Shown piece by piece: positions 1-64,000 of a stretch of DNA of 64,000 bases. The notes beneath the pieces were generated by a model that was not told where the DNA came from, did not search any database, and worked only from the letters and a program-made list of their open reading frames with translations. The translations under genes and the position numbers were made by a program. The DNA lies in NCBI GenBank assembly GCA_002840275.1, contig PHAB01000010.1, positions 47,162 to 111,161 of the forward strand, given 5' to 3'. Each line of letters starts with the position of its first letter. The first letter of the stretch is position 1. This DNA is from Firmicutes bacterium HGW-Firmicutes-14 (lineage in GTDB: Bacteria > Bacillota > Thermincolia > Thermincolales > UBA2595).

Positions 1-1174
1 CTGCTTTACTTTGAATCTTGTCGGCCCTCATCAGTGCCGGCATAGATTCAGGTATGCCGTCTAAAATCGACTGCCGTATTTCGCCTTTCTCTTTCAATTC
101 CTTTTTTTTAATTTCCTCCCAGTTAACAGAAACTTCGGCACTGTTCCTGACACTGGTTGTGCCAAAAACATGAGGATGCCTCCTAATGAGCTTTTTTGAT
201 ATGACCTCAATAACATCATTCATATCAAAAAACCCGCTTTCCCTTGCTATCTCTGCGTGGAAGGTAATCTGTAATAATAAGTCTCCCAATTCTTCGCATA
301 ATTTATACATATTACCTTCATCAATTGCATCCAGGACTTCATAAGCTTCCTCAAGGAGATATTTCTTTAATGTCAGATGGGTCTGCTCACGGTCCCAGGG
401 ACATCCATCCTCATCCCGCAAGTCTCCCATGATATCGACAACAGTGTCAAGCGGGTACCGGCTGACCGAGGTTTTTGACTCCTGTAAAGGTGGCAGGTAA
501 ATACATGTTAAGTGGTCAATCCAGTCAAGCCTGTCCATCTCAAAAAGGGGAATTGTTTCTACCCTTTCCATACCCTTTATGCCTGCATTTCCGATTACCT
601 TTATAACATGCTCATCAGGATAGAATTCCATAAGTGAAATTTTAATTTCTGAGGCAACAAGCCTGTTATGTACCTGCATAATCACATTGGGAACCCCCGG
701 GTCAGGACGGTACTCCGGCCTGCTGCTGTCCAGGGCCAGTTGAAGTCCGTCGACCAGTTTGAGCCCTGGGGAGAGGTCCAGATTGGCGGCGACCAGCACA
801 GGATCCAGAAAGCTCATGGCAGGCATGACTTTATAGGTCAGACCTTTTTCCCCGGCCAGGTTAATTATTTTGGCAACAGCTTCTTCCCCCACCAGGGGAT
901 GTCCGGGCACCGCAAATACAACAGGCCCCTTTTCAGCAGCCTCTGTTACTTCACAGGCAATATGAAAATAAACTTCCTGAAAATTGGTATATCTCTCATA
1001 AAGATAGTCAAAAGTGCTGAATTTAATGCCCATTCCGGTAAGGTCCCCGGCCACCGGATGCCTGCCTGTACGCAAAAAAAGTTTACAGGCATTCTTCAGG
1101 ATTTCCAGCGTACCAACTGACAGGCACTCCATCCCCCCAGGGCCGAGACCCACTACAATAATACTCCTGTTCAT
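1..1174 (-). CDS. mazG: MazG/YabN-type nucleoside triphosphate pyrophosphohydrolase with N-terminal methylase-like domain (3' end cut by window edge)
   Basis: The frame starts at ATG 1174 behind a GGAGGGTGATC ribosome binding site and is still open at base 1, so about 391 codons are present and the C-terminus is missing. The N-terminus (MNRSIIVVGLGPGG) is the glycine-rich start of the tetrapyrrole (SAM) methylase fold. About residues 250-390 hold the MazG signature: CPWDREQTH, then EEAYEV, then EELGDLLLQ, which supplies the acidic metal ligands for hydrolysing NTPs to NMP plus pyrophosphate. This two-domain architecture is that of B. subtilis YabN. It follows the spoVB-like gene by 20 bp, the same order as in B. 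subtilis. The role of the methylase-like half is not known from the sequence. Confidence 0.9.
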   Translation of the reverse strand, partial: MNRSIIVVGLGPGGMECLSVGTLEILKNACKLFLRTGRHPVAGDLTGMGIKFSTFDYLYERYTNFQEVYFHIACEVTEAAEKGPVVFAVPGHPLVGEEAVAKIINLAGEKGLTYKVMPAMSFLDPVLVAANLDLSPGLKLVDGLQLALDSSRPEYRPDPGVPNVIMQVHNRLVASEIKISLMEFYPDEHVIKVIGNAGIKGMERVETIPLFEMDRLDWIDHLTCIYLPPLQESKTSVSRYPLDTVVDIMGDLRDEDGCPWDREQTHLTLKKYLLEEAYEVLDAIDEGNMYKLCEELGDLLLQITFHAEIARESGFFDMNDVIEVISKKLIRRHPHVFGTTSVRNSAEVSVNWEEIKKKELKEKGEIRQSILDGIPESMPALMRADKIQSKA

Positions 1175-1194
1175 GATCACCCTCCACGGCTTAT

Positions 1195-2772
1195 TCACCT
1201 TCTGCCAAACAATCTGGGGATAATGACCGGAATTGGCATACCGGTCTGTCTCAGCATACCGGTTGCCAGCAGGACAATAGAATATATAACTGCTCCCAAA
1301 AGAACAGAAGCCAAAGTTGCCCAGGAACTCCCCATGATTATTGTTAATTCCCCATAGGAGAAATATACCCCTACAGCCATTATTGTAGCAGCTACAGCAG
1401 GCTTAATCAACACTGCGGTAAAATTCGGCTTCCATCCGGTAAGGCTCCGGATAAAAACACAGTTCATATATGAACACATCAAAAACCCGCATACAGTACC
1501 GGCTGCAGCCCCGATTATTCCTATCTGGGGAACAGCTGTAAGAGTATAATTTACAATGAATTTCACCACACCCCCCAATGCAAGATTAATTACCGGTATA
1601 AAGGTTTTCCCCATTCCCTGCAGAATTCCTGCCGTTGTCTGATGCAGCCCAAGAAGCAGGGCAGCCGGGGCAACATATACCAGGGGGATCCCGGCTTCAG
1701 GACATTTATACAACAGGTTGGCAATGGGGGCAGCCAGTACAGCAAGACCTATACTCGCCGGAAGGCATACCAGAACGGTTATCTGTACTGCACTGTCAAT
1801 CTGTCTTCTAACCTCGTAAAAATTTCTCCTTTCTACTAAACGGGAAATTTCCGGGACGAGGGCTGCAGCCAGGGAAATTGTTATAACAGTTGGCAGGTTA
1901 ATCAGGGTAACAGCGCCCCCTGCTAATTGCCCGTATAATTCGGCCGCCCTGGAAACTGAATACCCGGCAAGGTGCAGGCGGACCGGCACAGTCAATGCGT
2001 CAAGGGTTTGCATAACCGGCAGGACTAATCCTCCCAGGGAAATCGGCAGGGCCAAAACTATGACCCTGTACAGGATTTGAAATACCCCGGCTGAACCGCT
2101 GCCCCTAAAACCTGCAAAAGACGCCGGTGCTGCTATAAAAAATGACCTTAATAAATAAAGCCCTGTCAGGAATAAAGCCCCTGTCGCTGCCCCGGTGACC
2201 GCCCCGAATGTGGCTGCAGCTGCTGCAAATTCAACCCCGCGGGGCAGAAATATATAGGCCCCAATCAGTACCGTAATAACTCTGATAAACTGCTCCAAGA
2301 CCTGTGAATATGCTGTAGGGGCCATTTCCTGAAATCCCTGAAAATACCCCCTTAATACCGACAGGATACCCACAAAAAAAACAGCCGGGGAAATAGCCAT
2401 AATCCCATAAACGGCTCTGGGGTCATGAAGCACCTCACAGGCCAGGAATCCGGCCCCTCTGTATAATGCAGCTGAAAGCAGCCCGGACGTTACTATAATG
2501 AACAACATAGATACCCGGATAATTTTTGCCACATCACCGTAATCCCTGCGGGCAAGGCTTTCGGAAATGAGTTTTGAGATTGCCACCGGAATTCCGGCGC
2601 TGGAAACTGCCAGAAGGATTGTGTATAAGGGATATGCCATCTGATACAAGCCCATACCTTCAGAACCGACAACCCTGAAAAAAGGAATGCGATACAAGGC
2701 CCCCAGCAGCTTGCTTACCAGCCCCGCTATTGATAGTACTACCGCTCCTTTAATAAATGACTGTGCTGTCAA
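1195..2772 (-). CDS. spoVB: SpoVB-like polysaccharide/lipid flippase (MOP superfamily)
   Basis: A 525-residue, very hydrophobic protein with about 14 predicted membrane segments. The N-terminus (FIKGAVVLSIAGLVSKLLGALYRIPF, quoted here only as the region of residues 6-30) is typical of the SpoVB/YabM/MurJ-like exporters of the MOP flippase superfamily, which move lipid-linked sugars across the membrane. In B. subtilis SpoVB is needed for spore cortex synthesis. The start is a TTG at 2772 preceded by GGAGGTATAAGTGA. It sits between spoVT and mazG as in B. subtilis (yabM). Paralogues of this family are common, so the exact cargo is inferred from position and not proven. Confidence 0.85.
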   Translation of the reverse strand: MTAQSFIKGAVVLSIAGLVSKLLGALYRIPFFRVVGSEGMGLYQMAYPLYTILLAVSSAGIPVAISKLISESLARRDYGDVAKIIRVSMLFIIVTSGLLSAALYRGAGFLACEVLHDPRAVYGIMAISPAVFFVGILSVLRGYFQGFQEMAPTAYSQVLEQFIRVITVLIGAYIFLPRGVEFAAAAATFGAVTGAATGALFLTGLYLLRSFFIAAPASFAGFRGSGSAGVFQILYRVIVLALPISLGGLVLPVMQTLDALTVPVRLHLAGYSVSRAAELYGQLAGGAVTLINLPTVITISLAAALVPEISRLVERRNFYEVRRQIDSAVQITVLVCLPASIGLAVLAAPIANLLYKCPEAGIPLVYVAPAALLLGLHQTTAGILQGMGKTFIPVINLALGGVVKFIVNYTLTAVPQIGIIGAAAGTVCGFLMCSYMNCVFIRSLTGWKPNFTAVLIKPAVAATIMAVGVYFSYGELTIIMGSSWATLASVLLGAVIYSIVLLATGMLRQTGMPIPVIIPRLFGRR

Positions 2773-2853
2773 TCACTTATACCTCCAAAATTTATTCCTC
2801 TTAATGTTTATTTTGGGAGGCAGTGATTTATTATTTCCTCTGGAAACAAATAA

Positions 2854-2875
2854 GGACTGTCTGTAAAGACAGTCC
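2854..2875 (-). terminator. Rho-independent terminator downstream of spoVT
   Basis: A 9-bp perfect stem (GGACTGTCT/AGACAGTCC) with a GTAA loop lies 11 bp past the spoVT stop. On the minus strand it is followed by CTTATTTGTTT, a moderately T-rich tail, so termination may be partial and the spoVB-like gene downstream could receive read-through. Confidence 0.6.
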
Positions 2876-2885
2876 CCTTAGTATA

Positions 2886-3455
2886 TCATTGTTCCATCTG
2901 TTTTGCCAAAAACCCAGCCGCAGTTTCAGCGAGCTTGAGTTCCATATCAGACATTTGGACCCCTTCTTCTTTAGAGAGAAGAATTACTGCACCGATGGGA
3001 TCGCCTTCAGCAATGATCGGGGCAATTACCTCCGCTGTGAATTTACAGGGCTCGTCTTCATCTCCTTCAAGGATAGGGCAGTTTTTATAATTCATGTGAG
3101 TGCTAGGTTCATTTATCAATACAGGTTTACGGTCTTCCATAACCTTTTCAATGGCAAGTCCGATAGATTTATTGATAAATTCCTTCTTGGGTGCACCCGA
3201 AACAGCAATAATGGTATCTCTGTCAGCAATACAGGCAATATGTCCAATAGCTTCGTACAGAGAATCCGCATATTCCTTCGCGAAATCACCCAACTCACCT
3301 ATGGGAGAGTATTTTTTAAGAATAACCTCTCCTTCTCTATCAACGAAAATCTCCAGAGGGTCCCCTTCGCGGATTCTTAGGGTTCTTCTGATCTCTTTCG
3401 GGATAACTACGCGTCCTAAGTCGTCTATTCTGCGCACTATACCGGTCGCCTTCAT
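2886..3455 (-). CDS. spoVT: Stage V sporulation protein T (AbrB-type transcriptional regulator with GAF domain)
   Basis: A 189-residue protein. Residues 1-50 are an AbrB/SpoVT swapped-hairpin DNA-binding domain (MKATGIVRRIDDLGRVVIPK). Residues 55-185 match the SpoVT GAF-like sensory domain. SpoVT tunes sigma-G-dependent gene expression in the forespore. The start at 3455 is chosen over an upstream in-frame ATG because AAAGGAGGG lies just ahead and because family members begin MKATGI. It is flanked by prsA/mfd upstream and spoVB-like downstream, the B. subtilis order. A forespore-type promoter can be seen upstream (separate entry). Confidence 0.95.
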   Translation of the reverse strand: MKATGIVRRIDDLGRVVIPKEIRRTLRIREGDPLEIFVDREGEVILKKYSPIGELGDFAKEYADSLYEAIGHIACIADRDTIIAVSGAPKKEFINKSIGLAIEKVMEDRKPVLINEPSTHMNYKNCPILEGDEDEPCKFTAEVIAPIIAEGDPIGAVILLSKEEGVQMSDMELKLAETAAGFLAKQMEQ

Positions 3456-3506
3456 TAGTTTGTCTTCCCTCCTTTTCTGCACTATTTAGCAGTGACCTTT
3501 CACTGA

Positions 3507-3537
3507 TAGTATATAACACAGGAGAGGGAATTATTCA
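3507..3537 (-). promoter_or_regulatory. Candidate sigma-G/sigma-F promoter of spoVT
   Basis: On the minus strand TGAATA (3532-3537) and TATACTA (3507-3513) are separated by 18 bp, close to the forespore consensus (TGAATA, about 17-18 bp, CATACTA). It lies about 50 bp upstream of the spoVT start. In B. subtilis spoVT is transcribed by sigma-G, which supports the reading. The -10 differs from the consensus in its first base. Confidence 0.5.
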
Positions 3538-3596
3538 TTATTTTCCATCGTTAGAATAAAAGTTGCCCGGTGACATTTCCCATAGTACCAGCAGCA

Positions 3597-4673
3597 TTAT
3601 TTCTTGGGGTCGGCAGGAGGCATCTGCGGCTGTTGGGGTGCATCTGCTGCCAGTTTATTGACAATCTTAGAATTCTTGCGCAGTTCTTCCATATATTCGC
3701 CAAACTTCTGCTGTTTCTTAATCATAGGCAGTTCTGTTTCGATTTTGTCCTTGGCTTCTTCAAAGGAAAGCTGCTTTTCAGGGGTGAAGGATTCCAGTTT
3801 TATTACATAGTAACCCTGGCTGGTTTTAACAGGTTCCTTTGTATATTCTCCTGCTTTGAGTTTTATCGCTGCCTCATCAAATTCAGGAACCATAACTGTT
3901 CCTTTGGCATATGGACTTGTCTGTGCCATATCCTTGACCAAACCGCCGTCATCCTTAAACCGGTCGTCTTCGGATTTCTCTTTGGCCAGCCCGGCAAAAT
4001 CAGTTCCTTTATCCAGTTCCTTGATAATATCTTCCGCTATTTTCTTAGCATCTGCTTCACTGCGGCCTACTTTTGGCACAGGCTGTCCCATCGCAGATGT
4101 CTGGTTCGGGTCGTCAAACTTGATAAGGATGGCCCGGGCCCCAATTTTTGCCGGGTCCTTATAGCGTTCCGTATTCTCGTCATACCATTTTTTCATTTCA
4201 TCTTCAGAAACCTTAACATCAGCGGTGACCTTCTCATAAAGGTTTGTATACGCAATCTTAAAGGCTTCACTGTTTTCGATATCCTTTTCGGTATAGCTAT
4301 ATTGTTTCAGGGCTTTTTTATACTCGGCCTCTCCGCCGAATTTCTCTATAATTTCATTGACTCTCTCGGTGATTGCCTTCGTATCGGGATAAACCTTTTC
4401 TTTTTTGGCGGCCTGTTCTAAGAGCAGTTTGTCAATCATGTCCTGCAGTGTCTGCTGTTCCAGGGCTTTTAACATCATTTGACCTTCTTGTCCGTTAAAT
4501 GACGCCCCCTGTTGCTCAAGAACCAGTTTTTCTTTTTCCATCCTTTTATCTAACTGGTCCTGGGTAATCTTTTCATCATTGACCTGAGCAACGGTTTTAT
4601 TACCACATCCGATAATCGAAATTGAGAACACAAGAACTATTATCAGGGCAATAATCCTCTTAAGGTTCACCAT
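3597..4673 (-). CDS. prsA: PrsA/SurA-like parvulin peptidyl-prolyl isomerase lipoprotein
   Basis: A 358-residue protein. The N-terminus is a lipoprotein signal: basic MVNLKR, a hydrophobic stretch, then the lipobox SIIGC with Cys at about residue 23. Residues 30-170 form a SurA-N/trigger-factor-like chaperone region. Residues about 175-305 are a parvulin rotamase domain (ARAILIKF, then DDGGLVKD, then SQGYYVIKLE). Proteins of this type fold exported proteins outside the membrane. The start has GGAGGG at good spacing. The C-terminus is Pro-rich (PQQPQMPPADPKK). In B. subtilis no such gene lies between mfd and spoVT, so the position is lineage-specific. It could be one of several PrsA paralogues. 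Confidence 0.88.
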   Translation of the reverse strand: MVNLKRIIALIIVLVFSISIIGCGNKTVAQVNDEKITQDQLDKRMEKEKLVLEQQGASFNGQEGQMMLKALEQQTLQDMIDKLLLEQAAKKEKVYPDTKAITERVNEIIEKFGGEAEYKKALKQYSYTEKDIENSEAFKIAYTNLYEKVTADVKVSEDEMKKWYDENTERYKDPAKIGARAILIKFDDPNQTSAMGQPVPKVGRSEADAKKIAEDIIKELDKGTDFAGLAKEKSEDDRFKDDGGLVKDMAQTSPYAKGTVMVPEFDEAAIKLKAGEYTKEPVKTSQGYYVIKLESFTPEKQLSFEEAKDKIETELPMIKKQQKFGEYMEELRKNSKIVNKLAADAPQQPQMPPADPKK

Positions 4674-4738
4674 GTAATACCCTCCCCTATTTAATCATAA
4701 ATCTATTATACTGCTACGATATTTAATATTCAAGTTCT

Positions 4739-7700
4739 TTATTCTCCCTGGTTTACTAATTTAGTTAACAGAATTTCCAGTTTCTCCAAGACTTCAGAAT
4801 CATCGAAACCCTTAATTTTCAAGATTATTTCAAAATGATGGGTGACGGAAAATGAAATCCTTCTCTTAAAATAGTCTGTCAGGACCGCAAGCTTTTCTAC
4901 TTTGATGTTTGAACCCTCATGAAACTTTATATTGACTGCATCCTTATGATGAATAATGCTGCTGACTCCTAACCTTGCCGCCAGGGACTTAATCCTCGCT
5001 ACGGCAACCAGGTTAACTACCGGAACAGGAATATCTCCAAAGCGGTCAGCCATTTCTTCCTCAATATCAGCTGAGTCAGCACGGTCCTCAACATGCATAA
5101 TCTTTTTGTAAATCTCAATCTTTGCAGCCGGGTCGGATATATAGCTGTCACTGATGAATGCATTTATATTCAAGTCAATACTGGGTTCAGGCAGCCGGTC
5201 GGAAACGGTCCCCCTGATTTCGTGGACAGCCTCCTCCAATAACCGGCAGTACATATCGAACCCAACAGCCATCATATGCCCGTGCTGCTCAGGCCCAAGG
5301 ATATTACCGGCACCTCTGATTTCCAGGTCCCTCATGGCGATTTTAAATCCGGCCCCGAATTCGGTAAATTCACGTATTGCCTGCAGGCGTTTTTCCGCTA
5401 TCTCTGAAAGACTTTTATCTTTTTTATAAGTGAAATAGGCATATGCCAGGCGGTGAGATCTTCCTACCCGCCCCCTGAGCTGGTGAAGCTGGGCCAGGCC
5501 CATTTTTTCCGCCTCATCGACAATCAGGGTATTTACATTTGGTATATCCAGACCGGTTTCAATAATAGTTGTACAAACCAGTATATTATATTCGCCGGCA
5601 ATAAAATCCAGCATATGTTTTTCCAGCTGATCTTCCTTCATTTGTCCGTGAGCCACCACGAGGCTGGCTTCGGGTATAACCGCTTTAAGCATTTTTGCCG
5701 TTTTGTCAATATCTTTTACCCGGTTGTGGACAAAGAACACCTGTCCCCCCCGGTCAATCTCACGCCGGAGTGAATCTGCTATTATTTCAGGGTTAAATTC
5801 TAAAACATATGTCTGTACAGGGAACCGGTCTTCCGGCGGGGACTCCAGAATACTCATATCCCTGGCCCCAATCATAGCCATGTGCAGCGTTCTGGGAATC
5901 GGCGTTGCTGTGAGAGTAAGTACATCCACCATCTGTCTAAGGTGCTTTAGCCTTTCCTTATGAGTGACTCCGAAACGTTGTTCTTCATCTATTATTACAA
6001 GACCCAAATCCTTAAAGGCAACATCTTCCTGGAGAAGGCGGTGGGTTCCGATGATTACATCTACCATACCTTTTTTTACATTGTTCAGGATCAGTTTCTG
6101 TTCCCGTGCGGTTTTAAACCGGCTGAGCATTTCTACCTGGATTGGATAGCCGGAAAACCGGTCGGTAAAGGTGTTATAATGCTGCTGAGCCAAAATTGTG
6201 GTGGGAACCAAAACAGCAACTTGTTTGCTGTCCATAACAGCTTTAAATACAGCCCTGATAGCAACCTCTGTTTTCCCGTATCCCACATCCCCGCATAAAA
6301 GCCTGTCCATAGGCCTGGCTAATTCCATATCCTGTTTGATTTCTTCGATAGCCCTAACCTGATCCGGAGTCTCCTCGAAAGGGAAAGAATCTTCAAATTC
6401 TTTCTGCCAAACGGTATCAGGTGAAAAACTAAACCCCGGAATCTTCTGTCTTGCCGCATATAGGGCTATCAAGTCATTGGCCAGGTCTTTGACAGATTCC
6501 TTAACCTTCTGTTTGACCCTATGCCATTCATGTCCACCAAGTTTATAGAGTTTTGGGGCAGTACCTTCTGCTCCCAGAAATTTCTGAATAAGTCCGATCT
6601 GGTCTGTGGGAACATAGAGCTTATCTTCACCCGAATACTTTACAAAAAGGTAATCTTTCCTGACACCGCCGACCTCCAGCTGCTTAATCCCCATATATTT
6701 TCCGATGCCGTGATTCACATGTACGACATAATCTCCGGGCCGCAGATCAGAAAAATGCTTGATTTTAGCCCCCTGCTGGGCTTGAGCCCGAACAGTGCGG
6801 GTCCTCTTGGGCTGCCTGTAAATTTCCCAGTCAGTGATTACGGCAAGTTTGACAGGAGTCATCTCAAAACCCGCCTCAAGTACACCACAGGTAATTACAA
6901 CATCTCCCGGCACGAGTCGCCTGGGAAGAACTTCTTCCATCCGGACAGAAAATCCCTGGTCCCTGAACAACCCTTCTATTTTCTGTGCCCTGGCAGGGGT
7001 ACTGGCAAATACCACTACCGAAAACCGGTTTTCTCTCAGAGTGCGGATTTCATCTATCAGCAGGTCGGTTTTTCCCTTAAACATATGCATGGTTTTGGCA
7101 CTGAAGTTTACAATGTTGCCCGGACGAACATCTGCCTGCCGGGGCAGGAGCGAATAACCAATCCTGGGGAAACGGTTAAATGCCTTGCTGATCTCATCAT
7201 AACTTACATGATTTTTAACCTGGGTGGGAAGTACCATCCCCTGTTCCAAAAGAGTTACATGAATTTCCGCCTGCTCCCTGACCCTGTTCTGCAGCAGTTC
7301 TTTCTGCCTGGATGGCTCTTCGATAAAAAATAATGTGCCCTGGGAAAAATAATCAAGGAGGGTTACACCGTCAGGATAAATAAAAGGAAACAGCCCGTCA
7401 ATTCCTTCAGGCACGAGGCCCTGTTCAAGTTTCTCGATTATTTCCCCCATCTTATCAGCCATGCGTTTATAAGCATCATTCTTCCCGGCCTTAAGAAGCA
7501 TGGATTTCTGGGAAACAAATTCTCTTCTGATGGAAGGCAGGGCCTCTAAAATACGATCTGCCGGAAAAACAGCTTCCTTGGCAGGTAAAACCGATACCTT
7601 ATTCAGCTTTTCCTGGGACCGCTGGGTTTCGATATTAAAATTCCTGATAGAATCAACTTCATCATCAAACAATTCTATCCGGACAGGGTTATCAATAGCC

Positions 7701-8263
7701 GGGGGATATATATCAAATATCCCGCCCCTGATACTGAAATGCCCCGGGCCTTCAACCATGTCCACCCTCTCATACCCCATATCAGCCAACCGGCCGGCAA
7801 ACTCAGAAAGGTTAAGCCTCTGTCCCGGCTCAATATCCAAACAGTACCCGGCAAAAATCCCCGGGGGCATAAGCCTCTTCATCAAGGCCTCGGCAGGTAA
7901 GACCAACACAGCATCTTTTGACCGGATGACACCGTGCAGGGCTTCCAGCCTTCCAGTCATGACCTCCCTGCTCTGGGCAATAGCTCCGAACGGGACCGGA
8001 TCGAGATCAGGAAACAGGAGTATCTCCCGGCCGGGCAGAAAAGCCTTAAACTCACTGACCTTCTTCTTTGCTGACTGAGAGCTTGCTGCCAGGAATACCA
8101 CCTGCTGTGCGTATCCATTTATCAACCCTGCCGTCAGGTAAGTTGCCTGGGTGGAAGACAGGCCGTAAACCATTTGGTACCCGGTTTTCCTTTGAATACC
8201 CCGGGCCAATGATACATAATCTTTGTTTTCAAGCAATGGCCGGTAAAAACCGTGTAGGGTCAT
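4739..8263 (-). CDS. mfd: Transcription-repair coupling factor
   Basis: About 1174 residues, the usual Mfd length. The N-terminal third is the UvrB-like module; the RNA polymerase-interacting (CarD-like) domain lies around residues 490-560 (LRPGDYVVHVNHGIGKY). The RecG-like translocase follows, with Walker A GDVGYGKT, a DEEQ box and the motif GRVGR; the C-terminal TRCF domain ends the protein. Mfd removes RNA polymerase stalled at DNA lesions and recruits UvrA. The ATG at 8263 is preferred to an upstream TTG because GAGGACAATACA precedes it. Position between pth and spoVT matches B. subtilis. Confidence 0.98.
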   Translation of the reverse strand: MTLHGFYRPLLENKDYVSLARGIQRKTGYQMVYGLSSTQATYLTAGLINGYAQQVVFLAASSQSAKKKVSEFKAFLPGREILLFPDLDPVPFGAIAQSREVMTGRLEALHGVIRSKDAVLVLPAEALMKRLMPPGIFAGYCLDIEPGQRLNLSEFAGRLADMGYERVDMVEGPGHFSIRGGIFDIYPPAIDNPVRIELFDDEVDSIRNFNIETQRSQEKLNKVSVLPAKEAVFPADRILEALPSIRREFVSQKSMLLKAGKNDAYKRMADKMGEIIEKLEQGLVPEGIDGLFPFIYPDGVTLLDYFSQGTLFFIEEPSRQKELLQNRVREQAEIHVTLLEQGMVLPTQVKNHVSYDEISKAFNRFPRIGYSLLPRQADVRPGNIVNFSAKTMHMFKGKTDLLIDEIRTLRENRFSVVVFASTPARAQKIEGLFRDQGFSVRMEEVLPRRLVPGDVVITCGVLEAGFEMTPVKLAVITDWEIYRQPKRTRTVRAQAQQGAKIKHFSDLRPGDYVVHVNHGIGKYMGIKQLEVGGVRKDYLFVKYSGEDKLYVPTDQIGLIQKFLGAEGTAPKLYKLGGHEWHRVKQKVKESVKDLANDLIALYAARQKIPGFSFSPDTVWQKEFEDSFPFEETPDQVRAIEEIKQDMELARPMDRLLCGDVGYGKTEVAIRAVFKAVMDSKQVAVLVPTTILAQQHYNTFTDRFSGYPIQVEMLSRFKTAREQKLILNNVKKGMVDVIIGTHRLLQEDVAFKDLGLVIIDEEQRFGVTHKERLKHLRQMVDVLTLTATPIPRTLHMAMIGARDMSILESPPEDRFPVQTYVLEFNPEIIADSLRREIDRGGQVFFVHNRVKDIDKTAKMLKAVIPEASLVVAHGQMKEDQLEKHMLDFIAGEYNILVCTTIIETGLDIPNVNTLIVDEAEKMGLAQLHQLRGRVGRSHRLAYAYFTYKKDKSLSEIAEKRLQAIREFTEFGAGFKIAMRDLEIRGAGNILGPEQHGHMMAVGFDMYCRLLEEAVHEIRGTVSDRLPEPSIDLNINAFISDSYISDPAAKIEIYKKIMHVEDRADSADIEEEMADRFGDIPVPVVNLVAVARIKSLAARLGVSSIIHHKDAVNIKFHEGSNIKVEKLAVLTDYFKRRISFSVTHHFEIILKIKGFDDSEVLEKLEILLTKLVNQGE

Positions 8264-8317
8264 TGTATTGTCCTCATTTCTGATCAACCGACATTTTTAA
8301 AACAATCCGGGCACGCC

Positions 8318-8342
8318 AAAAACACCGGTTTATTTACCGGTG
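8318..8342 (-). terminator. Rho-independent terminator after the zinc-ribbon/PrsW-like pair
   Basis: A 7-bp stem (CACCGGT/ACCGGTG, 8323-8342) with a 6-base loop, followed on the minus strand by TTTTTGG. It lies between the small Cys-rich gene (ends 8445) and mfd (starts 8263), so mfd probably has its own promoter. Confidence 0.65.
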
Positions 8343-8404
8343 GAGGTTAATCGCAATCCAGAAAGAGCTTCAGCATCACTTGCTAAAGCTCAAAACACGG
8401 CCTC

Positions 8405-8422
8405 TTATGAAAATTTTCATAA
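8405..8422. repeat. 18-bp perfect palindrome in the mfd upstream region
   Basis: TTATGAAAATTTTCATAA is self-complementary and is embedded in a longer near-symmetric stretch (GGCCTC...AAGCC). It lies 140 bp upstream of mfd. It may be an operator or part of a transcript hairpin; nothing in the sequence identifies the binding protein. Confidence 0.45.
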
Positions 8423-8444
8423 AAGCCCTCTTGGCAAAAGATAC

Positions 8445-8684
8445 TTAGTGTATCAGAGGGTTCCGGAAAAATACCAGGTCATCTTCACTACCGAGTCCAA
8501 GCGCCCTGGAGCACTCGCCACAGGTTGAAGAAACCAGGACATCCGAATTACCGGCATCCTCTAATATTATATCCTGTGCTCCCGTATCAGTCAAGAATTC
8601 AATGTCCTCAGAAGCTTCCTCTTCAGGAGCCAGGGTTTCATGAAATATCTTATCACAACAATTACAGATAAACCTCATTTTCAC
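8445..8684 (-). CDS. Small Cys-rich (zinc-ribbon-like) hypothetical protein
   Basis: A 79-residue acidic protein beginning (V)KMRFICNCCDKIF and containing a second pair, STCGECS, near residue 54. Two closely spaced Cys pairs about 45 residues apart suggest a zinc ribbon. The start is a GTG at 8684, seven bases after GGAGGT; the downstream ATG at 8678 is too far from that site. It begins 5 bp after the preceding PrsW-like membrane gene, so the two are likely co-transcribed. I do not recognise the family beyond this and assign no function. Confidence 0.65.
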   Translation of the reverse strand: MKMRFICNCCDKIFHETLAPEEEASEDIEFLTDTGAQDIILEDAGNSDVLVSSTCGECSRALGLGSEDDLVFFRNPLIH

Positions 8685-8689
8685 CGGGG

Positions 8690-9085
8690 TTACCTCCTTT
8701 TCCTTACCACAAACCTCAGGACAACCATATTCCACAGCATATGAATCATATATCCGGCAATCACCGCCAACAGAATGCTTTGGCGTTTTTCCAGGACCAG
8801 AAAAGTCGCGTATCCATAAAAAACATGTCCTGCCAATCCGGTCAGGCCGGCCTTCAGCCCTCTTAGCCCGGCGCCCCATGCGTCATAAATACCCTCGATT
8901 AAGCCAAATATCCCGTGAGTTAATACCAGTGGGCTGCCGGTCAGAAAAGCCGTTCCGCTCTTTGCCGTCTCTTCAATAAGAGGCGACAGGAATACAATTA
9001 CCCCGGTACCGGCAATTTTCAGGGCTGCCCGGTTTCCCGCCCAGGAAACAGCTGCGGCAATAATCCCGGCTATGAGAAACCGCAT
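8690..9085 (-). CDS. Small membrane protein with PrsW-like intramembrane protease motifs
   Basis: A 131-residue protein with about four membrane segments and a good ribosome binding site (GGGAGGGATGTT). Three polar motifs sit inside hydrophobic segments: PLIEETAK (residues ~34-41), HGIFGLIEGIYD (~57-68) and GHVFYGY plus IHMLWN near the C-terminus. These resemble the EExxK, FxxxE and His motifs of the PrsW/CPBP glutamic intramembrane proteases. It is much shorter than B. subtilis PrsW (about 220 residues). Its place in the pth-mfd interval corresponds to B. subtilis yabK but it is not similar in type. Protease activity is an inference. Confidence 0.6.
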   Translation of the reverse strand: MRFLIAGIIAAAVSWAGNRAALKIAGTGVIVFLSPLIEETAKSGTAFLTGSPLVLTHGIFGLIEGIYDAWGAGLRGLKAGLTGLAGHVFYGYATFLVLEKRQSILLAVIAGYMIHMLWNMVVLRFVVRKRR

Positions 9086-9150
9086 AACATCCCTCCCGAT
9101 ATATTACCCTTATATTGGGCAGTTTTGGTATTATTTATACAACTGACGTT

Positions 9151-9717
9151 TCACTCCCTGTTCACTTCGTTCATTGCCTGCTCCACGCCTGTTTCCAAGG
9201 CTGCCACAACCGCATCAGCAGCTTTTTTTACGGCTGTGGTCATTATCTTTCCCTCTTCTTCATTAAATTTGCCCAGGACGTAATCCACCGATTCAAAACG
9301 TTCGTCTTCCGGGCGGCCGATTCCAATCCGCAGCCGGGGAAAATCCTCGGTCTGGATCATATAAATTATTGACTTCATGCCATTATGTCCCCCCGGTCCG
9401 CCTTTCATCCGGAGGCGGATTTTTCCCAGGGGCAGATCCATATCATCATAGATTACCAGAATATCCCCGGGCTCGGCCTTGTACCACGAGATCATATCAA
9501 ACACGGCCTCACCGCTGAGGTTCATAAATGTCTGGGGTTTGGCCAGGACCACCTTTTCCCCATTCACAAGCCCTTCCCCGATAAGACTTTTAAATTTAAG
9601 TTTGTCTGTTTTTATGCCCAGCTTTTCGGCGAGATAATCTATGGTCATGAACCCTGTGTTATGCCTGGTAGCGGCATAGTTCTTTCCGGGGTTTCCCAGT
9701 CCGATTATAAGTTTCAT
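9151..9717 (-). CDS. pth: Peptidyl-tRNA hydrolase
   Basis: A 188-residue protein with the full Pth signature: IGLGNPGKNYAATRHNTGF at the N-terminus (catalytic His in RHNTGF, substrate-binding Asn), then KPQTFMNLSG and the central GGHNGMKSI. It releases tRNA from prematurely dropped peptidyl-tRNA. It follows ctc as in B. subtilis (spoVC), where the essential gene was first found through a sporulation mutant. Length is normal for the family. Confidence 0.97.
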   Translation of the reverse strand: MKLIIGLGNPGKNYAATRHNTGFMTIDYLAEKLGIKTDKLKFKSLIGEGLVNGEKVVLAKPQTFMNLSGEAVFDMISWYKAEPGDILVIYDDMDLPLGKIRLRMKGGPGGHNGMKSIIYMIQTEDFPRLRIGIGRPEDERFESVDYVLGKFNEEEGKIMTTAVKKAADAVVAALETGVEQAMNEVNRE

Positions 9718-9785
9718 GATAATTCCAACCTCTCTTGTTCCTGCTTTTCAATTCGATGACTTTGCCTGATTTCCTGCAAAACAAA

Positions 9786-9818
9786 AACGGGTGAGCAGAA
9801 ATTACTACTCACCCCGTT
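9786..9818 (-). terminator. Likely Rho-independent terminator after ctc
   Basis: AACGGGTGAG pairs with CTCACCCCGTT (one bulged base) around a 12-base loop; on the minus strand the hairpin is followed by TTTTGTTTTG. It lies 47 bp past the ctc stop and upstream of pth. Confidence 0.65.
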
Positions 9819-9864
9819 AGACATGTCCACTGAACCCCACTTATTTCAGGCAGGCGGACCTGGC

Positions 9865-10533
9865 TTATTCCCCGGCCTCTGTTTCAGGCCCAGTACCTTC
9901 TCCTGCAGGAGCGCCTCCGGCTTCAGTTCCCTCGGCCGCTTCGCCTTCCCCATCCCTGGGTTCCTCGGCCATTCTGGGGGCAACAATACTTACCAGTGTT
10001 GTATCAGAATCAGTAAGTATTTTATAATCAGGTGATTCAGGAATGTCACCTACAGTTAGCCTGTCACCAATATTTAGTGCACTGATATCGATCTGTATGG
10101 AATCAGGTATATTAGCAGGCAGACATTCGATTTCCAGTTCACGGACCCCGGTTTGCAGAATCCCTCCGTCCTTCTGGCCTTCTGGTTCCCCCCGAAGCGC
10201 CACGGGAGTTGTAGTATTAATCTTTTCCTTCATGGAAATTTTGCACAAATCCGCGTGGATTATATTCCCCTTCAGGGGATCCCTCTGTAATTCTTTTACC
10301 ATTACGACAAACTTATCCTGTCCGGACTTATTGCCGACCACCAGGTCGATCAGGGTATTTCTGCCTTTTTTCCGGATTATGGATTCCAGTTCTTTGACAT
10401 TAAGTTCGACCGGCTGTGCTTCAGTTCCCATTCCATAAACCACCGCCGGTATTTTGCCCTGGTCGCGCAGGCCGTGAATATATCCTTTTGACTGGATTTC
10501 CCTCGCATTGGCATTGATAGTGACTTCAGCCAT
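9865..10533 (-). CDS. ctc: Ribosomal protein L25/general stress protein Ctc
   Basis: A 222-residue protein. The N-terminal ~90 residues are the L25 5S-rRNA-binding fold (RGQIPAVVYG-type segment GKIPAVVYGMGTE, then KGNIIHADLCKI). The TL5/Ctc C-terminal beta domain follows (residues ~95-185). The last ~35 residues are Glu/Gly/Ala-rich (EGEAAEGTEAGGAP), a common disordered tail. It binds 5S rRNA in the large ribosomal subunit. In B. subtilis ctc directly follows prs; here 3.7 kb of other genes separate them. Confidence 0.95.
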   Translation of the reverse strand: MAEVTINANAREIQSKGYIHGLRDQGKIPAVVYGMGTEAQPVELNVKELESIIRKKGRNTLIDLVVGNKSGQDKFVVMVKELQRDPLKGNIIHADLCKISMKEKINTTTPVALRGEPEGQKDGGILQTGVRELEIECLPANIPDSIQIDISALNIGDRLTVGDIPESPDYKILTDSDTTLVSIVAPRMAEEPRDGEGEAAEGTEAGGAPAGEGTGPETEAGE

Positions 10534-10753
10534 GTTTATCCTCCTTTAATATGTATTATCTGTTATTAGTGTCCCAAAGAAGGAACTTTCCGTTTTCCTA
10601 CTTCTATAAGCCAACAAAATATCCCTTTATTTTTTTATATTTTGCGTCCATTTGAAGCAATTTTCCTTTATGGGCTAGTATTTCCCGTAAACTGGAATAA
10701 CAAACATAATCCATGAATAATATGGTAGCAAAGAAATTTTTGGGGGGTTTTAA

Positions 10754-11551
10754 ATGAAAAAGAGCCGTAAATTCATCTCAATGCCAATAGTAAGTCTGGA
10801 AGAAGGCATTCAAATCGGTTCTGTAAGGAACCTGGTTGTTGACCCGGCGAAACAGGATATTGCAGCAATAATCGTTGATCAGCGCCGCTGGTTCCGGGAA
10901 CAGAAAATAATCCCCTATGCAAAGGTAAGGAGTATAGGCAATGATGCCATAACCATAGACCAGTCAGCAAATGTCCAGAAATCCGTAAGCCTGCCGCAGA
11001 TTCTGAAACTGATGAAGGAAAACATCAATCCCATTGGGGCCAGGGTAATTACGGAAAGCGGTACCGTCCTGGGAGAGGTTGATGAATACTACATAGATGA
11101 AGAAACAGGAAAGATTCTCCAGCTTGAAATCAGCGGCAAGCTGCTGGAAAGCCTTTTTAAGGGGAAAGGACTAATGTCCGCAGAATATATCCGGACCTTT
11201 GGTTCAAAAATAATTGTCGTCAGGGACGGCACCGAAGAAAAACTGGAAAAACTGGACGGCGGGCTTAATGAAACAATCCATACCATAAAAGAGAATACCA
11301 CCAATCTCTGGGAGTCAACCAAAAAACAAACCAAAAAAATAAGCAAAAACCTGAAGGATAAATACGAGAAAAAAAGTAAAGATGAAAAAACTGCTGTTGA
11401 AGAGCCGGCCCCCGAACCTGACCCCAATATGGATATTACCGGAGAAGTAGAGATAAAAAATGAGGAAGTCCTTAATGAAATCTCCGATACATCCCAGACT
11501 TTAGATGAACCGGGTACGGAAAATGAACCGGAACAGCCTAAAGGCGTATAG
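10754..11551 (+). CDS. PRC-barrel domain protein with charged C-terminal tail
   Basis: A 265-residue protein on the opposite strand to the surrounding core genes. Two PRC-barrel repeats are visible: residues ~1-80 (SMPIVSLEEGIQIGSVRNLVVDP) and ~90-165 (GARVITESGTVLGEVDEYYIDEETG). The rest is a Lys/Glu-rich, probably coiled or disordered segment (residues 175-265) with an acidic end. PRC barrels serve in RNA processing and photosynthetic reaction-centre assembly, and as small sensory or scaffold modules; no specific role can be read here. The ribosome binding site is GGGGGG. It converges on the YpiB-like gene at a shared terminator. Confidence 0.8.
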   Translation: MKKSRKFISMPIVSLEEGIQIGSVRNLVVDPAKQDIAAIIVDQRRWFREQKIIPYAKVRSIGNDAITIDQSANVQKSVSLPQILKLMKENINPIGARVITESGTVLGEVDEYYIDEETGKILQLEISGKLLESLFKGKGLMSAEYIRTFGSKIIVVRDGTEEKLEKLDGGLNETIHTIKENTTNLWESTKKQTKKISKNLKDKYEKKSKDEKTAVEEPAPEPDPNMDITGEVEIKNEEVLNEISDTSQTLDEPGTENEPEQPKGV

Positions 11552-11602
11552 TAAAAAAAAGAGGTCCCCGCTTCTGCAGCTTGTTGATGGGGCCTCTTTT
11601 TT
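11551..11602. terminator. Bidirectional terminator between convergent genes
   Basis: AAAAAAAAGAGGTCCCC pairs with GGGGCCTCTTTTTT around a loop of about 17 bases. A-run on one side and T-run on the other let it work in both directions, for the PRC-barrel gene (plus) and the YpiB-like gene (minus). Confidence 0.85.
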
Positions 11603-12146
11603 ACTCCACTATTTTCTTGAATTCCGCAGTAAGGTCAAAGAATTTTTCCTTGTCACCTTCCTGCAGTGCTAGGTCGATCTGGGCCAAAAGCGTTGTCTTG
11701 TGCCGTTCTTTGCAAATTATCGCACGGGTCAATTCCCATTCAAGCCTCTTAACCACCTGATGATAGAATATCTTGCGCCTTATATCCTGTTTATTATTTA
11801 AAACAGCCCGCTGCAGTGAAGATATTACTGTGGATTTAAAAGACAGACGGACAAAAAAGTCCTCGGGAGGGAGGGAATCCAGGAGATTCATTATTTCATC
11901 AATATCTTCATAATACCTGTCATTAAGCCGGCATAAAAAAGACACTGTTGATGAATCCACTGCAGAAATCAGCAGGGCATTGGGCAGGTATCTGACATCC
12001 TCAACAAAATGTGTCTTTATAAGCAGTTCCTCATTATCAATAAGAAACTCTAAAATTTTTGCCGTGTCAGACCGTTTTAGTCTGTGTTTTTCCAAGAACC
12101 AGTCTATATATTTTTTTTTCTTATAAACTAAAATTGCCTCTTCCAT
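11601..12146 (-). CDS. YpiB/UPF0302-family protein with IDEAL motif
   Basis: A 181-residue protein. Residues ~10-125 match the UPF0302 domain. The C-terminus (LLAQIDLALQEGDKEKFFDLTAEF, residues ~150-175 by position) has the shape of the short IDEAL domain found at the end of B. subtilis YpiB. The ATG at 12146 is preceded by AGGTGG five bases upstream and is preferred to an in-frame GTG at 12155. The molecular function of YpiB is not established. It lies downstream of the CODH-like gene with a 121-bp gap that holds no clear terminator, so co-transcription is possible. Confidence 0.75.
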   Translation of the reverse strand: MEEAILVYKKKKYIDWFLEKHRLKRSDTAKILEFLIDNEELLIKTHFVEDVRYLPNALLISAVDSSTVSFLCRLNDRYYEDIDEIMNLLDSLPPEDFFVRLSFKSTVISSLQRAVLNNKQDIRRKIFYHQVVKRLEWELTRAIICKERHKTTLLAQIDLALQEGDKEKFFDLTAEFKKIVE

Positions 12147-12267
12147 AATTACCACCTAAAACTTATAGTCAACTTAGGTAATATTCTAAGCTGTAATAAG
12201 AATTAGACACCGTTAGATAAAAACCTTTTGTGTAATAGGTGGTAATTTATGGCAAGCAGGTCCGGGG

Positions 12268-14181
12268 TTAATCCAAGCCTATTTTTATACGTTTTTTTAT
12301 AATATGTTTTTCAATACCCCATGCCGCTTCCTTCGGGTCATCACTCAGGAAGGCCTTTCCTCCGGTGACCTTCTCCAGTCCCTCGGTCAGGAATCTGAGT
12401 ACCCGGGGACCTCCCGTTACCTGGGGAAATGGTGATAAATGTGTATATAAACCAAACGGCAGGGCAAACATGGCATAAATTAAACCTTTTTGATCCAGGT
12501 ACTGGGACACCGAAACAGCCGCCGGCATATCTGCCGGGTCTATTCCCAACCGGTCTGCCAGGAGTGTTATAAGCATGGATACCCGTCCGGCATCGGCTGA
12601 TGTCCCAAAATTAAGCGCCGGCGGGATATTCCAGTTACGGCATATTTCCTGCAGACCCGGCCCCGCCAAACCGGCTGCATCATTATTACTCAACCCGGCA
12701 GCTCCCAGGCCGATGCTACCGCTCCCACAACTGACAACCAGGATGTCTCTTTTGATAAGCTCCCCTGCCAGCTTTACAGCCATATAATCATGAGGACCGG
12801 TCGAAAGGGTGGTACCGTTAACCAGAGCCGCTATCCCCTTTAGTTTTCCCTCTTTAATAGCCATGACCAGTGGTCCGGGGTCACCCCCCATCATGTTGAG
12901 AAGAGACTCTGTAGAAAAGCCTGCTATCACCCTGTTAGTATTTTGCGGAACTCCGCTGCCTGCATTTCCTTTCCGCTGCCGGAAATTTTCGACTGCCATT
13001 CCAATAAGTGTTTCGGCCAGCGACCCGGCTTCCGAAGGTTTATACGCAAGATTTCTCTCGACACCGGGAAGCCTCACCAACCCTCCGACAGTGACCAGTT
13101 TTACCCCGTACTTTGTTTCATAAGGTTTCAGGTTAGGCGGAGAACTTCCTGTATCCATAACAAATACATCTATAGTCCCGGTGGCAAGGGCCGGTTCTAT
13201 TGTCAGCCAGTTGCCGGTCAGGCCACGGAATATTTCATCTGCGGGCAAACGCTGCATCATTTCCTGCCCGGTTTCACAAGAGCCGATGATTCGGAGGCCC
13301 TTGGCTCCGGCATCCCTGGCGAACTGTTGAACCTTAGAATCCCTTGCCATATAATATGTGGCAAACCCAACCCAGGGCTGGTGCCCGTTAAACACAATAT
13401 TAACATAATCAGGCTCCAGGACCCCCAAGTCGACCTCTGCTTCATGAGGCTCAGGAGTACCTAAAAGTATATCCTGAACCATTTCCAGCCCCACCTGAGC
13501 CCCGTAAACAGTGGAAATACCGAGGCACATGGCTTTTCGAGCCAATGATACAAAATCTCCGTCTGTATTTGTCAGACAACTGGCTGCAGCATCTTTAATC
13601 TCAAAAAGGATGCCGGTGGGATATATCCCCAGGTCCCGCCAAAGTTTCTGCCGGGATACGGGAGTAAAGGCATCGATTATTTTGCTTGACTGCCCATAAC
13701 CACGGTGGAGTTCATACATTAAGAAATTACCCAACCCCAGGGCCACTTGTTCAGGGGTTCCATTGGTGGCAATCCCGCACCTCCCGGCAAACCAGTATAG
13801 TTTATTCCTGTCCATAATATTAAAGGGTGTCTTCCCTTCAGCCGTTGATTTCAAAGTTCTATACGCTTCATAAGCGTGATGTGCATATGCAGAAGCGCCC
13901 ATAATATTACGTAAGAGCATATCCCGCATAGCCATGGCATCCGGGCCTATACCACAGACCCCCAGTTCCGCACTGTATTCACTTGAAATACGGCAGGGTC
14001 CGTTAGTACAGAACTGGCAGCTGACCCCTGTGAGGCAATAATTACACCTAATCTTTTCCTGGGGTTCATAACGGTCAAAAGTGTTGTTCATTCCATCTTC
14101 CCGGAGTATTTCGTACATTTTCCGGACAGAATCATGGATACTGACCCTCCCGTCCAGCCGGTTTCGATTCCTGTCAGCCAA
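12268..14181 (-). CDS. Divergent anaerobic carbon monoxide dehydrogenase (CooS-family) protein lacking most C-cluster ligands
   Basis: A 637-residue protein, the normal CooS length, alignable from the N-terminal FeS region to the C-terminal TGGKAFLSDDP segment. Residues C46, C49, C55, C58, C63 and C76 (CNYC...SCQFC...GPC...GVCG) give the B-cluster Cys, while the D-cluster pattern is altered: the usual adjacent second Cys is Ser and an extra Cys creates CxxC. The His of the C cluster is kept (NGHQP, H267). The Cys sites differ: GSCETG has one Cys where CODHs have CC, DTGSS replaces DVQC, VNGTT replaces VGCNN, SCGSGS replaces TGCAA (Cys shifted), and GTSAD replaces GSCVD. Normal CO oxidation is therefore unlikely. 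The start is a TTG at 14181 with GGGGG upstream; a longer TTG start at 14232 lacks one. No cooC or acs genes are adjacent. Confidence 0.85.
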   Translation of the reverse strand: MADRNRNRLDGRVSIHDSVRKMYEILREDGMNNTFDRYEPQEKIRCNYCLTGVSCQFCTNGPCRISSEYSAELGVCGIGPDAMAMRDMLLRNIMGASAYAHHAYEAYRTLKSTAEGKTPFNIMDRNKLYWFAGRCGIATNGTPEQVALGLGNFLMYELHRGYGQSSKIIDAFTPVSRQKLWRDLGIYPTGILFEIKDAAASCLTNTDGDFVSLARKAMCLGISTVYGAQVGLEMVQDILLGTPEPHEAEVDLGVLEPDYVNIVFNGHQPWVGFATYYMARDSKVQQFARDAGAKGLRIIGSCETGQEMMQRLPADEIFRGLTGNWLTIEPALATGTIDVFVMDTGSSPPNLKPYETKYGVKLVTVGGLVRLPGVERNLAYKPSEAGSLAETLIGMAVENFRQRKGNAGSGVPQNTNRVIAGFSTESLLNMMGGDPGPLVMAIKEGKLKGIAALVNGTTLSTGPHDYMAVKLAGELIKRDILVVSCGSGSIGLGAAGLSNNDAAGLAGPGLQEICRNWNIPPALNFGTSADAGRVSMLITLLADRLGIDPADMPAAVSVSQYLDQKGLIYAMFALPFGLYTHLSPFPQVTGGPRVLRFLTEGLEKVTGGKAFLSDDPKEAAWGIEKHIIKKRIKIGLD

Positions 14182-14194
14182 TGGTATGGATCCC

Positions 14195-14223
14195 CCTTTA
14201 TCTAAATTACGGCATTCAATATT
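14195..14223 (-). promoter_or_regulatory. Weak candidate sigma-A promoter for the CODH-like gene
   Basis: On the minus strand TTGAGG and TAATTT are spaced by 17 bp just downstream of the prs terminator, ending about 15-20 bp before the TTG start chosen for the CODH-like gene. Both boxes are imperfect. If real, the longer TTG start (14232) could not be used, because it lies within the promoter. Confidence 0.3.
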
Positions 14224-14255
14224 CTTCCTCAACAGGTCTTATTTATTCCGGAAAC

Positions 14256-14293
14256 AAAAAGGAGCCGATTCAACGTTTGAATCAGCTCCTTTT
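14256..14293 (-). terminator. Rho-independent terminator after prs
   Basis: AAAAGGAGC-GATTCAA pairs with TTTGAATC-GCTCCTTTT (one mismatch) around a very short loop. On the minus strand it ends CTCCTTTTTGTTT. It closes the ispE-to-prs operon and separates it from the CODH-like gene. Confidence 0.9.
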
Positions 14294-14315
14294 CGTTTTT
14301 GGCCCAAAAGCCGTA

Positions 14316-15263
14316 TTACGCAAACAGTTTACTGACCGACAGGTCCTCATGTATTCTGATAATGGCTTCCCCCAGCAGAGGAGCCACTGACAGCACTCTT
14401 ATTTTATCGATCGCTTTATGCTCAGGAAGTGGTATCGTATTGGTTATAATCACTTCTTTTATGGGCGATTTCTCAAGCCTTTCTATGGCCGGTCCGGACA
14501 GTACACCATGGGTGCAGCAGGCGAATATTTCCTTTGCCCCGCGTTCCAGAAGGGCCTCAGCGCCCTGAGTAATGGTGCCTGCTGTGTCTATGATATCATC
14601 GATCATTATGATCGTCTTCCCGTTCACATCACCGATAATGTTCATAATCTCAGCCACATTTGGCTCAGGTCTCCGTTTGTCTATTATAGCTATAGCCGCA
14701 CCTATACGTTCTGCCATATCCCGGGAACGGGTAACCCCTCCCAAGTCTGGTGAAACAACCAACACATCTTCAAGGTTCTTACTGAGGAAGTATTCGGCCA
14801 ATATAGGCACCCCGGGCAGATGATCCACAGGGATATCAAAAAAGCCCTGAATCTGGCCTGCGTGAAGGTCCATGGTAATGACTCTCATGGCCCCGCTCGC
14901 TGTTATTATATTGGCTAATAACTTTGAAGTTATCGGGTCACGGGCCCTGGCCTTCCGGTCCTGCCTGGCGTATCCGTAATATGGGACTACTGCGGTAATC
15001 CTCCGTGCTGACGCCCTCTTCAGGGCATCAATAACAATCAGCAGTTCCATGATGTTCTCATTAACCGGCTCACAGGTAGGCTGGATAACGAAAACATCCG
15101 CTCCACGCACGCTCTCATTAATTTTAACATGGATTTCACCGTCACTGAATCTGGATACTTTCGATTCACCCATTGATACACCCAGGTATTCTGCAATTTC
15201 CTGGGCCAGGCTCAAATTAGCGTTCCCCGAAAAGATTTTGAGTTTCCGATTAAAAATTGGCAT
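14316..15263 (-). CDS. prs: Ribose-phosphate pyrophosphokinase
   Basis: A 315-residue class I PRPP synthetase. It makes PRPP from ribose 5-phosphate and ATP for nucleotide, His, Trp and NAD synthesis. Visible motifs: [14 protein letters not shown] at the N-terminus, the flexible loop YGYARQDRK with catalytic Arg/Lys, the [11 protein letters not shown] divalent-cation/allosteric segment, and the PRPP loop [11 protein letters not shown] at about residues 218-228. GGGAGG precedes the ATG. It follows glmU as in most Firmicutes. Confidence 0.98.
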
Positions 15264-15333
15264 TGGCTGTAAAAACCTCCCAGCAAGAAAAATAAATAAT
15301 ATCTTTTTTACACTTTGTTCCTATATAATTATA

Positions 15334-16707
15334 TCACTTTTTCTTGGTTTTTCTAGCAACCCATCCCGGGTATACCACCTGTTTGCTTCTCTCCACACAT
15401 AAAGCGCCTTCAGGAACATTCTTGGTCACTGTGGACCCGGCCCCCACTATAGCTTCCCGGCCAATATTCACCGGTGCGACCAGGTTGGAATTGCTTCCGA
15501 TAAAGGCCTTATCCCCGATAACAGTTTTAGATTTTCTCGAACCGTCGTAATTGCACGTTATGGTGCCTGCCCCAACATTAACCTGTTCACCAATTTCAGC
15601 ATCACCCACATAGCTCAGGTGAGGAACTTTACTGCCCTGGCCAATAACAGATTTTTTGATTTCTACGAAATCTCCTACTTTGACATCGTCTCTCAACACC
15701 GTCCCGGGCCTGATATAGGCAAAAGGCCCGACAGTAACACTGTTCCCTATGACCGATTCCGCCACCACCGAATTGTGTATGGTTGAATCATGCCCCACTT
15801 CTACATGACTAAGGCGGGAATAAGGGCCGATACGGCAATTAGGGCCAATTTGGCACCTGCCCTCAATAATTGTCCCGGGATAAATAATTGAATCCGGACC
15901 GATAGAAACATCCCTGTCTATATAAGTATTGTGAGGATCAATGATTGTTACACCCTCTACCATAAGCTCTTCCAGGACCCTGTGCCTTAATGCCCTTTCT
16001 GCTTCAGCCAGCTGGACCCTGTCGTTTATGCCCATAACTTCTAAAGAATCTCCTATCCTGACCGTCCCAATACTGTTCCCCATCTTTCTGATAATTGCAA
16101 GGACATCGGTAAGATAAAATTCCCCCTGGGCATTGGCCGGACTTATTTCCCGCAAACCGCTGAAGAGGCTTTGCCCGTTGAAACAATATATTCCCGTATT
16201 AATTTCATTAATATTAAGCTGTTCGGAAGAAGCATCTTTATGTTCTACTATGCCTTCAACAGAGCCGTTTTCATTTCTTAAAATCCTCCCATATCCTTTA
16301 GGGTCATCCACGACCGCCGTCAAAACAGTGACAGAAGCGCCGGACCTGTCATGAGATTCAATCAATCCAGCCAGAGTATCAGGTGTAATGAGGGGAGTAT
16401 CGCCACATAAAACCAGGACATTGCCGTTAACGCCGGACAGAAGCGGTCCTGCCTGCATTACGGCATGACCTGTCCCCAGTTGTTCTTCCTGTTTGACCCA
16501 CTCAACTCCGGCATCAATCGCTTTCCGCACAGTTTCCGCTCCATGACCTATAACAACAATGTTACGGCTAATCCCCGCTTTCTCTGCCGCTCTTATTACG
16601 TGACAGAGCATCGGCTGCCCGCAAATATTATGCAAGACCTTGGGAATCTGTGATTTCATACGTGTACCCTTACCGGCTGCCAAAATAATTGAGACTGTGT
16701 TTCCCAA
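15334..16707 (-). CDS. glmU: Bifunctional UDP-N-acetylglucosamine pyrophosphorylase/glucosamine-1-phosphate N-acetyltransferase
   Basis: A 457-residue protein, full length. The N-terminal uridyltransferase has LAAGKGTRMKS (residues ~10-20) and LCGDTPLI. The C-terminal left-handed beta helix has many hexapeptide repeats (residues ~255-440) and the acetyl-CoA site around KNVPEGAL. It makes UDP-GlcNAc, the precursor of peptidoglycan. The start is a TTG behind AGGGAGGAGACAGTA. It stands between spoVG and prs, as in B. subtilis. Confidence 0.98.
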   Translation of the reverse strand: MGNTVSIILAAGKGTRMKSQIPKVLHNICGQPMLCHVIRAAEKAGISRNIVVIGHGAETVRKAIDAGVEWVKQEEQLGTGHAVMQAGPLLSGVNGNVLVLCGDTPLITPDTLAGLIESHDRSGASVTVLTAVVDDPKGYGRILRNENGSVEGIVEHKDASSEQLNINEINTGIYCFNGQSLFSGLREISPANAQGEFYLTDVLAIIRKMGNSIGTVRIGDSLEVMGINDRVQLAEAERALRHRVLEELMVEGVTIIDPHNTYIDRDVSIGPDSIIYPGTIIEGRCQIGPNCRIGPYSRLSHVEVGHDSTIHNSVVAESVIGNSVTVGPFAYIRPGTVLRDDVKVGDFVEIKKSVIGQGSKVPHLSYVGDAEIGEQVNVGAGTITCNYDGSRKSKTVIGDKAFIGSNSNLVAPVNIGREAIVGAGSTVTKNVPEGALCVERSKQVVYPGWVARKTKKK

Positions 16708-16850
16708 TACTGTCTCCTCCCTGTTTAATGCTGTTAGCAGTCTTTGCCTTCAGATATTATATTATTCCACGGAAAACCGAGTTTTCCTGCGGTTTTTGAA
16801 AATCTTCGCGTGTCTTTTAACCACAAGGGGTTCTTCAAAAGGTGGTATAC

Positions 16851-16884
16851 CCCCAAAAAAAAAACAGGAACATTACACTCCTGT
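16851..16884 (-). terminator. Rho-independent terminator after spoVG
   Basis: ACAGGA/TCCTGT stem (16864-16869 with 16879-16884) followed on the minus strand by an uninterrupted run of about ten T residues. It lies 24 bp past the spoVG stop, so glmU must be reached by read-through or by its own promoter. Confidence 0.8.
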
Positions 16885-16907
16885 CAATACAGTATAAATA
16901 AATACAC

Positions 16908-17165
16908 TTACGCTAATGCGTTTTGGTAAGCTTCAAGCACTGCGGACTGAATAATTTCCCGTGCATTTTGAGTAATCGGATGAGCTATATCCCTGAACTC
17001 CCCTTCCGGAGTTTTACGGCTCGGCATAGCTACAAACAAACCATTCTGCCCCTCTACCACCTTTACATCATGGATAACAAAAGAATCATCCAGAGTCACA
17101 GAAACTATGGCCTTCATTTTACCGTCCACATTAATTTTCCTCACCCGCACATCAGTAACATTCAT
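16908..17165 (-). CDS. spoVG: Septation/sporulation regulator SpoVG
   Basis: An 85-residue protein starting [12 protein letters not shown], almost the family consensus, and containing [20 protein letters not shown] and FRDIAHPI. SpoVG is a small RNA/DNA-binding protein acting on septation, sporulation and surface genes. The start at 17165 is chosen over an upstream ATG because AAAGGGGG is 11 bases ahead and because of the family N-terminus. It lies between ridA and glmU as in B. subtilis. Confidence 0.97.
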
Positions 17166-17290
17166 TTTCTTCGCATCCCCCTTTTGCCCAGACAAAATCA
17201 TTCCTTAATTTTGATTATTCTGCATATCCCATGGAAATCCTCCCCGATTGCAAAAATTTTTTGAAGATTTTTAATTTACTGAGAATGGGT

Positions 17291-17671
17291 CTAAATAAGC
17301 GCTATCGCCTCAATTTCAATTTTTACATCCTTTGGCAAACGGGCTACTTCCACAGTAGATCTGGCAGGGGGATTAAGGTGAAAAAACTCGGAATAGATAT
17401 TGTTAATAACAGGAAAATCTCTCATATCTTTTATAAACAGGGTTGTTTTTACAACTTTCTCAAGAGATGTGCCGGCCGCGGAAAGGACGGCATCCAGGTT
17501 TTTTAATACCTGGCGGGTCTGGTTTTCAATGTCTTCGGCGATCGTTTCTTTAGTCACCGGGTCAAGGGGAATCTGTCCGGACACAAACACCAGGCTTCCC
17601 GTTTTGACAGCCTGGGAATATGGGCCTATTGCTTCCGGCGCCCTCTCTGTAACCACAATCTCTTTTGTCAT
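17291..17671 (-). CDS. ridA: RidA (YjgF/YER057c/UK114) enamine/imine deaminase
   Basis: A 126-residue protein with the RidA signature: EAIGPYSQAV near residue 14, LVFVSGQIPLDP around 28-39, and the C-terminal NPPARSTVEVARLPKDVKIEIEA with the conserved Arg that binds the 2-aminoacrylate carboxylate. RidA hydrolyses reactive enamines made by PLP enzymes. This is B. subtilis YabJ by position, directly upstream of spoVG. Confidence 0.97.
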   Translation of the reverse strand: MTKEIVVTERAPEAIGPYSQAVKTGSLVFVSGQIPLDPVTKETIAEDIENQTRQVLKNLDAVLSAAGTSLEKVVKTTLFIKDMRDFPVINNIYSEFFHLNPPARSTVEVARLPKDVKIEIEAIALI

Positions 17672-17729
17672 TCTTAACTCCTCCTTTTTAACTTAACATA
17701 TGATTTGTTTTTAAAACAAAAAAACCGGC

Positions 17730-18485
17730 CTAAGCAGGTTTATCCAGGTAAGCATTCACTAAAATATAATCACTGGGTTTGTCTACATCTATCCCGATCT
17801 CGGGAAAATCTGTTATTACAGCTTTCACCATGATTCCAAGTATTTCCGATACCTTTTTTTGCAGTTCCGGGATGGTCAGCCTGTTGAACAGCAGTTTAAA
17901 AATGAATTTAAAGCCTAGCAACCTGCATAATTTAAGCGGACTCTTCCTGTTTTTCACAAACTCCCGGGCCCTGTCAGCACATAACGGCACAGCTGCCGGG
18001 TTTACCAGGAACAGGTTCCCCCCTGTAAAGGTGCCTTCTTTAAGTTTCGCCGAGGTGCGGCTAACTCCCGGGTACCGCTCTTCAGCCATATCCATTGACA
18101 CTATGGGATAATAAAAATCCGCATCCCGGTCACCGCAAAGAGATATGAAATTTCTGACCGCTTCAGCAGTCAGCAGGGGGATATCACTGGTTACTATCAA
18201 AACCGGTCTGGTATTGTCGATATAACTCATGGCTTTAACAGCATTCTCAACAATTTCTCCCCCGGCCTGAACCACTGTCACCTGTTCTTCAGGAAATATT
18301 TCCTTCATTTCGACTGGGCCGGCTATGGCTATGCTATGTATCAATCCGGATTCCAGAAGGGCATCAACCACATATCTTACCATTGGTTTGCCGCCTATTC
18401 TGATCATCGCTTCGTAAGGCATGTCACTGCATTCCCGCAAGGGTCCTGTATTAGGACTCCCAGCGACAATCACCGCATCAAACAT
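17730..18485 (-). CDS. MobA-like nucleotidyltransferase domain protein
   Basis: A 251-residue protein with a nucleotidyltransferase (GT-A type) fold: VIVAGSPNTG at the N-terminus in place of the GGxxxR loop, then the IGGKPMVRYVVDALLES segment and VTSDIPLLTAEAV with the metal-binding Asp. The C-terminal third is specific to this subgroup. It probably binds an NTP and a small activated substrate, but the substrate is unknown. It sits between the GntR gene and ridA where B. subtilis has nothing. A weak hairpin with a T7 tract follows the stop (17712-17743). Confidence 0.75.
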   Translation of the reverse strand: MFDAVIVAGSPNTGPLRECSDMPYEAMIRIGGKPMVRYVVDALLESGLIHSIAIAGPVEMKEIFPEEQVTVVQAGGEIVENAVKAMSYIDNTRPVLIVTSDIPLLTAEAVRNFISLCGDRDADFYYPIVSMDMAEERYPGVSRTSAKLKEGTFTGGNLFLVNPAAVPLCADRAREFVKNRKSPLKLCRLLGFKFIFKLLFNRLTIPELQKKVSEILGIMVKAVITDFPEIGIDVDKPSDYILVNAYLDKPA

Positions 18486-18505
18486 CAGTTTTCCTGCTCC
18501 TTATC

Positions 18506-19195
18506 TTATTTTTCCATATCCTCATCCTCTTTAAGCATGTCCAGCATACTGTTTTCCGCATTTTCAATATGCTCTATAGCCAAAGCCTGAGCCCGTTCCA
18601 CGTTTCTTTCGGAAACTGCTTCAACTATTTTCTTGTGTTCCTCAAAAGCAAATTTCATCCGTCCCGGGGTAGAAAGAGATGCCTGTCTGAACCTTTGAAT
18701 CTGTTCCCTGAGATTGCTGACAATCTGTGCCAGCCTTTCATTACGGCTGGCCTTAAAGAGCGCCTCATGAAATTCTGTATCTACCTCTACCAGCTTTTCC
18801 AAATCGTTGTCTTTCACACACTCGCCTATCTTTACCAGGATTCTTTCCAGCTGCTCCAGTTCCTCCTCAGTTATTCGTTCGGCTGCAAGCCCGGCGGCCA
18901 AGGCCTCCAGGGCAGCCCTGATTTCAAATACGTCAGCAATGTCCTTCATTGAAATCCCAGCGACATAAGCTCCCTTGCGGGGTATCATTACCACAAAACC
19001 TTCCAGTTCCAGTTTCCGGATAGCTTCTCTAACCGGTGTCCTGCTAACCCCCATTTCCTCCGCCAGCTGGATTTCCATCAAACGCTCACCCGGTCTCAGG
19101 GTTGCACTTATTATAGCTTCCCTCAAAGTCTCAAACACAATCTCCCTTAATGGCTTATAATTGTCCAGGGTGACAGGAAATAATCTTCTTGTCAT
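18506..19195 (-). CDS. GntR-family transcriptional regulator (FadR/FCD subfamily)
   Basis: A 229-residue protein. Residues ~10-75 form the winged helix (LREAIISATLRPGERL, then MGVSRTPVREAIRKLELEG). Residues ~85-220 form the all-helical FCD ligand domain (FEIRAALEALAAG, DTEFHEALFKASRN, and FEEHKKIVEAVSERN with metal-binding His). The effector is unknown. The start at 19195 follows GGAAGAG and avoids overlap with ispE. It occupies the place of purR in B. subtilis, so it is a lineage-specific substitution and not a PurR orthologue. Confidence 0.9.
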   Translation of the reverse strand: MTRRLFPVTLDNYKPLREIVFETLREAIISATLRPGERLMEIQLAEEMGVSRTPVREAIRKLELEGFVVMIPRKGAYVAGISMKDIADVFEIRAALEALAAGLAAERITEEELEQLERILVKIGECVKDNDLEKLVEVDTEFHEALFKASRNERLAQIVSNLREQIQRFRQASLSTPGRMKFAFEEHKKIVEAVSERNVERAQALAIEHIENAENSMLDMLKEDEDMEK

Positions 19196-19256
19196 TCTAT
19201 CTCTTCCTTTCCTCAGGTTGTTAAAAGCTATTCTATCCGTTTCCTCCAAATTCCTG

Positions 19257-20126
19257 CTAATCGACAGGCCATGTCCGGGAGACTCCAATAAACAGGTCTT
19301 TTATACTATACCTGAGACGTTCCGCAATTTCTTCAGCATCTGAGCGGCTTTCAGCTACACCAAAAACCGTTGGGCCGCTGCCTGACATGAGGGCCCTGAT
19401 TGCCCCGGCTTCTTCCACATCCCTTTTAATCAGCGCCACACCGGGATATCTTTTCAAGGTAACTGATTCCAGTACATTCACCAGGTTTTTAATAATGCTT
19501 CCGGTATCCCTGTTGTGCACCGCTTTTATCATGGCGCCGGTATCCGGTCTTTCAGTAACCTGCCCCGGATTGAAATTACTGTATATTTCAGCAGTGGAAA
19601 CTTCCAGCGGGGGTTTAACCAGGACAAACCACATTTCCGGCAACCCCGCCAGTTCTGTCAGTATTTCGCCCCTGCCGCGGGCCAGGGCGGTCCCCCCTTT
19701 TATGCAAAAGGGCACATCAGACCCAACTGACGCACCCATTGCTTCAAGCTGTTCACCGGACATTCCCAGGTCCCACAGGTGATTAAGACCTGTTATAACA
19801 GCAGCGGCATCGGCAGACCCGCCTGCCAGCCCCGCAGCAACAGGGATGTTCTTTTTAATATGGATCCCCACACCCCGTTTTATCTTAAATTCATCTGCCA
19901 GCATCCGGGCTGCCCTGTATGCTATGTTTGACTGCCCACCGGGAAGGTCCGGCCGGTCTGTGGTAACCGTAATATCCCGGGTAGTTTCTTCAATGGCCAC
20001 CACATCCCGAAGATCTATGGTCTGCATCACCATCTCGACTTCATGGTAGCCATCAGGCCTTTTCCCCAAAACATCGAGGCTAAGGTTGATTTTGGCCGGA
20101 GCCTCAATGATAATTTTTCTTTTCAC
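19257..20126 (-). CDS. ispE: 4-diphosphocytidyl-2-C-methyl-D-erythritol kinase
   Basis: A 289-residue GHMP kinase. It phosphorylates CDP-ME in the non-mevalonate isoprenoid pathway. The N-terminus (EAPAKINLSLDVLGKRPDGYHEV) and the ATP loop PVAAGLAGGSADAAA (around residues 93-107) are diagnostic, as is the C-terminal MSGSGPTVFG. It heads the conserved ispE-to-prs run. Confidence 0.97.
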   Translation of the reverse strand: MKRKIIIEAPAKINLSLDVLGKRPDGYHEVEMVMQTIDLRDVVAIEETTRDITVTTDRPDLPGGQSNIAYRAARMLADEFKIKRGVGIHIKKNIPVAAGLAGGSADAAAVITGLNHLWDLGMSGEQLEAMGASVGSDVPFCIKGGTALARGRGEILTELAGLPEMWFVLVKPPLEVSTAEIYSNFNPGQVTERPDTGAMIKAVHNRDTGSIIKNLVNVLESVTLKRYPGVALIKRDVEEAGAIRALMSGSGPTVFGVAESRSDAEEIAERLRYSIKDLFIGVSRTWPVD

Positions 20127-20209
20127 AGGAACTCCCCCTTAACAGGTTTACAGGATCACTGTTTAATTATTGGCTGTAAACAGGGAAATTCCTTCATCAG
20201 GAAACTCTT

Positions 20210-22858
20210 TTAACAAACAACCTGCCTGTCATCTTTTTCTTTTATAGTCCTTCTGCTCCCTCCGTGCTGCATGGATTTTATCAGTTTCATCACCGGTTCA
20301 AATTTTTCATAAAAAACAACAACAACATCACCTTTAGACGCTAATTCAAGAGCCTTTTGCACTGCGGCGGTCTCGGCCAGGCATATAACGGTCTTATCCT
20401 CACTAAACCCCGCTTCCGTTACGGCATGTTTTAGGATTCCGGCAACTTCACCCGGCTCCCTTCCCCTGGTATCGCTGTCTTCTTTAATAACAATCAGGTC
20501 ACAATATTTGGCGGCTATCCTGCCCACACCTTCAATGTCCCCGTCTTTACGGTCACCGGGCATGGCCACTACACCGATTATTCTCTTGGGCTTCAACTTT
20601 TTTAATGTCTGCAGTGTGTTAAGATACCCTTTTTCATTATGACCATAATCAACGACTACCCTGATGTTATTTAACTCCAGCATATTAAGCCTGCCTGGGT
20701 TAACTTTTTCGTTGGGCAAGAAACTGAGCAGCCCCTCCCTGATATATTCCATGCCTGTTTCCAGGGCAATACAAGCGGCAACCGCAGCCAGGGCATTTTG
20801 CAGATTATGCTGTGCCTGCCCCCCCAAAGTACAGGGTATATGCCTGACAGGCAGGACTTTTTGGATTTTGGTCCCCCAGGCCGCCACAATGGAGCCGTTT
20901 TTGACAAATACAGCCGTACCGCCTGCCCCCAGGTGCCTGCGGACAATGAGGCTGTCCGATGCGGCGCTGAAATAAATAACCGACGACCTTACCCTGTCAG
21001 AAAGGGCAACCACATGTTTGTCATCAGCATTAAGAACTGTTGAACCCTTCCGGTGGACAGCCTCAGCAACAACACTCTTGACATAGGCCATATCTTCCAG
21101 TGTTTCTACACCGTCCATGCCCAGGTGGTCATTACTTATATTTGTTATAATCCCAACATTACTGAAATCATAACCCAGCCCGGACCTTAGAATCCCGCCC
21201 CTGGCGGTTTCGAGGACCGCAATTTCCACCGAGGGCTCCCGCAAAACAACACGGGCGCTCTGGGGGCCCGTGGTATCACCATCCACAATTTTTCTGCCCC
21301 CAATGTATATACCGTCTGAAGTAGTGCTCCCCACAGCCAGACCCGCAGCCTGGAGAATATGGCTCACCATCCGGGTAACAGTAGTCTTGCCATTTGTTCC
21401 TGTTATAGATACAATTGGAATCCTGGCCTTTGCCCCTGGTGGAAACAGCATATCAACTATAGCTCCGGCGACGTTCCGGGCTTTACCCCTGGCCGGATAA
21501 TGGTGCATCCTGATTCCCGGCGCCGCATTTATCTCAATTATTGCCCCATTGCCCGGCACAAGGGGCCGCCCGATATCCCGGGCGACCAGGTCAACCCCGG
21601 CCACGTCAAGGCCAACCAGGCGGACAGCCCTGATAACAAGTTCAATTGTATCCCGGTGGACCTGTCCTGTAACATCGACTGCTACTCCCCCGGTGCTTAT
21701 ATTCGCATTTTCCCGCAGATAAACAATCTCACTCTGAGCGGGTACGGATTGAGGTGTTAACCCTTTTTTTGCCAGCACCATCAAAACTATGGGGTCAATT
21801 TTAATCTTGGTCAACGGCTTCTCATGGGCTTCGCCGCGTAGCGGGTCCCTGTTAACCATCTCAACCAATTCCTCAATTGTGTTGTGCCCATCCCCGATAA
21901 CAAAAGCAGGAATGCGCTCAGAAGCCGCAACAACCCTGTCATCTACCACAACCAGTCTGTAATGTTTTCCGACAATGAATTTCTCTACAATCACCTTGGG
22001 GCTGATAGAAACCGCCACCTCAAAAGCCCGGGAAATCTCCTTTTTTGTTCTCAGGTTCAAGGCTACTCCCTTGCCCTGATTGCCATCATAGGGTTTAACT
22101 ACAACTTTTTCTCCTATGTGTTCGGCTATTTCCACCGCTTCCTTTTCAGTCCGGGCGATTCCGCCCCAGGGAACAGGGATTCCGGATTCAGCCAGCAGTT
22201 CTTTAACCAGCGCCTTGTCACAGGCAATGTCGATCCCGATACAATTGGTCCGGCCGGTGATTGTGGCTTGCACCTTCTGCTGGTGCTTTCCGTATCCCAG
22301 CTGCAGAATACTACCCTCACCCAGCCTCATCACCGGGATACCTCTCCTGCCCGCTTCTCTGGCAATGGCTTCGGTGCTGGGGCCTAAGCCATACCTGCCG
22401 GCCACCTCTCTTATCCGGGCCGGTTCGGTCCCGATATCCACAGGTTTTCCGTCAAGCAGCCGCCAGACGAATTCTACTGCGGTTTTTAAGGCTGCAATAC
22501 CTGCTTCTTTGGATTCATACTCAGTTATTATACGATTAATCCCCGGTGCTCCGGTACGGATGGTTTTCCCGTAGACAACATCCATTCCGGCAAGATGCTG
22601 CAGCTCTATGGCTGTATGCTCAATCACGTGTCCGATGTATGTGCCTTCCCTCAGTCTTTCAGCAAACCCTCCCGGACGGCCCCGGGAGCAGTAATGTTCC
22701 CCCAGGGATGGAATATGGCTGAGCAGCAGTTCGGCAAAACCCGGCACCTTGTCGGTTGAAGTATCCGCATATTCTTCCAGGTCTAGCGTTAGCTGGATGA
22801 CCGGCCTGTGACAATATATGTTAGCACCTTCAATGGGCCTGATTTCGATGATTTTCAT
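20210..22858 (-). CDS. cphA: Cyanophycin synthetase
   Basis: An 882-residue protein, the usual CphA length. The N-terminal ~160 residues are the CphA-specific domain. Residues ~210-470 are an ATP-grasp ligase (VVVKPYDGNQGKGVAL; IEINAAPGIRMH) that adds Asp. Residues ~480-860 are a Mur-ligase-like module with Walker A SITGTNGKTT that adds Arg. The product is the storage polymer multi-L-arginyl-poly-L-aspartate. The ATG follows GAAAGGGGAAAACA and overlaps the cphB 3' end by 29 bp, so the two are translationally linked. Cyanophycin genes occur in some Clostridia as well as cyanobacteria. Confidence 0.95.
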   Translation of the reverse strand: MKIIEIRPIEGANIYCHRPVIQLTLDLEEYADTSTDKVPGFAELLLSHIPSLGEHYCSRGRPGGFAERLREGTYIGHVIEHTAIELQHLAGMDVVYGKTIRTGAPGINRIITEYESKEAGIAALKTAVEFVWRLLDGKPVDIGTEPARIREVAGRYGLGPSTEAIAREAGRRGIPVMRLGEGSILQLGYGKHQQKVQATITGRTNCIGIDIACDKALVKELLAESGIPVPWGGIARTEKEAVEIAEHIGEKVVVKPYDGNQGKGVALNLRTKKEISRAFEVAVSISPKVIVEKFIVGKHYRLVVVDDRVVAASERIPAFVIGDGHNTIEELVEMVNRDPLRGEAHEKPLTKIKIDPIVLMVLAKKGLTPQSVPAQSEIVYLRENANISTGGVAVDVTGQVHRDTIELVIRAVRLVGLDVAGVDLVARDIGRPLVPGNGAIIEINAAPGIRMHHYPARGKARNVAGAIVDMLFPPGAKARIPIVSITGTNGKTTVTRMVSHILQAAGLAVGSTTSDGIYIGGRKIVDGDTTGPQSARVVLREPSVEIAVLETARGGILRSGLGYDFSNVGIITNISNDHLGMDGVETLEDMAYVKSVVAEAVHRKGSTVLNADDKHVVALSDRVRSSVIYFSAASDSLIVRRHLGAGGTAVFVKNGSIVAAWGTKIQKVLPVRHIPCTLGGQAQHNLQNALAAVAACIALETGMEYIREGLLSFLPNEKVNPGRLNMLELNNIRVVVDYGHNEKGYLNTLQTLKKLKPKRIIGVVAMPGDRKDGDIEGVGRIAAKYCDLIVIKEDSDTRGREPGEVAGILKHAVTEAGFSEDKTVICLAETAAVQKALELASKGDVVVVFYEKFEPVMKLIKSMQHGGSRRTIKEKDDRQVVC

Positions 22859-23684
22859 TGTTTTCCCCTTTCTCTTCCTGGAATCTGGTTGGTTTTCTGG
22901 TATTTAGATCAAAGCCGAAGCCCTTTGGAAGGACGTGAAGAATCATGTTGCCAACCGCCAGCGCCTGGCCCGGTGAATGTTCCGACACATTGGAGAAAGC
23001 CATATGCCTGCCCTCCAAAAACGTTACTGTCTGTGACCCGATAATCTCCAGCCTGGCATCAGGATAAACAAGGATTGCTGTATCCTCGTCTATACCGACC
23101 CCCAGTATATAAGGGTTATGGGCAACGGCTGAAAGAAGGCGGCCGGTCCGCCCCCTTTGGGCGAAATGCTGGTCAATAACCACTTCTTTAAGAAGGCCCA
23201 GCCCGGGAGCCATTTTAATGGTATTCAGTTTTGGAGCCTGGCTGCTGTCCCCCTCTACTATCATTGTATTACTCATCACAGAAGCCCCGGCGCTTGTTCC
23301 CGCAATTACAGCTCCTCTGCGGTATGCCTTCTTCAGTGCATCATCTGCAGTGGTACCCCCAAGGGCAGCCGTTATCCTGAGCTGGTCCCCTCCGGTGAAG
23401 AAGATTCCCGTGGCTTTTTCCATCAGTCTCTCAGTAAACAAATGGTTGGCCTTTTTCCGGGAATCCAGATCAAGGACCTCAACGATACCTGCCCCAAGCC
23501 CGTGAAAGATTTCGTAATACTCCCGCCCTGCTGTTTCCGGTTCCTGAGTGGCTGTTGTTAACACAACAACATATGCCTTTTCCCCTCCGGCCAGGTCAAT
23601 GAACCTTTTTAGTATCTCACATTTTCCGTCCTTATCTTCCGCACCGCCGATTATCAGCAGTGTTCCTTCTACTTTGTGTTCCAT
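22830..23684 (-). CDS. cphB: Cyanophycinase
   Basis: A 284-residue S51-family serine exopeptidase. It degrades cyanophycin to beta-Asp-Arg dipeptides. The start LLIIGGAEDKDGKC and the nucleophile motif AGTSAGASVMS (Ser at about residue 134) are clear, with FFTGGDQLRI before them. GGAGGGACAA precedes the ATG. It is the first gene of the cphB-cphA operon, transcribed away from the L,D-transpeptidase. No isoaspartyl dipeptidase gene is adjacent. Confidence 0.95.
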   Translation of the reverse strand: MEHKVEGTLLIIGGAEDKDGKCEILKRFIDLAGGEKAYVVVLTTATQEPETAGREYYEIFHGLGAGIVEVLDLDSRKKANHLFTERLMEKATGIFFTGGDQLRITAALGGTTADDALKKAYRRGAVIAGTSAGASVMSNTMIVEGDSSQAPKLNTIKMAPGLGLLKEVVIDQHFAQRGRTGRLLSAVAHNPYILGVGIDEDTAILVYPDARLEIIGSQTVTFLEGRHMAFSNVSEHSPGQALAVGNMILHVLPKGFGFDLNTRKPTRFQEEKGENNENHRNQAH

Positions 23685-24036
23685 TTGTCCCTCCGGTTTA
23701 AGTCAATCAGACGATATTTTGCCCTTTTTTTCCATTTATTATACCCGTTCCGGGGCGTTCCGGAGGTCAGGTGGAGTTTGGACTCAACCCCGCATATAAT
23801 ACAGTGATCGGTGCCCATTTAGGGAATGTTGACCTGTTTTTTCTGAAGTGTTTAAAAATCGCAAATAAAATAATGTTTTATAAGGGTTGCTATATACAAA
23901 AGGATTTGCCTTTGGTTCCCTTGCTGCGCCTCTAAAGCGAAATCAGTGATTTCGCTTTAGAGGCGCAGCAAGGGAACCAAGAGAAACAGGTCAATGTTAA
24001 CAAAGGGACACCAGAACAAACGAAAAGGAGGCCACT
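23685..24036. other. 352-bp divergent intergenic region with long palindrome
   Basis: This gap separates cphB (minus) from the L,D-transpeptidase (plus). It holds the 69-bp palindrome described separately and an outer 11-bp inverted repeat, TTGACCTGTTT at 23829-23839 against AAACAGGTCAA at 23984-23994. The last 20 bp carry the AAAAGGAGG ribosome binding site of the plus-strand gene. No reading frame in it looks coding. Confidence 0.7.
23912..23980. repeat. 69-bp perfect palindrome (34-bp arms, one central base)
   Basis: The left arm begins TTGGTTCCCTTGCTGCGCC and runs to AAATCA; after a single G the exact reverse complement follows to 23980. A perfect inverted repeat of this size would form a cruciform or a very strong RNA hairpin. 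It has no adjacent T-tract on either strand that would make it an ordinary terminator, and the position between divergent genes also argues against one. Confidence 0.9.
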
Positions 24037-24423
24037 ATGGATAACGGTGAAGTATACCCTAACCGGAAAATAAACATATATACACATAATCGAAAGTTGT
24101 ACCTGAAAACCCTGCAGCGGACAGAAAAGATATATCCCATTGCCGTCGGAAAACCTCAAACTCCAACTCCCCTGGGCGCTTATACCATAATAAGCAAAAT
24201 AATTAACCCCGGGGGAATGCTGGGAACAAGGTGGTTGGGGCTGAGCATACCAAACGGCCCATACGGAATCCACGGAACTTACCGTCCCGAATCCATTGGC
24301 ATGGCCGTATCAAACGGCTGTATAAGGATGCATAACAGGGATATTGAGGAATTATTCAGCAAGGTCCGGATCGGCTCTACTGTAGTTATTGAATCTTCAG
24401 AGCCCGTGACTTATCCCGGCTAA
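24037..24423 (+). CDS. L,D-transpeptidase (YkuD domain)
   Basis: A 128-residue protein consisting of little more than a YkuD catalytic domain. The active-site pattern is [13 protein letters not shown] followed by SNGCIRM, with the nucleophilic Cys at about residue 94. These enzymes make 3-3 peptidoglycan cross-links or anchor proteins and are inhibited by carbapenems. No signal peptide or LysM is visible, unlike many relatives. A perfect AAAAGGAGG site precedes the ATG. An inverted repeat TCCCGGCT/AGCCGGGA (24414-24437) spans the stop codon and may end transcription. Confidence 0.9.
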
Positions 24424-24494
24424 AGGATGAGCCGGGAGAGGTTTGTTGATAAACTGCAAAAATAAGATGGCATATTTATTCTAAGTCATACATT

Positions 24495-24540
24495 AGCGCC
24501 GCTAAGACTCGCATGAAGAGGCGGGAATCTTAGCGGCGCT
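24495..24540. repeat. Strong intergenic hairpin (13-bp perfect stem)
   Basis: AGCGCCGCTAAGA pairs perfectly with TCTTAGCGGCGCT; inside, CTCGC can pair with GCGGG after a 2-base bulge. No T-run follows on either strand. It may be a structured RNA element or a degenerate mobile-element end. Confidence 0.65.
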
Positions 24541-24674
24541 TAACTATCGGATTAAGACGTGAGATATGAGGACAAGTATCGACAGCATACTTAAACCCGT
24601 GTTCTTCTGGGCCTCCGCAATCTTGGCTTCGGCGGCAGCATTCCTAAATTATTACCTAATATGACAATATATTT

Positions 24675-24692
24675 TGTTGAAATTTGTCAACA
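24675..24692. promoter_or_regulatory. Candidate operator dyad upstream of the hydrogenase operon
   Basis: TGTTGA-AATTTG-TCAACA is a perfect 6-bp inverted repeat with a 6-bp spacer in an AT-rich stretch 122 bp before the first hydrogenase gene. It resembles the Rex redox-operator (TTGTTAA-N4-TTAACAA) in base content but its spacer is 2 bp too long, so the regulator is unknown. Confidence 0.35.
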
Positions 24693-24813
24693 GGTAGAGG
24701 ATTTTTCCTTTTTTTGGCGAAGATTTTACCAAAAGCAACGGAGGGGCAGGGGTTGCTAAAATACCGGTCAGCAATGACCACAATTTTAATGTTGAAAGGA
24801 GCGATTAGAGGGA

Positions 24814-26403
24814 ATGAAAATCGGTCTGTTTTTTTCGCGGTCAAACGGAATCACCGACAGGGTTGTGAACATAGATAATCTCACCCAACATTTCAGCAAG
24901 GATTATTATACCTTTGTGGTGAATGACTTTTTCAAGACCGCAGACCTCAACGCCATTTTATCCGAAATAGATAAAAACGCCTTTGACGCCGTTGTCATGG
25001 CCGGGGATTCTCCAATGAATTACCTGACCAATAAAAGCGCCGAAATGGTGATCCAAAAAATTGAGGAAAAAGGTATTAACACAAATAAAATAGGATTTGC
25101 CAATATCAAGGAACAGGTGGCCATGGTGCATACCGGCTCTCCGCAAAAAGCCACCGAGAAAGCAAAACTCCTGGTGGAAGTGGCCATCGAAAAAGTCAGG
25201 ACTGCCCGCCCCATAAATACCCGGGATATTGCCCCCCACCCGGCCGTTGCTATTTTTGGAGCGACCCCCGGCGGAATGCTTACCGCCCAGAGGCTGCTGG
25301 AACGGAACTTCAAGGTTTATATCATTGACAAAGCAGAGAACTACCGGAATTTCAACGACCGGGAGAACCAGGAAAAAATAGCATCGGTAATTACATGTGT
25401 GGAAATGCATCCCAAAACAAGATTTATTTTTAATGCCCGGATAAACGACATCTATGGTTATGCAGGCCGTTTTAACATCAATATTACGGCAAATGGTAAT
25501 ACGACAGATTATACAGTGGGAAGTATCATTGTTGCTAACACCGCAGACCTGGAATTCACTCAGTATATCAGGCCGCTGGTGCATATTGATATTGATGAAA
25601 ACGGCCGCTTTAAGCCTGTTAATCCTGACACCCTGAAGGTCTTCACTTATGAAAAAGGTATTTTCCTCCTGCCGGACGATGAAGCCCAGCCCTTGTCGAG
25701 CATAGTTGCTCTCAGTGATTCTGTTGCCTTCGCCGCAACGTCTTTCCTGGAAAGAAAGGAAATCTGTTATAAAATCATGGTGTCAGAGATTAACGAAGAA
25801 CTCTGCAGCGGCTGTGGAACCTGTGTTAAAACCTGTATGTTCAAGGCTTCCAGCATCGATCCTCTAAAAAAAATTTCGGTTATAGACGAACAACGCTGCA
25901 AAGGGTGCGGCAACTGTGTAACATCATGCCCCACCGGCGCCCGGGACCTGCTGTCATATCCCCAGAAATACCTGGCTAAAGCCATCAAACTCCTGGCAAA
26001 ATTTGAAGACGACAATAACGCAAAAATACTCTGCTTCCTCTGTGAGGGATGTGGATATACGGCCATGGACCTGGCTGGCATTAAGGGGCTGGAATATGAT
26101 GTCAATATAATGCCCCTTGGAATAAGATGTGGCGGAAACATCGATACCCAGCTGATCCTCGAAGCATACAGACAGGGTTTTGACGGAGTGGTCATCTGCA
26201 AATGCGCCGATTCCGACTGCCGGAACATTGTAGGAAATACTGACCTTGACCGGAGGGCTAACCTATTCCGGGAAATCCTCCGGAGCAGGGGGATCGATTC
26301 GGAAAACCTGCGCATAGTCGAAGGTCTCCGGGGCGGCAATAACCACTGTGCCCACTCTGTGCAAAAACTGTATGAAGAAATCAAAAACGGAGGTGGGAAC
26401 TAA
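24814..26403 (+). CDS. HdrA-like/MvhD fusion protein, electron-transfer subunit of the [NiFe] hydrogenase
   Basis: A 529-residue fusion. Residues 1-150 match the N-terminal region of heterodisulfide reductase HdrA ([12 protein letters not shown]), but the Cys residues that bind an iron-sulfur cluster there in HdrA are absent (FFSRSNG). Residues ~160-340 are a shortened FAD-type Rossmann region with GATPGG in place of GGGxAG. Two 4Fe-4S motifs follow ([11 protein letters not shown] and [11 protein letters not shown], residues ~330-380). The C-terminus is MvhD-like: [13 protein letters not shown] and [14 protein letters not shown]. MvhD joins the hydrogenase to HdrA in electron bifurcation, but hdrB and hdrC are absent here. 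Its stop overlaps the next start (TAATG). Confidence 0.85.
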
Positions 26404-27305
26404 TGGCCAAAGTAACTGCGGCAACAGTCTGGCTCCAGGGCTGCTCAGGATGCCATATTTCACTCCTGGATTTAAATGAGGAACTCCTGGATTTGCTGGA
26501 AGCGGTCGATCTTAAAGCTTCACCTATTCAGGATATCAAGGAAATTCCCGAAGTAACTGTTGGTATTGTGGAAGGTTGTGTCTCCAACAGTCATAATATA
26601 GAGGTCCTGAAAGACATCAGAGAGAAATCAAAAATTCTTGTAGCCCTGGGAACTTGTGCCTGCTTCGGCGGCATCGCCGGCCTAAGGAACATTTTTATCC
26701 GGCAGGAACTGCTCGACAGGGCCTTTGTAGAAGCTCCAAGCGTTGAAAACGGCGCCGTTCCGTGTTCAGAAGTGATTCCTGAATTCCTGGATGACGTCAA
26801 ACCCATCAGCGCTTATGTAAAAATTGATTATTATATTCCCGGGTGCCCTCCCCTTCCGTCAATGATCAGGGATGTGCTTTTTGCCCTGGTCAAAGGGGAA
26901 GAGCCTGTATTGCCTGAAAAGAGCCTCTGTGACGAGTGCGGTCGGGAACACCTGGAAATGCTGGTTCCCAAAAGGGAGTTTATTACCGACTCGGTCCTCT
27001 CAGTAATGGAACTGGAAAACATCGACCCAAATAAGTGTTTCCTGGAGCAGGGGGTACTGTGTATGGGACCTGCTACCCGTGAAGGCTGCCATGCCCGGTG
27101 CATGAAGGGCAACATGCCCTGCCGGGGTTGTATGGGCCCGACCCCGGGGGCCCTGGAACAGGGAGCCAAGATTGTCAATGCTCTGGCTTCAGTACTTCCG
27201 GCCGGCGGGCTGATGTTTATGGAAGACATGGTCGGCACCGGTTACCGTTATTCCTTACCTGTCTCCATAGTACCGACAAATGTAAAGAAAGGAGATGGTA
27301 AGTAA
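26403..27305 (+). CDS. [NiFe] hydrogenase small subunit (group 3, MvhG/HoxY-like)
   Basis: A 300-residue cytoplasmic small subunit without Tat signal. Proximal-cluster Cys ligands are visible in [13 protein letters not shown] (residues ~12-24), [15 protein letters not shown] and PGCPP. The C-terminal part adds Cys-rich segments ([32 protein letters not shown]) that would hold further FeS clusters. It passes electrons from the NiFe site to the HdrA/MvhD protein. It overlaps or abuts both neighbours by 1 bp, so the operon is tightly coupled. Confidence 0.9.
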
Positions 27306-28729
27306 TGGCCAGGATTATCACCATTGACCCTGTTACCAAGGTAGAAGGCCACGGAAAGGTAACAATCCACCTGGATGATAACGGTAATGTAGCCGAATCA
27401 CATTTTCATATCCAGGAATTCCGCGGATTCGAAAAGTTCTGTGAAGGACGGATGGTTTGGGAAATGCCGGTCATCACCACACGGATATGCGGTATCTGCC
27501 CGGTCAGTCACCACCTGGCATCGGCCAAGGCTTGTGATGACCTGTTCGGTGTGGAGATACCTCCCGCAGCCAAAAAACTCCGGGAACTCATGCATATGTC
27601 CCAGATGATTCATTCTCATGCCCTGCATTTCTTTTACCTGGCGGCTCCTGACCTCCTGTTTGGACTTGAAGCGCCTCCCGAACAGCGGAATGTGATAGGA
27701 GTTCTGAACGCCAACCCCGACCTTGGCAAAAAAGCCATCCGCCTGCGTCAGATTGGACAGGCTTCCATCGAAAAAGTCGGCGGGCGGTCAATTCACCCGG
27801 TTGCCACGATACCGGGCGGAATGAGCAAACCCCTGTCCCACGAAGACAGGTACATCATGCTTAAGGAGATGGATGAGGCCCTGGACTTAGCCAAACTGGC
27901 CCTGGGTGCCGTGAAAGATGTTAATGAAAAATATATGGACCTGATTCCCAAATTTGCTTCTTTTAAAACCAATTACATGGGACTGGTCAAAGACGGGGCC
28001 CTGGAACTTTATGACGGCAGCCTGTGTATCAAAGACGAAAACGGCCAAATTCTTGAAGAATTTGACCCCAGGGACTATCTGAACTATATTGCAGAACATA
28101 CTGAAGACTGGACTTACCTGAAATTCCCTTATTATAAGAAACAGGGATGGCCCGCCGGAGTTTACAGGGTTGCTCCCCTTGGGCGGCTCAATGTTGCTGA
28201 CAGGATATCAACCCCCCTGGCCAACACAGAACTGGCCCTGTTCAAGAAATTGGGCGGCGGAAAGCCTGTACAGGACAGCCTCTGCTATCATTATGCAAGG
28301 ATAATTGAACTGCTTTATGCTGTAGAACGGGCCAAAGAACTGCTTCAGGATGACGAAATTGTCAGCAGGGAAGTTCGGGTCCCCGTATCCAGGATGGCCG
28401 GGGAAGGAGTGGGGGTCATCGAAGCCCCGAGAGGCACCCTGATTCACCATTACCAGGCCGACGATATGGGAAAACTGGAAAAAGTCAACATTATTGTTTC
28501 AACTGCCCATAATTATTCTTCCATGGACAAAGCGGTCAATGAGGTAGCTAAATTAGTCCTGAAAAACAATAAAGCAGAGGAACCTCTGCTTAATCAGGTG
28601 GAAATGGCTATCAGGTGCTATGACCCCTGCCTGTCCTGTGCTACCCACCGGATTGGGAAAATGCCGCTCTTGATTCAGGTTCTGGCTCCGGACGGTGACA
28701 TTGTCAGGACGGTTAGGAGGGAAGAATAA
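27305..28729 (+). CDS. [NiFe] hydrogenase large subunit (group 3, MvhA-like)
   Basis: A 474-residue catalytic subunit. The N-terminal L1 motif is [12 protein letters not shown] (Cys at about 61 and 64) and the C-terminal L2 motif is DPCLSCATH; these four Cys bind Ni and Fe. About 26 residues follow the L2 His, the extension removed by a maturation protease once Ni is inserted; a candidate protease is encoded 0.2 kb downstream. The enzyme oxidises H2 or reduces protons in the cytoplasm. Group assignment is from overall resemblance to methyl-viologen-reducing hydrogenases and the MvhD partner. Confidence 0.92.
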
Positions 28730-28971
28730 TGGATGTTTCCAGTGCGGTCCAGGCAGTAAAAAAAGACCTTGAAGCTACTTTTGGCAATACCCTGGCTGCA
28801 TCCATCATTGCTATCGCCAGGACAAAGGCAGGCGCTCCTCTTATCGGGATGTCAAAACAGAACTATCTTGACCTGGTTGACGCCATATGTGGTGATAATA
28901 GGGTCCATAGCATGCTTGGAGCAGCCGGGTCCAAAGAACGGTCAATGAAGTGGAAAAAACTCGCTGATTAA
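28729..28971 (+). CDS. 80-residue hypothetical protein in the hydrogenase operon
   Basis: Starts with an ATG that overlaps the hydrogenase large-subunit stop (TAATG), so it is translationally coupled. The sequence ([20 protein letters not shown]...) is mostly predicted helix with one Cys (DAICGDNR). I do not recognise the family. Its 3' end overlaps the oppositely oriented maturation protease gene by 30 bp. A role in hydrogenase assembly or as an accessory subunit is plausible only by position. Confidence 0.7.
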   Translation: MDVSSAVQAVKKDLEATFGNTLAASIIAIARTKAGAPLIGMSKQNYLDLVDAICGDNRVHSMLGAAGSKERSMKWKKLAD

Positions 28972-29412
28972 CCGGCATACCCTTTCAACAGCCTTGCAGG
29001 CATTGTGGGCAGCCGTCCGGGATATCTCCTCCCCAATTTCAAAGTTCTCTCCCCTAACCGCAGTAATATATGCTTGGGGCCTGACCCCGTAAAGCCTTTG
29101 GGTCAGGGACAGAATATCAGGAATTGAACCTATATGGCTGGTAAAAGGTGATGATACCGGTTCGGGGAACACCTCTTCCAGGAGAAAAGGCTCTTTACCG
29201 TCCCTGGCATCGGCATCCAGGAATATAATCAGGGGATATTGAGCAAAAAGATCGCAAAATACAACATCAAGCTGGTGTACAGACAAACAGTCCACCAGCT
29301 CTTTCTTTTCCGGTCCAAGTTTCTTAAGAAGCAGCTCAACACAATAGTGCCCGATGCTGTCATCCTGCCTGATCCGGTTTCCGATTCCTACTACAAGTGC
29401 CTTTCTTTCCAT
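28942..29412 (-). CDS. Hydrogenase maturation protease (HycI/HyaD family)
   Basis: A 156-residue protein with the peptidase M52 pattern: VVGIGNRIRQDDSIG (the acidic residue after GIGN binds Ni), IFLDADARDG in the middle, and SHIGSIPD with the His. It clips the C-terminal tail of the large subunit after Ni insertion. The ATG at 29412 is chosen because GGAGG lies 8 bases upstream. It lies opposite to the hydrogenase genes and converges on them. Confidence 0.88.
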   Translation of the reverse strand: MERKALVVGIGNRIRQDDSIGHYCVELLLKKLGPEKKELVDCLSVHQLDVVFCDLFAQYPLIIFLDADARDGKEPFLLEEVFPEPVSSPFTSHIGSIPDILSLTQRLYGVRPQAYITAVRGENFEIGEEISRTAAHNACKAVERVCRLISEFFPLH

Positions 29413-29453
29413 AAAAATGACCTCCGGTCCCTTCATTCAAAAGAAAAGCATAT

Positions 29454-29933
29454 TTAACCATAGCTCTTAAATTCTTTCAGGGCTACACTTATTTCCATGT
29501 CCCCGATTTCCGTTTGCAAAGGAATCTGGATGCGGGTAATATTTATCGTTGAAATCATGACTCCCCGGCCCACAATCAGGGTAGGCGGGGCCAGGGTAGA
29601 CGGATAACCGGCTTTTTCCAGCCCTCTGCTGGCAATGCCGGTAATGACATTACCCATTTCGGCAATGGCTGATTCCACCATCCTGTCCATAATCGGCACA
29701 GGCTGTCCCAGCATTGCCGAAACAATATTTTTTGCCGTCCGCTCACTCATCCCATACATAACGATGCCCAGAATGGCTCCCGTGACACCAATCATAACAG
29801 TTACATCCATGCTTGTATAGGATGACTCCAATACAGCCAGCGGACCCTTGCTAATCTTTAGCTGCCTTCCCGTTTCCTGGCTTAATACCTCTGTTGTGGC
29901 CACAATAAACGGATTTATGAACTCTGCTTTCAA
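29454..29933 (-). CDS. cheX: CheX/CheC-like CheY-phosphate phosphatase
   Basis: A 159-residue protein with the conserved ExxN active-site motif (AIAEMGNVITG, residues ~88-98) on a CheC/FliY/CheX fold. CheX dephosphorylates CheY-P and so ends chemotactic signals. It is the last gene of the che operon. Confidence 0.88.
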   Translation of the reverse strand: MKAEFINPFIVATTEVLSQETGRQLKISKGPLAVLESSYTSMDVTVMIGVTGAILGIVMYGMSERTAKNIVSAMLGQPVPIMDRMVESAIAEMGNVITGIASRGLEKAGYPSTLAPPTLIVGRGVMISTINITRIQIPLQTEIGDMEISVALKEFKSYG

Positions 29934-29976
29934 AGACCTCTCGTCCCTTCCCGTATAATATTTGCGGATAGGTTAT

Positions 29977-31032
29977 TTAAGTCATTAATACAGAAACTAT
30001 TTCGTCTGCAATTTTCTGTATTGGCAGGATGATATCAGCCTTCCCCATTTCCACGATAACCCTGGGCATACCATAGACTACACAGGTTTCTTCATTTTGA
30101 ACAATAGTTTTACCACCCATTTTCTTGACCAGGGCCATTCCCTTTGACCCGTCATAACCCATTCCGGTGAGGATTACCCCCACTGTTCCGGACCCGTAAA
30201 AATTAACCGCAGATTCAAAGGTAGCATCCACTGCAGGCCTGACACTGTGTACCGGGGGCGCCTGGTTTAAACCGATAACTGTCTTGGATACCAGCACCAT
30301 ATGATAACCGCCCGGCGCAACATAGGCCTTCCCATTTTCCAGTACATCTCCTTCTTTTGCTTCCTGAACCACCATCCGGGAAATATCATTGAGCCTGTGC
30401 GCCAATGAAGCAGTAAAACCTGGCGGCATGTGCTGGACTATCAGCACTGCGGCAGGCAGATTGCCCGGCAGCCGGGGAATAACCTGTTGCAAAGCGTTCG
30501 GCCCACCTGTTGAGCTTCCTATAACAACCAATCTGTCAGGAACTTTACCTGAAGGCCCTGGTGCAGCCCGGGGAATGATTTTAGGTTCCCGGAAGGCGGG
30601 TACAATCGAAGTTCTAAAGTTTGAAATAGATGCCCTGGCAGCAACCTTCACCTTAGATATCAGATCTTCTCTGACTTTATGAATATCCAGAGATATGGTG
30701 CCTGAAGGTTTTGGGACGAAATCCACGGCCCCGATTGTCAGCGCCCTGACAGTGGTTTCACTGCCTTCATGGGTGAGGCTGCTCAACATGATAACAGGGG
30801 TGGGACACTCCCTCATAATCCTTTCAAGGGCTGATATACCATCAAGCTTGGGCATTTCAACATCCAGGGTAACTACTGCCGGTTTCCATTTTTTTATCTT
30901 TTCTATAGCATCCAATCCGTCCCGAGCGGTATCTATAACAAAGATGTCCTCATCCAACTGAAGCAAATTTGAAATAACCTTTCGCATATAAGCAGAATCA
31001 TCGACGACCAGGACATCAATCTTTTTTGCCAT
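29977..31032 (-). CDS. cheB: Protein-glutamate methylesterase/receptor deamidase CheB
   Basis: A 351-residue two-domain protein. Residues 1-125 are a receiver (VVDDSAYMRKV, acidic phosphoacceptor in VTLDVEMPKLDG). Residues ~165-350 are the methylesterase with catalytic Ser in GSSTGGP, His in QHMPPGFT and Asp in GMGYDGSKG. It removes methyl groups from receptor glutamates. No CheR methyltransferase is encoded in this window. Confidence 0.95.
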   Translation of the reverse strand: MAKKIDVLVVDDSAYMRKVISNLLQLDEDIFVIDTARDGLDAIEKIKKWKPAVVTLDVEMPKLDGISALERIMRECPTPVIMLSSLTHEGSETTVRALTIGAVDFVPKPSGTISLDIHKVREDLISKVKVAARASISNFRTSIVPAFREPKIIPRAAPGPSGKVPDRLVVIGSSTGGPNALQQVIPRLPGNLPAAVLIVQHMPPGFTASLAHRLNDISRMVVQEAKEGDVLENGKAYVAPGGYHMVLVSKTVIGLNQAPPVHSVRPAVDATFESAVNFYGSGTVGVILTGMGYDGSKGMALVKKMGGKTIVQNEETCVVYGMPRVIVEMGKADIILPIQKIADEIVSVLMT

Positions 31033-31064
31033 GTCTGCTCCCTCCGGTAAGCCGGAAATTATGT

Positions 31065-31421
31065 TTATCCTACAAACCTTTTGATTGTAGATAAAATCTT
31101 CTCAGGTTGATATGGTTTCACAATAAAATCTTTGGCACCCGCTTTTATTGCCGACATGACAGTATTCTGCTGGCCCAGCGCACTACACATCACAATCTTG
31201 GCCTCAGGGTCAATTTTCTTAATTTCTGCCACTGCAGTCAACCCATCCATAACCGGCATTGTAATATCCATCAATACCAGGTCAGGTTTTATTTTCTGAT
31301 ATTTTTCCACCGCTTCCTGGCCGTTCTCTGCTTCATCCACTGCATAACCATTTTCAGTAAGAAGTTTTGCACAGCGCATTCTCATAAAAGCTGCATCATC
31401 TACTAATAAAACCTTTGCCAT
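31065..31421 (-). CDS. cheY: Chemotaxis response regulator CheY
   Basis: A 118-residue single receiver domain with the acidic pair VDDAAF near the N-terminus, the phosphorylated Asp in LVLMDITMPVMDG (about residue 54), the Thr/Ser of CSALG and the Lys of IVKPY. It carries the signal from CheA to the motor or another output. Confidence 0.95.
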   Translation of the reverse strand: MAKVLLVDDAAFMRMRCAKLLTENGYAVDEAENGQEAVEKYQKIKPDLVLMDITMPVMDGLTAVAEIKKIDPEAKIVMCSALGQQNTVMSAIKAGAKDFIVKPYQPEKILSTIKRFVG

Positions 31422-31470
31422 ACTTCCACTCCTTTCTTAGAATTAAAATACACCTCCTAAAAACCTCTGA

Positions 31471-33567
31471 TTAAGAGGCAGCCTTTTTAACCAGTGTAGA
31501 AACATCAACTATAAGGGCCACATTGCCGTCACCCAGTATGGTCGCCCCGGATACCCCCTGTACTTCCCCAACATATTTGCCCAGACTCTTGATAACTATT
31601 TCCTGTTCCCCTATAAGGGAATCAACCACAAACCCGATCTGCTGTCCCGCAAGATTAACAACAACTACAAACAATTTATCCCGCTCATCTTCGTCAGTTA
31701 TATGTCCATAAAATACTTTCTTAAGGCGTTTCAGGGGCAGCGCCTTTCCTCTGACAACAATCACCTCATGATTATTCACATATTCTATCTGCTGCCTTTG
31801 GATACGGATGGTCTCTGTAACGGTAGAAAGGGGAACCGCATAAACAGAATTGTCGATGGAAACCAGGAGGGCTCTAATGATGGCAAGGGTTAAGGGAAGT
31901 TTAATTTTAAACTCTGTACCTTCTCCCACTACAGAATTTATTTCTATAGCGCCATTGATTTTTTCTATATTGTTCCTCACCACATCCATCCCGACACCCC
32001 GTCCCGATACATCAGTTACTTTGGCTACGGTACTGAGCCCGGAAGTGAATATCAGGGAAACAGCCTCTTTGTCTGTCAGCCTCTTGGCCTGGTCTTCTGA
32101 AATAAGGCCCTTTTTGATTGCACTCTGTCTGACCAGTTCAGGGTCAATTCCCCTGCCGTCGTCCTTTATAGTAATAATAATGTGGTTTTCCTCATGAGCA
32201 GCCTGAAGTTTCAGCCGTCCTTCAGCACTCTTTCCTTTGGCTGACCTTTCCTCAGGAATCTCTATACCATGGTCTACCGCATTACGGAGCAGGTGAATCA
32301 GGGGGTCTCCTATTTCTTCAATAATGGAACGGTCCAGCTCTGTTTCCTGGCCGGCCATAACGAAATTGACCTCCTTGCCTGCTTTTTGTGCCAGGTCCCT
32401 GACCATCCGCGGAAACTTATTAAAAAGGTTTTCGACAGGCAGCATTCGTGCCTTCATGATCTGTTCCTGAAGCTGGGTGGTCACCCTTGCTATATGAACC
32501 GAAGTCCGGCCCAGGTCCTGGGAAATCTCATCTATCTCATATTCTGTTTCAATGGTAGTCAGGATCTGGAACAGCCTGGTACGGTCAATTACCAGTTCAC
32601 CCACCAGGTTCATCAGACTGTCCAAAAGGTCCACATCAACCCGGACAGTGCGGTTAGCTTTTTTGTTATTAGCTTTGTTGGAAGCCGTGCTGGATTTCAC
32701 TTCACTCTTGATTTCCCCGGCCCCGCCTGCCGGACTTATACCCTGTTCAGGCAGGTCTGGCTGTACCTGGCCTTCTAAGCCTTCATAAACATATTTTTCT
32801 ATCTCGCTCCTGGCAATGTTGGGAAGTTCGGCAACCAGTTTTTTAAGTTTTTCCTCATCCTCTTTGGTGCAAATAAGGACGGTCAGGCACTCTGAGACTT
32901 TTTCGTTTTCTATTTCCTCTGCTGAAGGGTCAGACTTGATAATTTCACCTATTTCCCCTACCGCCATAAGTGTCACAAACAAGCGGACAGCCGCCATTTC
33001 AGGTTCCACATCAAATGTCAGTCTGACAAGAATAGGGTGTGTACCCTCCTCCACACAGTGACGGAGAGCATCGCTTTCCTCCCAGTTTAATTCCAGGGAA
33101 AGCTTGCTCTTCTCCGCTGGCCGGGTTTCCGGCGAGGACAGCGCGGCCGGTCCCGCACCGGTTCCTTCATCACCTGAATCCCTGGCGGAACTGAGTTTTT
33201 GCAGAATTCCCCCGAGTTCCAGGTCTGATTCATCATCATTTATGATTTCATCCCTAAGAACTCTCAGGCAGTCAAGACATTCAAACAAAATATCCACCAA
33301 TTCCGTACTGACTGCAAGCTGTTTCTTGCGAAGCCTGTCCAGCACATTTTCCATTGCATGGGTCAGTTCCGCCATCCGGGTATGACCGATTGTGGCAGAA
33401 GACCCCTTAAGGGTATGGGAAGCACGGAAGATTTCCTGCATCAATTCCTCATTAAAGTCTTCCTTTTCCAGCCTTATCAAATCTTCTTCAAGGGTCTGAA
33501 AATGCTCCTCTGCTTCTTCCAGGAATATTTTTAATTCCTCGGGTGATGCATCAAGATTTAACCCCAT
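31471..33567 (-). CDS. cheA: Chemotaxis histidine kinase CheA
   Basis: A 698-residue class II kinase. P1 (Hpt) with phosphorylated His in ASHTLKGSSATIG (about residue 50), P2 near 160-270, dimerisation helices ~305-370, the ATPase (HLLRNAVDHGIE N box, DDGRGID G1 box, GRGVGMDVV G2 box) and a CheW-like C-terminus (~560-695). It autophosphorylates in receptor complexes and passes phosphate to CheY and CheB. Confidence 0.97.
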   Translation of the reverse strand: MGLNLDASPEELKIFLEEAEEHFQTLEEDLIRLEKEDFNEELMQEIFRASHTLKGSSATIGHTRMAELTHAMENVLDRLRKKQLAVSTELVDILFECLDCLRVLRDEIINDDESDLELGGILQKLSSARDSGDEGTGAGPAALSSPETRPAEKSKLSLELNWEESDALRHCVEEGTHPILVRLTFDVEPEMAAVRLFVTLMAVGEIGEIIKSDPSAEEIENEKVSECLTVLICTKEDEEKLKKLVAELPNIARSEIEKYVYEGLEGQVQPDLPEQGISPAGGAGEIKSEVKSSTASNKANNKKANRTVRVDVDLLDSLMNLVGELVIDRTRLFQILTTIETEYEIDEISQDLGRTSVHIARVTTQLQEQIMKARMLPVENLFNKFPRMVRDLAQKAGKEVNFVMAGQETELDRSIIEEIGDPLIHLLRNAVDHGIEIPEERSAKGKSAEGRLKLQAAHEENHIIITIKDDGRGIDPELVRQSAIKKGLISEDQAKRLTDKEAVSLIFTSGLSTVAKVTDVSGRGVGMDVVRNNIEKINGAIEINSVVGEGTEFKIKLPLTLAIIRALLVSIDNSVYAVPLSTVTETIRIQRQQIEYVNNHEVIVVRGKALPLKRLKKVFYGHITDEDERDKLFVVVVNLAGQQIGFVVDSLIGEQEIVIKSLGKYVGEVQGVSGATILGDGNVALIVDVSTLVKKAAS

Positions 33568-33588
33568 AATTCATCCTCCCTCCGACCG

Positions 33589-34059
33589 TTAGCAGAAGTT
33601 CTCCAGCATTGTCCCGTCATTCCTCCGTAAAACCTTGACCAAGTCGAGGAGAATGACCAGTTTATCTTCCAGTTTGGCCACACCTGTGAGATATTCCTCA
33701 TCAATGCCGCCCAGTATATTCGAAGTCTGTTCAATAACATCCTGGGGTATGTTCACAACTTCTGATACCGCATCAACTATCATCCCTATGTTATTCCCTT
33801 CAACTTCAACAACCACTATACGGGTAGACCGGGTAATTTCACCGCCTTCGACATTAAACCTTTTGTGCAGGTTAAACACAGGAATGACAAGGCCGCGCAG
33901 GTTAATAACACCTTCTATAAAATATTCGGTCCCGGGCACCTCGGTAATTGTCTGCATAGTGATTATCTCTAAAACGGTGGCAATATCCAGCCCATAAGTT
34001 TCCCTGCCTAACCGGAACACCACAAACTGGTTTTCATTTACCGTTAATTCTTCGGCCAT
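33589..34059 (-). CDS. cheW: Chemotaxis adaptor protein CheW
   Basis: A 156-residue CheW domain (QFVVFRLGRETYGLDI at the start, then the conserved NLRGLVIPVFNL segment at ~51-62). It couples the receptor to CheA. It lies between the mcp and cheA genes with about 20-bp gaps on both sides. Confidence 0.95.
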   Translation of the reverse strand: MAEELTVNENQFVVFRLGRETYGLDIATVLEIITMQTITEVPGTEYFIEGVINLRGLVIPVFNLHKRFNVEGGEITRSTRIVVVEVEGNNIGMIVDAVSEVVNIPQDVIEQTSNILGGIDEEYLTGVAKLEDKLVILLDLVKVLRRNDGTMLENFC

Positions 34060-34080
34060 TCTATTCCCCCCTGTGTTATA

Positions 34081-35940
34081 TTAAACTTTAAACCTGGTGG
34101 CAATGTCCCTCAGCTCAACAGCCATCTGTGCCAGTTCCCCGGAAGCAGATGCGATCATGTCACTTGTGGAATACATCTGCTGGCTGGAAGCGGTAACTTC
34201 CTCGGAAGCCGCGGCGCTGGCCTCAGCAATCTTGGCAATATCCTGAACAGAATTACTTACATCTTCACTGGCAGCGGCCATCTCCTGGGTGGCAGCGGAA
34301 TTCTCTTCGGTTACCTGGGCTACGTCCTCCATAGCAGCAACAACCTCGGCGCTTTGCTGGGAGATAGTCTGGGCTGACCGGGAAATCTTATGAATTTCAT
34401 CATTTGTCCTGGATACATTGTCCAGAATCTGGCCCAGGGCGCTGCCGGCCTCGGCAGCGAGCCCGGCTCCGGTTTCCACTTCCCCGGTACCCTCGTCCAT
34501 GGCCATAACCGCCTTTTCCGTGCCAACCTGAATATTGTTAATTAGAACTGCTATCTCTTTTGTAGCTTTACCGCTCCGTTCTGCCAGTTTTCTAACCTCA
34601 TCAGCCACAACCGCAAAACCCTTTCCGTGTTCTCCGGCCCTGGCTGCTTCAATAGCTGCATTTAGTGCCAGCAGGTTTGTCTGTTCCGCTATATCATCAA
34701 TAACCTGGATTATTTCTCCGATTTTCTGGGATTGCTCCCCCAGTTCCTTTATCTTATGAGCAGCTTCAAAGACTTTGGCCTTTATGTTTTCCATGCCGGC
34801 AACCACGTTTTCCACTGCCTTGCCGCCCTGGTTTGCCACTGCTGATGTTTCTTCGGCAGTATTTGCCGCCAGCTGCGCGCTTGTCGCAACCTCCTCAACC
34901 CCTGTGGCCATCTGGCCTATTACCAGGGCCGTGCGGTTGACATTTTCAGCCTGCTGCCCTGCTCCCCGGGCAATAGAATCTATGGCATTTCCCAACCCGT
35001 CAATTAATTTAACAATCTCAGCTATATCCCGTGTCTGTTCACTGTTACCTCTGGCCACCTCTTCAATCGCATTGTTGACTTCCTGGTTGGACCTGGCAAG
35101 ATTCTCTGCGTTCAGAGAAAAGTCCCGGGCTGTCTGGGCTACTTTTTCACTGGCGGTTATAATAGTGCTGATTGTTTCCCTTATTGTCTGTGTCATCGTG
35201 TTGAAGGAGCCGCCCAGAATCCCCACTTCATCCAGTGTCTTTATGTTTACGGTTTGGGTTAGGTCCCCTTTTTCGGCCTGTTCCATGGCAGCTTTCAATC
35301 TCAAGATGGGGTTGGATATGGTCGCGGCAACAATCCACGCTATAATCAGACCTATAATCGTAACCACGGCTCCCGCAGAGGCCATGTTTGTGATAAGTGA
35401 CACATTCAGCTGGTCCAAAAACTGTTTTGAAACACCGACATAAAGGATGCCGATAATATTTCCTGATGCATCCTTGATCGGTTTATACTTAGTCTGGTAC
35501 ATGACTCCAACTACATCGGCCTCTCCCTCAAATTCTTTGCCGTTATTCAGTACCACTTCCCTGACTTCATCAGAGACTTGGGTGTTTATTGCCCTCTTGC
35601 CCTCTCTTTTGACAGTCGTAGTAACCCGGGTATCTCCCTGAAAAACAGTAACCGTGTCATTGGTCAGTCCGGCTATCCTGTCTACAATTTCATAGTTTTC
35701 ATTCATAAGGGTATTACCCTTATATAGTTTATCTCCTTTTATCAGCCATTCTCCCGGATAGACTTCATCGATGAGCGCCTCAGCCATGGCCAGGTCTGAT
35801 TTGGCCTTTTCCAGGCTGGTCTGTTCGGTTGCTTTCTTTATTGAATTGACAGCAACCAGCCCCAGGGCCATTACGGCAATTACAATTAAAGCCGACATTA
35901 CTACCATAAACTTAACCTTTATACTGATCTTCATATGCAC
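34081..35940 (-). CDS. Methyl-accepting chemotaxis protein with extracytoplasmic Cache-type sensor
   Basis: A 619-residue receptor. A membrane helix at residues ~11-33, a sensor of about 150 residues (~35-180) with the TDTVTVF-like strand and the GIL-YVGV end typical of single Cache domains, a second membrane helix ~187-208, a HAMP domain, then a long coiled coil with the conserved hairpin tip ([17 protein letters not shown]). The start is a GTG at 35940 with AGGAGG six bases upstream; an ATG two codons on is also possible. The ligand is unknown. It leads the operon with cheW, cheA, cheY, cheB and cheX. Confidence 0.95.
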
Positions 35941-36295
35941 AGATATCCTCCTTTACTTTACCTTTGCCCATATCTGCTGCGTGGGACAGTTTGGAAACGG
36001 CCTCTGCTGTCTCCGTTAAGACCAGTCAAGCTTATGAATATCTTTCCAGGGCCATTGTTCCTCTTCTTTATAAGGTTTTTTAAAGTACTAGAAAATATTA
36101 ACTGGTTATTACGGTTACTTCGACAAATTGTCTAAAATTCCTTTATGATTCAACTATATCTGTAAATTTTTGTACGCTTTTCACAAAGTTGAACGGGCAA
36201 ATCTGTTTGAGAAAGGAAAAGCATAAGTCTGTACCCGAAAGAATACCAATTATAAGAAGGTCAAAATGTTTTATCTTCCTAAAGGAGATGTACTG
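35941..36295. other. 355-bp divergent intergenic region between the mcp operon and the ZIP gene
   Basis: On the minus strand the first 100 bases upstream of the mcp gene can form alternative stems (AACGG with CCGTT, and GACAG with CTGTC). No match to a sigma-28-type promoter or a known riboswitch was found by eye. No coding frame is convincing. Confidence 0.5.
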
Positions 36296-37027
36296 ATGGG
36301 TCATATAGCTGTGATAAGCCTTTTGGCAGGGCTGGCCACATCCCTGGGGGCGCTTATCGTAATTTTGCTGGGGAAACCAAATCAAAAGACCCTCTCTGTC
36401 CTTTTTGGACTGGCAGCCGGGATAATGCTTGCAGTTGTAGTTCTTGACCTTCTCCCATCCGCCCTGGAACAGGGCAGTTTCCGCCAGTCTGCTATGGGTT
36501 TCAGTATTGGAATAATTATCATGCTGTTATTGGACCTTATTCTATCCCACGTTTATTCCCCGGTTAAGAAGACTTTTCACAACAAAACGCACTTTCTAAA
36601 AATGGGCTATCTGGTAGCAACCGGTATAGCCCTTCACGACTTGCCGGAAGGGATAGCCATTGCCGCCGGTTATTCGGCCCATGAACATCTCGGCCTTACC
36701 ATTGCCATGGCCATCGGCCTTCATAACATTCCTGAAGGAATGGCTATGGCAACACCTTTAACTATCGGCGGGGTTTCTCCCCGGCGTATTTTCCTTCTGA
36801 ATGTCTTCGTCAGTTTTTTTACCCCGGCAGGGGCATTTATCGGGCTGGCGCTGCTCCATATTTCTCCCAGCCACATTGCCCTTTTACTGGCAATAGCCGC
36901 AGGCGCAATGACATTTATTGTAAAAAACGAGCTGCTTCCGGAATCAAGGCGAAGGCACCCTAATTACTCCACCCTGGGGGGGATTATCGGATTCCTGTTC
37001 ATTCTCTTTTTGAGCATTATTCACTAA
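36296..37027 (+). CDS. ZIP-family metal transporter
   Basis: A 243-residue protein with about eight membrane segments. Two metal-binding motifs sit in consecutive central helices: GIALHDLPEGIAI and IGLHNIPEGMAMA, the ZIP signature (HxxPEG twice). ZIP proteins import zinc, iron or manganese. The ATG at 36296 is preferred (GGAG 8 bases upstream) to an ATG 30 bases earlier. It stands alone and ends near the large inverted repeat. Metal identity cannot be read from the sequence. Confidence 0.9.
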   Translation: MGHIAVISLLAGLATSLGALIVILLGKPNQKTLSVLFGLAAGIMLAVVVLDLLPSALEQGSFRQSAMGFSIGIIIMLLLDLILSHVYSPVKKTFHNKTHFLKMGYLVATGIALHDLPEGIAIAAGYSAHEHLGLTIAMAIGLHNIPEGMAMATPLTIGGVSPRRIFLLNVFVSFFTPAGAFIGLALLHISPSHIALLLAIAAGAMTFIVKNELLPESRRRHPNYSTLGGIIGFLFILFLSIIH

Positions 37028-37039
37028 AGGGGCTGTCCC

Positions 37040-37266
37040 ATAAGTAAATGAAGCAGTCCCTCTTGATAAACCAAAATATAGTGAGTGGCAGACATATTCC
37101 TCTAGGATGGCTACGATTCAGTTTGTTACCCAACATGGCAGCTCTTAGCGCTGAAGCGCTAAGAGCTGCCATGTTGGACAAACGGACATCAGACTCATCC
37201 TAGAGGAACATATCTGCCACTCATCATCTTTCAGAATTATCAAGAGGGACTGCTGCATTTGCTTAT
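37040..37266. repeat. ~227-bp imperfect inverted repeat filling a convergent intergenic region
   Basis: The centre is a perfect 23-bp hairpin (CCAACATGGCAGCTCTTAGC... with a GA loop, 37130-37177). Further out CCTCTAGGATG pairs with CATCCTAGAGG, TGAGTGGCAGA with TCTGCCACTCA, AGCAGTCCCTCTTGATAA with its exact complement, and ATAAGTAAATG with CATTTGCTTAT. The right end touches the stop codon of the activase gene. It could be a bidirectional terminator, a MITE-like insertion or a structured RNA; the left flank begins AGGGGCTGTCCCATAAG, a sequence reminiscent of IS ends. Confidence 0.85.
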
Positions 37267-38222
37267 TACGATATATTTTCCCACTTTCCGCACCGGTCTC
37301 CCCACCGGGCAATAACCTGTTCATCATGGTAAATCTCGATTATCTCACACAGGTTAGAGCATCCTTTACACTCAAAGCTCCCGGCCTTATACTTGAATTC
37401 ACTGGCCTCGAAACCCTTAAAATTGGTCTTATCCTTTTTCCTGACCTGCTCCCGGGCCAGGATAGCTGAACCGATAGCCCCCATAACACTAAAATAGCCG
37501 GGAACGACTACTTCCACACCCAGTGCCCTTTCAAAGGCCTGTTTTATCCCTACATTTGCCGCAACCCCTCCCTGGAAGACAACCGGTGATACTATCTCCT
37601 TGCCTTTGCCTACATTGTTCAGGTAATTCCTGACCAGGGCCTCACAAAGACCGGCAATTATATCTTCCAGATTATGACCCAGCTGCTGTTTATGAATCAT
37701 ATCAGATTCGGCGAAAACCGAACAACGGCCTGCAATACGTACTGGAGCTTTTGACTGCAAAGCCAGCCCGCCAAAATCCTCAATAGGTATATTCAGCCGG
37801 GATGCCTGCTGGTCCAGGAAGGAACCGGTACCTGCCGCACAGACGGTGTTCATTGCGAAATCTGTTACAACTCCCTGTCTTAAAAGGATTATCTTTGAAT
37901 CCTGGCCCCCTATCTCCAGAACAGTCTGAACTCCCGGGATAACAGCCGAAGCCGCAACCGCATGGGCAGTAATCTCATTTTTGACGGAGTCACCCCCCAC
38001 CAGGATGCTCGTCAGGTGCCTGGCGCTTCCTGTTGTCCCTACACCACAGATATCTATTGAATTCCCGATTTCCGAGGCAATCTGTTTCAAACCTTCTTGA
38101 ACCGCTCTTATGGGCTGCCCTTTGGTCCTTATGTAAAGGTCAACCAGGACTTCATTATTATGGTCAATTACAACAAAATTTGTGCTGACAGAACCGACAT
38201 CCACTCCCAGAAACCCTTTCAT
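37266..38222 (-). CDS. BadF/BadG/BcrA/BcrD-type acyl-CoA dehydratase activase
   Basis: A 318-residue ATPase of the acetate/sugar kinase-Hsp70-actin fold. GVDVGSVSTNF (phosphate 1) begins the protein; GVGTTGSARHL, IGGQDSKII and the FeS-ligand pair NTVCAAGTGSFLDQQ and AGRCSVFAESD follow. Two more Cys motifs occur at the C-terminus (CKGCSNLCE and WGDRCGKW). Such activases use ATP to inject low-potential electrons into 2-hydroxyacyl-CoA dehydratases or benzoyl-CoA reductase-type enzymes. Here no dehydratase is adjacent, only two related proteins. The ATG overlaps the upstream stop by 4 bp. Confidence 0.9.
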   Translation of the reverse strand: MKGFLGVDVGSVSTNFVVIDHNNEVLVDLYIRTKGQPIRAVQEGLKQIASEIGNSIDICGVGTTGSARHLTSILVGGDSVKNEITAHAVAASAVIPGVQTVLEIGGQDSKIILLRQGVVTDFAMNTVCAAGTGSFLDQQASRLNIPIEDFGGLALQSKAPVRIAGRCSVFAESDMIHKQQLGHNLEDIIAGLCEALVRNYLNNVGKGKEIVSPVVFQGGVAANVGIKQAFERALGVEVVVPGYFSVMGAIGSAILAREQVRKKDKTNFKGFEASEFKYKAGSFECKGCSNLCEIIEIYHDEQVIARWGDRCGKWENIS

Positions 38223-39322
38223 ATTGCAATACCCTCCATAGCTGCACCTTCTATAACATCGCGTTTTTGTCCCAATAAATCAACAAATGCCTCAAGTCTT
38301 GTCTGAAGTCCGGCTTTGCCTGTCTGTTCATCCAGGAAAACTGTCAGCACCGGGATGCCGTAATCATGGGTGACTTGGGTGAGAATGGATTTGGCCACTA
38401 TTTCCGGTATACAGGTAAAAGGCGCAAGCTGAACCACTCCGTCAAACCCTTTTTTGGAATACAGAACCGTATGTCCGACACTGCAAATCCCGTGTCCGCC
38501 AAAGAGTTCGTCTATATATGGTGAGGCAGCCTTGATAACATTCGCCTTTGATTCAAATCCGGTGTTTTCCCTGGTCCAGTCTGAAAGGTATATGGAGCGG
38601 TGGGTCTGGACACCCATCTCCCCAAGCATGGTTTCTATTTCAAGGTTGGCAAAGGGTTCCAAAACAACATAGATTTCACCGACAATACCAACATTCAAAA
38701 CACGCCGGCTTCGGTCCTGGTGAATGCTTTTCAGCATTTTTTTGGTAACTTCTGCAGCTTCCTGAATCTCCTTCAGGGTATAAGCCTCATCTATTATATC
38801 CAGGCATTTTTTAAACACCTTGGTAGTCTCTCCCCTGCTGATTTCGAAGGGCCTGATTTCATGGGAAAGAATCTCGGCGTCATCGAGGGCTTTGAGTTTT
38901 TCCCAAGCCTTTTTGAACACTCTTATAAAGGTCCACCAGGACACCCCTCCCGGTTTGATCACAGACCTTATTTTGCCAAGGAAATCAATAATGTCCCTGT
39001 ACGGTGATTCCATCACCGTAATTTTTGTATCATGACCCAGGTCCTGGAGAATTTTTTGGTGTAATACACCATAATAGCCGGCCCTGCACGGACCGGCTCC
39101 CCCTGATGTGATAATCAGTTCCGCTCCCTGTTCGATGGCTTCCAGGTAGCTGCCGAGAAGAATCTTAAATGGCAGGCAGGCAAATTCAGGTGAGTTCTGT
39201 GTCCCATATGTAAGTGTCTTTTTACTGGGTTTTGGAGGTACGACAGGTTCATGGCCTAAATCTTTGACCAGCATTTTGAAAGCTATATGGGATGTACCCA
39301 TATAGGGAAATGATATCTTCAC
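38219..39322 (-). CDS. DUF2229-like acyl-CoA dehydratase activase-related protein (second copy)
   Basis: A 367-residue protein with DUF2229 hallmarks: CLPFKILLG (Cys at the start of a substrate loop), TSGGAGPCRAGYYG and a C-terminal TVFLDEQTGKAGLQTRLEAFVD. This domain is usually fused to activases as the third part of long (~1400 residue) proteins. It overlaps the activase gene by 4 bp and the upstream DUF2229 gene by 4 bp (ATGA), pointing to a single transcript with coupled translation. Confidence 0.85.
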   Translation of the reverse strand: MKISFPYMGTSHIAFKMLVKDLGHEPVVPPKPSKKTLTYGTQNSPEFACLPFKILLGSYLEAIEQGAELIITSGGAGPCRAGYYGVLHQKILQDLGHDTKITVMESPYRDIIDFLGKIRSVIKPGGVSWWTFIRVFKKAWEKLKALDDAEILSHEIRPFEISRGETTKVFKKCLDIIDEAYTLKEIQEAAEVTKKMLKSIHQDRSRRVLNVGIVGEIYVVLEPFANLEIETMLGEMGVQTHRSIYLSDWTRENTGFESKANVIKAASPYIDELFGGHGICSVGHTVLYSKKGFDGVVQLAPFTCIPEIVAKSILTQVTHDYGIPVLTVFLDEQTGKAGLQTRLEAFVDLLGQKRDVIEGAAMEGIAI

Positions 39323-40302
39323 GATAATCCCCTCCGCAATACCATCATGTCTACAAAAGCCTCTATCCTGGTCATAAGCCCCGCTTCTCCCGTATGTTCA
39401 TCAACGGTGATGGACATGAAGGGAATCTTACCCCTCTGCTTGGCCTCCAGTTCAATCATCTTATCTACCATAGCATCCGGCCCGCAGCCAAAAGCCGTAA
39501 TATGAATAATCCCATCCACTTTGGCATTATCAAGATAATACAAGGCCGCCCGTAGAACCTGGTTGCTAAAATTCCAAAACAGGTTTTTGGGTACTTTTTT
39601 GGCCTGAGAAAGAAGTTGTTTCGGCGGGACCATTTCGGCGGTAAGGACCCTGATTCCCAATTTATGCAGTTTATTTATGATATCAACATTGACAAACTTG
39701 TCATAAACAGTATAGGGGAACCCCAGGACAGCAAATTTGAGGCTCTCTTTGGTATTTTGTACCGGCTGTTCTCCGCCTTCCATAATATTCAGGACTTCAA
39801 CCGGGGTAAGCTGCTGGTTTAACAGCATTTGATACCTGGCCTGGGCTTTTAACCCTCTCATATATGCTTTTATAATTGTCAGCAGGTCAGCATCAAACTG
39901 CCTGCCCAGTCGGTAACAGATTTTAAACAGTTCCGTCCGGCCCTTTTTCAGGTCTATCCTTATATCTATCAAGGGTGGAAGCCCTGATATTGATGACCTT
40001 ATCATATTAGGCAGCCCCAGAAACTTGGGACAGAAAGTCACTGTCTTTTCGTTATTGACACTGACAAACCTCGGTGCAAATATGTAGTCAACTCTGTCCT
40101 TAAGATCAAGGACATGGCCGTGAAACAATTTGATCGGGACACATGCATCTGTTACCGTTTCCTTTACCCCATTATCCAGGATTTTTTTAGTGGTAGGCCG
40201 GGAAAGGACCGTTTCCATTCCCAGTCCCTCAAAAAATTCCTTCCACACAGGGTAGTAAGCATAATAAGTAAGGGCACGGGGAATTCCAATCTTGACAGAC
40301 AT
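39319..40302 (-). CDS. DUF2229-like acyl-CoA dehydratase activase-related protein (first copy)
   Basis: A 327-residue protein: the N-terminus is MSVKIGIPRALTYY, the middle contains ACVPIKLFHGHV (Cys, as in the other copy) and the end FMSITVDEHTGEAGLMTRIEAFVD. The two copies share the end motif but are clearly different proteins. The ATG at 40302 lies behind GGGGAGGG at rather long spacing (about 12 bases). It is the first gene of the three-gene cluster. In long fused homologues the DUF2229 part occurs once; the two copies here may form a heterodimer (inference). Confidence 0.85.
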   Translation of the reverse strand: MSVKIGIPRALTYYAYYPVWKEFFEGLGMETVLSRPTTKKILDNGVKETVTDACVPIKLFHGHVLDLKDRVDYIFAPRFVSVNNEKTVTFCPKFLGLPNMIRSSISGLPPLIDIRIDLKKGRTELFKICYRLGRQFDADLLTIIKAYMRGLKAQARYQMLLNQQLTPVEVLNIMEGGEQPVQNTKESLKFAVLGFPYTVYDKFVNVDIINKLHKLGIRVLTAEMVPPKQLLSQAKKVPKNLFWNFSNQVLRAALYYLDNAKVDGIIHITAFGCGPDAMVDKMIELEAKQRGKIPFMSITVDEHTGEAGLMTRIEAFVDMMVLRRGLS

Positions 40303-40490
40303 CTTTGATCCACACCCTCCCCAAGGATAAACAAAACACAAACTTACATAAACCCTTTATTCTCTACAAGTTTCATATTAAAGTTATCACATTTCCGGCC
40401 CATCGTCAATCTTAACGGGAACCGGTTCTAATTAACTTGTATACAATTTTATGCCAAAATATGACGGTTACTTGCAAAAACTTATGTAGC

Positions 40491-40535
40491 AAAAAGACAG
40501 GCCGTTTTCCGGATTACCCGGAAACGGCCTGTCTT
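40491..40535 (-). terminator. Rho-independent terminator after the ferredoxin gene
   Basis: AAGACAGGCCGTTTTCCGG pairs with CCGGAAACGGCCTGTCTT (one bulge) around a short loop; on the minus strand TTTTTGC follows. It lies just past the ferredoxin stop (40543). Confidence 0.85.
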
Positions 40536-40542
40536 ATACAAT

Positions 40543-40713
40543 CTAACACTTTTTAGCAGCTGAAATCGGGCAGATTTCTGCACATGCGCCACATTCGGTG
40601 CATTTTTCAGCATCAATCGCATAACCTTTTTTATCACCTGCTATGGCTCCCGCCGGACAGTTGCCTGCACATTCACCACACGCAGTACATTCTTCAGAAA
40701 TAGTAAATGCCAT
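40543..40713 (-). CDS. 2[4Fe-4S] ferredoxin
   Basis: A 56-residue protein with two classic clostridial cluster motifs: CTACGECAGNCP (first) and CTECGACAEICP (second). It is a small soluble electron carrier of low potential. The sequence ends SAAKKC. GGAGGTGACAT lies upstream of the ATG. It is monocistronic, with a strong terminator behind it. It may serve the hydrogenase or the activase cluster nearby, but this is inference. Confidence 0.95.
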   Translation of the reverse strand: MAFTISEECTACGECAGNCPAGAIAGDKKGYAIDAEKCTECGACAEICPISAAKKC

Positions 40714-40864
40714 TATGTCACCTCCAGGTTTAAATGTGGATTGACTTTATAATCCTATTATATTGTTGCCTTAATTTAACAATAATTATGCAAGGAAAAA
40801 TAAGTAAAGCAAGGCCGCCCGATTCATCTTTCGGTACGGCCCTTAAAAATAAAGAATATGATTT

Positions 40865-41500
40865 TTACCCCTTTGCCCCGGGAATCCCCACCGGAATACA
40901 TATTGTCTGCCCTATCTGCAGATTTAGTGGGTCGACATCGGGGTTAGCGTCAACAATAGCTTCCACGGTAGTATTATATTTCTTGGCCAGTTTCCAGAAT
41001 GTATCCCCCTTCTTAACCACGTGCATTACGGCATTTTCCGGGCATGGGCCTTCCGGTTCCTCAGGTTCCTCAGGGGGCTCTGGACATTCCGGGATATCAG
41101 GATACTCCGGACACTCGGGAATATCAGGATAGTCAGGAACATCTGGGTAATCCGGGCACTCCGGTTCATCAGGACATTCCGGGACATCCGGATATTCCGG
41201 GCATTCAGATCCTGCCTGCTGTTCAGCTTCTGCCGACCGTTCAACTTCTGCAGGCTGTTCGGCTTCTACAGGCTGTTCAGCTTCTGCGGGCTGTTCAGCT
41301 TCCGTATTGCTTTTCACCTCTTCAGCAAAGTCTGTTCCCGTTTGAGAGTCCAGCGATTTTTCAGGGGCTCCGGTAGTATGTTCCATTCCTTCAGTTTGTT
41401 GCAAAATATCAGATTCCGGTTCAGCAGCCTTAATATCTTTTGCCTTGTTCGGAACATACTTGAAGAATACAAACCTTGCTTTTTCTTTCTTCCCTGCCAA
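40865..41500 (-). CDS. LysM protein with acidic, Cys/Pro repeat region
   Basis: A 211-residue protein with a TTG start (41500) seven bases after GGGGG; an in-frame ATG 18 bases upstream lacks such a site. Residues ~75-105 are A-E-(A/V)-E-Q-P type repeats. Residues ~107-155 repeat a CPxYPDxP unit (for example ECPEYPDIP) with seven or more Cys. Residues ~165-205 are a LysM domain (HVVKKGDTFWKLAKKYNTTVEAI) that binds peptidoglycan. No signal peptide is visible, as for spore-coat LysM proteins such as SafA, so a role in spore morphogenesis is possible. A weak terminator-like hairpin lies at 40812-40850. Confidence 0.8.
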   Translation of the reverse strand: MAGKKEKARFVFFKYVPNKAKDIKAAEPESDILQQTEGMEHTTGAPEKSLDSQTGTDFAEEVKSNTEAEQPAEAEQPVEAEQPAEVERSAEAEQQAGSECPEYPDVPECPDEPECPDYPDVPDYPDIPECPEYPDIPECPEPPEEPEEPEGPCPENAVMHVVKKGDTFWKLAKKYNTTVEAIVDANPDVDPLNLQIGQTICIPVGIPGAKG

Positions 41501-41588
41501 AATCTTTCCCCCTTTCATAATTGTTATAGTATGTACTTTATATACTATATGACACCTTATCCAATTTGTTTCCGAAAATTTCTTTTCA

Positions 41589-42512
41589 TCAGATGCTCTT
41601 GAGGCTCTTATGCCAGCAAATAGTTCGTTTCAACCCATCCCGCAAATCATAATTCGGCGACCAGTTTAACACATCGGCAGCAGCGCCGGTCTCCAGCAGT
41701 TCTGCGCTGAATTCTCCTATCCGGCATGGAAGTTTAATAATCTCGGATGATGACCCTGTAAGTTCCCTGATGATGTCTGCCAGCCCGTTTATCGTTGTCA
41801 GTCTGCCTGTGACAATATCTATAACTAATCCTTCCAGGGATTTACGGTGGGTAACCGCCATGCTTAAGGCTCTTGCCGCATCCTTTACATACATAAAATC
41901 CCTTGTCTGTTCACCGGAACCATAAATGATAAGGGGCTCGTTCCGCAAGGCACGGTCAATAAACCGGGTTACCACCGTGGTATACCCAAAAATATTCTGG
42001 TTTTCCCCATAGGTACTTGTAAATCTTAATGAGACAGCAGGATAATTGTCCCACCTGCCCGTGGCCATGATATGCTGCTCGGCAGCCAGTTTTGTAACCG
42101 CAAAAACATTTCGCGGGGCATAAACCTCGGTTGTTGAAGCAAAAACAAAAAAGGGACGTTTTCTGGTCCTTAGCAGTGTCTGAATCAGCTTAAAAGTACC
42201 GTATTCATTATTAAGAAAGTATTCTTCGGGTGTATTCATGGATTCCTTGCCCGAATTATATCCCGCCAGGTGAATAACAATATCCGGGTCCATAGTGTTC
42301 AATTCTTTAACAGTAATATCCTGGAATTTCTGATTCAGGTATTTCAATTTGCTGCCCCGGTATTGAGACATGAACCCCTCTTCCCTCGGAAACCCCCGGG
42401 AAAAGTCATCCAGACCGTAAATCACGGAGATATCTTTTCGGGACATAAGTTCTTCCACAGTATGCAGCCCATATAACCCGGCAGCACCCGTTATCAATAC
42501 CTTCACATTCAT
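41589..42512 (-). CDS. NAD-dependent epimerase/dehydratase-family protein (extended SDR)
   Basis: A 307-residue extended SDR. The NAD loop is GAAGLYGLHTVEEL (residues ~8-21). FASTTEVY provides the usual Ser/Thr. The catalytic YxxxK is replaced by FAVTK (residues ~140-144), which removes the active-site Tyr. The C-terminal half resembles sugar-nucleotide epimerases. It lies next to yabG, 53 bp downstream, suggesting co-transcription with a spore coat protease gene. Either the protein binds a sugar-nucleotide without catalysis or it uses another acid/base. Confidence 0.82.
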   Translation of the reverse strand: MNVKVLITGAAGLYGLHTVEELMSRKDISVIYGLDDFSRGFPREEGFMSQYRGSKLKYLNQKFQDITVKELNTMDPDIVIHLAGYNSGKESMNTPEEYFLNNEYGTFKLIQTLLRTRKRPFFVFASTTEVYAPRNVFAVTKLAAEQHIMATGRWDNYPAVSLRFTSTYGENQNIFGYTTVVTRFIDRALRNEPLIIYGSGEQTRDFMYVKDAARALSMAVTHRKSLEGLVIDIVTGRLTTINGLADIIRELTGSSSEIIKLPCRIGEFSAELLETGAAADVLNWSPNYDLRDGLKRTICWHKSLKSI

Positions 42513-42565
42513 CGCCCCTTTGGCCAGACTCAGTTCATTATATTTCTTCCTGCCCGGGTTTGTGA

Positions 42566-43441
42566 CTAATACGGTGATTTCGGATAACCCCTGCGGTATT
42601 TCCCTCTTGTCTCAATGCCCCCAATGCCGTCAGTGCCGGTAATGGTACTGTCAATCGCTTCACTGGTTACAACAGTCCGGTTAATTGTGGTAAACGCTAC
42701 TTTTTCAACAATGAATACAGGGTCAAAAGCATGAATAAACACTCTCAGGGGTGAGCTGGCATAATTCGCTCCGCTTTCCAGCAAGGCCTCATAATGGGAC
42801 TGGCATGCACCGGCAAAAATCACCAGGTTATCCCTGCTGCATTCCAAATTGCGGGCGGCCTTTACCGATTCTACGAAATACCTGGAATTGTAATAATTAG
42901 TAAGGTCCGAAAAGTCCTCTTTTGAATTTTTTATCCCGTCATGACCGGTTAGCACAATGATATCCGGGCTGTACTTCCTGATCAGGACCGGGACAGACGC
43001 GGGTTGCTCCTTCTCCGGCACATGCACCCCTTTTGCCTTTATGTTTAATTGGGTATACAGCGCCAGACACAAGTTAAGATATTCTTCATTTCCGTCGATA
43101 TGCAGCACCCGTCCCGGCATTTCAAAAAAATCTTCTGGGGAATTCTCAACTGCCCGTGACGAATTATGCTCCCGATCTTTGATTCTCCTGCTGAAAATCC
43201 TTTTAAGACACTCGTTATTCTGTCTTATAAACCTCTTCCGGTATTCCCTGACATATTTTATATCCGGCCTTGTCAGGTCTTCCAGGGGTGAATCAGCCAA
43301 AAGCCGTACGTCAATACCCCTTAGCTCCACTCTCATTTCACCTGTATCTGACGTGACAATATTTTCAACTTTAAATAATATATCGTTGTTATAAGATTTG
43401 CGGGCCACAATGTCTCCCACTTTCAGGTCCACTCCGCTCAC
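42566..43441 (-). CDS. yabG: Sporulation-specific protease YabG
   Basis: A 291-residue protein, length as in B. subtilis. The N-terminus VGDIVARKSYNNDILFKV is the YabG opening. VLTGHDG, SRYFVESVKAAR and FAGACQSHYEALL (Cys in the active-site region) are conserved. YabG processes spore coat proteins such as SafA, and in Clostridia CspBAC and preproSleC. It follows rsmA as in B. subtilis, although a divergent glycosyltransferase is inserted between. Confidence 0.95.
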   Translation of the reverse strand: MSGVDLKVGDIVARKSYNNDILFKVENIVTSDTGEMRVELRGIDVRLLADSPLEDLTRPDIKYVREYRKRFIRQNNECLKRIFSRRIKDREHNSSRAVENSPEDFFEMPGRVLHIDGNEEYLNLCLALYTQLNIKAKGVHVPEKEQPASVPVLIRKYSPDIIVLTGHDGIKNSKEDFSDLTNYYNSRYFVESVKAARNLECSRDNLVIFAGACQSHYEALLESGANYASSPLRVFIHAFDPVFIVEKVAFTTINRTVVTSEAIDSTITGTDGIGGIETRGKYRRGYPKSPY

Positions 43442-43570
43442 CTCCCGATTAATATGTTATCTGTACTATCCTATGCAAAAATGTTTTGACCTGCCAGTTG
43501 TTCAAGCGTTTTTTTGTGTCCCTGTTCATATACTGTCAATATCAACAGAGGCTTCCGGGAGGTATCTTAT

Positions 43571-44419
43571 TTGATAGCCGCTGTAATACCGGCAAAAAAC
43601 GAATATGATACTATAGGTCCGGTCCTGGATATGGTTTCCCATCTTCCGGTGGGGTTGGTCATTCCGGTAATAAACGGTTCCGTTGACGGCACCCTCTTAC
43701 AAGCCTTGCGGTTTTCCCGGGCTCCGGCCAAAATAATATATTCGGCACAGCCATTGGGCCTGGACATCCCCAGGGCATTAGGGGCAAAAGTGGCCTATGA
43801 CAGCAATGCCGCCCATGTCCTCTTCATAGATGGGGACATGACCGGCATATCTATACGCGCCCTCGACAACCTGCTGTCAAAAACCCTTTCAGCACACCTG
43901 GATTTATCTTTGTCTGATTGTTACAGCCAGGGACCGGCAGATAATACACTGGCAGAACTGGTTCTTTATTTCCGGCGCAAACTGAACAAAAAAATCGGGC
44001 TTTGGGAAACCATTGGTACCGCTTCACCTTCCCATGGGCCCCACATGGTCTCCCGTCGTCTTATGGAAGCAATACCCTTAATTGAACTGGCAGTGCCTCC
44101 CGTCAGCCTTGCCCTTGCAGCAAAAAACAGGCTGTCTGTCGGAATTGGAGTAACCCTCCCCGGACCGATCCTCAGTTTATCTCACCGCAGCGGGAACCAT
44201 GCCGCCGCCATGGCTAAAACCATTATCGGCGATTGTATCGAAGCTATAAACGCATTTGAAGGGAAAAGGAGGCATAGGTTTTTGGGTTCAAGAGAATATG
44301 CAGGATACCATTGTCAACGGAACTGGCAGCAGCTTGACAGTTTTTTCCACAACCGCGGACCGGTTACCGTGATATTTAAAAAAAATATTAAAGAGGAAGG
44401 AGTTTCGTTTATTTTCTGA
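43571..44419 (+). CDS. Family 2-like glycosyltransferase
   Basis: A 282-residue protein opening IAAVIPAKNEYDTIGPVLD and containing LFIDGDMTG in the DxD position and MVSRRLMEA. The GT-A fold and the N-terminal pattern identify a family 2-type glycosyltransferase; donor and acceptor are unknown. The start is a TTG at 43571, eight bases past GGGAGG. It is divergent from yabG and convergent with rsmA. A terminator at 44391-44440 overlaps its 3' end. Confidence 0.8.
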   Translation: MIAAVIPAKNEYDTIGPVLDMVSHLPVGLVIPVINGSVDGTLLQALRFSRAPAKIIYSAQPLGLDIPRALGAKVAYDSNAAHVLFIDGDMTGISIRALDNLLSKTLSAHLDLSLSDCYSQGPADNTLAELVLYFRRKLNKKIGLWETIGTASPSHGPHMVSRRLMEAIPLIELAVPPVSLALAAKNRLSVGIGVTLPGPILSLSHRSGNHAAAMAKTIIGDCIEAINAFEGKRRHRFLGSREYAGYHCQRNWQQLDSFFHNRGPVTVIFKKNIKEEGVSFIF

Positions 44420-44440
44420 AACCCTTCCCCTTTGTTTTTA
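44391..44440 (+). terminator. Rho-independent terminator at the glycosyltransferase/rsmA convergence
   Basis: GGAAGGAGTTTC pairs with GAAACCCTTCC (one mismatch) and is followed by CCTTTGTTTTT on the plus strand. The A-rich sequence upstream gives it some activity on the minus strand too. Confidence 0.75.
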
Positions 44441-44446
44441 TTAAAA

Positions 44447-45334
44447 CTATTTATGTTCTAACATTATATGCATTTTGTTGGCTATCATGGCAAACTCGTT
44501 GAAACTCAGGGTTTCACCCCTCCTTTTGGGGTCAATCCCCAAGGCAGAGAGCATCTTATTAATATCGTCTTTTTCCGGACCAAAGGCTGCGGAATATAAC
44601 GCATTGGCCAGGGTTTTCCGGCGCTGTCCAAAAGCTGCCCGGATTACCCTGAAAAAGATTTGTTCATCTTCCACAAAGGCCGGAGGGTTGTCCCGGCGTT
44701 TAAGGCAAACAACCGCTGAATCTACTTCAGGCTGGGGAATAAAAACCGTTCTGGGGACCTTGAAGGCCACCCTGGGTTCACAGTAATAGTTTACTGCTAA
44801 AGTCAGGGCGCCGTAAGCCTTAGTCCCGGGAACCGCGGTTATCCGGTCAGCAACTTCCTTCTGGACCATTATAACCATCAGGCTGATATTAAAATGTCCT
44901 TCCAGTGCATGCATTATCAGTGGTGTAGTTATGTAATAAGGCAGGTTAGCAACTGCCTTATAGGGCTTGCCCCCTGTAGTATCCGGACCCCCGGTCCTGG
45001 AAGACACCAGGTCGTCAAAATCGGTATCCAGCGCATTCCCCCAAAAGATTTCCACATTATCCAATCCGGCGAGAGTCTCTTCAAGCACAGTCTCCAGGTT
45101 CCTGTCAACCTCGATAACGATCACCCCGGCAGCCTTTTGGGCCAACGCCCGGGTCAAAGTGCCAATCCCCGCACCAATTTCCAGGACAATATCTTCTTCA
45201 TCTATGCCGGCAGCATGGACAATCCTGTTGACAATATTACCGTCAACAAGAAAGTTCTGACCCAGATTTTTCTGAAAACGAAAGTTGTATTTACTGATTA
45301 ACTGCCTGACTGTTGCCGGTGAATATAATTTCAT
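44447..45334 (-). CDS. rsmA: 16S rRNA (adenine 1518/1519-N6)-dimethyltransferase
   Basis: A 295-residue KsgA. FQKNLGQNFLVD opens the methylase; IGAGIGTLTRAL is the SAM loop; NLPYYITTPL is the NxPY-type motif; the C-terminal helical domain has FGQRRKTLANAL. It methylates two adjacent adenosines near the 3' end of 16S rRNA. The ATG at 45334 is chosen on family length; the upstream extension in frame runs into yabE. RnmV (M5 maturation nuclease), usually beside it, is not in this window. Confidence 0.97.
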   Translation of the reverse strand: MKLYSPATVRQLISKYNFRFQKNLGQNFLVDGNIVNRIVHAAGIDEEDIVLEIGAGIGTLTRALAQKAAGVIVIEVDRNLETVLEETLAGLDNVEIFWGNALDTDFDDLVSSRTGGPDTTGGKPYKAVANLPYYITTPLIMHALEGHFNISLMVIMVQKEVADRITAVPGTKAYGALTLAVNYYCEPRVAFKVPRTVFIPQPEVDSAVVCLKRRDNPPAFVEDEQIFFRVIRAAFGQRRKTLANALYSAAFGPEKDDINKMLSALGIDPKRRGETLSFNEFAMIANKMHIMLEHK

Positions 45335-45344
45335 AGGCCCACTC

Positions 45345-46343
45345 TTATTCCAAAATATATACCTTGACCGTGCGGCGTCCCCACTGGCGGGCCTCTTTTT
45401 CGGTATCAAAGAACAGGTCAATCCTGTTGCCCTTTATCGAACTCCCAATATCGAGAGCCGTGGCGTAGCCGTAACCTTCCACATATACCTTCGTTCCAAG
45501 CTTAACTACCTTGGGATCAACGGCAACAACACCCCTGTATGGATATATCCCGCTATATGTATTGTTCCCAGTATGAGTATATCCTGTAGCTGTCATGGAG
45601 ACAGCTTCAGAGAACCTGATAGTTCCGCCCCTTGATACAGTTTTAACATTTACAGTGCCCACTGCGATGATCTTGTTCACCGGTTGACGGACAGTCTTTT
45701 CATCGATTATTTCACGTTTTACTTCCTGACCGTTTCTCAGGGTAATTTTTACGGTTCTCTGAATTAACCCTTCCTGACCCTTGCGAACTACCCTGGTGAT
45801 ACCCTTTTCCATCGACTGGTCGCTTCTGCGTTCAGTTTTATACGCAATCTTGACAGTTTCGTCAACATACTGTTCACTTATTCGGACTATTTCTATGGAA
45901 TCACCCGTTTTCAGGTGTTCCCCCAATGCCGGTATTACCTGGTCGCCCGGATTAAGAGATATTTTTAAGCTGTCTACGGCGTCTTTCACCGTACCCACAG
46001 GTATCCAATGGTTAGAAGAACTTCCGTCTGCGGTCACCGATACCTGGATTATCCTTGTGATCCTGATTTCCATCTTGTCTTTCAGTTTTGCCTCTAATGA
46101 GGGTTCGACGATATCCCTCTCACCCAGCGCTATGTTCGCTTTTTTTATGGAGTCAGCTACCGTCTTGCCTCTTACAATAATATTCATTTCTTTGCCATCT
46201 GCATGTATCCTGACATCATACCTATTGTAAAAAAAACCGGTTAATACTATTCCAGCTGCTACAACGACCCCGAGGCACCAGATGATCAGTTTTTTTTGTC
46301 CCCAAAACCCGAAGGTCCCGGCCGGGGAGGTGTATGCCTGCAT
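45345..46343 (-). CDS. yabE: YabE-type cell wall protein (DUF348, G5, 3D domains)
   Basis: A 332-residue exported protein. A signal/membrane anchor lies at residues ~20-40. Two DUF348 repeats (~45-150), a G5 domain (~190-265, EEIIDEKTVRQ-like) and a C-terminal 3D domain with its three Asp motifs (VDPKVV, LDIGSS, IDLFFD). 3D domains resemble the catalytic core of lytic transglycosylases and resuscitation factors. GAGGAG precedes the ATG. A good promoter lies upstream. It lies next to rsmA as in B. subtilis. Confidence 0.92.
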   Translation of the reverse strand: MQAYTSPAGTFGFWGQKKLIIWCLGVVVAAGIVLTGFFYNRYDVRIHADGKEMNIIVRGKTVADSIKKANIALGERDIVEPSLEAKLKDKMEIRITRIIQVSVTADGSSSNHWIPVGTVKDAVDSLKISLNPGDQVIPALGEHLKTGDSIEIVRISEQYVDETVKIAYKTERRSDQSMEKGITRVVRKGQEGLIQRTVKITLRNGQEVKREIIDEKTVRQPVNKIIAVGTVNVKTVSRGGTIRFSEAVSMTATGYTHTGNNTYSGIYPYRGVVAVDPKVVKLGTKVYVEGYGYATALDIGSSIKGNRIDLFFDTEKEARQWGRRTVKVYILE

Positions 46344-46402
46344 TTAATCACTCCTCGTTTAATTTTTTGAATCATATTTGTTTTTTAGAAAGGGTTGGAT
46401 TC

Positions 46403-46432
46403 ATTTTAACCTAACTTGTGCATTGTTGTCAA
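46403..46432 (-). promoter_or_regulatory. Sigma-A type promoter of yabE
   Basis: On the minus strand TTGACA (46427-46432) and TAAAAT (46403-46408) are separated by 18 bp, a strong match to the vegetative consensus. It lies 60 bp upstream of the yabE start. Confidence 0.65.
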
Positions 46433-46551
46433 ATTTTTCTTAACATTCAACCGATTGATATGATTCTTTTAGTATGTATTCTGGTTCTATGCAGGAATGA
46501 AAAATCCTTTAAAAATCGTAATACAAATTCCTATTTAGAGTGACAAAGTTT

Positions 46552-47415
46552 TTATAAGATATAAACATTAACAGTCCTTCTGCCCCATTTAAGGGCTTCC
46601 CGGCGGCTCTCAAAAAAGACGTCTATTTTTCGACCTTTTATTGCACCCCCGGTGTCGGCTGCTACTCCGTAACCATATCCCTCAATATACAGACGGGTCC
46701 CCATGGGGATAACTCTGGGGTCAACGGCGATTATCCCCCGCCTGGTTTTCGCCCCTACAGCGGTGTGGTGTCCGGTAAATGTATAGGCAGTTGAAACAAA
46801 TTTCACCGGCCGTCCTCCATGTACGGCAGCCTGGCGGGAAACCGTTTCATAGGACCCGCAGGCAATAACCCTGGCCTGGGGTGACTTTATAACCTTTGTT
46901 CCCGTGAGGGTCTTAGAAACAATCTGTCCATCCCGGGACTGTACCAAATAATTATCTTTCCTAATACCGTCACTCCCGGAGCTTATAACACGCTCCTGTC
47001 CCGGTTCGAGGAAAATATCCCATTCGCGCCTGACAGGCATCGGAACCACTCTGTGTTCCACAGTCCTGGCAATCCGGTTTTGATAAACCCGTATATTCAT
47101 CCCCTCAGATACCCTTGCTGCCAATTCTTGTGAAACCGTAAAATACTCCGCCGATTCACCCTCAGCTAACAGCGCCGGGTCGACAGGGCCAATATTTCCT
47201 TTTATGCCCACTTCCCGCAACACATCAGATACCTTAGGGGCAAAAGTAAAATATGATATCGTCTTATCTCCCATCCTGACTGTAACATTGTGTCCCAAAA
47301 ACAGTATAGTCACAGCCAGGGATACTGTCACGATGCCAAAAACCAGGTATGCCGACATCAGACTGCCCGTACCGAAACTTTGCGGCTTTGGACAACTAAC
47401 GGCAGTATCACACAT
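46552..47415 (-). CDS. 3D domain-containing cell wall protein (YabE paralogue)
   Basis: A 287-residue protein with a membrane segment at residues ~15-37, a DUF348-like region (~45-120), and a C-terminal 3D domain (GRPVKFVSTAYTFTGH; then VDPRVI, ADTGGA and IDVFFE). It resembles the neighbouring yabE at the C-terminus, but the G5 domain is not clear. The ATG at 47415 is fixed by AGGAGGATGTTTT. The preceding 230 bp carry a strong hairpin (next entry). Confidence 0.88.
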   Translation of the reverse strand: MCDTAVSCPKPQSFGTGSLMSAYLVFGIVTVSLAVTILFLGHNVTVRMGDKTISYFTFAPKVSDVLREVGIKGNIGPVDPALLAEGESAEYFTVSQELAARVSEGMNIRVYQNRIARTVEHRVVPMPVRREWDIFLEPGQERVISSGSDGIRKDNYLVQSRDGQIVSKTLTGTKVIKSPQARVIACGSYETVSRQAAVHGGRPVKFVSTAYTFTGHHTAVGAKTRRGIIAVDPRVIPMGTRLYIEGYGYGVAADTGGAIKGRKIDVFFESRREALKWGRRTVNVYIL

Positions 47416-47519
47416 AAAACATCCTCCTCTTACAGGGTTGGACACCCCTGCTTGTTCTAAATATATAAGGAGGATACCATGTTCATTACTGCCAATTGTT
47501 GCCAATCTGGGCGAAATCT

Positions 47520-47561
47520 CCATCGGGAACGGCTCCCGCTATGCGGATCGCCGACCGATGG
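47520..47561 (-). ncRNA. Structured leader of unknown class upstream of the 3D-domain gene
   Basis: The gap between tatD and the 3D-domain gene holds a three-tier hairpin: CCATCGG/CCGATGG (47520-47526 with 47555-47561), inside it CGGC/GCCG, inside that CCGC-TAT-GCGG. The longer leader (47416-47640) may include more pairing. Cell-wall hydrolase genes often carry c-di-AMP riboswitches, but I cannot find the conserved elements of that class here. Confidence 0.5.
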
Positions 47562-47644
47562 ACGATTTAAGCCCCGCTTAGGAACTTACCGGCCAGGTCC
47601 TTATACCAAAAAACATTTTTGTCTACAAGCCCCATTTCAGCCTT

Positions 47645-48415
47645 TCATTTTATGCCGAATAGATTCCTGGCATTCTTGGAGGTGGCCTCCGCCAGCTCAC
47701 ATACAGGAATCCCCCTTAGTTCGGCGATCCTTTCTCCAACATGAACTACATAGGCAGATTCATTCCGCTTTCCCCTGTGAGGTTCCGGGGTCAGGTATGG
47801 TGCATCAGTTTCGATGAGCAGCCTGTCCAGGGGAACCTCCACGGCAATTTCCCGCAGTTTTCCGGCATTATTAAAGGTCACGGGGCCGGCTATAGAGATA
47901 TAAAACCCCATTTTCAGGCACTCCCGGGCCATCTCCAGGCTGCCGGAAAAACAGTGCAATACCCCTCCGGCAACAGCAGCATTTTCTTCTCTTAATATTT
48001 TCATCACATCCCCATGGGCGTCCCGGTCATGTACTATTATAGGTTTGCCCACTTCCCTGGCGATGCTTATCTGCTGCCTGAACATATCCTGCTGGATTTC
48101 CCTGGGAGAGAGGTCCCGGTAATAGTCAAGCCCCATTTCTCCTACAGCCACCACTTTAGATCCTTTTACCAGTTTCCAAAGGTTTTCAAGCCCTTTATGG
48201 CCTTCCTCTTCAGCATCATGGGGGTGGATTCCCACTCCGGCATAGATAAAATCATACTTGTCGGCCAAAGAAAGCGACCTTTGTGAAGACAGGATATCAT
48301 ACCCCACGTTAATGATGCAGGAAACCCCTTTTTCCCTGGCCCTCATCAGCATTTCATGCCTGTCTCCGTCAAATTTCCGGTCATCCAGATGTGCATGTGA
48401 ATCAGTAAACAACAA
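47645..48415 (-). CDS. tatD: TatD-family hydrolase/deoxyribonuclease
   Basis: A 256-residue amidohydrolase-fold protein with metal ligands: TDSHAHLDD at the start, GVGIHPHDAE, GEMGLDYYRD, IIVHDRDAHGDV, and ETDAPYLTPEPHRGKRN near the end. TatD proteins have 3'-5' DNA exonuclease activity. It follows metG by 12 bp, as in B. subtilis (yabD). Confidence 0.95.
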   Translation of the reverse strand: MLFTDSHAHLDDRKFDGDRHEMLMRAREKGVSCIINVGYDILSSQRSLSLADKYDFIYAGVGIHPHDAEEEGHKGLENLWKLVKGSKVVAVGEMGLDYYRDLSPREIQQDMFRQQISIAREVGKPIIVHDRDAHGDVMKILREENAAVAGGVLHCFSGSLEMARECLKMGFYISIAGPVTFNNAGKLREIAVEVPLDRLLIETDAPYLTPEPHRGKRNESAYVVHVGERIAELRGIPVCELAEATSKNARNLFGIK

Positions 48416-48427
48416 TCACACCCCCGC

Positions 48428-50377
48428 CTATTTCACCTTTGCCCCGGCAGGAATGTCTCTGCCCGGGTCACCGGTAATTATCCCCAGGGTTTCTCCCTGG
48501 GAAGCGGCCAAAATCATCCCTTCGGACAAAATGCCTCTTAGCTTAACCGGCTTCAGGTTGGCCACGATTAGTATTTTTTTGCCCACCAATTCATCAGGGG
48601 TATAATGTTTGGCTATACCCGCCACCACAGTCCTGCTGCTGTCTCCCAATGAAACTTCCAGTTTCAGGAGTTTATCTGCTTTTTCAACCCGTTCAGCTTT
48701 AATAATTTCCGCCAGCCGCAAATCAATTTTCGCAAATTCTTCAATAGAAACCTGAGATTCTGTCTCATCAGTTTTATCCTGTTCCTGCGTTTGTTCCGGT
48801 TTCTGTTCAAGCACATCCTGGGTTTCTGTCTTATCGGAATCTATTCTCGGAAACAGGGCCGCTCCCCTTTTAACCCTGGTACCGGCAGGAAACCTGCCCC
48901 ACCCGTCTATTGATTCCCAGGTTTTAACCTCATCGGTTCCTGTCAGGCCTGCCTGTTCCCAAATCTTTGGCGGGAGATTCGGCATAAATGGAGAAACCAT
49001 AACTGTAATCATTCTGATAGATTCCATCAGGTTATATAGCACTGTAGCCAGGCGGTCCTTTTTTGCTTCGTCCTTGGCAAGTATCCAGGGATATGTCTCA
49101 TCAATGTATTTATTGGACCTGCTCACCAGCCGCCAAACCGCCCCGAGAGCATTGCTCAGTTCATATCTTTCCATAAACCTCTCGTAATCCATAATTACGT
49201 TTTCAGCAGTACCGGCCAGGTCCCTGTCTATATCATCAGGCTCTCCGGCAGCCCGGACTTCACCGTTAAAATACTTCTCCACCATGGCCACAGACCGGCT
49301 GACCAGATTCCCCAGGTCATTGGCCAGGTCTGAATTTATTCTCTGGACCAGAATATCCTCGGAATAGTAACCATCTGCCCCAAAGGGGAGTTCTTTCAGC
49401 AGGTAATACCTGATGGAATCTACACCGTATTTATCTACCAGGACCAGGGGGTCTATGACATTCCCCTTGGATTTGGACATTTTACCTCCTTCGAGGAGCA
49501 GCCAGCCATGGGCTACAACACACCTCGGCAGTTCGAGTCCGGCAGCCATCAGAATTATAGGCCATATTATAGTATGGAAGCGGACAATATCTTTTGCCAT
49601 CAGGTGAATATCAGCCGGCCAAAACTTCTTAACCAGGGTATCATCTGCCTGGCCGCCCGCGAGGGCTGAATAATAATTGGTCAGGGCATCGATCCAAACA
49701 TAGATGACATGCCTGGGATCAAAGGGCACCTTGATACCCCAGTCGAAAGTAGTCCTTGAGACACAGAGGTCTTCCAGTCCCTGCCTGATAAAATTAACCA
49801 TCTCATTCCTGCGGGATACCGGCTGGATAAAATCCGGGTTCTTATCAATGTGATCCAGAAGCCTGTCGGCGTATTTTGACATTTTGAAAAAATAGCTCTC
49901 TTCTTTGACCAATTCCACCGGTCTGCCGCAGTCCGGACAAACGTTTCCCTCCGCCTGCCGTTCGGTCCAAAAGGTCTCGCAAGGGGTACAATACCAACCC
50001 TCATATTCGGATTTATATATGTCACCCTGCTCATAAAGCCTGACAAAAATGTCCTGGACGATTTCTTTATGCCTTTCTTCAGTGGTCCTTATAAAGTCAT
50101 CATATGAAATTTCCATGGTCTTCCAAAGGTGCTTGATGCCGGCTACTATCCCGTCAACAAATTCCTTGGGCTCCATTCCCTTCGCTTTTGCCGTACGCTG
50201 TATCTTCTGACCGTGTTCATCTGTACCGGTGAGAAATCGTGTTTCATATCCTCTCATCCGCTTATACCTGGCAATCGAGTCAGCCGCCACAGTAGTATAA
50301 GCATGACCGATATGCAGATTGTCACTGGGATAATAAATTGGTGTTGTTATGTAGAAAGTTCTTTTACCTTTGTCCAT
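48428..50377 (-). CDS. metG: Methionyl-tRNA synthetase
   Basis: A 649-residue class I enzyme. HIGH at residues 22-25; a zinc-type insert with CTPCETFWTERQ and CPDCG; KMSKSKG at about residue 300 (KFWP...GKMSKSKGNV region). The C-terminal ~110 residues are a tRNA-binding (EMAP-like) domain (IDLRLAEIIKAERVEKADKLLKLEV). Transcription passes through a T-box leader (separate entry), so expression should respond to uncharged tRNA-Met. Confidence 0.98.
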   Translation of the reverse strand: MDKGKRTFYITTPIYYPSDNLHIGHAYTTVAADSIARYKRMRGYETRFLTGTDEHGQKIQRTAKAKGMEPKEFVDGIVAGIKHLWKTMEISYDDFIRTTEERHKEIVQDIFVRLYEQGDIYKSEYEGWYCTPCETFWTERQAEGNVCPDCGRPVELVKEESYFFKMSKYADRLLDHIDKNPDFIQPVSRRNEMVNFIRQGLEDLCVSRTTFDWGIKVPFDPRHVIYVWIDALTNYYSALAGGQADDTLVKKFWPADIHLMAKDIVRFHTIIWPIILMAAGLELPRCVVAHGWLLLEGGKMSKSKGNVIDPLVLVDKYGVDSIRYYLLKELPFGADGYYSEDILVQRINSDLANDLGNLVSRSVAMVEKYFNGEVRAAGEPDDIDRDLAGTAENVIMDYERFMERYELSNALGAVWRLVSRSNKYIDETYPWILAKDEAKKDRLATVLYNLMESIRMITVMVSPFMPNLPPKIWEQAGLTGTDEVKTWESIDGWGRFPAGTRVKRGAALFPRIDSDKTETQDVLEQKPEQTQEQDKTDETESQVSIEEFAKIDLRLAEIIKAERVEKADKLLKLEVSLGDSSRTVVAGIAKHYTPDELVGKKILIVANLKPVKLRGILSEGMILAASQGETLGIITGDPGRDIPAGAKVK

Positions 50378-50431
50378 AAATGTTTCTCCTTCCTGTAATT
50401 GATGCCAGATCCCCGGCAGAAAACCAGAAAA

Positions 50432-50715
50432 TTAAAAACCCCTCTTCCCAATGCATATACAAAGGGACGAGGGGTATCCCACGCGGTACCACCCTTTTTC
50501 GCCCTATTCAGGGCCTTTACCAGGTACGGAATTATATTCGATACCCGAAGCATAATAACGGCGCTTAACCGGCCCGGCCTACTTTCCGCAAATTTCAGCC
50601 TGCAGTTCGGGGACCATGTTCAATACCATCTGTCCGGCGGAACTCTCACCCTTTCCCCGCTCTCTGAACGGATGTTCCGGTATTTACTCTTTCCCTTCAT
50701 TACTGTTGTAATTTT
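50432..50715 (-). promoter_or_regulatory. T-box leader of metG
   Basis: On the minus strand the T-box core AAGGGTGGTACCGCG (50482-50496) is followed by a terminator stem CCCCTCGTCCC/GGGAAGAGGGG (50439-50474) and T5. Upstream lies stem I. A candidate specifier codon ATG (Met) at 50615-50617 fits metG regulation; a second ATG nearby (50627-50629) could be used instead. Uncharged tRNA-Met would stabilise the antiterminator and let metG be transcribed. Confidence 0.85.
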
Positions 50716-50908
50716 ATTATAACAAAGCATATACAAAGATAATAACTTTAAACACCCTTTTTGTCAAGTTTTCCCTATCCTGTTATAAATAATTCAAAAT
50801 AAAAAAATTTGTCGATTTCAGTTAGGCATTAGCCTTACTGCAAATTGTAATAAAAGCCTATATATTATAGAAATAAAAATTTGGAAAAAAAGTAAACACA
50901 AAAAAGGG

Positions 50909-50937
50909 TTGACTTTTAATACCATGGTTGGTATCAT
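50909..50937 (+). promoter_or_regulatory. Sigma-A promoter of the AbrB gene with operator-like dyad
   Basis: TTGACT (50909-50914) and TATCAT (50932-50937) are spaced by 17 bp. Between and over the -10 box sits a perfect dyad, ATACCA-TGGT-TGGTAT (50919-50934), a likely binding site for a repressor, perhaps the gene's own product. The ribosome binding site GGAAGGGGAG follows at good distance. Confidence 0.6.
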
Positions 50938-50981
50938 TTACTTGTAAATAATTGTCGAAACTTGCTGGAAGGGGAGAAATT

Positions 50982-51236
50982 ATGAAATCAACAGGAATTG
51001 TTCGGAAGGTTGATGAATTGGGCAGGGTAGTAATTCCTATCGAACTGAGGAGAACGCTTGGCATTGATGAAAAAGATGCTCTCGAAATCTATGTCGACAG
51101 TGAAAAAATAATCCTCAAAAAGTATGAACCCGCCTGCATTTTCTGCGGCAATGCAGATAACATTCAGCATTTCCGCGGCAAAAACGTTTGTAAGGAATGC
51201 GCTCTTGCCATGGCTGAAGCAGCCGAAGTATTATAG
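50982..51236 (+). CDS. abrB: AbrB-family transition-state regulator
   Basis: An 84-residue protein starting MKSTGIVRKVDELGRVVIP, the AbrB swapped-hairpin domain (residues 1-48). The C-terminus has a zinc-ribbon-like pair, CIFCGNAD and CKECALA. AbrB-type proteins repress post-exponential genes during growth. It is on the plus strand, unlike its neighbours, and sits between metG and rsmI as does B. subtilis abrB. Confidence 0.92.
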   Translation: MKSTGIVRKVDELGRVVIPIELRRTLGIDEKDALEIYVDSEKIILKKYEPACIFCGNADNIQHFRGKNVCKECALAMAEAAEVL

Positions 51237-51240
51237 CACT

Positions 51241-51286
51241 AAAAAAAGAGAAAGACCTTGTTTTTAAAACAGTCTTTCTTTTTTTT
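51241..51286. terminator. Bidirectional terminator between abrB and rsmI
   Basis: GAAAGAC pairs with GTCTTTC around a 14-base loop, with an A7 run on one side and a T8 run on the other. The 3' end of rsmI (51264) lies inside it. Confidence 0.8.
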
Positions 51287-52136
51287 GCTCTGCTTCTAAA
51301 ACAGCATTATAGACTTCTTTTTTACTAGCACCTATAGTACGTGCCACTTCTTTTATTGCTTCTTTTTTCTCCCATCCCCCGTGAACTAATTTGTTCACTA
51401 ATTCACGTATCTCAGTGGAACTCCTTGCCGGGGGTTCTTTTTTATTTTCCGTGCTTCCTTTCACAACCAGGGTAAATTCACCTTTGGGCGGATGAGACCG
51501 AAAGTGTTCGATAATTGATGTTATAGGTCCCCTGATTAATTCCTCGTGAATTTTTGTTATTTCGCGGGCTGCCACAATTTCCCTGTCACCTGTCAGTTTT
51601 GAAATTTCCTCCAGGGTCTTTATTACCCGGTAAGGGGATTCGTATAAAATAGTTGTCCGTTCCTCCAAAGCCAGTTGTTCCAGTATCCTCTTGCGTTCTT
51701 TACCGGCTCTGGGCAAAAAACCTTCAAATACAAATCTTTTTGTGCTTAAACCTGAAGTGCTTAAAGCAGCTATTACTGCTGAAGGTCCCGGGACAGGTTC
51801 AACCCTGATGCCCTCACTTACGGCAAGGGCAACCAAATCTTCCCCCGGATCGGAAATTCCGGGTGTGCCGGCATCCGACACCAGGACAATATCCTTCCCT
51901 TCCTTAAGTTCACCGATAAGTTTCCGGCCCTTTTCTTTTTTATTATGCTCATGGTAACTGGTTAACCGTGTCTTTATGTCATAAAAGCTCAGCAGTTTCC
52001 TGGTATGCCTGGTGTCCTCCGCCGCAATCAGGTCTGCTTCTTTTAGTATCCTAAGCGCCCTAAGGGTTATGTCTTCAAGATTGCCTATCGGTGTGGCACA
52101 AAGATAAAGGGTTCCTGATTTACCGTCACTTGTCAT
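51264..52136 (-). CDS. rsmI: 16S rRNA (cytidine 1402-2'-O)-methyltransferase
   Basis: A 290-residue protein of the SAM-dependent tetrapyrrole-methylase-like family: GTLYLCATPIGNLEDIT at the start, VSDAGTPGISDPG (loop) and FEGFLPRAGKERK. RsmI adds a 2'-O-methyl group to C1402 of 16S rRNA. Its start overlaps the GIY-YIG gene end by about 10 bp. In B. subtilis this is yabC. Confidence 0.96.
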   Translation of the reverse strand: MTSDGKSGTLYLCATPIGNLEDITLRALRILKEADLIAAEDTRHTRKLLSFYDIKTRLTSYHEHNKKEKGRKLIGELKEGKDIVLVSDAGTPGISDPGEDLVALAVSEGIRVEPVPGPSAVIAALSTSGLSTKRFVFEGFLPRAGKERKRILEQLALEERTTILYESPYRVIKTLEEISKLTGDREIVAAREITKIHEELIRGPITSIIEHFRSHPPKGEFTLVVKGSTENKKEPPARSSTEIRELVNKLVHGGWEKKEAIKEVARTIGASKKEVYNAVLEAEQKKERLF

Positions 52137-52389
52137 GTTCCGTCACCACTATCATTCTTAGCTTTTCCGGCCTGGTCAGCCGTTTTATCTGGGCTTCCCT
52201 GGCCATGGCTTCCTCTTTGCTGGGAAAATCCTCGGAATAAACCAGTTCAACCGGCCCGCGTCCCCGGGTAAATTTTGCCCCTCTGCCGGAGTTATGTTTC
52301 CTTATTCTTCCCTCCAGGTCGTTAGTATATCCCGTATACAACCGGCCATCCCGGCATTTAATCATGTACGTAAAATACTTGCTGCCCAT
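52126..52389 (-). CDS. GIY-YIG nuclease-superfamily protein (YazA)
   Basis: An 87-residue single-domain protein: YFTYMIKC, GRLYTGYTNDLEGRIRKHN and the Arg/Glu of the active site follow the GIY-YIG pattern. YazA-type proteins are UvrC-like but their substrate is not established. The ATG at 52389 is taken because the longer frame overlaps the upstream gene by about 90 bp. Confidence 0.9.
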   Translation of the reverse strand: MGSKYFTYMIKCRDGRLYTGYTNDLEGRIRKHNSGRGAKFTRGRGPVELVYSEDFPSKEEAMAREAQIKRLTRPEKLRMIVVTEHDK

Positions 52390-52393
52390 CACA

Positions 52394-53176
52394 TCACTTC
52401 CCTGTTTGAGGATGGTACGGCCTGCCAGGGTAATAAACATTCCACAAGTCTTCGGTATAGCTGCCGTCTTCGTTATAAACAAAAAAAGGCTCCTCTATTT
52501 TAAGTTCAGGGTTTCCGCCGAACTGAGCCTCGATTAATACCATGTTGGGTTTTTTACCCGGTCCGGGATAAACTACCCGCAGTCTTCTCGGCTTCAACCG
52601 GTACTTATGCATTTCAACTATGACATCTGTCAAACGCTCCGGTCGATGTACAACGGCAACCCTGCCCCCGTATTTTACCAGCCTGGCAGAGGCCCTGACA
52701 ACATCATGCAGGTCACATAAAACCTCATGCCGGGCAACAGCAATTTCCCCGGTCTTATTCCGTTCCCCCCTGCCTACCGGCAGATAAGGAGGGTTTGATA
52801 TTACCAGATCAAACCTCCCATGACCGAGAATGGCGTCCGCTTCCCGAATATCACCCTGAATAATTTCTACCAGATGCTCAAGCTTGTTACCCCTAACGCT
52901 TCGGCCTGCCCTGTCACAGCTGTCTGCCTGAATTTCCAGTCCTATAATTTCATCAATCTCTTCCCTGGTGGAAAGAAGCAGTGGGATAACACCGGTACCT
53001 GTCCCGAGATCCACTATCCGGTCCCCTTTTTTCACTGTGACAAAATTAGCCAGCAGCACGGCATCCATAGAGAAGCAAAAAGCTGAGGGGGATTGAATGA
53101 TTTTCAAACCGCCCCTTACCAAATCATCAAGACGCTCTCCTTCCAGAAGTTGGAAACCTGCAGAATTCTGTTCCAT
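52394..53176 (-). CDS. trmN6: tRNA1(Val) (adenine-37-N6)-methyltransferase-like protein (TrmN6/YabB)
   Basis: A 260-residue SAM methyltransferase. LGTGTGVIPLLL (SAM loop), LVISNPPYLP (NPPY motif, the adenine-N6 class) and a C-terminal basic region (RLRVVYPGPGKKP). It matches B. subtilis YabB and E. coli TrmN6, which modify A37 of tRNA1-Val. Operon position between yabA and yazA supports the call. Confidence 0.92.
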   Translation of the reverse strand: MEQNSAGFQLLEGERLDDLVRGGLKIIQSPSAFCFSMDAVLLANFVTVKKGDRIVDLGTGTGVIPLLLSTREEIDEIIGLEIQADSCDRAGRSVRGNKLEHLVEIIQGDIREADAILGHGRFDLVISNPPYLPVGRGERNKTGEIAVARHEVLCDLHDVVRASARLVKYGGRVAVVHRPERLTDVIVEMHKYRLKPRRLRVVYPGPGKKPNMVLIEAQFGGNPELKIEEPFFVYNEDGSYTEDLWNVYYPGRPYHPQTGK

Positions 53177-53178
53177 CG

Positions 53179-53514
53179 TTATTTACCTGTCCTGCTGTTT
53201 TTATCAAGGAATCCCATACAGAACAGGCAATCCCCATCAGAACGCATCTGTCCAAAATGTAAGTTGCAGATATGGAACCCTTCGTTATACAGCCTGCCAA
53301 GGTTCTCCAATCCCTGGCCAGGGGCCTGTTCCCGTAAACTTTTGGGGTCCCCTGCCTCTTTTAGGTAATACTGGTAGACATCCATTATCTCCAGGCGAAG
53401 CTTTTCATTCTCATCTTCAAGCACATAAGCCCTCATCTTTAGAAACTGGAGTTCATCCATCAGCATCTTGATTTTTTCTTCAAATTCTATTATCAGGTTG
53501 GTTAATTGTTTCAA
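53179..53514 (-). CDS. yabA: Replication initiation-control protein YabA
   Basis: A 111-residue protein with a leucine-zipper-like N-terminal helix (residues 1-60, with regular hydrophobic spacing) and a C-terminal zinc-type region: HICNLHFG and DCLFC. YabA joins DnaA and the DnaN clamp to limit re-initiation. The 4-bp overlap with ricT and the 2-bp gap to trmN6 place it in one operon. Confidence 0.93.
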   Translation of the reverse strand: MKQLTNLIIEFEEKIKMLMDELQFLKMRAYVLEDENEKLRLEIMDVYQYYLKEAGDPKSLREQAPGQGLENLGRLYNEGFHICNLHFGQMRSDGDCLFCMGFLDKNSRTGK

Positions 53515-54410
53515 TCACTCTCACCCGTTTCAATTTCATGAAGGTTTTCTTCTATGTTTTCTGTTGGATTAGAGTGGGGCTTTTTCTTCTTCTTATCAGC
53601 ATTTCTGTCTTTCATAATTTCAATTTCATTCATCCCAAATTCAACGTTTTGCCTGCTTTCTTTTATCTCCACTGTGAGATTCCTTTTAAGAATGTTTACC
53701 GAAACAACCTTCCCTTCCCCTACGGGTGTGTTGACAATAGTCCCTTCAGGGGGGTAGCTGGCCTTTTCACACTCATAGGCTTCACTTTCGTATTTCAGGC
53801 AACACATCAGCCTTCCACATATACCGGATATTTTTGTCGGATTAAGGGACAGGTTCTGCTCCTTTGCCATTCTGATGGAAACCGGTTCGAATTCTCCCAG
53901 GAATGTGGCACAGCATAACCCCCGGCCACAAGTCCCCAGACCGCCGAGCATCTTTGCTTCATCCCGGACACCTATCTGCCGCAGTTCTATTCTGGTACGG
54001 AAAATTGCAGCAAGGTCCTTAACCAGTTCCCGGAAGTCCACACGTCCATCCGCAGTAAAATAGAAGATTACCTTATTTGCATCAAAGGTATATTCCACAT
54101 CAACCAGCTTCATGGGCAACCCGTGTTCCTGAATTTTTTCCTGGCACACCTTGAAGGCCTCTTCCTCCTTGCTTTTGTTGATTTCTACCTGTTTGAGGTC
54201 CACAGGAGTAGCCTTGCGAATTATTTTTTTTAGGGGCGCTACTATTTCCTGCTCAGAAACCTCTTTGGGCTCAACCACTACCTGGCCGCACTCAATACCC
54301 CTTGCTGTTTCAAGAATTACCGTATCTTCCATTTTCAGGTCTATGTCCCCCGGATCAAAATAATATATCTTACCGGCTGACTTAAACCTGATACCCACCA
54401 CGTTAATCAT
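53511..54410 (-). CDS. ricT: RicT/YaaT (PSP1-domain) protein
   Basis: A 299-residue PSP1-domain protein. The Cys-rich core is GTCGRGLCC, CGRLMCCLKYE and YECEKA (residues ~155-210), which in the B. subtilis RicA-RicF-RicT complex binds iron-sulfur clusters. That complex affects RNase Y, competence and sporulation phosphorelay. The C-terminus is a charged tail (NADKKKKKPH). It precedes yabA and follows holB, as in B. subtilis (yaaT). Confidence 0.94.
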   Translation of the reverse strand: MINVVGIRFKSAGKIYYFDPGDIDLKMEDTVILETARGIECGQVVVEPKEVSEQEIVAPLKKIIRKATPVDLKQVEINKSKEEEAFKVCQEKIQEHGLPMKLVDVEYTFDANKVIFYFTADGRVDFRELVKDLAAIFRTRIELRQIGVRDEAKMLGGLGTCGRGLCCATFLGEFEPVSIRMAKEQNLSLNPTKISGICGRLMCCLKYESEAYECEKASYPPEGTIVNTPVGEGKVVSVNILKRNLTVEIKESRQNVEFGMNEIEIMKDRNADKKKKKPHSNPTENIEENLHEIETGESD

Positions 54411-54434
54411 TAATATATAAACCCCCTCACTTAT

Positions 54435-55433
54435 TCACCCGGATTTTTGTACGTTTTCGGCCAGCCGCATAAGCAGGACTTCCAGTGTAAGCCTGATATT
54501 GGCGTTCTGACTGATCCGGTTTTTTGCGGCGAAAATTTCCTCTATGCTCCTGGCAGCCGGTTTCCAGGTTTGGTCACCGGAACCTTTTTTCAAGAGATCT
54601 ATTTTGTCCACATTTAAAATTAACTGTTCATCCCCGGTTTTGGACCAAATCAGTTTATCCCTGTACCAGAGTAACATCTGTTCAAGAATTCCCGGCAGCT
54701 TTTCCCTGTTCTTCTCCAGTTCTTCTGCGGTCTTAAGCAGTTCACCCACATTTCCCAGGTTAATCTTTTCATTAAGCTGAAATACTGTTTTCCGCAGTTC
54801 CGATTCATCTTCATCCCCAGCCATCTCCAGCGCCTTCCCCGGAAGGCCGTCAGATAATAAGGCCAGCAGCCTGGCCTTCTCAGGGTCAATGTGCCTGGAT
54901 TCAATAAGCATTTGTTCTATTTCACCCGCCGGAGCTTTAGTCATCGAAACCATCTGGCATCTGGAAATAATCGTGGGGAGCAGACTATAAAGATTGGCCG
55001 TAATGAGCAGGAACACGGTGTCCGGCGGCGGGTCCTCCAAAATCCTGAGAAGGCAGTTTGCTGCATCACGGGTCATATGTTCCGCCCCGTCTATAATATA
55101 TACCTTTTTCCCTGCTGCATATGGTTTAAACTGGGCATTTCTCTGCAGTTCCCGGATCTGTTCTATCTTGATATTATTTCCCTGGGCAGCCATAATCGAA
55201 AAATCAGGGAACTTGTTTTCCAATACCCTGGTACAGACTGAACAGGTTCCGCAGGCATCACCGGTGCTTTCAGGGCACAATATGCCGGCTGCAAAGGCTG
55301 ATGCAATACTTCTTTTGCCCACACCCTGAGGTCCGTGGAAAAGATAGGCATGAGCCACCCTGTTCTCATTGAGTACATTCAGCAAAAGTTTTTTGGTCCG
55401 GGAGTGACTTATTATCTTTGCCAGTACGGTCAT
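54435..55433 (-). CDS. holB: DNA polymerase III delta' subunit
   Basis: A 332-residue clamp-loader subunit. Walker-like HGPQGVGKRS, zinc Cys cluster CPESTGDACGTCSVC (residues ~55-70), and SRCQMVSM in the sensor position. Residues ~160-330 are the helical domain. Delta' lets the clamp loader open the beta clamp. It lies between yaaR and ricT, as in B. subtilis. Confidence 0.96.
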   Translation of the reverse strand: MTVLAKIISHSRTKKLLLNVLNENRVAHAYLFHGPQGVGKRSIASAFAAGILCPESTGDACGTCSVCTRVLENKFPDFSIMAAQGNNIKIEQIRELQRNAQFKPYAAGKKVYIIDGAEHMTRDAANCLLRILEDPPPDTVFLLITANLYSLLPTIISRCQMVSMTKAPAGEIEQMLIESRHIDPEKARLLALLSDGLPGKALEMAGDEDESELRKTVFQLNEKINLGNVGELLKTAEELEKNREKLPGILEQMLLWYRDKLIWSKTGDEQLILNVDKIDLLKKGSGDQTWKPAARSIEEIFAAKNRISQNANIRLTLEVLLMRLAENVQKSG

Positions 55434-55450
55434 TATTTACATTCCTTCTA

Positions 55451-55906
55451 TTAAGAATATATATCTACCAGCATCCCGCGTATTTCGTCAATTTTTGCCA
55501 GTATTTCCAGCTTATCTTTTTGCTCACTTAATAACATTCTTGTCAGTTCTTCCAGTTCTTTATTCACTGTTTCGACCATTGAATATATTTTGTGTCTGCC
55601 CCTGCGGTCCCAGCCATGCTGTTCCTTCATACGATACATCTTGTTGACAGCGCTGTCAAGAAATTTTTGGACCAGGGATTTATATTTCTTCAAATCCCTG
55701 ATATTGAGGGTTTCTCCTAATAAATTGCCCTGCCTGTTAACATCGGTGAAAAGGTTTTCCAGTTCCTGCTGGACTATCTCATTATGCACCCGCTGCAGTT
55801 GTTCATTGAAAGTCCCGGCGGTCCGGTCAGCAGTACCTTTGCCGTCCTTGTCATGGAGATTAATACCTGTTGATTCCTTAAAAACCTTACGGATTTTCAC
55901 TGTCAA
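55451..55906 (-). CDS. YaaR/DUF327-family protein
   Basis: A 151-residue, mostly helical protein of the DUF327 family. The order tmk-yaaR-holB is that of B. subtilis, where yaaQ lies between tmk and yaaR; yaaQ is absent here. Its start overlaps tmk by 20 bp. Function is unknown. Confidence 0.85.
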   Translation of the reverse strand: MTVKIRKVFKESTGINLHDKDGKGTADRTAGTFNEQLQRVHNEIVQQELENLFTDVNRQGNLLGETLNIRDLKKYKSLVQKFLDSAVNKMYRMKEQHGWDRRGRHKIYSMVETVNKELEELTRMLLSEQKDKLEILAKIDEIRGMLVDIYS

Positions 55907-56537
55907 GCACCTCTTTTACCACCCCGAAAATATCCGCGTGTACCGCATTCCTGTCTTGATCCGCTTTTATTATTCTACACCTGCCCGGTTCTGTCCGGGC
56001 AATGTGAAGAAATCCATCCCTGACCCTTCGGTGGAAATTAATATGCTCCAGCTCAATCCGGTCTTTTCCTCCTCCGGACGATAAAACCCTTTTTTCACTT
56101 ATTCGTTCAATACCAAGCTCCGGGTTAATATCAAGAATCAGGGAGACATCAGGAGTTATCCCGGCAACAGCCATGTTGTTGAGTTGTTTTAGAAAATCAA
56201 TATCTATCCCTCTGCCAAAACCCTGATATGCCAGGGTGGAATCGGTAAAGCGGTCACACAGAACAATCTTTCCTTCTTTTAGGGCAGGCCGGATTGTTTC
56301 TTCCACATGCTGGGCTCTTGCAGCAGCATAAAGCAGCGCTTCTGTCCGGTCAACCATCCCCAAATTAGAAGGATTAAGCAGAATTTTCCGGATTTCCTCA
56401 CTGATAGCGGTACCACCCGGTTCCCTCGTATAAACTATATCTTTGCCTGTGGATTGCAGCATTTCACCCAGCATCTTCATCTGAGTCGTCTTGCCCGAAC
56501 CATCCGGTCCCTCAAAAGTTATAAATAAGCCTTTCAT
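55887..56537 (-). CDS. tmk: Thymidylate kinase
   Basis: A 216-residue P-loop kinase. Walker A GPDGSGKTTQM (residues ~9-19), TREPGG (the DR(X)-type segment), and CDRFTDSTLAYQG with the DRY/DRF motif. It phosphorylates dTMP to dTDP. Position between the decarboxylase and yaaR is as in B. subtilis. Confidence 0.97.
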   Translation of the reverse strand: MKGLFITFEGPDGSGKTTQMKMLGEMLQSTGKDIVYTREPGGTAISEEIRKILLNPSNLGMVDRTEALLYAAARAQHVEETIRPALKEGKIVLCDRFTDSTLAYQGFGRGIDIDFLKQLNNMAVAGITPDVSLILDINPELGIERISEKRVLSSGGGKDRIELEHINFHRRVRDGFLHIARTEPGRCRIIKADQDRNAVHADIFGVVKEVLDSENP

Positions 56538-56603
56538 GAACCCTCCTGTACCTGTCTCCCTATGTTTTCTATACTCGTCTTCCTGTGCCCATGTTCATGC
56601 CTA

Positions 56604-58091
56604 TTAGTCAATAACGGTAATAAATTTTAATTCGGGATCTGCCGGGCCGTGAAAATAACCGGACGCGGCTTTAAACTCCCGTATCAGTTCAATAATCTCA
56701 GGTGTTATAGTTTCCCCCGGGCAGACAAGCGGCACTCCCGGAGGGTATGGAGCTATTATTTCCCCGGCTGTTTCACCTGCAGCATCTTTTAATAATATAC
56801 ATTTCTTTTCAGCAAACCATGCATCCCTGGGATTCATTATCACATCGGGCACTGGGAAAGTTTTGATGTTAGAGAATCCCTGAATTCTTTTCCGGGCCCT
56901 TTTGGGTGCCCTTTTCTCGCCCAGCCCCCGGGCTGAAGCGGAAATATCCTTCAGCGCCCTGGCAAGCCTGTCCCCGTCACCATAGGTGTTCCCCAGGGAA
57001 AACATGCACAGAATATTAAACCGGTCACTCATTTCTACCTGAATATTATGGTCTCTGAGAAGTGTCTCAGCAACCCGGTAACCGGAAAGACCCAACTCCT
57101 TTACAGAAACATATATTTTAGTAGGGTCAACGGCCATTTCCCCGATTTTCCCCTCAACATCATCTCCCAGGCATCTGATTCCCGGGATAGCTTTTAATTT
57201 TTTCCGTATACGGTACGCGTTCCTGACCGTCTTATCTATAAGTGATTCCCCTGCTGATTCCAGATGACCTGTGGCGGCATCCAGGGATGCCATCAGTAAA
57301 TAAGACGGGCTGGTAGACTGCAGAATTGCCAGATGCCGGGCCACTTCTCCGCCGTCAATCAGGCTGCTCCGGATATGCAGCATCGAAGCCTGGGTAAATG
57401 ACCCGAGGGTCTTATGAGTGCTTTGTACAGCTATATCCGCCCCTGATTCTATAGCTGTTGCCGGCAGCCGGCTGCTGAACCTAAAATGGGCTCCGTGGGC
57501 TTCATCTACAATCAAAGGTATACCCCTGGCATGTGCTGTGCCTGCTGCCCCGGCCACGTCCCCGGCCAACCCGTAATAAGAGGGGTAAACCTGTAATACC
57601 GCACTGACGGTTGGATATTTCTTCAGCGCCAAACAAATTTCCTCAGTTCGTGAAGGGTATGGGATAAAATAATCCCTGTCCAGATTTAAAGGAAGGTACC
57701 GGGGATATAATCCTCCCAAAACACACGCACCGATCACTGAACGATGGGCCTCCCTGGGCAGCAATATTTCGTCTCCCGGCCTGCAGGCGGACAGTATTGC
57801 TGCATGAAGCCCGACCGTGGTCCCATTGACCAGAAAGAAGGTCTTATCGGCCCCAAAAAGACGGGCAGCCCTAATCTGGGCTTCCTTTATCGGCCCTGTT
57901 GGATTATGAAGGTCATCCAGCCCCGGAAGTTCTGTTAAATCCATATGAAAAGGGTTGTCCTGCATCAGACCGGCAAATTTTTTCTGAATGCCCCTGCCAT
58001 TTTTGTGACCCGGCATATGGAAAGGAACCGGGTTAAGTTTCATATGTTTTTCCAGAGCCTTAACCAAGGGTGTTCGGCCAGACTTTTTCAT
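56604..58091 (-). CDS. Orn/Lys/Arg decarboxylase-family PLP enzyme (YaaO/SpeA-like)
   Basis: A 495-residue PLP-dependent protein. PFHMPGHKNGRG near the N-terminus; the PLP lysine in VQSTHKTLGSF (about residue 226); DEAHGAHFRF. The C-terminal part has the decarboxylase end domain (YPPGVPLVCPGE). Substrate (Arg, Lys or Orn) cannot be told from the sequence. The ATG at 58091 is chosen because AAAGGGGC precedes it; an upstream TTG in frame has none. B. subtilis has yaaO here. Confidence 0.93.
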   Translation of the reverse strand: MKKSGRTPLVKALEKHMKLNPVPFHMPGHKNGRGIQKKFAGLMQDNPFHMDLTELPGLDDLHNPTGPIKEAQIRAARLFGADKTFFLVNGTTVGLHAAILSACRPGDEILLPREAHRSVIGACVLGGLYPRYLPLNLDRDYFIPYPSRTEEICLALKKYPTVSAVLQVYPSYYGLAGDVAGAAGTAHARGIPLIVDEAHGAHFRFSSRLPATAIESGADIAVQSTHKTLGSFTQASMLHIRSSLIDGGEVARHLAILQSTSPSYLLMASLDAATGHLESAGESLIDKTVRNAYRIRKKLKAIPGIRCLGDDVEGKIGEMAVDPTKIYVSVKELGLSGYRVAETLLRDHNIQVEMSDRFNILCMFSLGNTYGDGDRLARALKDISASARGLGEKRAPKRARKRIQGFSNIKTFPVPDVIMNPRDAWFAEKKCILLKDAAGETAGEIIAPYPPGVPLVCPGETITPEIIELIREFKAASGYFHGPADPELKFITVID

Positions 58092-58150
58092 GGAAAAAGC
58101 CCCTTTCTTCAATGGTAATTTCGCCTTTTTTAACCCAAATTCCTTTTTAA

Positions 58151-58176
58151 AAATAAAAAACCAGTGACCCCACTGA
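58151..58176 (-). terminator. Rho-independent terminator after gin
   Basis: CAGTG/CACTG (58162-58166 with 58171-58175), loop ACCC, followed on the minus strand by GGTTTTTTATTTTT. The stem is short but the T-run is strong. It lies between gin (stop 58190) and the decarboxylase gene. Confidence 0.65.
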
Positions 58177-58189
58177 TTTTAAAGAACAA

Positions 58190-58369
58190 TTATGCAAACC
58201 ACAGTTTTTTTATCTTTTCCATAAATATCTTATAGTCATCGTCATCCACTGCTGTACCGACCAGTTTTCTTTCACAATCCGAACACATTATCTGCTTAAG
58301 AACTAACAGGTGCCCTGCATCGTCTGCGATATCCCTGCCGCAGAAACCACACATCGCCCTGACCTGCAT
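58190..58369 (-). CDS. csfB: Anti-sigma-G factor Gin/CsfB-like protein
   Basis: A 59-residue protein with two Cys pairs, CGFCGRDI and CSDCERKL, the zinc-ribbon of CsfB/Gin, and an end rich in Asp and Lys (DDDDYKIFMEKIKKLW) typical of the family. Gin blocks sigma-G activity in the forespore until engulfment ends. AGGAAGGGAG lies upstream of the ATG at 58369. The gene lies between the rRNA operon side and the decarboxylase, where csfB lies in B. subtilis. It is shorter than many annotated neighbours and easily missed. Confidence 0.85.
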   Translation of the reverse strand: MQVRAMCGFCGRDIADDAGHLLVLKQIMCSDCERKLVGTAVDDDDYKIFMEKIKKLWFA

Positions 58370-58563
58370 TTTGAAAACTCCCTTCCTATGTTAATCTATT
58401 CTTATATTTGACGCTTTCTGATAATAATAAACAGCATTATTAGATTGGTTTTCAACCCCCAGTCAGGTCAACTCATATTTTATACTATGCGCAAAAAGTG
58501 CTCCTGGTTCTTTACAAACTCCTCCAATAGGATTATTATGGAAGAAGAAGAGGAGGTATGGTC

Positions 58564-59079
58564 ATGTGGAATTTCATTGAAACTTATTTTCTCATGAAGT
58601 TCTCTGAGGCCCTCAACAGGGCCAGAAACCTTGCTCCACAAAAGACGAATTTTCGAGAAACCCGCAGCAATAATATCTTCTCAGACCAGCCTGCCGATTT
58701 CAACAACATGATTCTGGAGGCGGCAAACAGGTATGGTTTAAACCCCAATCTTCTTAAGGCAGTTATTAAAGTCGAATCAAATTATAACCCTGCAGCCCGC
58801 TCTTCTGCCGGGGCCATGGGCCTGATGCAGCTGATGCCAGGAACAGCCGAATCCCTGGGTGTCGATAACCCCTATGACCCGGCCCAGAATATAGAAGGTG
58901 GTGCCAAATATTTGGGTCAGATGCTTGACAGGTATGGCGGGAACCTGGAGTTAGCCCTGGCCGCATATAACGCCGGACCCGGAAATGTCAAGAAATATGG
59001 GGGCATCCCTCCTTTTAAGGAAACCAGAAACTATGTTAATAAAGTTATGGAAGAGTTAAATTTCGATTACCTTGCATAG
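58564..59079 (+). CDS. Soluble lytic murein transglycosylase (SLT domain)
   Basis: A 171-residue protein with an N-terminal ~50-residue variable part and an SLT domain (residues ~45-165): [29 protein letters not shown] (catalytic Glu in VESNYNP) and AAYNAGPG. It cleaves glycan strands. No clear signal peptide is visible. The ATG at 58564 is chosen because GGAGG lies 7 bases upstream; an ATG six bases earlier is too close. A terminator follows (59103-59141). Confidence 0.92.
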
Positions 59080-59102
59080 GGTTGATAAAGGATTTTTCAT
59101 TC

Positions 59103-59141
59103 AGAAACTTCTCAATCTCCGGATTTGGGAAGTTTCTTTTT
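59103..59141 (+). terminator. Rho-independent terminator after the lytic transglycosylase gene
   Basis: AGAAACTTC pairs perfectly with GAAGTTTCT around a 17-base loop and is followed by TTTTG on the plus strand. Confidence 0.8.
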
Positions 59142-59255
59142 GACGGATTTAGCAAAATATTACTTTAGAAAGAAGGGTTTTGTCAAAAATTGTTTAAATA
59201 TTTATTATTGAATCACACTTCACAACCTCTGGGTCTGCTTAGGAGGGTAGGTTTA

Positions 59256-60398
59256 ATGACAAGGTTTTTGGATTGCATGGGCTCACATTACATGGTTGGA
59301 ATTCAACAAGGCCGCCTGGGTAAACAGGCTGTCCACGCAGCATGGGAAATCTTCTCGGATTCCCAGCAGCTGGAAATGATCCGTAAAGCTAAATTTGCAC
59401 CGAAAGCTCTCTACCTGATCCACTGTCAGCAAAAAGCCGAAAACTTCTTAAAAAAGCTGGTAAAAGATGCTCTTCCCGAACAGCATGAGCGGGTTAAGGG
59501 TATCGCTTCCGGCGCCGATATTGCTGAAAAAATTGTCTATCTGCTCCAGGCATTAGAGATGGAGTTAATGCCCAAGGCCAGTATGTATGCTTTAGGGTCC
59601 GGAACACTGATAGGGATTCAGGCCGGGGCTACTACTACAGGAGAGCCTGTATTATTAAAGAACTTTGATTATACCCTGCCTTTTCAGGACATGCTTTTGG
59701 TCCGCCGGAATAAACCCATGGCCGGCTGCCAGACTCTGGACGTTACCCTGGCTTTTTCTTCAGGAGCCCATGCCGGAATTAATGAACACGGCTTGGCTAT
59801 CATGCATACCTTTGCTTATCCCACTGATAATATAAGTATAAAAACTATTCCTATTAGCTTCATTCTTCAAGAAGCCCTGGAAACCTGTTATAACGTAGAG
59901 GAAGCTGCCCGGCTGATTGACCGTTTCCCGCGTGATGCCGGGGCATCCATATTGTTAGCGGACGCATCAGGAGATATGAGGGTTATTGAAACAAGCCGTT
60001 CAAGCTCAGCCCAGCGTATGCCAAACAATAATTACATTATTGCCACAAACCATTATGTCGCGCCTGAAATGGGCAAAAATCAAATTCCCCTGGACACCAG
60101 ATGGGGTAACAAAGCATTACCCAGACTGCGGGGAGAAAGTATTTATCAATCCAGTCAGGCCAGATATTCGAGGGCTGAGCAACTCTTAAGCCAAGGGGAA
60201 ATAGATCCCGATGCCGCAGACCAAATCCTTGCCGACCACCATGGCGGCAACTCGGGCGATGATACAATCTGCAGGCACGGTCCTGTATTCTCCACAATGT
60301 CTTCTATAATTATTTATCCAAAACGAAAAACAATAAAAGTACTTTCAGGCAAACCCTGTGAAGGACAGTTTGAAGAATTCGGTATAAAAAAGGTATAA
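59256..60398 (+). CDS. C45/acyl-CoA:6-aminopenicillanic acid acyltransferase-like hydrolase without the usual Cys
   Basis: A 380-residue protein. The ATG at 59256 is fixed by AGGAGGGTAGGTTTA. Residues ~125-160 (ALGSGTLIGIQAG and TTTGEPVLLKNFDY) match the C45 Ntn-hydrolase entry segment, in which a Cys normally follows the G; here the position is Ser (GSGT). The rest (RDAGASILLADASGDMRVIE; GPVFSTMSSIIIYP) matches the family. Ntn hydrolases can use Ser, so it may be an amidase with a Ser nucleophile or a catalytically dead relative. Substrate unknown. Confidence 0.8.
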   Translation: MTRFLDCMGSHYMVGIQQGRLGKQAVHAAWEIFSDSQQLEMIRKAKFAPKALYLIHCQQKAENFLKKLVKDALPEQHERVKGIASGADIAEKIVYLLQALEMELMPKASMYALGSGTLIGIQAGATTTGEPVLLKNFDYTLPFQDMLLVRRNKPMAGCQTLDVTLAFSSGAHAGINEHGLAIMHTFAYPTDNISIKTIPISFILQEALETCYNVEEAARLIDRFPRDAGASILLADASGDMRVIETSRSSSAQRMPNNNYIIATNHYVAPEMGKNQIPLDTRWGNKALPRLRGESIYQSSQARYSRAEQLLSQGEIDPDAADQILADHHGGNSGDDTICRHGPVFSTMSSIIIYPKRKTIKVLSGKPCEGQFEEFGIKKV

Positions 60399-60433
60399 TT
60401 GCATTTTCTTAAAATCCCCATCCAATAAAAATG

Positions 60434-60453
60434 ACCACCGGTGAAACGGTGGT
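60434..60453. terminator. Bidirectional terminator between convergent genes
   Basis: ACCACCG pairs with CGGTGGT around a 6-base loop, with T-rich sequence on both outer sides (TATTTTC plus; CATTTTTATT minus). It lies between the C45-like gene and the DUF1858 gene. Confidence 0.7.
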
Positions 60454-60486
60454 TATTTTCTGCTCTTATGGGAGATACCCTTGAGC

Positions 60487-60702
60487 TTAATCAGTATTAA
60501 GCTTCCGGTTTAAGCATTCTATGACATTATCAACATCTTTCCCGTGAACTGTTGCCCCAAATTCCAGGGATTTTGTTTTTGAGTGCGGGCAGCTGAAACA
60601 ACCCGGCCCAAAAATATCGTCCATAATCTTGTTCGCTTCGGATCCCAATTCTCTTATTTCACCTATGGTCATATTTTTAGTAATTATAATTTTCTCTGCC
60701 AC
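60487..60702 (-). CDS. DUF1858-domain protein
   Basis: A 71-residue protein that is essentially a DUF1858 domain: ITKNMTIGEIRELG at the start and FGPGCFSCPHS with two Cys around residue 36. The domain occurs at the ends of ferredoxin-type and hybrid-cluster proteins, and free-standing in anaerobes. Function is not established. It converges on the C45-like gene. Confidence 0.85.
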   Translation of the reverse strand: MAEKIIITKNMTIGEIRELGSEANKIMDDIFGPGCFSCPHSKTKSLEFGATVHGKDVDNVIECLNRKLNTD

Positions 60703-60870
60703 CAGACACCCCTCCTTTTAAGTATATTATAACTCATCTTATCCCTTAACGTAATTAAGCATACTGTATCCGGAGGTGATATTCCACACATCCTTCAGAT
60801 AACAAGTTGTTCATTCTAACCCCTAAAAATTTTAATAAATGTTGTATAGTTAGGTGAAAAAATAATCCGC

Positions 60871-60952
60871 TAAAAGCAAAACCATTGAAAGGTGGTGACG
60901 CAAAGCTACAGGGGCTTGTATACACAAGTACATGCCAGCCAGTTGCCGGATA
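60871..60952 (+). ncRNA. c-di-GMP-I (GEMM-I) riboswitch
   Basis: GAAAGGTGGTGACGCAAAGC followed by TACAGGGGC and GCCAGCCAGTTGCCGG matches the conserved GEMM-I core: P1a/P1b arms, a GAAA tetraloop and the GACGCAAAGC box, and a second helix ending GCCAG-GTTGCCG. It lies 50 bp upstream of a secreted stalk-domain protein gene. The expression platform is not visible as a terminator, so regulation is probably at translation initiation. Confidence 0.9.
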
Positions 60953-61002
60953 ATTAATTAAGTGTGAAAGAACAAAAAATTAAAATTGGGGAGGAAATCA
61001 AA

Positions 61003-61923
61003 ATGAGAAACAAATTAAGACTGATTATTTCTGTAGCAGTGGTTTTATGTTTTGCACTCTCACAAGTTGTATTTGCGGCGCAAGTTGGTTTGCCAGAAAC
61101 CAATATACAAAATCAGGCGGAAATAACTGAAGATGAAAACGTTAATGAAACCGTATACAATGATAAAAACCAAAGGGAGAATGCAAAATTTGGACTTCAA
61201 GTGGCCAGTGAGGCTATTCAATTACAAAAAATAGGATTTGAAACGGCTAAAGAAGCTCTTGAAGAAGAAAAAGACCAACTGGAGGAAGCCAAAGACATTT
61301 TAGAAGAAGAATATGAAGAAGCAAAAGAAGCAGGGAATTTCGAACTGGCAGACCAGCTTTTAGAAGAAATTCAGGCAACCCAGGAGAAGATAAACTCCAT
61401 TAAACAGCAAATACAAGAGACTATAGGGCAAATCAGGGAGCTTATAAGCAATACTTATACGGCTGAAGAAAAACAACAATTAAATCAGTTGGCAGACAAG
61501 TTAAAAGCAACGAACAAAGGGCTTAAGGTCATACCCGTAGACAGTGTCGTAGTTAAAGGTACAATAATCAAATTCGATACTCCTCCGGTGATTAAAGACG
61601 GAAGGACTTTAGTTCCTGTGAGGGCAATAACTGAAGGATTTGGTGCTGATGTGAAATGGGACGCAGTTGAAAAGAAGGTAACCATAACCAAGGGTGATAA
61701 AGTAATCGTTCTCTTAATCGACAGTAACGTGGCCTATGTTAATGGGGTTGAAGTCGAATTAGATGTGAAAGCAGAATTGCTTAACAGCAGGACAATTGTT
61801 CCCTTAAGGTTTATCGTTGAAAACCTGGGCATTAAAGTGAATTGGGATCAAGCAACTGAAACCATTGAAATCGAAGCTGAAACTGAAGATGAAACTGGAG
61901 AAACAGAAACTAATAACGAATAG
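61003..61923 (+). CDS. Secreted protein with coiled coil and copper-amine-oxidase-like stalk domain
   Basis: A 306-residue protein starting MRNKLRLIISVAVVLCFALS with a signal peptide ending near VVFAA. Residues ~60-165 are Glu/Lys-rich heptads, a long coiled coil. Residues ~180-290 match the stalk domain (copper amine oxidase N-terminal fold) seen in many clostridial surface proteins (GRTLVPVRAITEGFGADVKWD; NSRTIVPLRFIVENLG). The end is acidic. GGGGAGG fixes the start. The upstream c-di-GMP-I riboswitch suggests a surface or biofilm role. A strong hairpin lies just after the stop. Confidence 0.88.
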   Translation: MRNKLRLIISVAVVLCFALSQVVFAAQVGLPETNIQNQAEITEDENVNETVYNDKNQRENAKFGLQVASEAIQLQKIGFETAKEALEEEKDQLEEAKDILEEEYEEAKEAGNFELADQLLEEIQATQEKINSIKQQIQETIGQIRELISNTYTAEEKQQLNQLADKLKATNKGLKVIPVDSVVVKGTIIKFDTPPVIKDGRTLVPVRAITEGFGADVKWDAVEKKVTITKGDKVIVLLIDSNVAYVNGVEVELDVKAELLNSRTIVPLRFIVENLGIKVNWDQATETIEIEAETEDETGETETNNE

Positions 61924-61931
61924 GACATTTT

Positions 61932-61970
61932 CAGCTCTCCCGCGTCGATATAAACCGCGTGGGAGAGCTG
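61932..61970 (+). terminator. Strong hairpin after the stalk-domain gene
   Basis: CAGCTCTCCCGCG pairs with CGCGTGGGAGAGCTG (small bulge). There is no T-run directly behind it, so termination may be weak. Confidence 0.55.
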
Positions 61971-62080
61971 ACCCTTTAAAAACGGTATTTTTACTGACCC
62001 TTATATTATAAATCGATTTAATCTAAAGTCATAGTTTTTAATCACCGATAAGTTAAATAAATAAATTTAGTCTCAAATAT

Positions 62081-62800
62081 ATGGGTGAGTTTATGCAAAA
62101 TCCTCAAATCCTACAGGATATTCAAGAATCAAAAAAGGGTAATGATTTGGCCCGGCAAAAGATCATAAATATTTATAAGCCTTATATTATTAATGTGGTC
62201 AGCCATATATGCAAGAGGTATATCACTTGGAGTCATGATGAGGCCAGTATTGGGTTACTTGCTTTCAACCGGGCAATTGATAAATACGAGCATGTGAAAG
62301 GCAACTTTCTTAGTTTTGCTTACTGCTTAATTAACAGAGACTTAATCAACTATTTTCACCAAAACGATAAAAAAGGGCAACACCTGTCTTTGGATTATAT
62401 CTATGATAATCAAGAGTCGTCATTAACACCGATGGAAATTGAAAAATCAGTCCAATATTATCATGAAAAAGTCCAGTCGACTGAACTTGTGGAAGAGATT
62501 TTTGAGCTGGACCATACATTAAGGGATTACGGCATAGCATTTGAAGAATTAGAAAATTCGTCTCCAAAGCATAAAGATACCAGGGAGATGCTTAAAAAAA
62601 TGGGGTTGGATTTTATTAGGCATAAAGAGTTAGTTGATGAATTAATCAAGAAAAAGAGGTTTCCCTTGGCGGCTTTTGCCAAAACAACCGGATATCCTTT
62701 AAAAACAGTTGAAAAACACCGGAAGTATTTAATTGTATTAATTATTATCAACTTACATTCAGAATGGGTAAACCTGTCATCGTTTGTTAAAATTAAATAA
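62081..62800 (+). CDS. sigI: RNA polymerase sigma factor SigI
   Basis: A 239-residue sigma factor with region 2 (KPYIINVVSHICKRYI, DEASIGLLAFNRAIDKYEHVKGNFLSFAYCLINRDLINYFHQ) and a short C-terminal part with helix-turn-helix near the end (AFAKTTGYPLKTVEKHRKYL). This is the SigI class, not ECF. SigI pairs with the anti-sigma RsgI encoded next. The alternative ATG at 62093 lies closer to a GGGTGAG-like site. In B. subtilis SigI works in heat shock, in clostridia in cellulosome control. Confidence 0.9.
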   Translation: MGEFMQNPQILQDIQESKKGNDLARQKIINIYKPYIINVVSHICKRYITWSHDEASIGLLAFNRAIDKYEHVKGNFLSFAYCLINRDLINYFHQNDKKGQHLSLDYIYDNQESSLTPMEIEKSVQYYHEKVQSTELVEEIFELDHTLRDYGIAFEELENSSPKHKDTREMLKKMGLDFIRHKELVDELIKKKRFPLAAFAKTTGYPLKTVEKHRKYLIVLIIINLHSEWVNLSSFVKIK

Positions 62801-62816
62801 GAAAGGAGCGGATAAC

Positions 62817-63800
62817 ATGGTAGAAAATGATTGGGTTATAGTAAAAGTGACTGAAAATCATATTGTTTTAATGAACTCGGATGGTTCTTTTAAAAATGTT
62901 AAACGCTCCCGGGATCAGTTCCCATTGATTGGCGAACGGTTCAACCTTAAGGAACCCTATTCTTCCTATTTGCCATGGACAAAGATTGTTACGCTTGTTG
63001 CTTGTCTGTTTATTTTTTCATTTTTTGCCTGGTACAGCCTTTCCGTAAGTGATCCCCAAGTAGCATATATAGTTGCATTAGACATTAACCCCAGTATAGA
63101 GGTGTCTACGGATAAGGATTTAAACGTTGTTGAATTAATGGCCCTAAACGAAGCCGGTCAAAAAATTATCAGCAATGTTAGCTATAAAGGAAAAAACTTT
63201 TCCAGGACTATAAATAAAATTATCGAACAATGTATTCAATATGGCTATTTCAATCATAATGAACAGGGGCTTATTACCATCTCAGTTATTCCCTCTTTAG
63301 AAAAAAATGAATCAAGGGAGAGTGACATAAAAAAATCTATCAACGATTCATTAAAAAACAATCGGGTTATGGCAGATGTTAATATGACCACTGCTGACAA
63401 CGCTACTCTTGAGAAAGCCCACAGAGCAGGTCTTTCCGTTAATAAATATAAGCTTTATAAAGTAATAACGGACACAGGAATTCCTTTAAGCATTGAAGAG
63501 GCCAAAAATAAAACTGTTAAAAATATGATGGAGATGATCCCCGGTGGACCCGGCATGTCCAATAAGAGTGTTGAACCAAGTCGGCAACAACCGATTACGC
63601 CGGGAATCCCGCCAGCTGTTACAAATAAAATAAAAGACCTTGAAGCTAACCCGGCCACTCCTATCAATCAAAACATTCCTGATATTACAGTGCCAAGTAA
63701 TAACGATGAAAAAAATAGTATTAATGATACAGATAATGAAGATGATGTAAACAGCAGCGGCCGGGGACCCAATATAGAATCAGTCTTTGTTGCCAGATGA
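62817..63800 (+). CDS. rsgI: RsgI-type membrane anti-sigma factor
   Basis: A 327-residue single-pass protein. The cytoplasmic RsgI N-terminal domain (residues ~1-50: VIVKVTENHIVLMNSDGSF), a membrane helix at ~60-78, then an extracytoplasmic domain with the conserved VALDINPSIEVSTD and a Pro/Asn-rich tail (~255-327). Unlike several clostridial RsgI proteins it carries no obvious carbohydrate-binding module. GGAGCGGATAAC precedes the ATG; sigI ends 16 bp upstream. It likely holds SigI inactive until an outside signal arrives. Confidence 0.9.
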   Translation: MVENDWVIVKVTENHIVLMNSDGSFKNVKRSRDQFPLIGERFNLKEPYSSYLPWTKIVTLVACLFIFSFFAWYSLSVSDPQVAYIVALDINPSIEVSTDKDLNVVELMALNEAGQKIISNVSYKGKNFSRTINKIIEQCIQYGYFNHNEQGLITISVIPSLEKNESRESDIKKSINDSLKNNRVMADVNMTTADNATLEKAHRAGLSVNKYKLYKVITDTGIPLSIEEAKNKTVKNMMEMIPGGPGMSNKSVEPSRQQPITPGIPPAVTNKIKDLEANPATPINQNIPDITVPSNNDEKNSINDTDNEDDVNSSGRGPNIESVFVAR

Positions 63801-63944
63801 GGAGATGAGGAAACATCCTCTTAACTTCCCTTCCGTCTCTAAGGGCTTTATGGTAATGCACTAGGCGGCTTCGCTGGCGCCGCCCTCACAGGTCATTGAT
63901 GGTACCTGACCTCCGGGTCCCGGGAGAGAGCTGGCCATAATGCG
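63801..63944. other. Structured spacer between rsgI and the rRNA operon terminator
   Basis: A run of hairpins: GGCGGC/GCCGCC (63864-63884), AGGTCA/TGACCT (63890-63912), CCGGG-TC-CCGGG and an enclosing TTATGG/CCATAA (63848-63940). No known riboswitch class fits by eye. On the minus strand it would lie past the end of the rRNA operon; on the plus strand past rsgI. Confidence 0.5.
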
Positions 63945-63974
63945 AAAAACACCTGGTTCTCACCAGGTGTTTTT
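63945..63974. terminator. Bidirectional terminator of the rRNA operon
   Basis: AAAAACACCTGGT pairs perfectly with ACCAGGTGTTTTT around a TCTC loop, a symmetric terminator. On the minus strand it follows the 5S rRNA 3' end by about 9 bp; on the plus strand it could stop rsgI transcription. Confidence 0.9.
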
Positions 63975-63983
63975 CATATTAGA

Positions 63984-64000
63984 TCCGGCAACGACCTACT
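63984..64000 (-). rRNA. rrf: 5S ribosomal RNA, 3' end (cut by window edge)
   Basis: The minus-strand sequence at the edge, AGTAGGTCGTTGCCGGA, matches the conserved 3' end of clostridial 5S rRNA (GGxxGTAGGTCGTTGCCGGx). A terminator follows directly. It fits the B. subtilis arrangement in which an rRNA operon lies upstream of csfB. Only 17 bases are inside the window. Confidence 0.8.

Follow-up and report, generated by a model that had tools for sequence, protein, structure and literature searches.

A CODH-V ortholog lacking the four cysteines of its hybrid cluster, and its possible role as a redox pseudoenzyme

In the window, the 64,000-nt stretch of DNA analyzed here, a minus-strand gene encodes an in-place ortholog of CODH-V in which all four cysteines of the active-site cluster have been replaced. 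We suggest, with a probability of about one half, that the 637-residue product is a redox pseudoenzyme, which would no longer be catalytic at the old site but may use its B- and D-cluster relay to carry electrons or to sense the redox state. The gene and its flanking elements are as follows.

12268..14181, (-) strand: CODH-V (CooS-V) ortholog, 637 aa, TTG start, TAA stop (structure and profile matches, and the frame)
14192..14199, (-) strand: AAAGGGGG, probable ribosome-binding site 10 nt 5' of the TTG (sequence)
14253..14298, (-) strand: strong hairpin and T-run between prs and the CODH-V gene, predicted prs terminator (fold z -7.2)
14316..15263, (-) strand: upstream neighbor prs, the same neighbor in same-family relatives where sequence extends that far
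11601..12155, (-) strand: downstream neighbor, UPF0302/IDEAL (YpiB-like), the same neighbor in relatives

The open reading frame (12268..14232, (-) strand) is open throughout, with no stops. The TTG at 14181 is the likely start, because it lines up with the starts in relatives and is preceded by the putative ribosome-binding site. The hairpin is not among the sites listed by a terminator consensus scan; if it terminates prs as predicted, the CODH-V gene is probably transcribed on its own. No sigma-70-type site was found just upstream by a consensus scan, and locus comparison together with the promoter scan identified neither a partner gene nor a promoter of its own. The gene stands alone between prs and the YpiB-like gene, as the initial annotation had described.

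By its database matches, the product is an intact CooS-V/CODH-V ortholog rather than an ortholog of a nickel CODH. The best structure match is CODH-V (7b7q; 782 bits, versus about 259 bits for CODH-II), with 54% identity to CooS-V over 627 aligned residues. The earlier choice of CODH-V as the relevant comparison is thus borne out, and so is the full CooS length. The Prismane profile (PF03063) matches with 387 bits and TIGR01702 with 692 bits against a cut-off of 478. In the tree, the protein falls in the CODH-V clade of 16 rows with support of 100/100, although the tool warned that the placement of this long row is unsure. Bit scores, tree and synteny agree with membership in CODH-V (group D-1), as do the glutamate in place of Cys295 (E303) and the type III D-cluster (C46/C49), the published motif of group D-1 in the accessible part of PMC6344411. 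The predicted fold has a mean pLDDT of 91.5, compared with 89.4 for a control, P0002; the model is surer than that of P0002 both near residues 521-570 and in the unchanged B- and D-cluster loops, so the difference says nothing specific about the altered site.

Gene order indicates that this is an in-place ortholog, neither a paralog nor a transferred gene. In four genomes of the same family (G003, G004, G005 and G006), CODH-V lies within the series PrsW, pth, L25, PRC, YpiB-like, CODH-V, prs, and glmU and spoVG are also shared where sequence extends that far. In G007, where the YpiB side alone is covered, the order agrees; in G009, from another family, only the YpiB-like neighbor was found. 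At the Thermincola-like loci L041, L049 and L011, a gene on the opposite strand, which we take to be of the DegV family, lies between prs and CODH-V; it is absent from the window. Loss of a partner gene as the cause of the change was considered for this intervening gene and dropped, as G003 has no clear gene there.

In the source genome, CODH-V occurs as a single copy, and a search for a backup found none; the genome otherwise has one intact canonical CODH (contig C39), two damaged acsA-type genes and two short HCP-like genes. The two short frames, of 475 and 436 aa (G000:C37:38142-39386, L005; G000:C37:50989-52233, L003), presumably encode HCP-like proteins by resemblance. Replacement by an HCP was rejected, since G004, G005 and G006 keep CODH-V and have two HCP-like genes each; G002 has three. 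Both acsA-type CODH copies are broken (G000:C66:216-1930, L004; G000:C4:2337-4095, L006), whereas those of relatives are intact. The break is a short deletion at the same place in both, beside a stretch identical between the copies. The pattern suggests that the assembly collapsed a repeat, but the deletions may also be genuine.

The active site is where the protein departs from its relatives. CODH-V holds a [4Fe-3S-nO] hybrid cluster bound by His, Glu and four Cys; the ligands in CooS-V are Cys338, Cys449, Cys480, Cys521, Glu295 and Glu556, with His259 when reduced (PMC9311411). The corresponding positions, located by alignment to CooS-V (ChV) and the D. vulgaris enzyme (Dv), are listed below.

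13954..14046, (-) strand: six cysteines of the D-cluster (C46, C49) and B-cluster (C55, C58, C63, C76), all kept
13381..13383, (-) strand: H267, kept (ChV His259, Dv His266)
13273..13278, (-) strand: C302 (Ile in 204/204 others listed; aligns with Dv Cys301) and E303, kept (ChV Glu295)
13144..13149, (-) strand: N345 to G and C346 to S (ChV Asn337, Cys338)
12814..12816, (-) strand: C456 to G (ChV Cys449)
12721..12729, (-) strand: C487 to S (ChV Cys480), with C485 two residues earlier
12598..12600, (-) strand: C528 to S (ChV Cys521, the persulfide Cys)
12475..12495, (-) strand: E563 to D (ChV Glu556), K565 kept, A566 to G, T567 to L, D569 to Y

The four hybrid-cluster ligands of CODH-V have become S346, G456, S487 and S528. 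The motif spellings given in the initial annotation (DTGSS, VNGTT, SCGSGS and GTSAD) were confirmed, and the Cys/Glu motif reads SCETGQ. It had counted four of the five C-cluster cysteines as gone. The losses are real, but the cysteine it counted as remaining, C302 of 'CE', corresponds to Cys301 of D. vulgaris, a residue that does not ligate the canonical cluster, so all five are gone relative to Ni-CODH; the adjacent residue, E303, occupies the ligand position and is the Glu characteristic of CODH-V. Alignment to CODH-V and to a Ni-CODH, of the kind it had proposed, finds Cys at none of the four CODH-V and none of the five Ni-CODH cluster positions, with the C-cluster His (H267) and the B-cluster pattern (C55, C58, C63, C76) retained as it had said. 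Its expectation that no normal Ni-Fe C-cluster forms agrees with a site where only the His of the five-Cys, one-His ligand set is left. Its reading of the D-cluster pair as changed to CxxC does not stand: C46 and C49 are Cys in 193 of 193 full-length homologs, a group-wide trait of CODH-V. N345 and H490, close to the ligands in sequence, are also substituted; I490, W517, L567 and Y569 replace H, L, T and D. A search of open-licence papers for Ile567 returned nothing.

Three known systems serve for comparison. The protein resembles CooS-V of Carboxydothermus hydrogenoformans (PDB 7b7q; Inoue structural group D-1) in fold, B- and D-cluster cysteines, the His and Glu295 ligands and the CxxC D-cluster, but differs in the four replaced cysteines, in Asp for Glu556, in nearby near-invariant residues and in a far longer branch. 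It shares with the Ni,Fe-CODHs (CODH-II, DvCODH) the fold, B-cluster, His ligand and acid-base Lys, and C302 corresponds to Dv Cys301; with none of the five cluster-C cysteines, CO oxidation would not be expected. Class III hybrid cluster proteins, in contrast, retain their own ligand set (PMC10502027, from the part accessible), and here none of the four aligned positions is Cys.

We asked whether the same loss occurs elsewhere. The homolog set comprised 204 other proteins (205 with the 637-aa protein), from the best 120 of 3295 matches and 120 of 324 matches, the latter from a search with words taken from residues 335-535 only. Among the matches listed, all 204 others have the His, Glu295 and all four Cys, and in the residues 335-535 search (120 of 324 listed) the 637-aa protein was the only one lacking a Cys. 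A survey of 398 Bacillota genomes found matches to an intact relative in 89; scoring no more than three candidates per genome gave 102 proteins: the 637-aa protein, 62 complete CODH-V-type proteins (Glu at 303), two incomplete ones of the CODH-V type and 37 in which position 303 is Cys. None of the other 101, a set that overlaps the 204 homologs, has lost any of the four cysteines, the two incomplete ones as far as their sequence extends. The 37 proteins with Cys for Glu at 303 have Val, Met or Thr at 302. In nine genomes (G175, G097, G117, G118, G083, G013, G059, G087 and G279), a second protein, 42-48% identical to P0002, occurs beside the CODH-V one. Searches at the order and class level covered ten genomes, and three of nine family genomes gave no CODH-V match at E 1e-150. 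No second genome was found in the source genus, so the loss of the cluster cysteines rests on one genome and one lineage.

In the accessible text of PMC6344411, Cys3 to Cys5 are present in every one of the 24 CODH structural groups, and Cys2 is changed in clade B groups only, with 'a few exceptions' mentioned. Open-licence papers yielded nothing on a CODH pseudoenzyme or on lost cluster cysteines, nor a CODH/HCP-fold protein that has lost all cluster cysteines while keeping frame, locus and relay.

How might such a protein work? The [4Fe-3S-nO] cluster would be unable to assemble on S346, G456, S487 and S528. Like CODH-V, the dimer may still carry a [2Fe-2S] cluster in addition to two [4Fe-4S] clusters. 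The old pocket would be empty or partly filled by L567, Y569, I490 and W517, as judged from sequence. The protein would then act through the B/D relay, or by binding a partner with its scaffold. The initial annotation had favored a different cluster and a different reaction; with even the hybrid-cluster cysteines of CODH-V removed, loss of the whole cluster is the simpler reading. Several observations weigh against the pseudoenzyme. The state is known from a single lineage, in which relaxation could be recent. The N-terminal domain is also fast, and another homolog, P0174, shows as many altered invariant columns with its ligands kept. An empty site leaves unexplained why H267, E303 and K565 are still there and why a Cys was gained at 302, and the locus offers no identified partner gene or promoter.

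The retained residues suggest an alternative, on balance unlikely, in which only one metal ion is left at the site: the cubane cysteines are lost, the pendant-iron residues (H267, E303, D563 and K565) are kept and C302 is gained, and the product would be a metal sensor or a mononuclear metalloenzyme. The cubane of DvCODH is bound by four Cys, and the pendant iron by His266 and Cys302; Cys301 is not bound to the canonical cluster but joins the pendant iron in the oxidized form, and Lys556 can bind Ni at this site (PMC6168284, in the part available). In reduced CooS-V, the exo iron is bound by His259, Glu295, Cys521 and a sulfide (PMC9311411). Asp at 563 stands in for Glu, and C302 occupies a position that is Ile in all 204 listed homologs, which marks it as a gain, one requiring at least two base changes. 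A more specific and rather doubtful version, proposed from the residues present, would place the metal on His267, Cys302, Glu303 and Asp563, wired to the intact relay, with the cubane half of the superfamily's most elaborate cluster discarded. Against a single metal, retention of the His and Glu is unremarkable, since 34 of 52 invariant columns close to ligands are unaltered. Chance may have put one of three new or rare Cys at that site, and bulkier residues have come in at several positions close to the ligands in sequence. If true, a pendant-metal-only site would be a type of active site new to the CODH/HCP superfamily.

The pace of change bears on whether the gene is functional at all. For nine neighboring genes, the distance between the source genome and G003 is about that between G003 and Thermincola (G005), and CODH-V breaks this pattern. 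Percent identities for each gene are given as source-G003, then G003-G005.

prs: 91.4%, 92.4%
spoVG: 90.8%, 90.8%
pth: 73.9%, 71.1%
YpiB: 50.0%, 50.8%
L25: 54.4%, 53.9%
PrsW: 64.9%, 62.0%
mfd (partial): 63.1%, 64.9%
PRC: 66.7%, 62.2%
glmU: 69.4%, 72.3%
CODH-V (pattern broken): 67.7%, 85.6%

The branch of the 637-aa protein is 0.84, compared with 0.0076 to 0.10 (about 8 to 110 times shorter) for the other 15 clade rows; the tree has very long outgroup branches, and its placement of the long row is uncertain. Its identity to relatives is 71-73% over residues 1-300 and 63-65% over 301-637, versus 82-97% and 86-98% among the relatives; the N-terminal domain is thus also faster than in relatives, so the excess is not confined to the site. 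Of 195 columns with at least 97% invariance across 193 full-length homologs, it alters 30 (median of the others, 1). These are uneven, with 5/72 in the N-terminal, 5/54 in the middle and 20/69 in the C-terminal domain (N-terminal versus rest, p 0.013), and with 18/52 within 7 residues of a ligand versus 12/143 elsewhere. P0174 has 31 of 198 invariant columns changed (20 under a different invariance threshold) with all ligands kept, and the next highest have 11 and 10. The number of changes is therefore not unique to the 637-aa protein, whereas the ligand loss is.

Such divergence could mean that the gene has lost its function and is decaying, caught before its first stop codon. All four Cys codons are now Ser or Gly, on a very long branch, and in a neutral simulation from the relatives' consensus (substitutions alone, without indels) 49 of 300 genes were still stop-free after 40 changes, as a late neutral phase might bring, and 116 of 300 after 20. 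However, relatives show 55 to 84 changes (leave-one-out) and the 637-aa protein about 114-143 more, and stop-free genes fell to 7/300 at 80 changes and 0/300 at the observed 198. Stops, frameshifts and lost constraint, the marks of a pseudogene, were not found. Omega is 0.066 and 0.083, far below 1, in the two pairs with finite dS; the other four of six pairs with the 637-aa protein are saturated, so relaxation may be recent. The uneven spread of the changes and the high-confidence predicted fold also argue against decay, which we regard as decidedly unlikely. These results suggest that most of the excess change arose under constraint, possibly followed by a short recent neutral phase.

A different Fe-S cluster on relocated ligands, for example C302, C485, H267 and E303, is very improbable. 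The new or rare cysteines number three, and two of them, at 302 and 485, do lie beside old ligand positions in sequence. However, position 485 is also Cys in 10 of the 204 other listed homologs, which have normal ligands, two cysteines at most are on offer, and no precedent was found in the open-licence literature. A sequencing, assembly or frame artefact can be set aside: the damaged acsA copies in the same assembly do resemble repeat collapse, but the CODH-V gene is single copy at a conserved locus, its frame is sound and open, and the substitutions at 30 nearly invariant codons are not what a frame error, raised earlier as a way to restore the cysteines, can yield.

Ligand loss with reuse of the scaffold is known elsewhere. 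The 49-kDa subunit of complex I (NuoD) is a NiFe-hydrogenase large subunit without its cysteine metal ligands, kept for another use, the quinone site. The ligand loss is analogous, but the fold is unrelated and the new use there is known.

For the pseudoenzyme we propose, a role in which scaffold and relay outweigh catalysis would fit the loss of the cluster. Redox sensing or regulation has been proposed for clade D from co-occurrence (PMC13056359, in the portion accessible). TIGR01702, an NCBI equivalog, names the 637-aa protein a CODH catalytic subunit though no cluster-C cysteine remains, and two recent surveys, in their available text, dropped sequences with changed C-cluster motifs prior to analysis (PMC13240472; PMC11338639). 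Such proteins are therefore either misnamed or discarded, an annotation blind spot. The 637-aa protein is a natural test of the CODH-V scaffold without its cluster.
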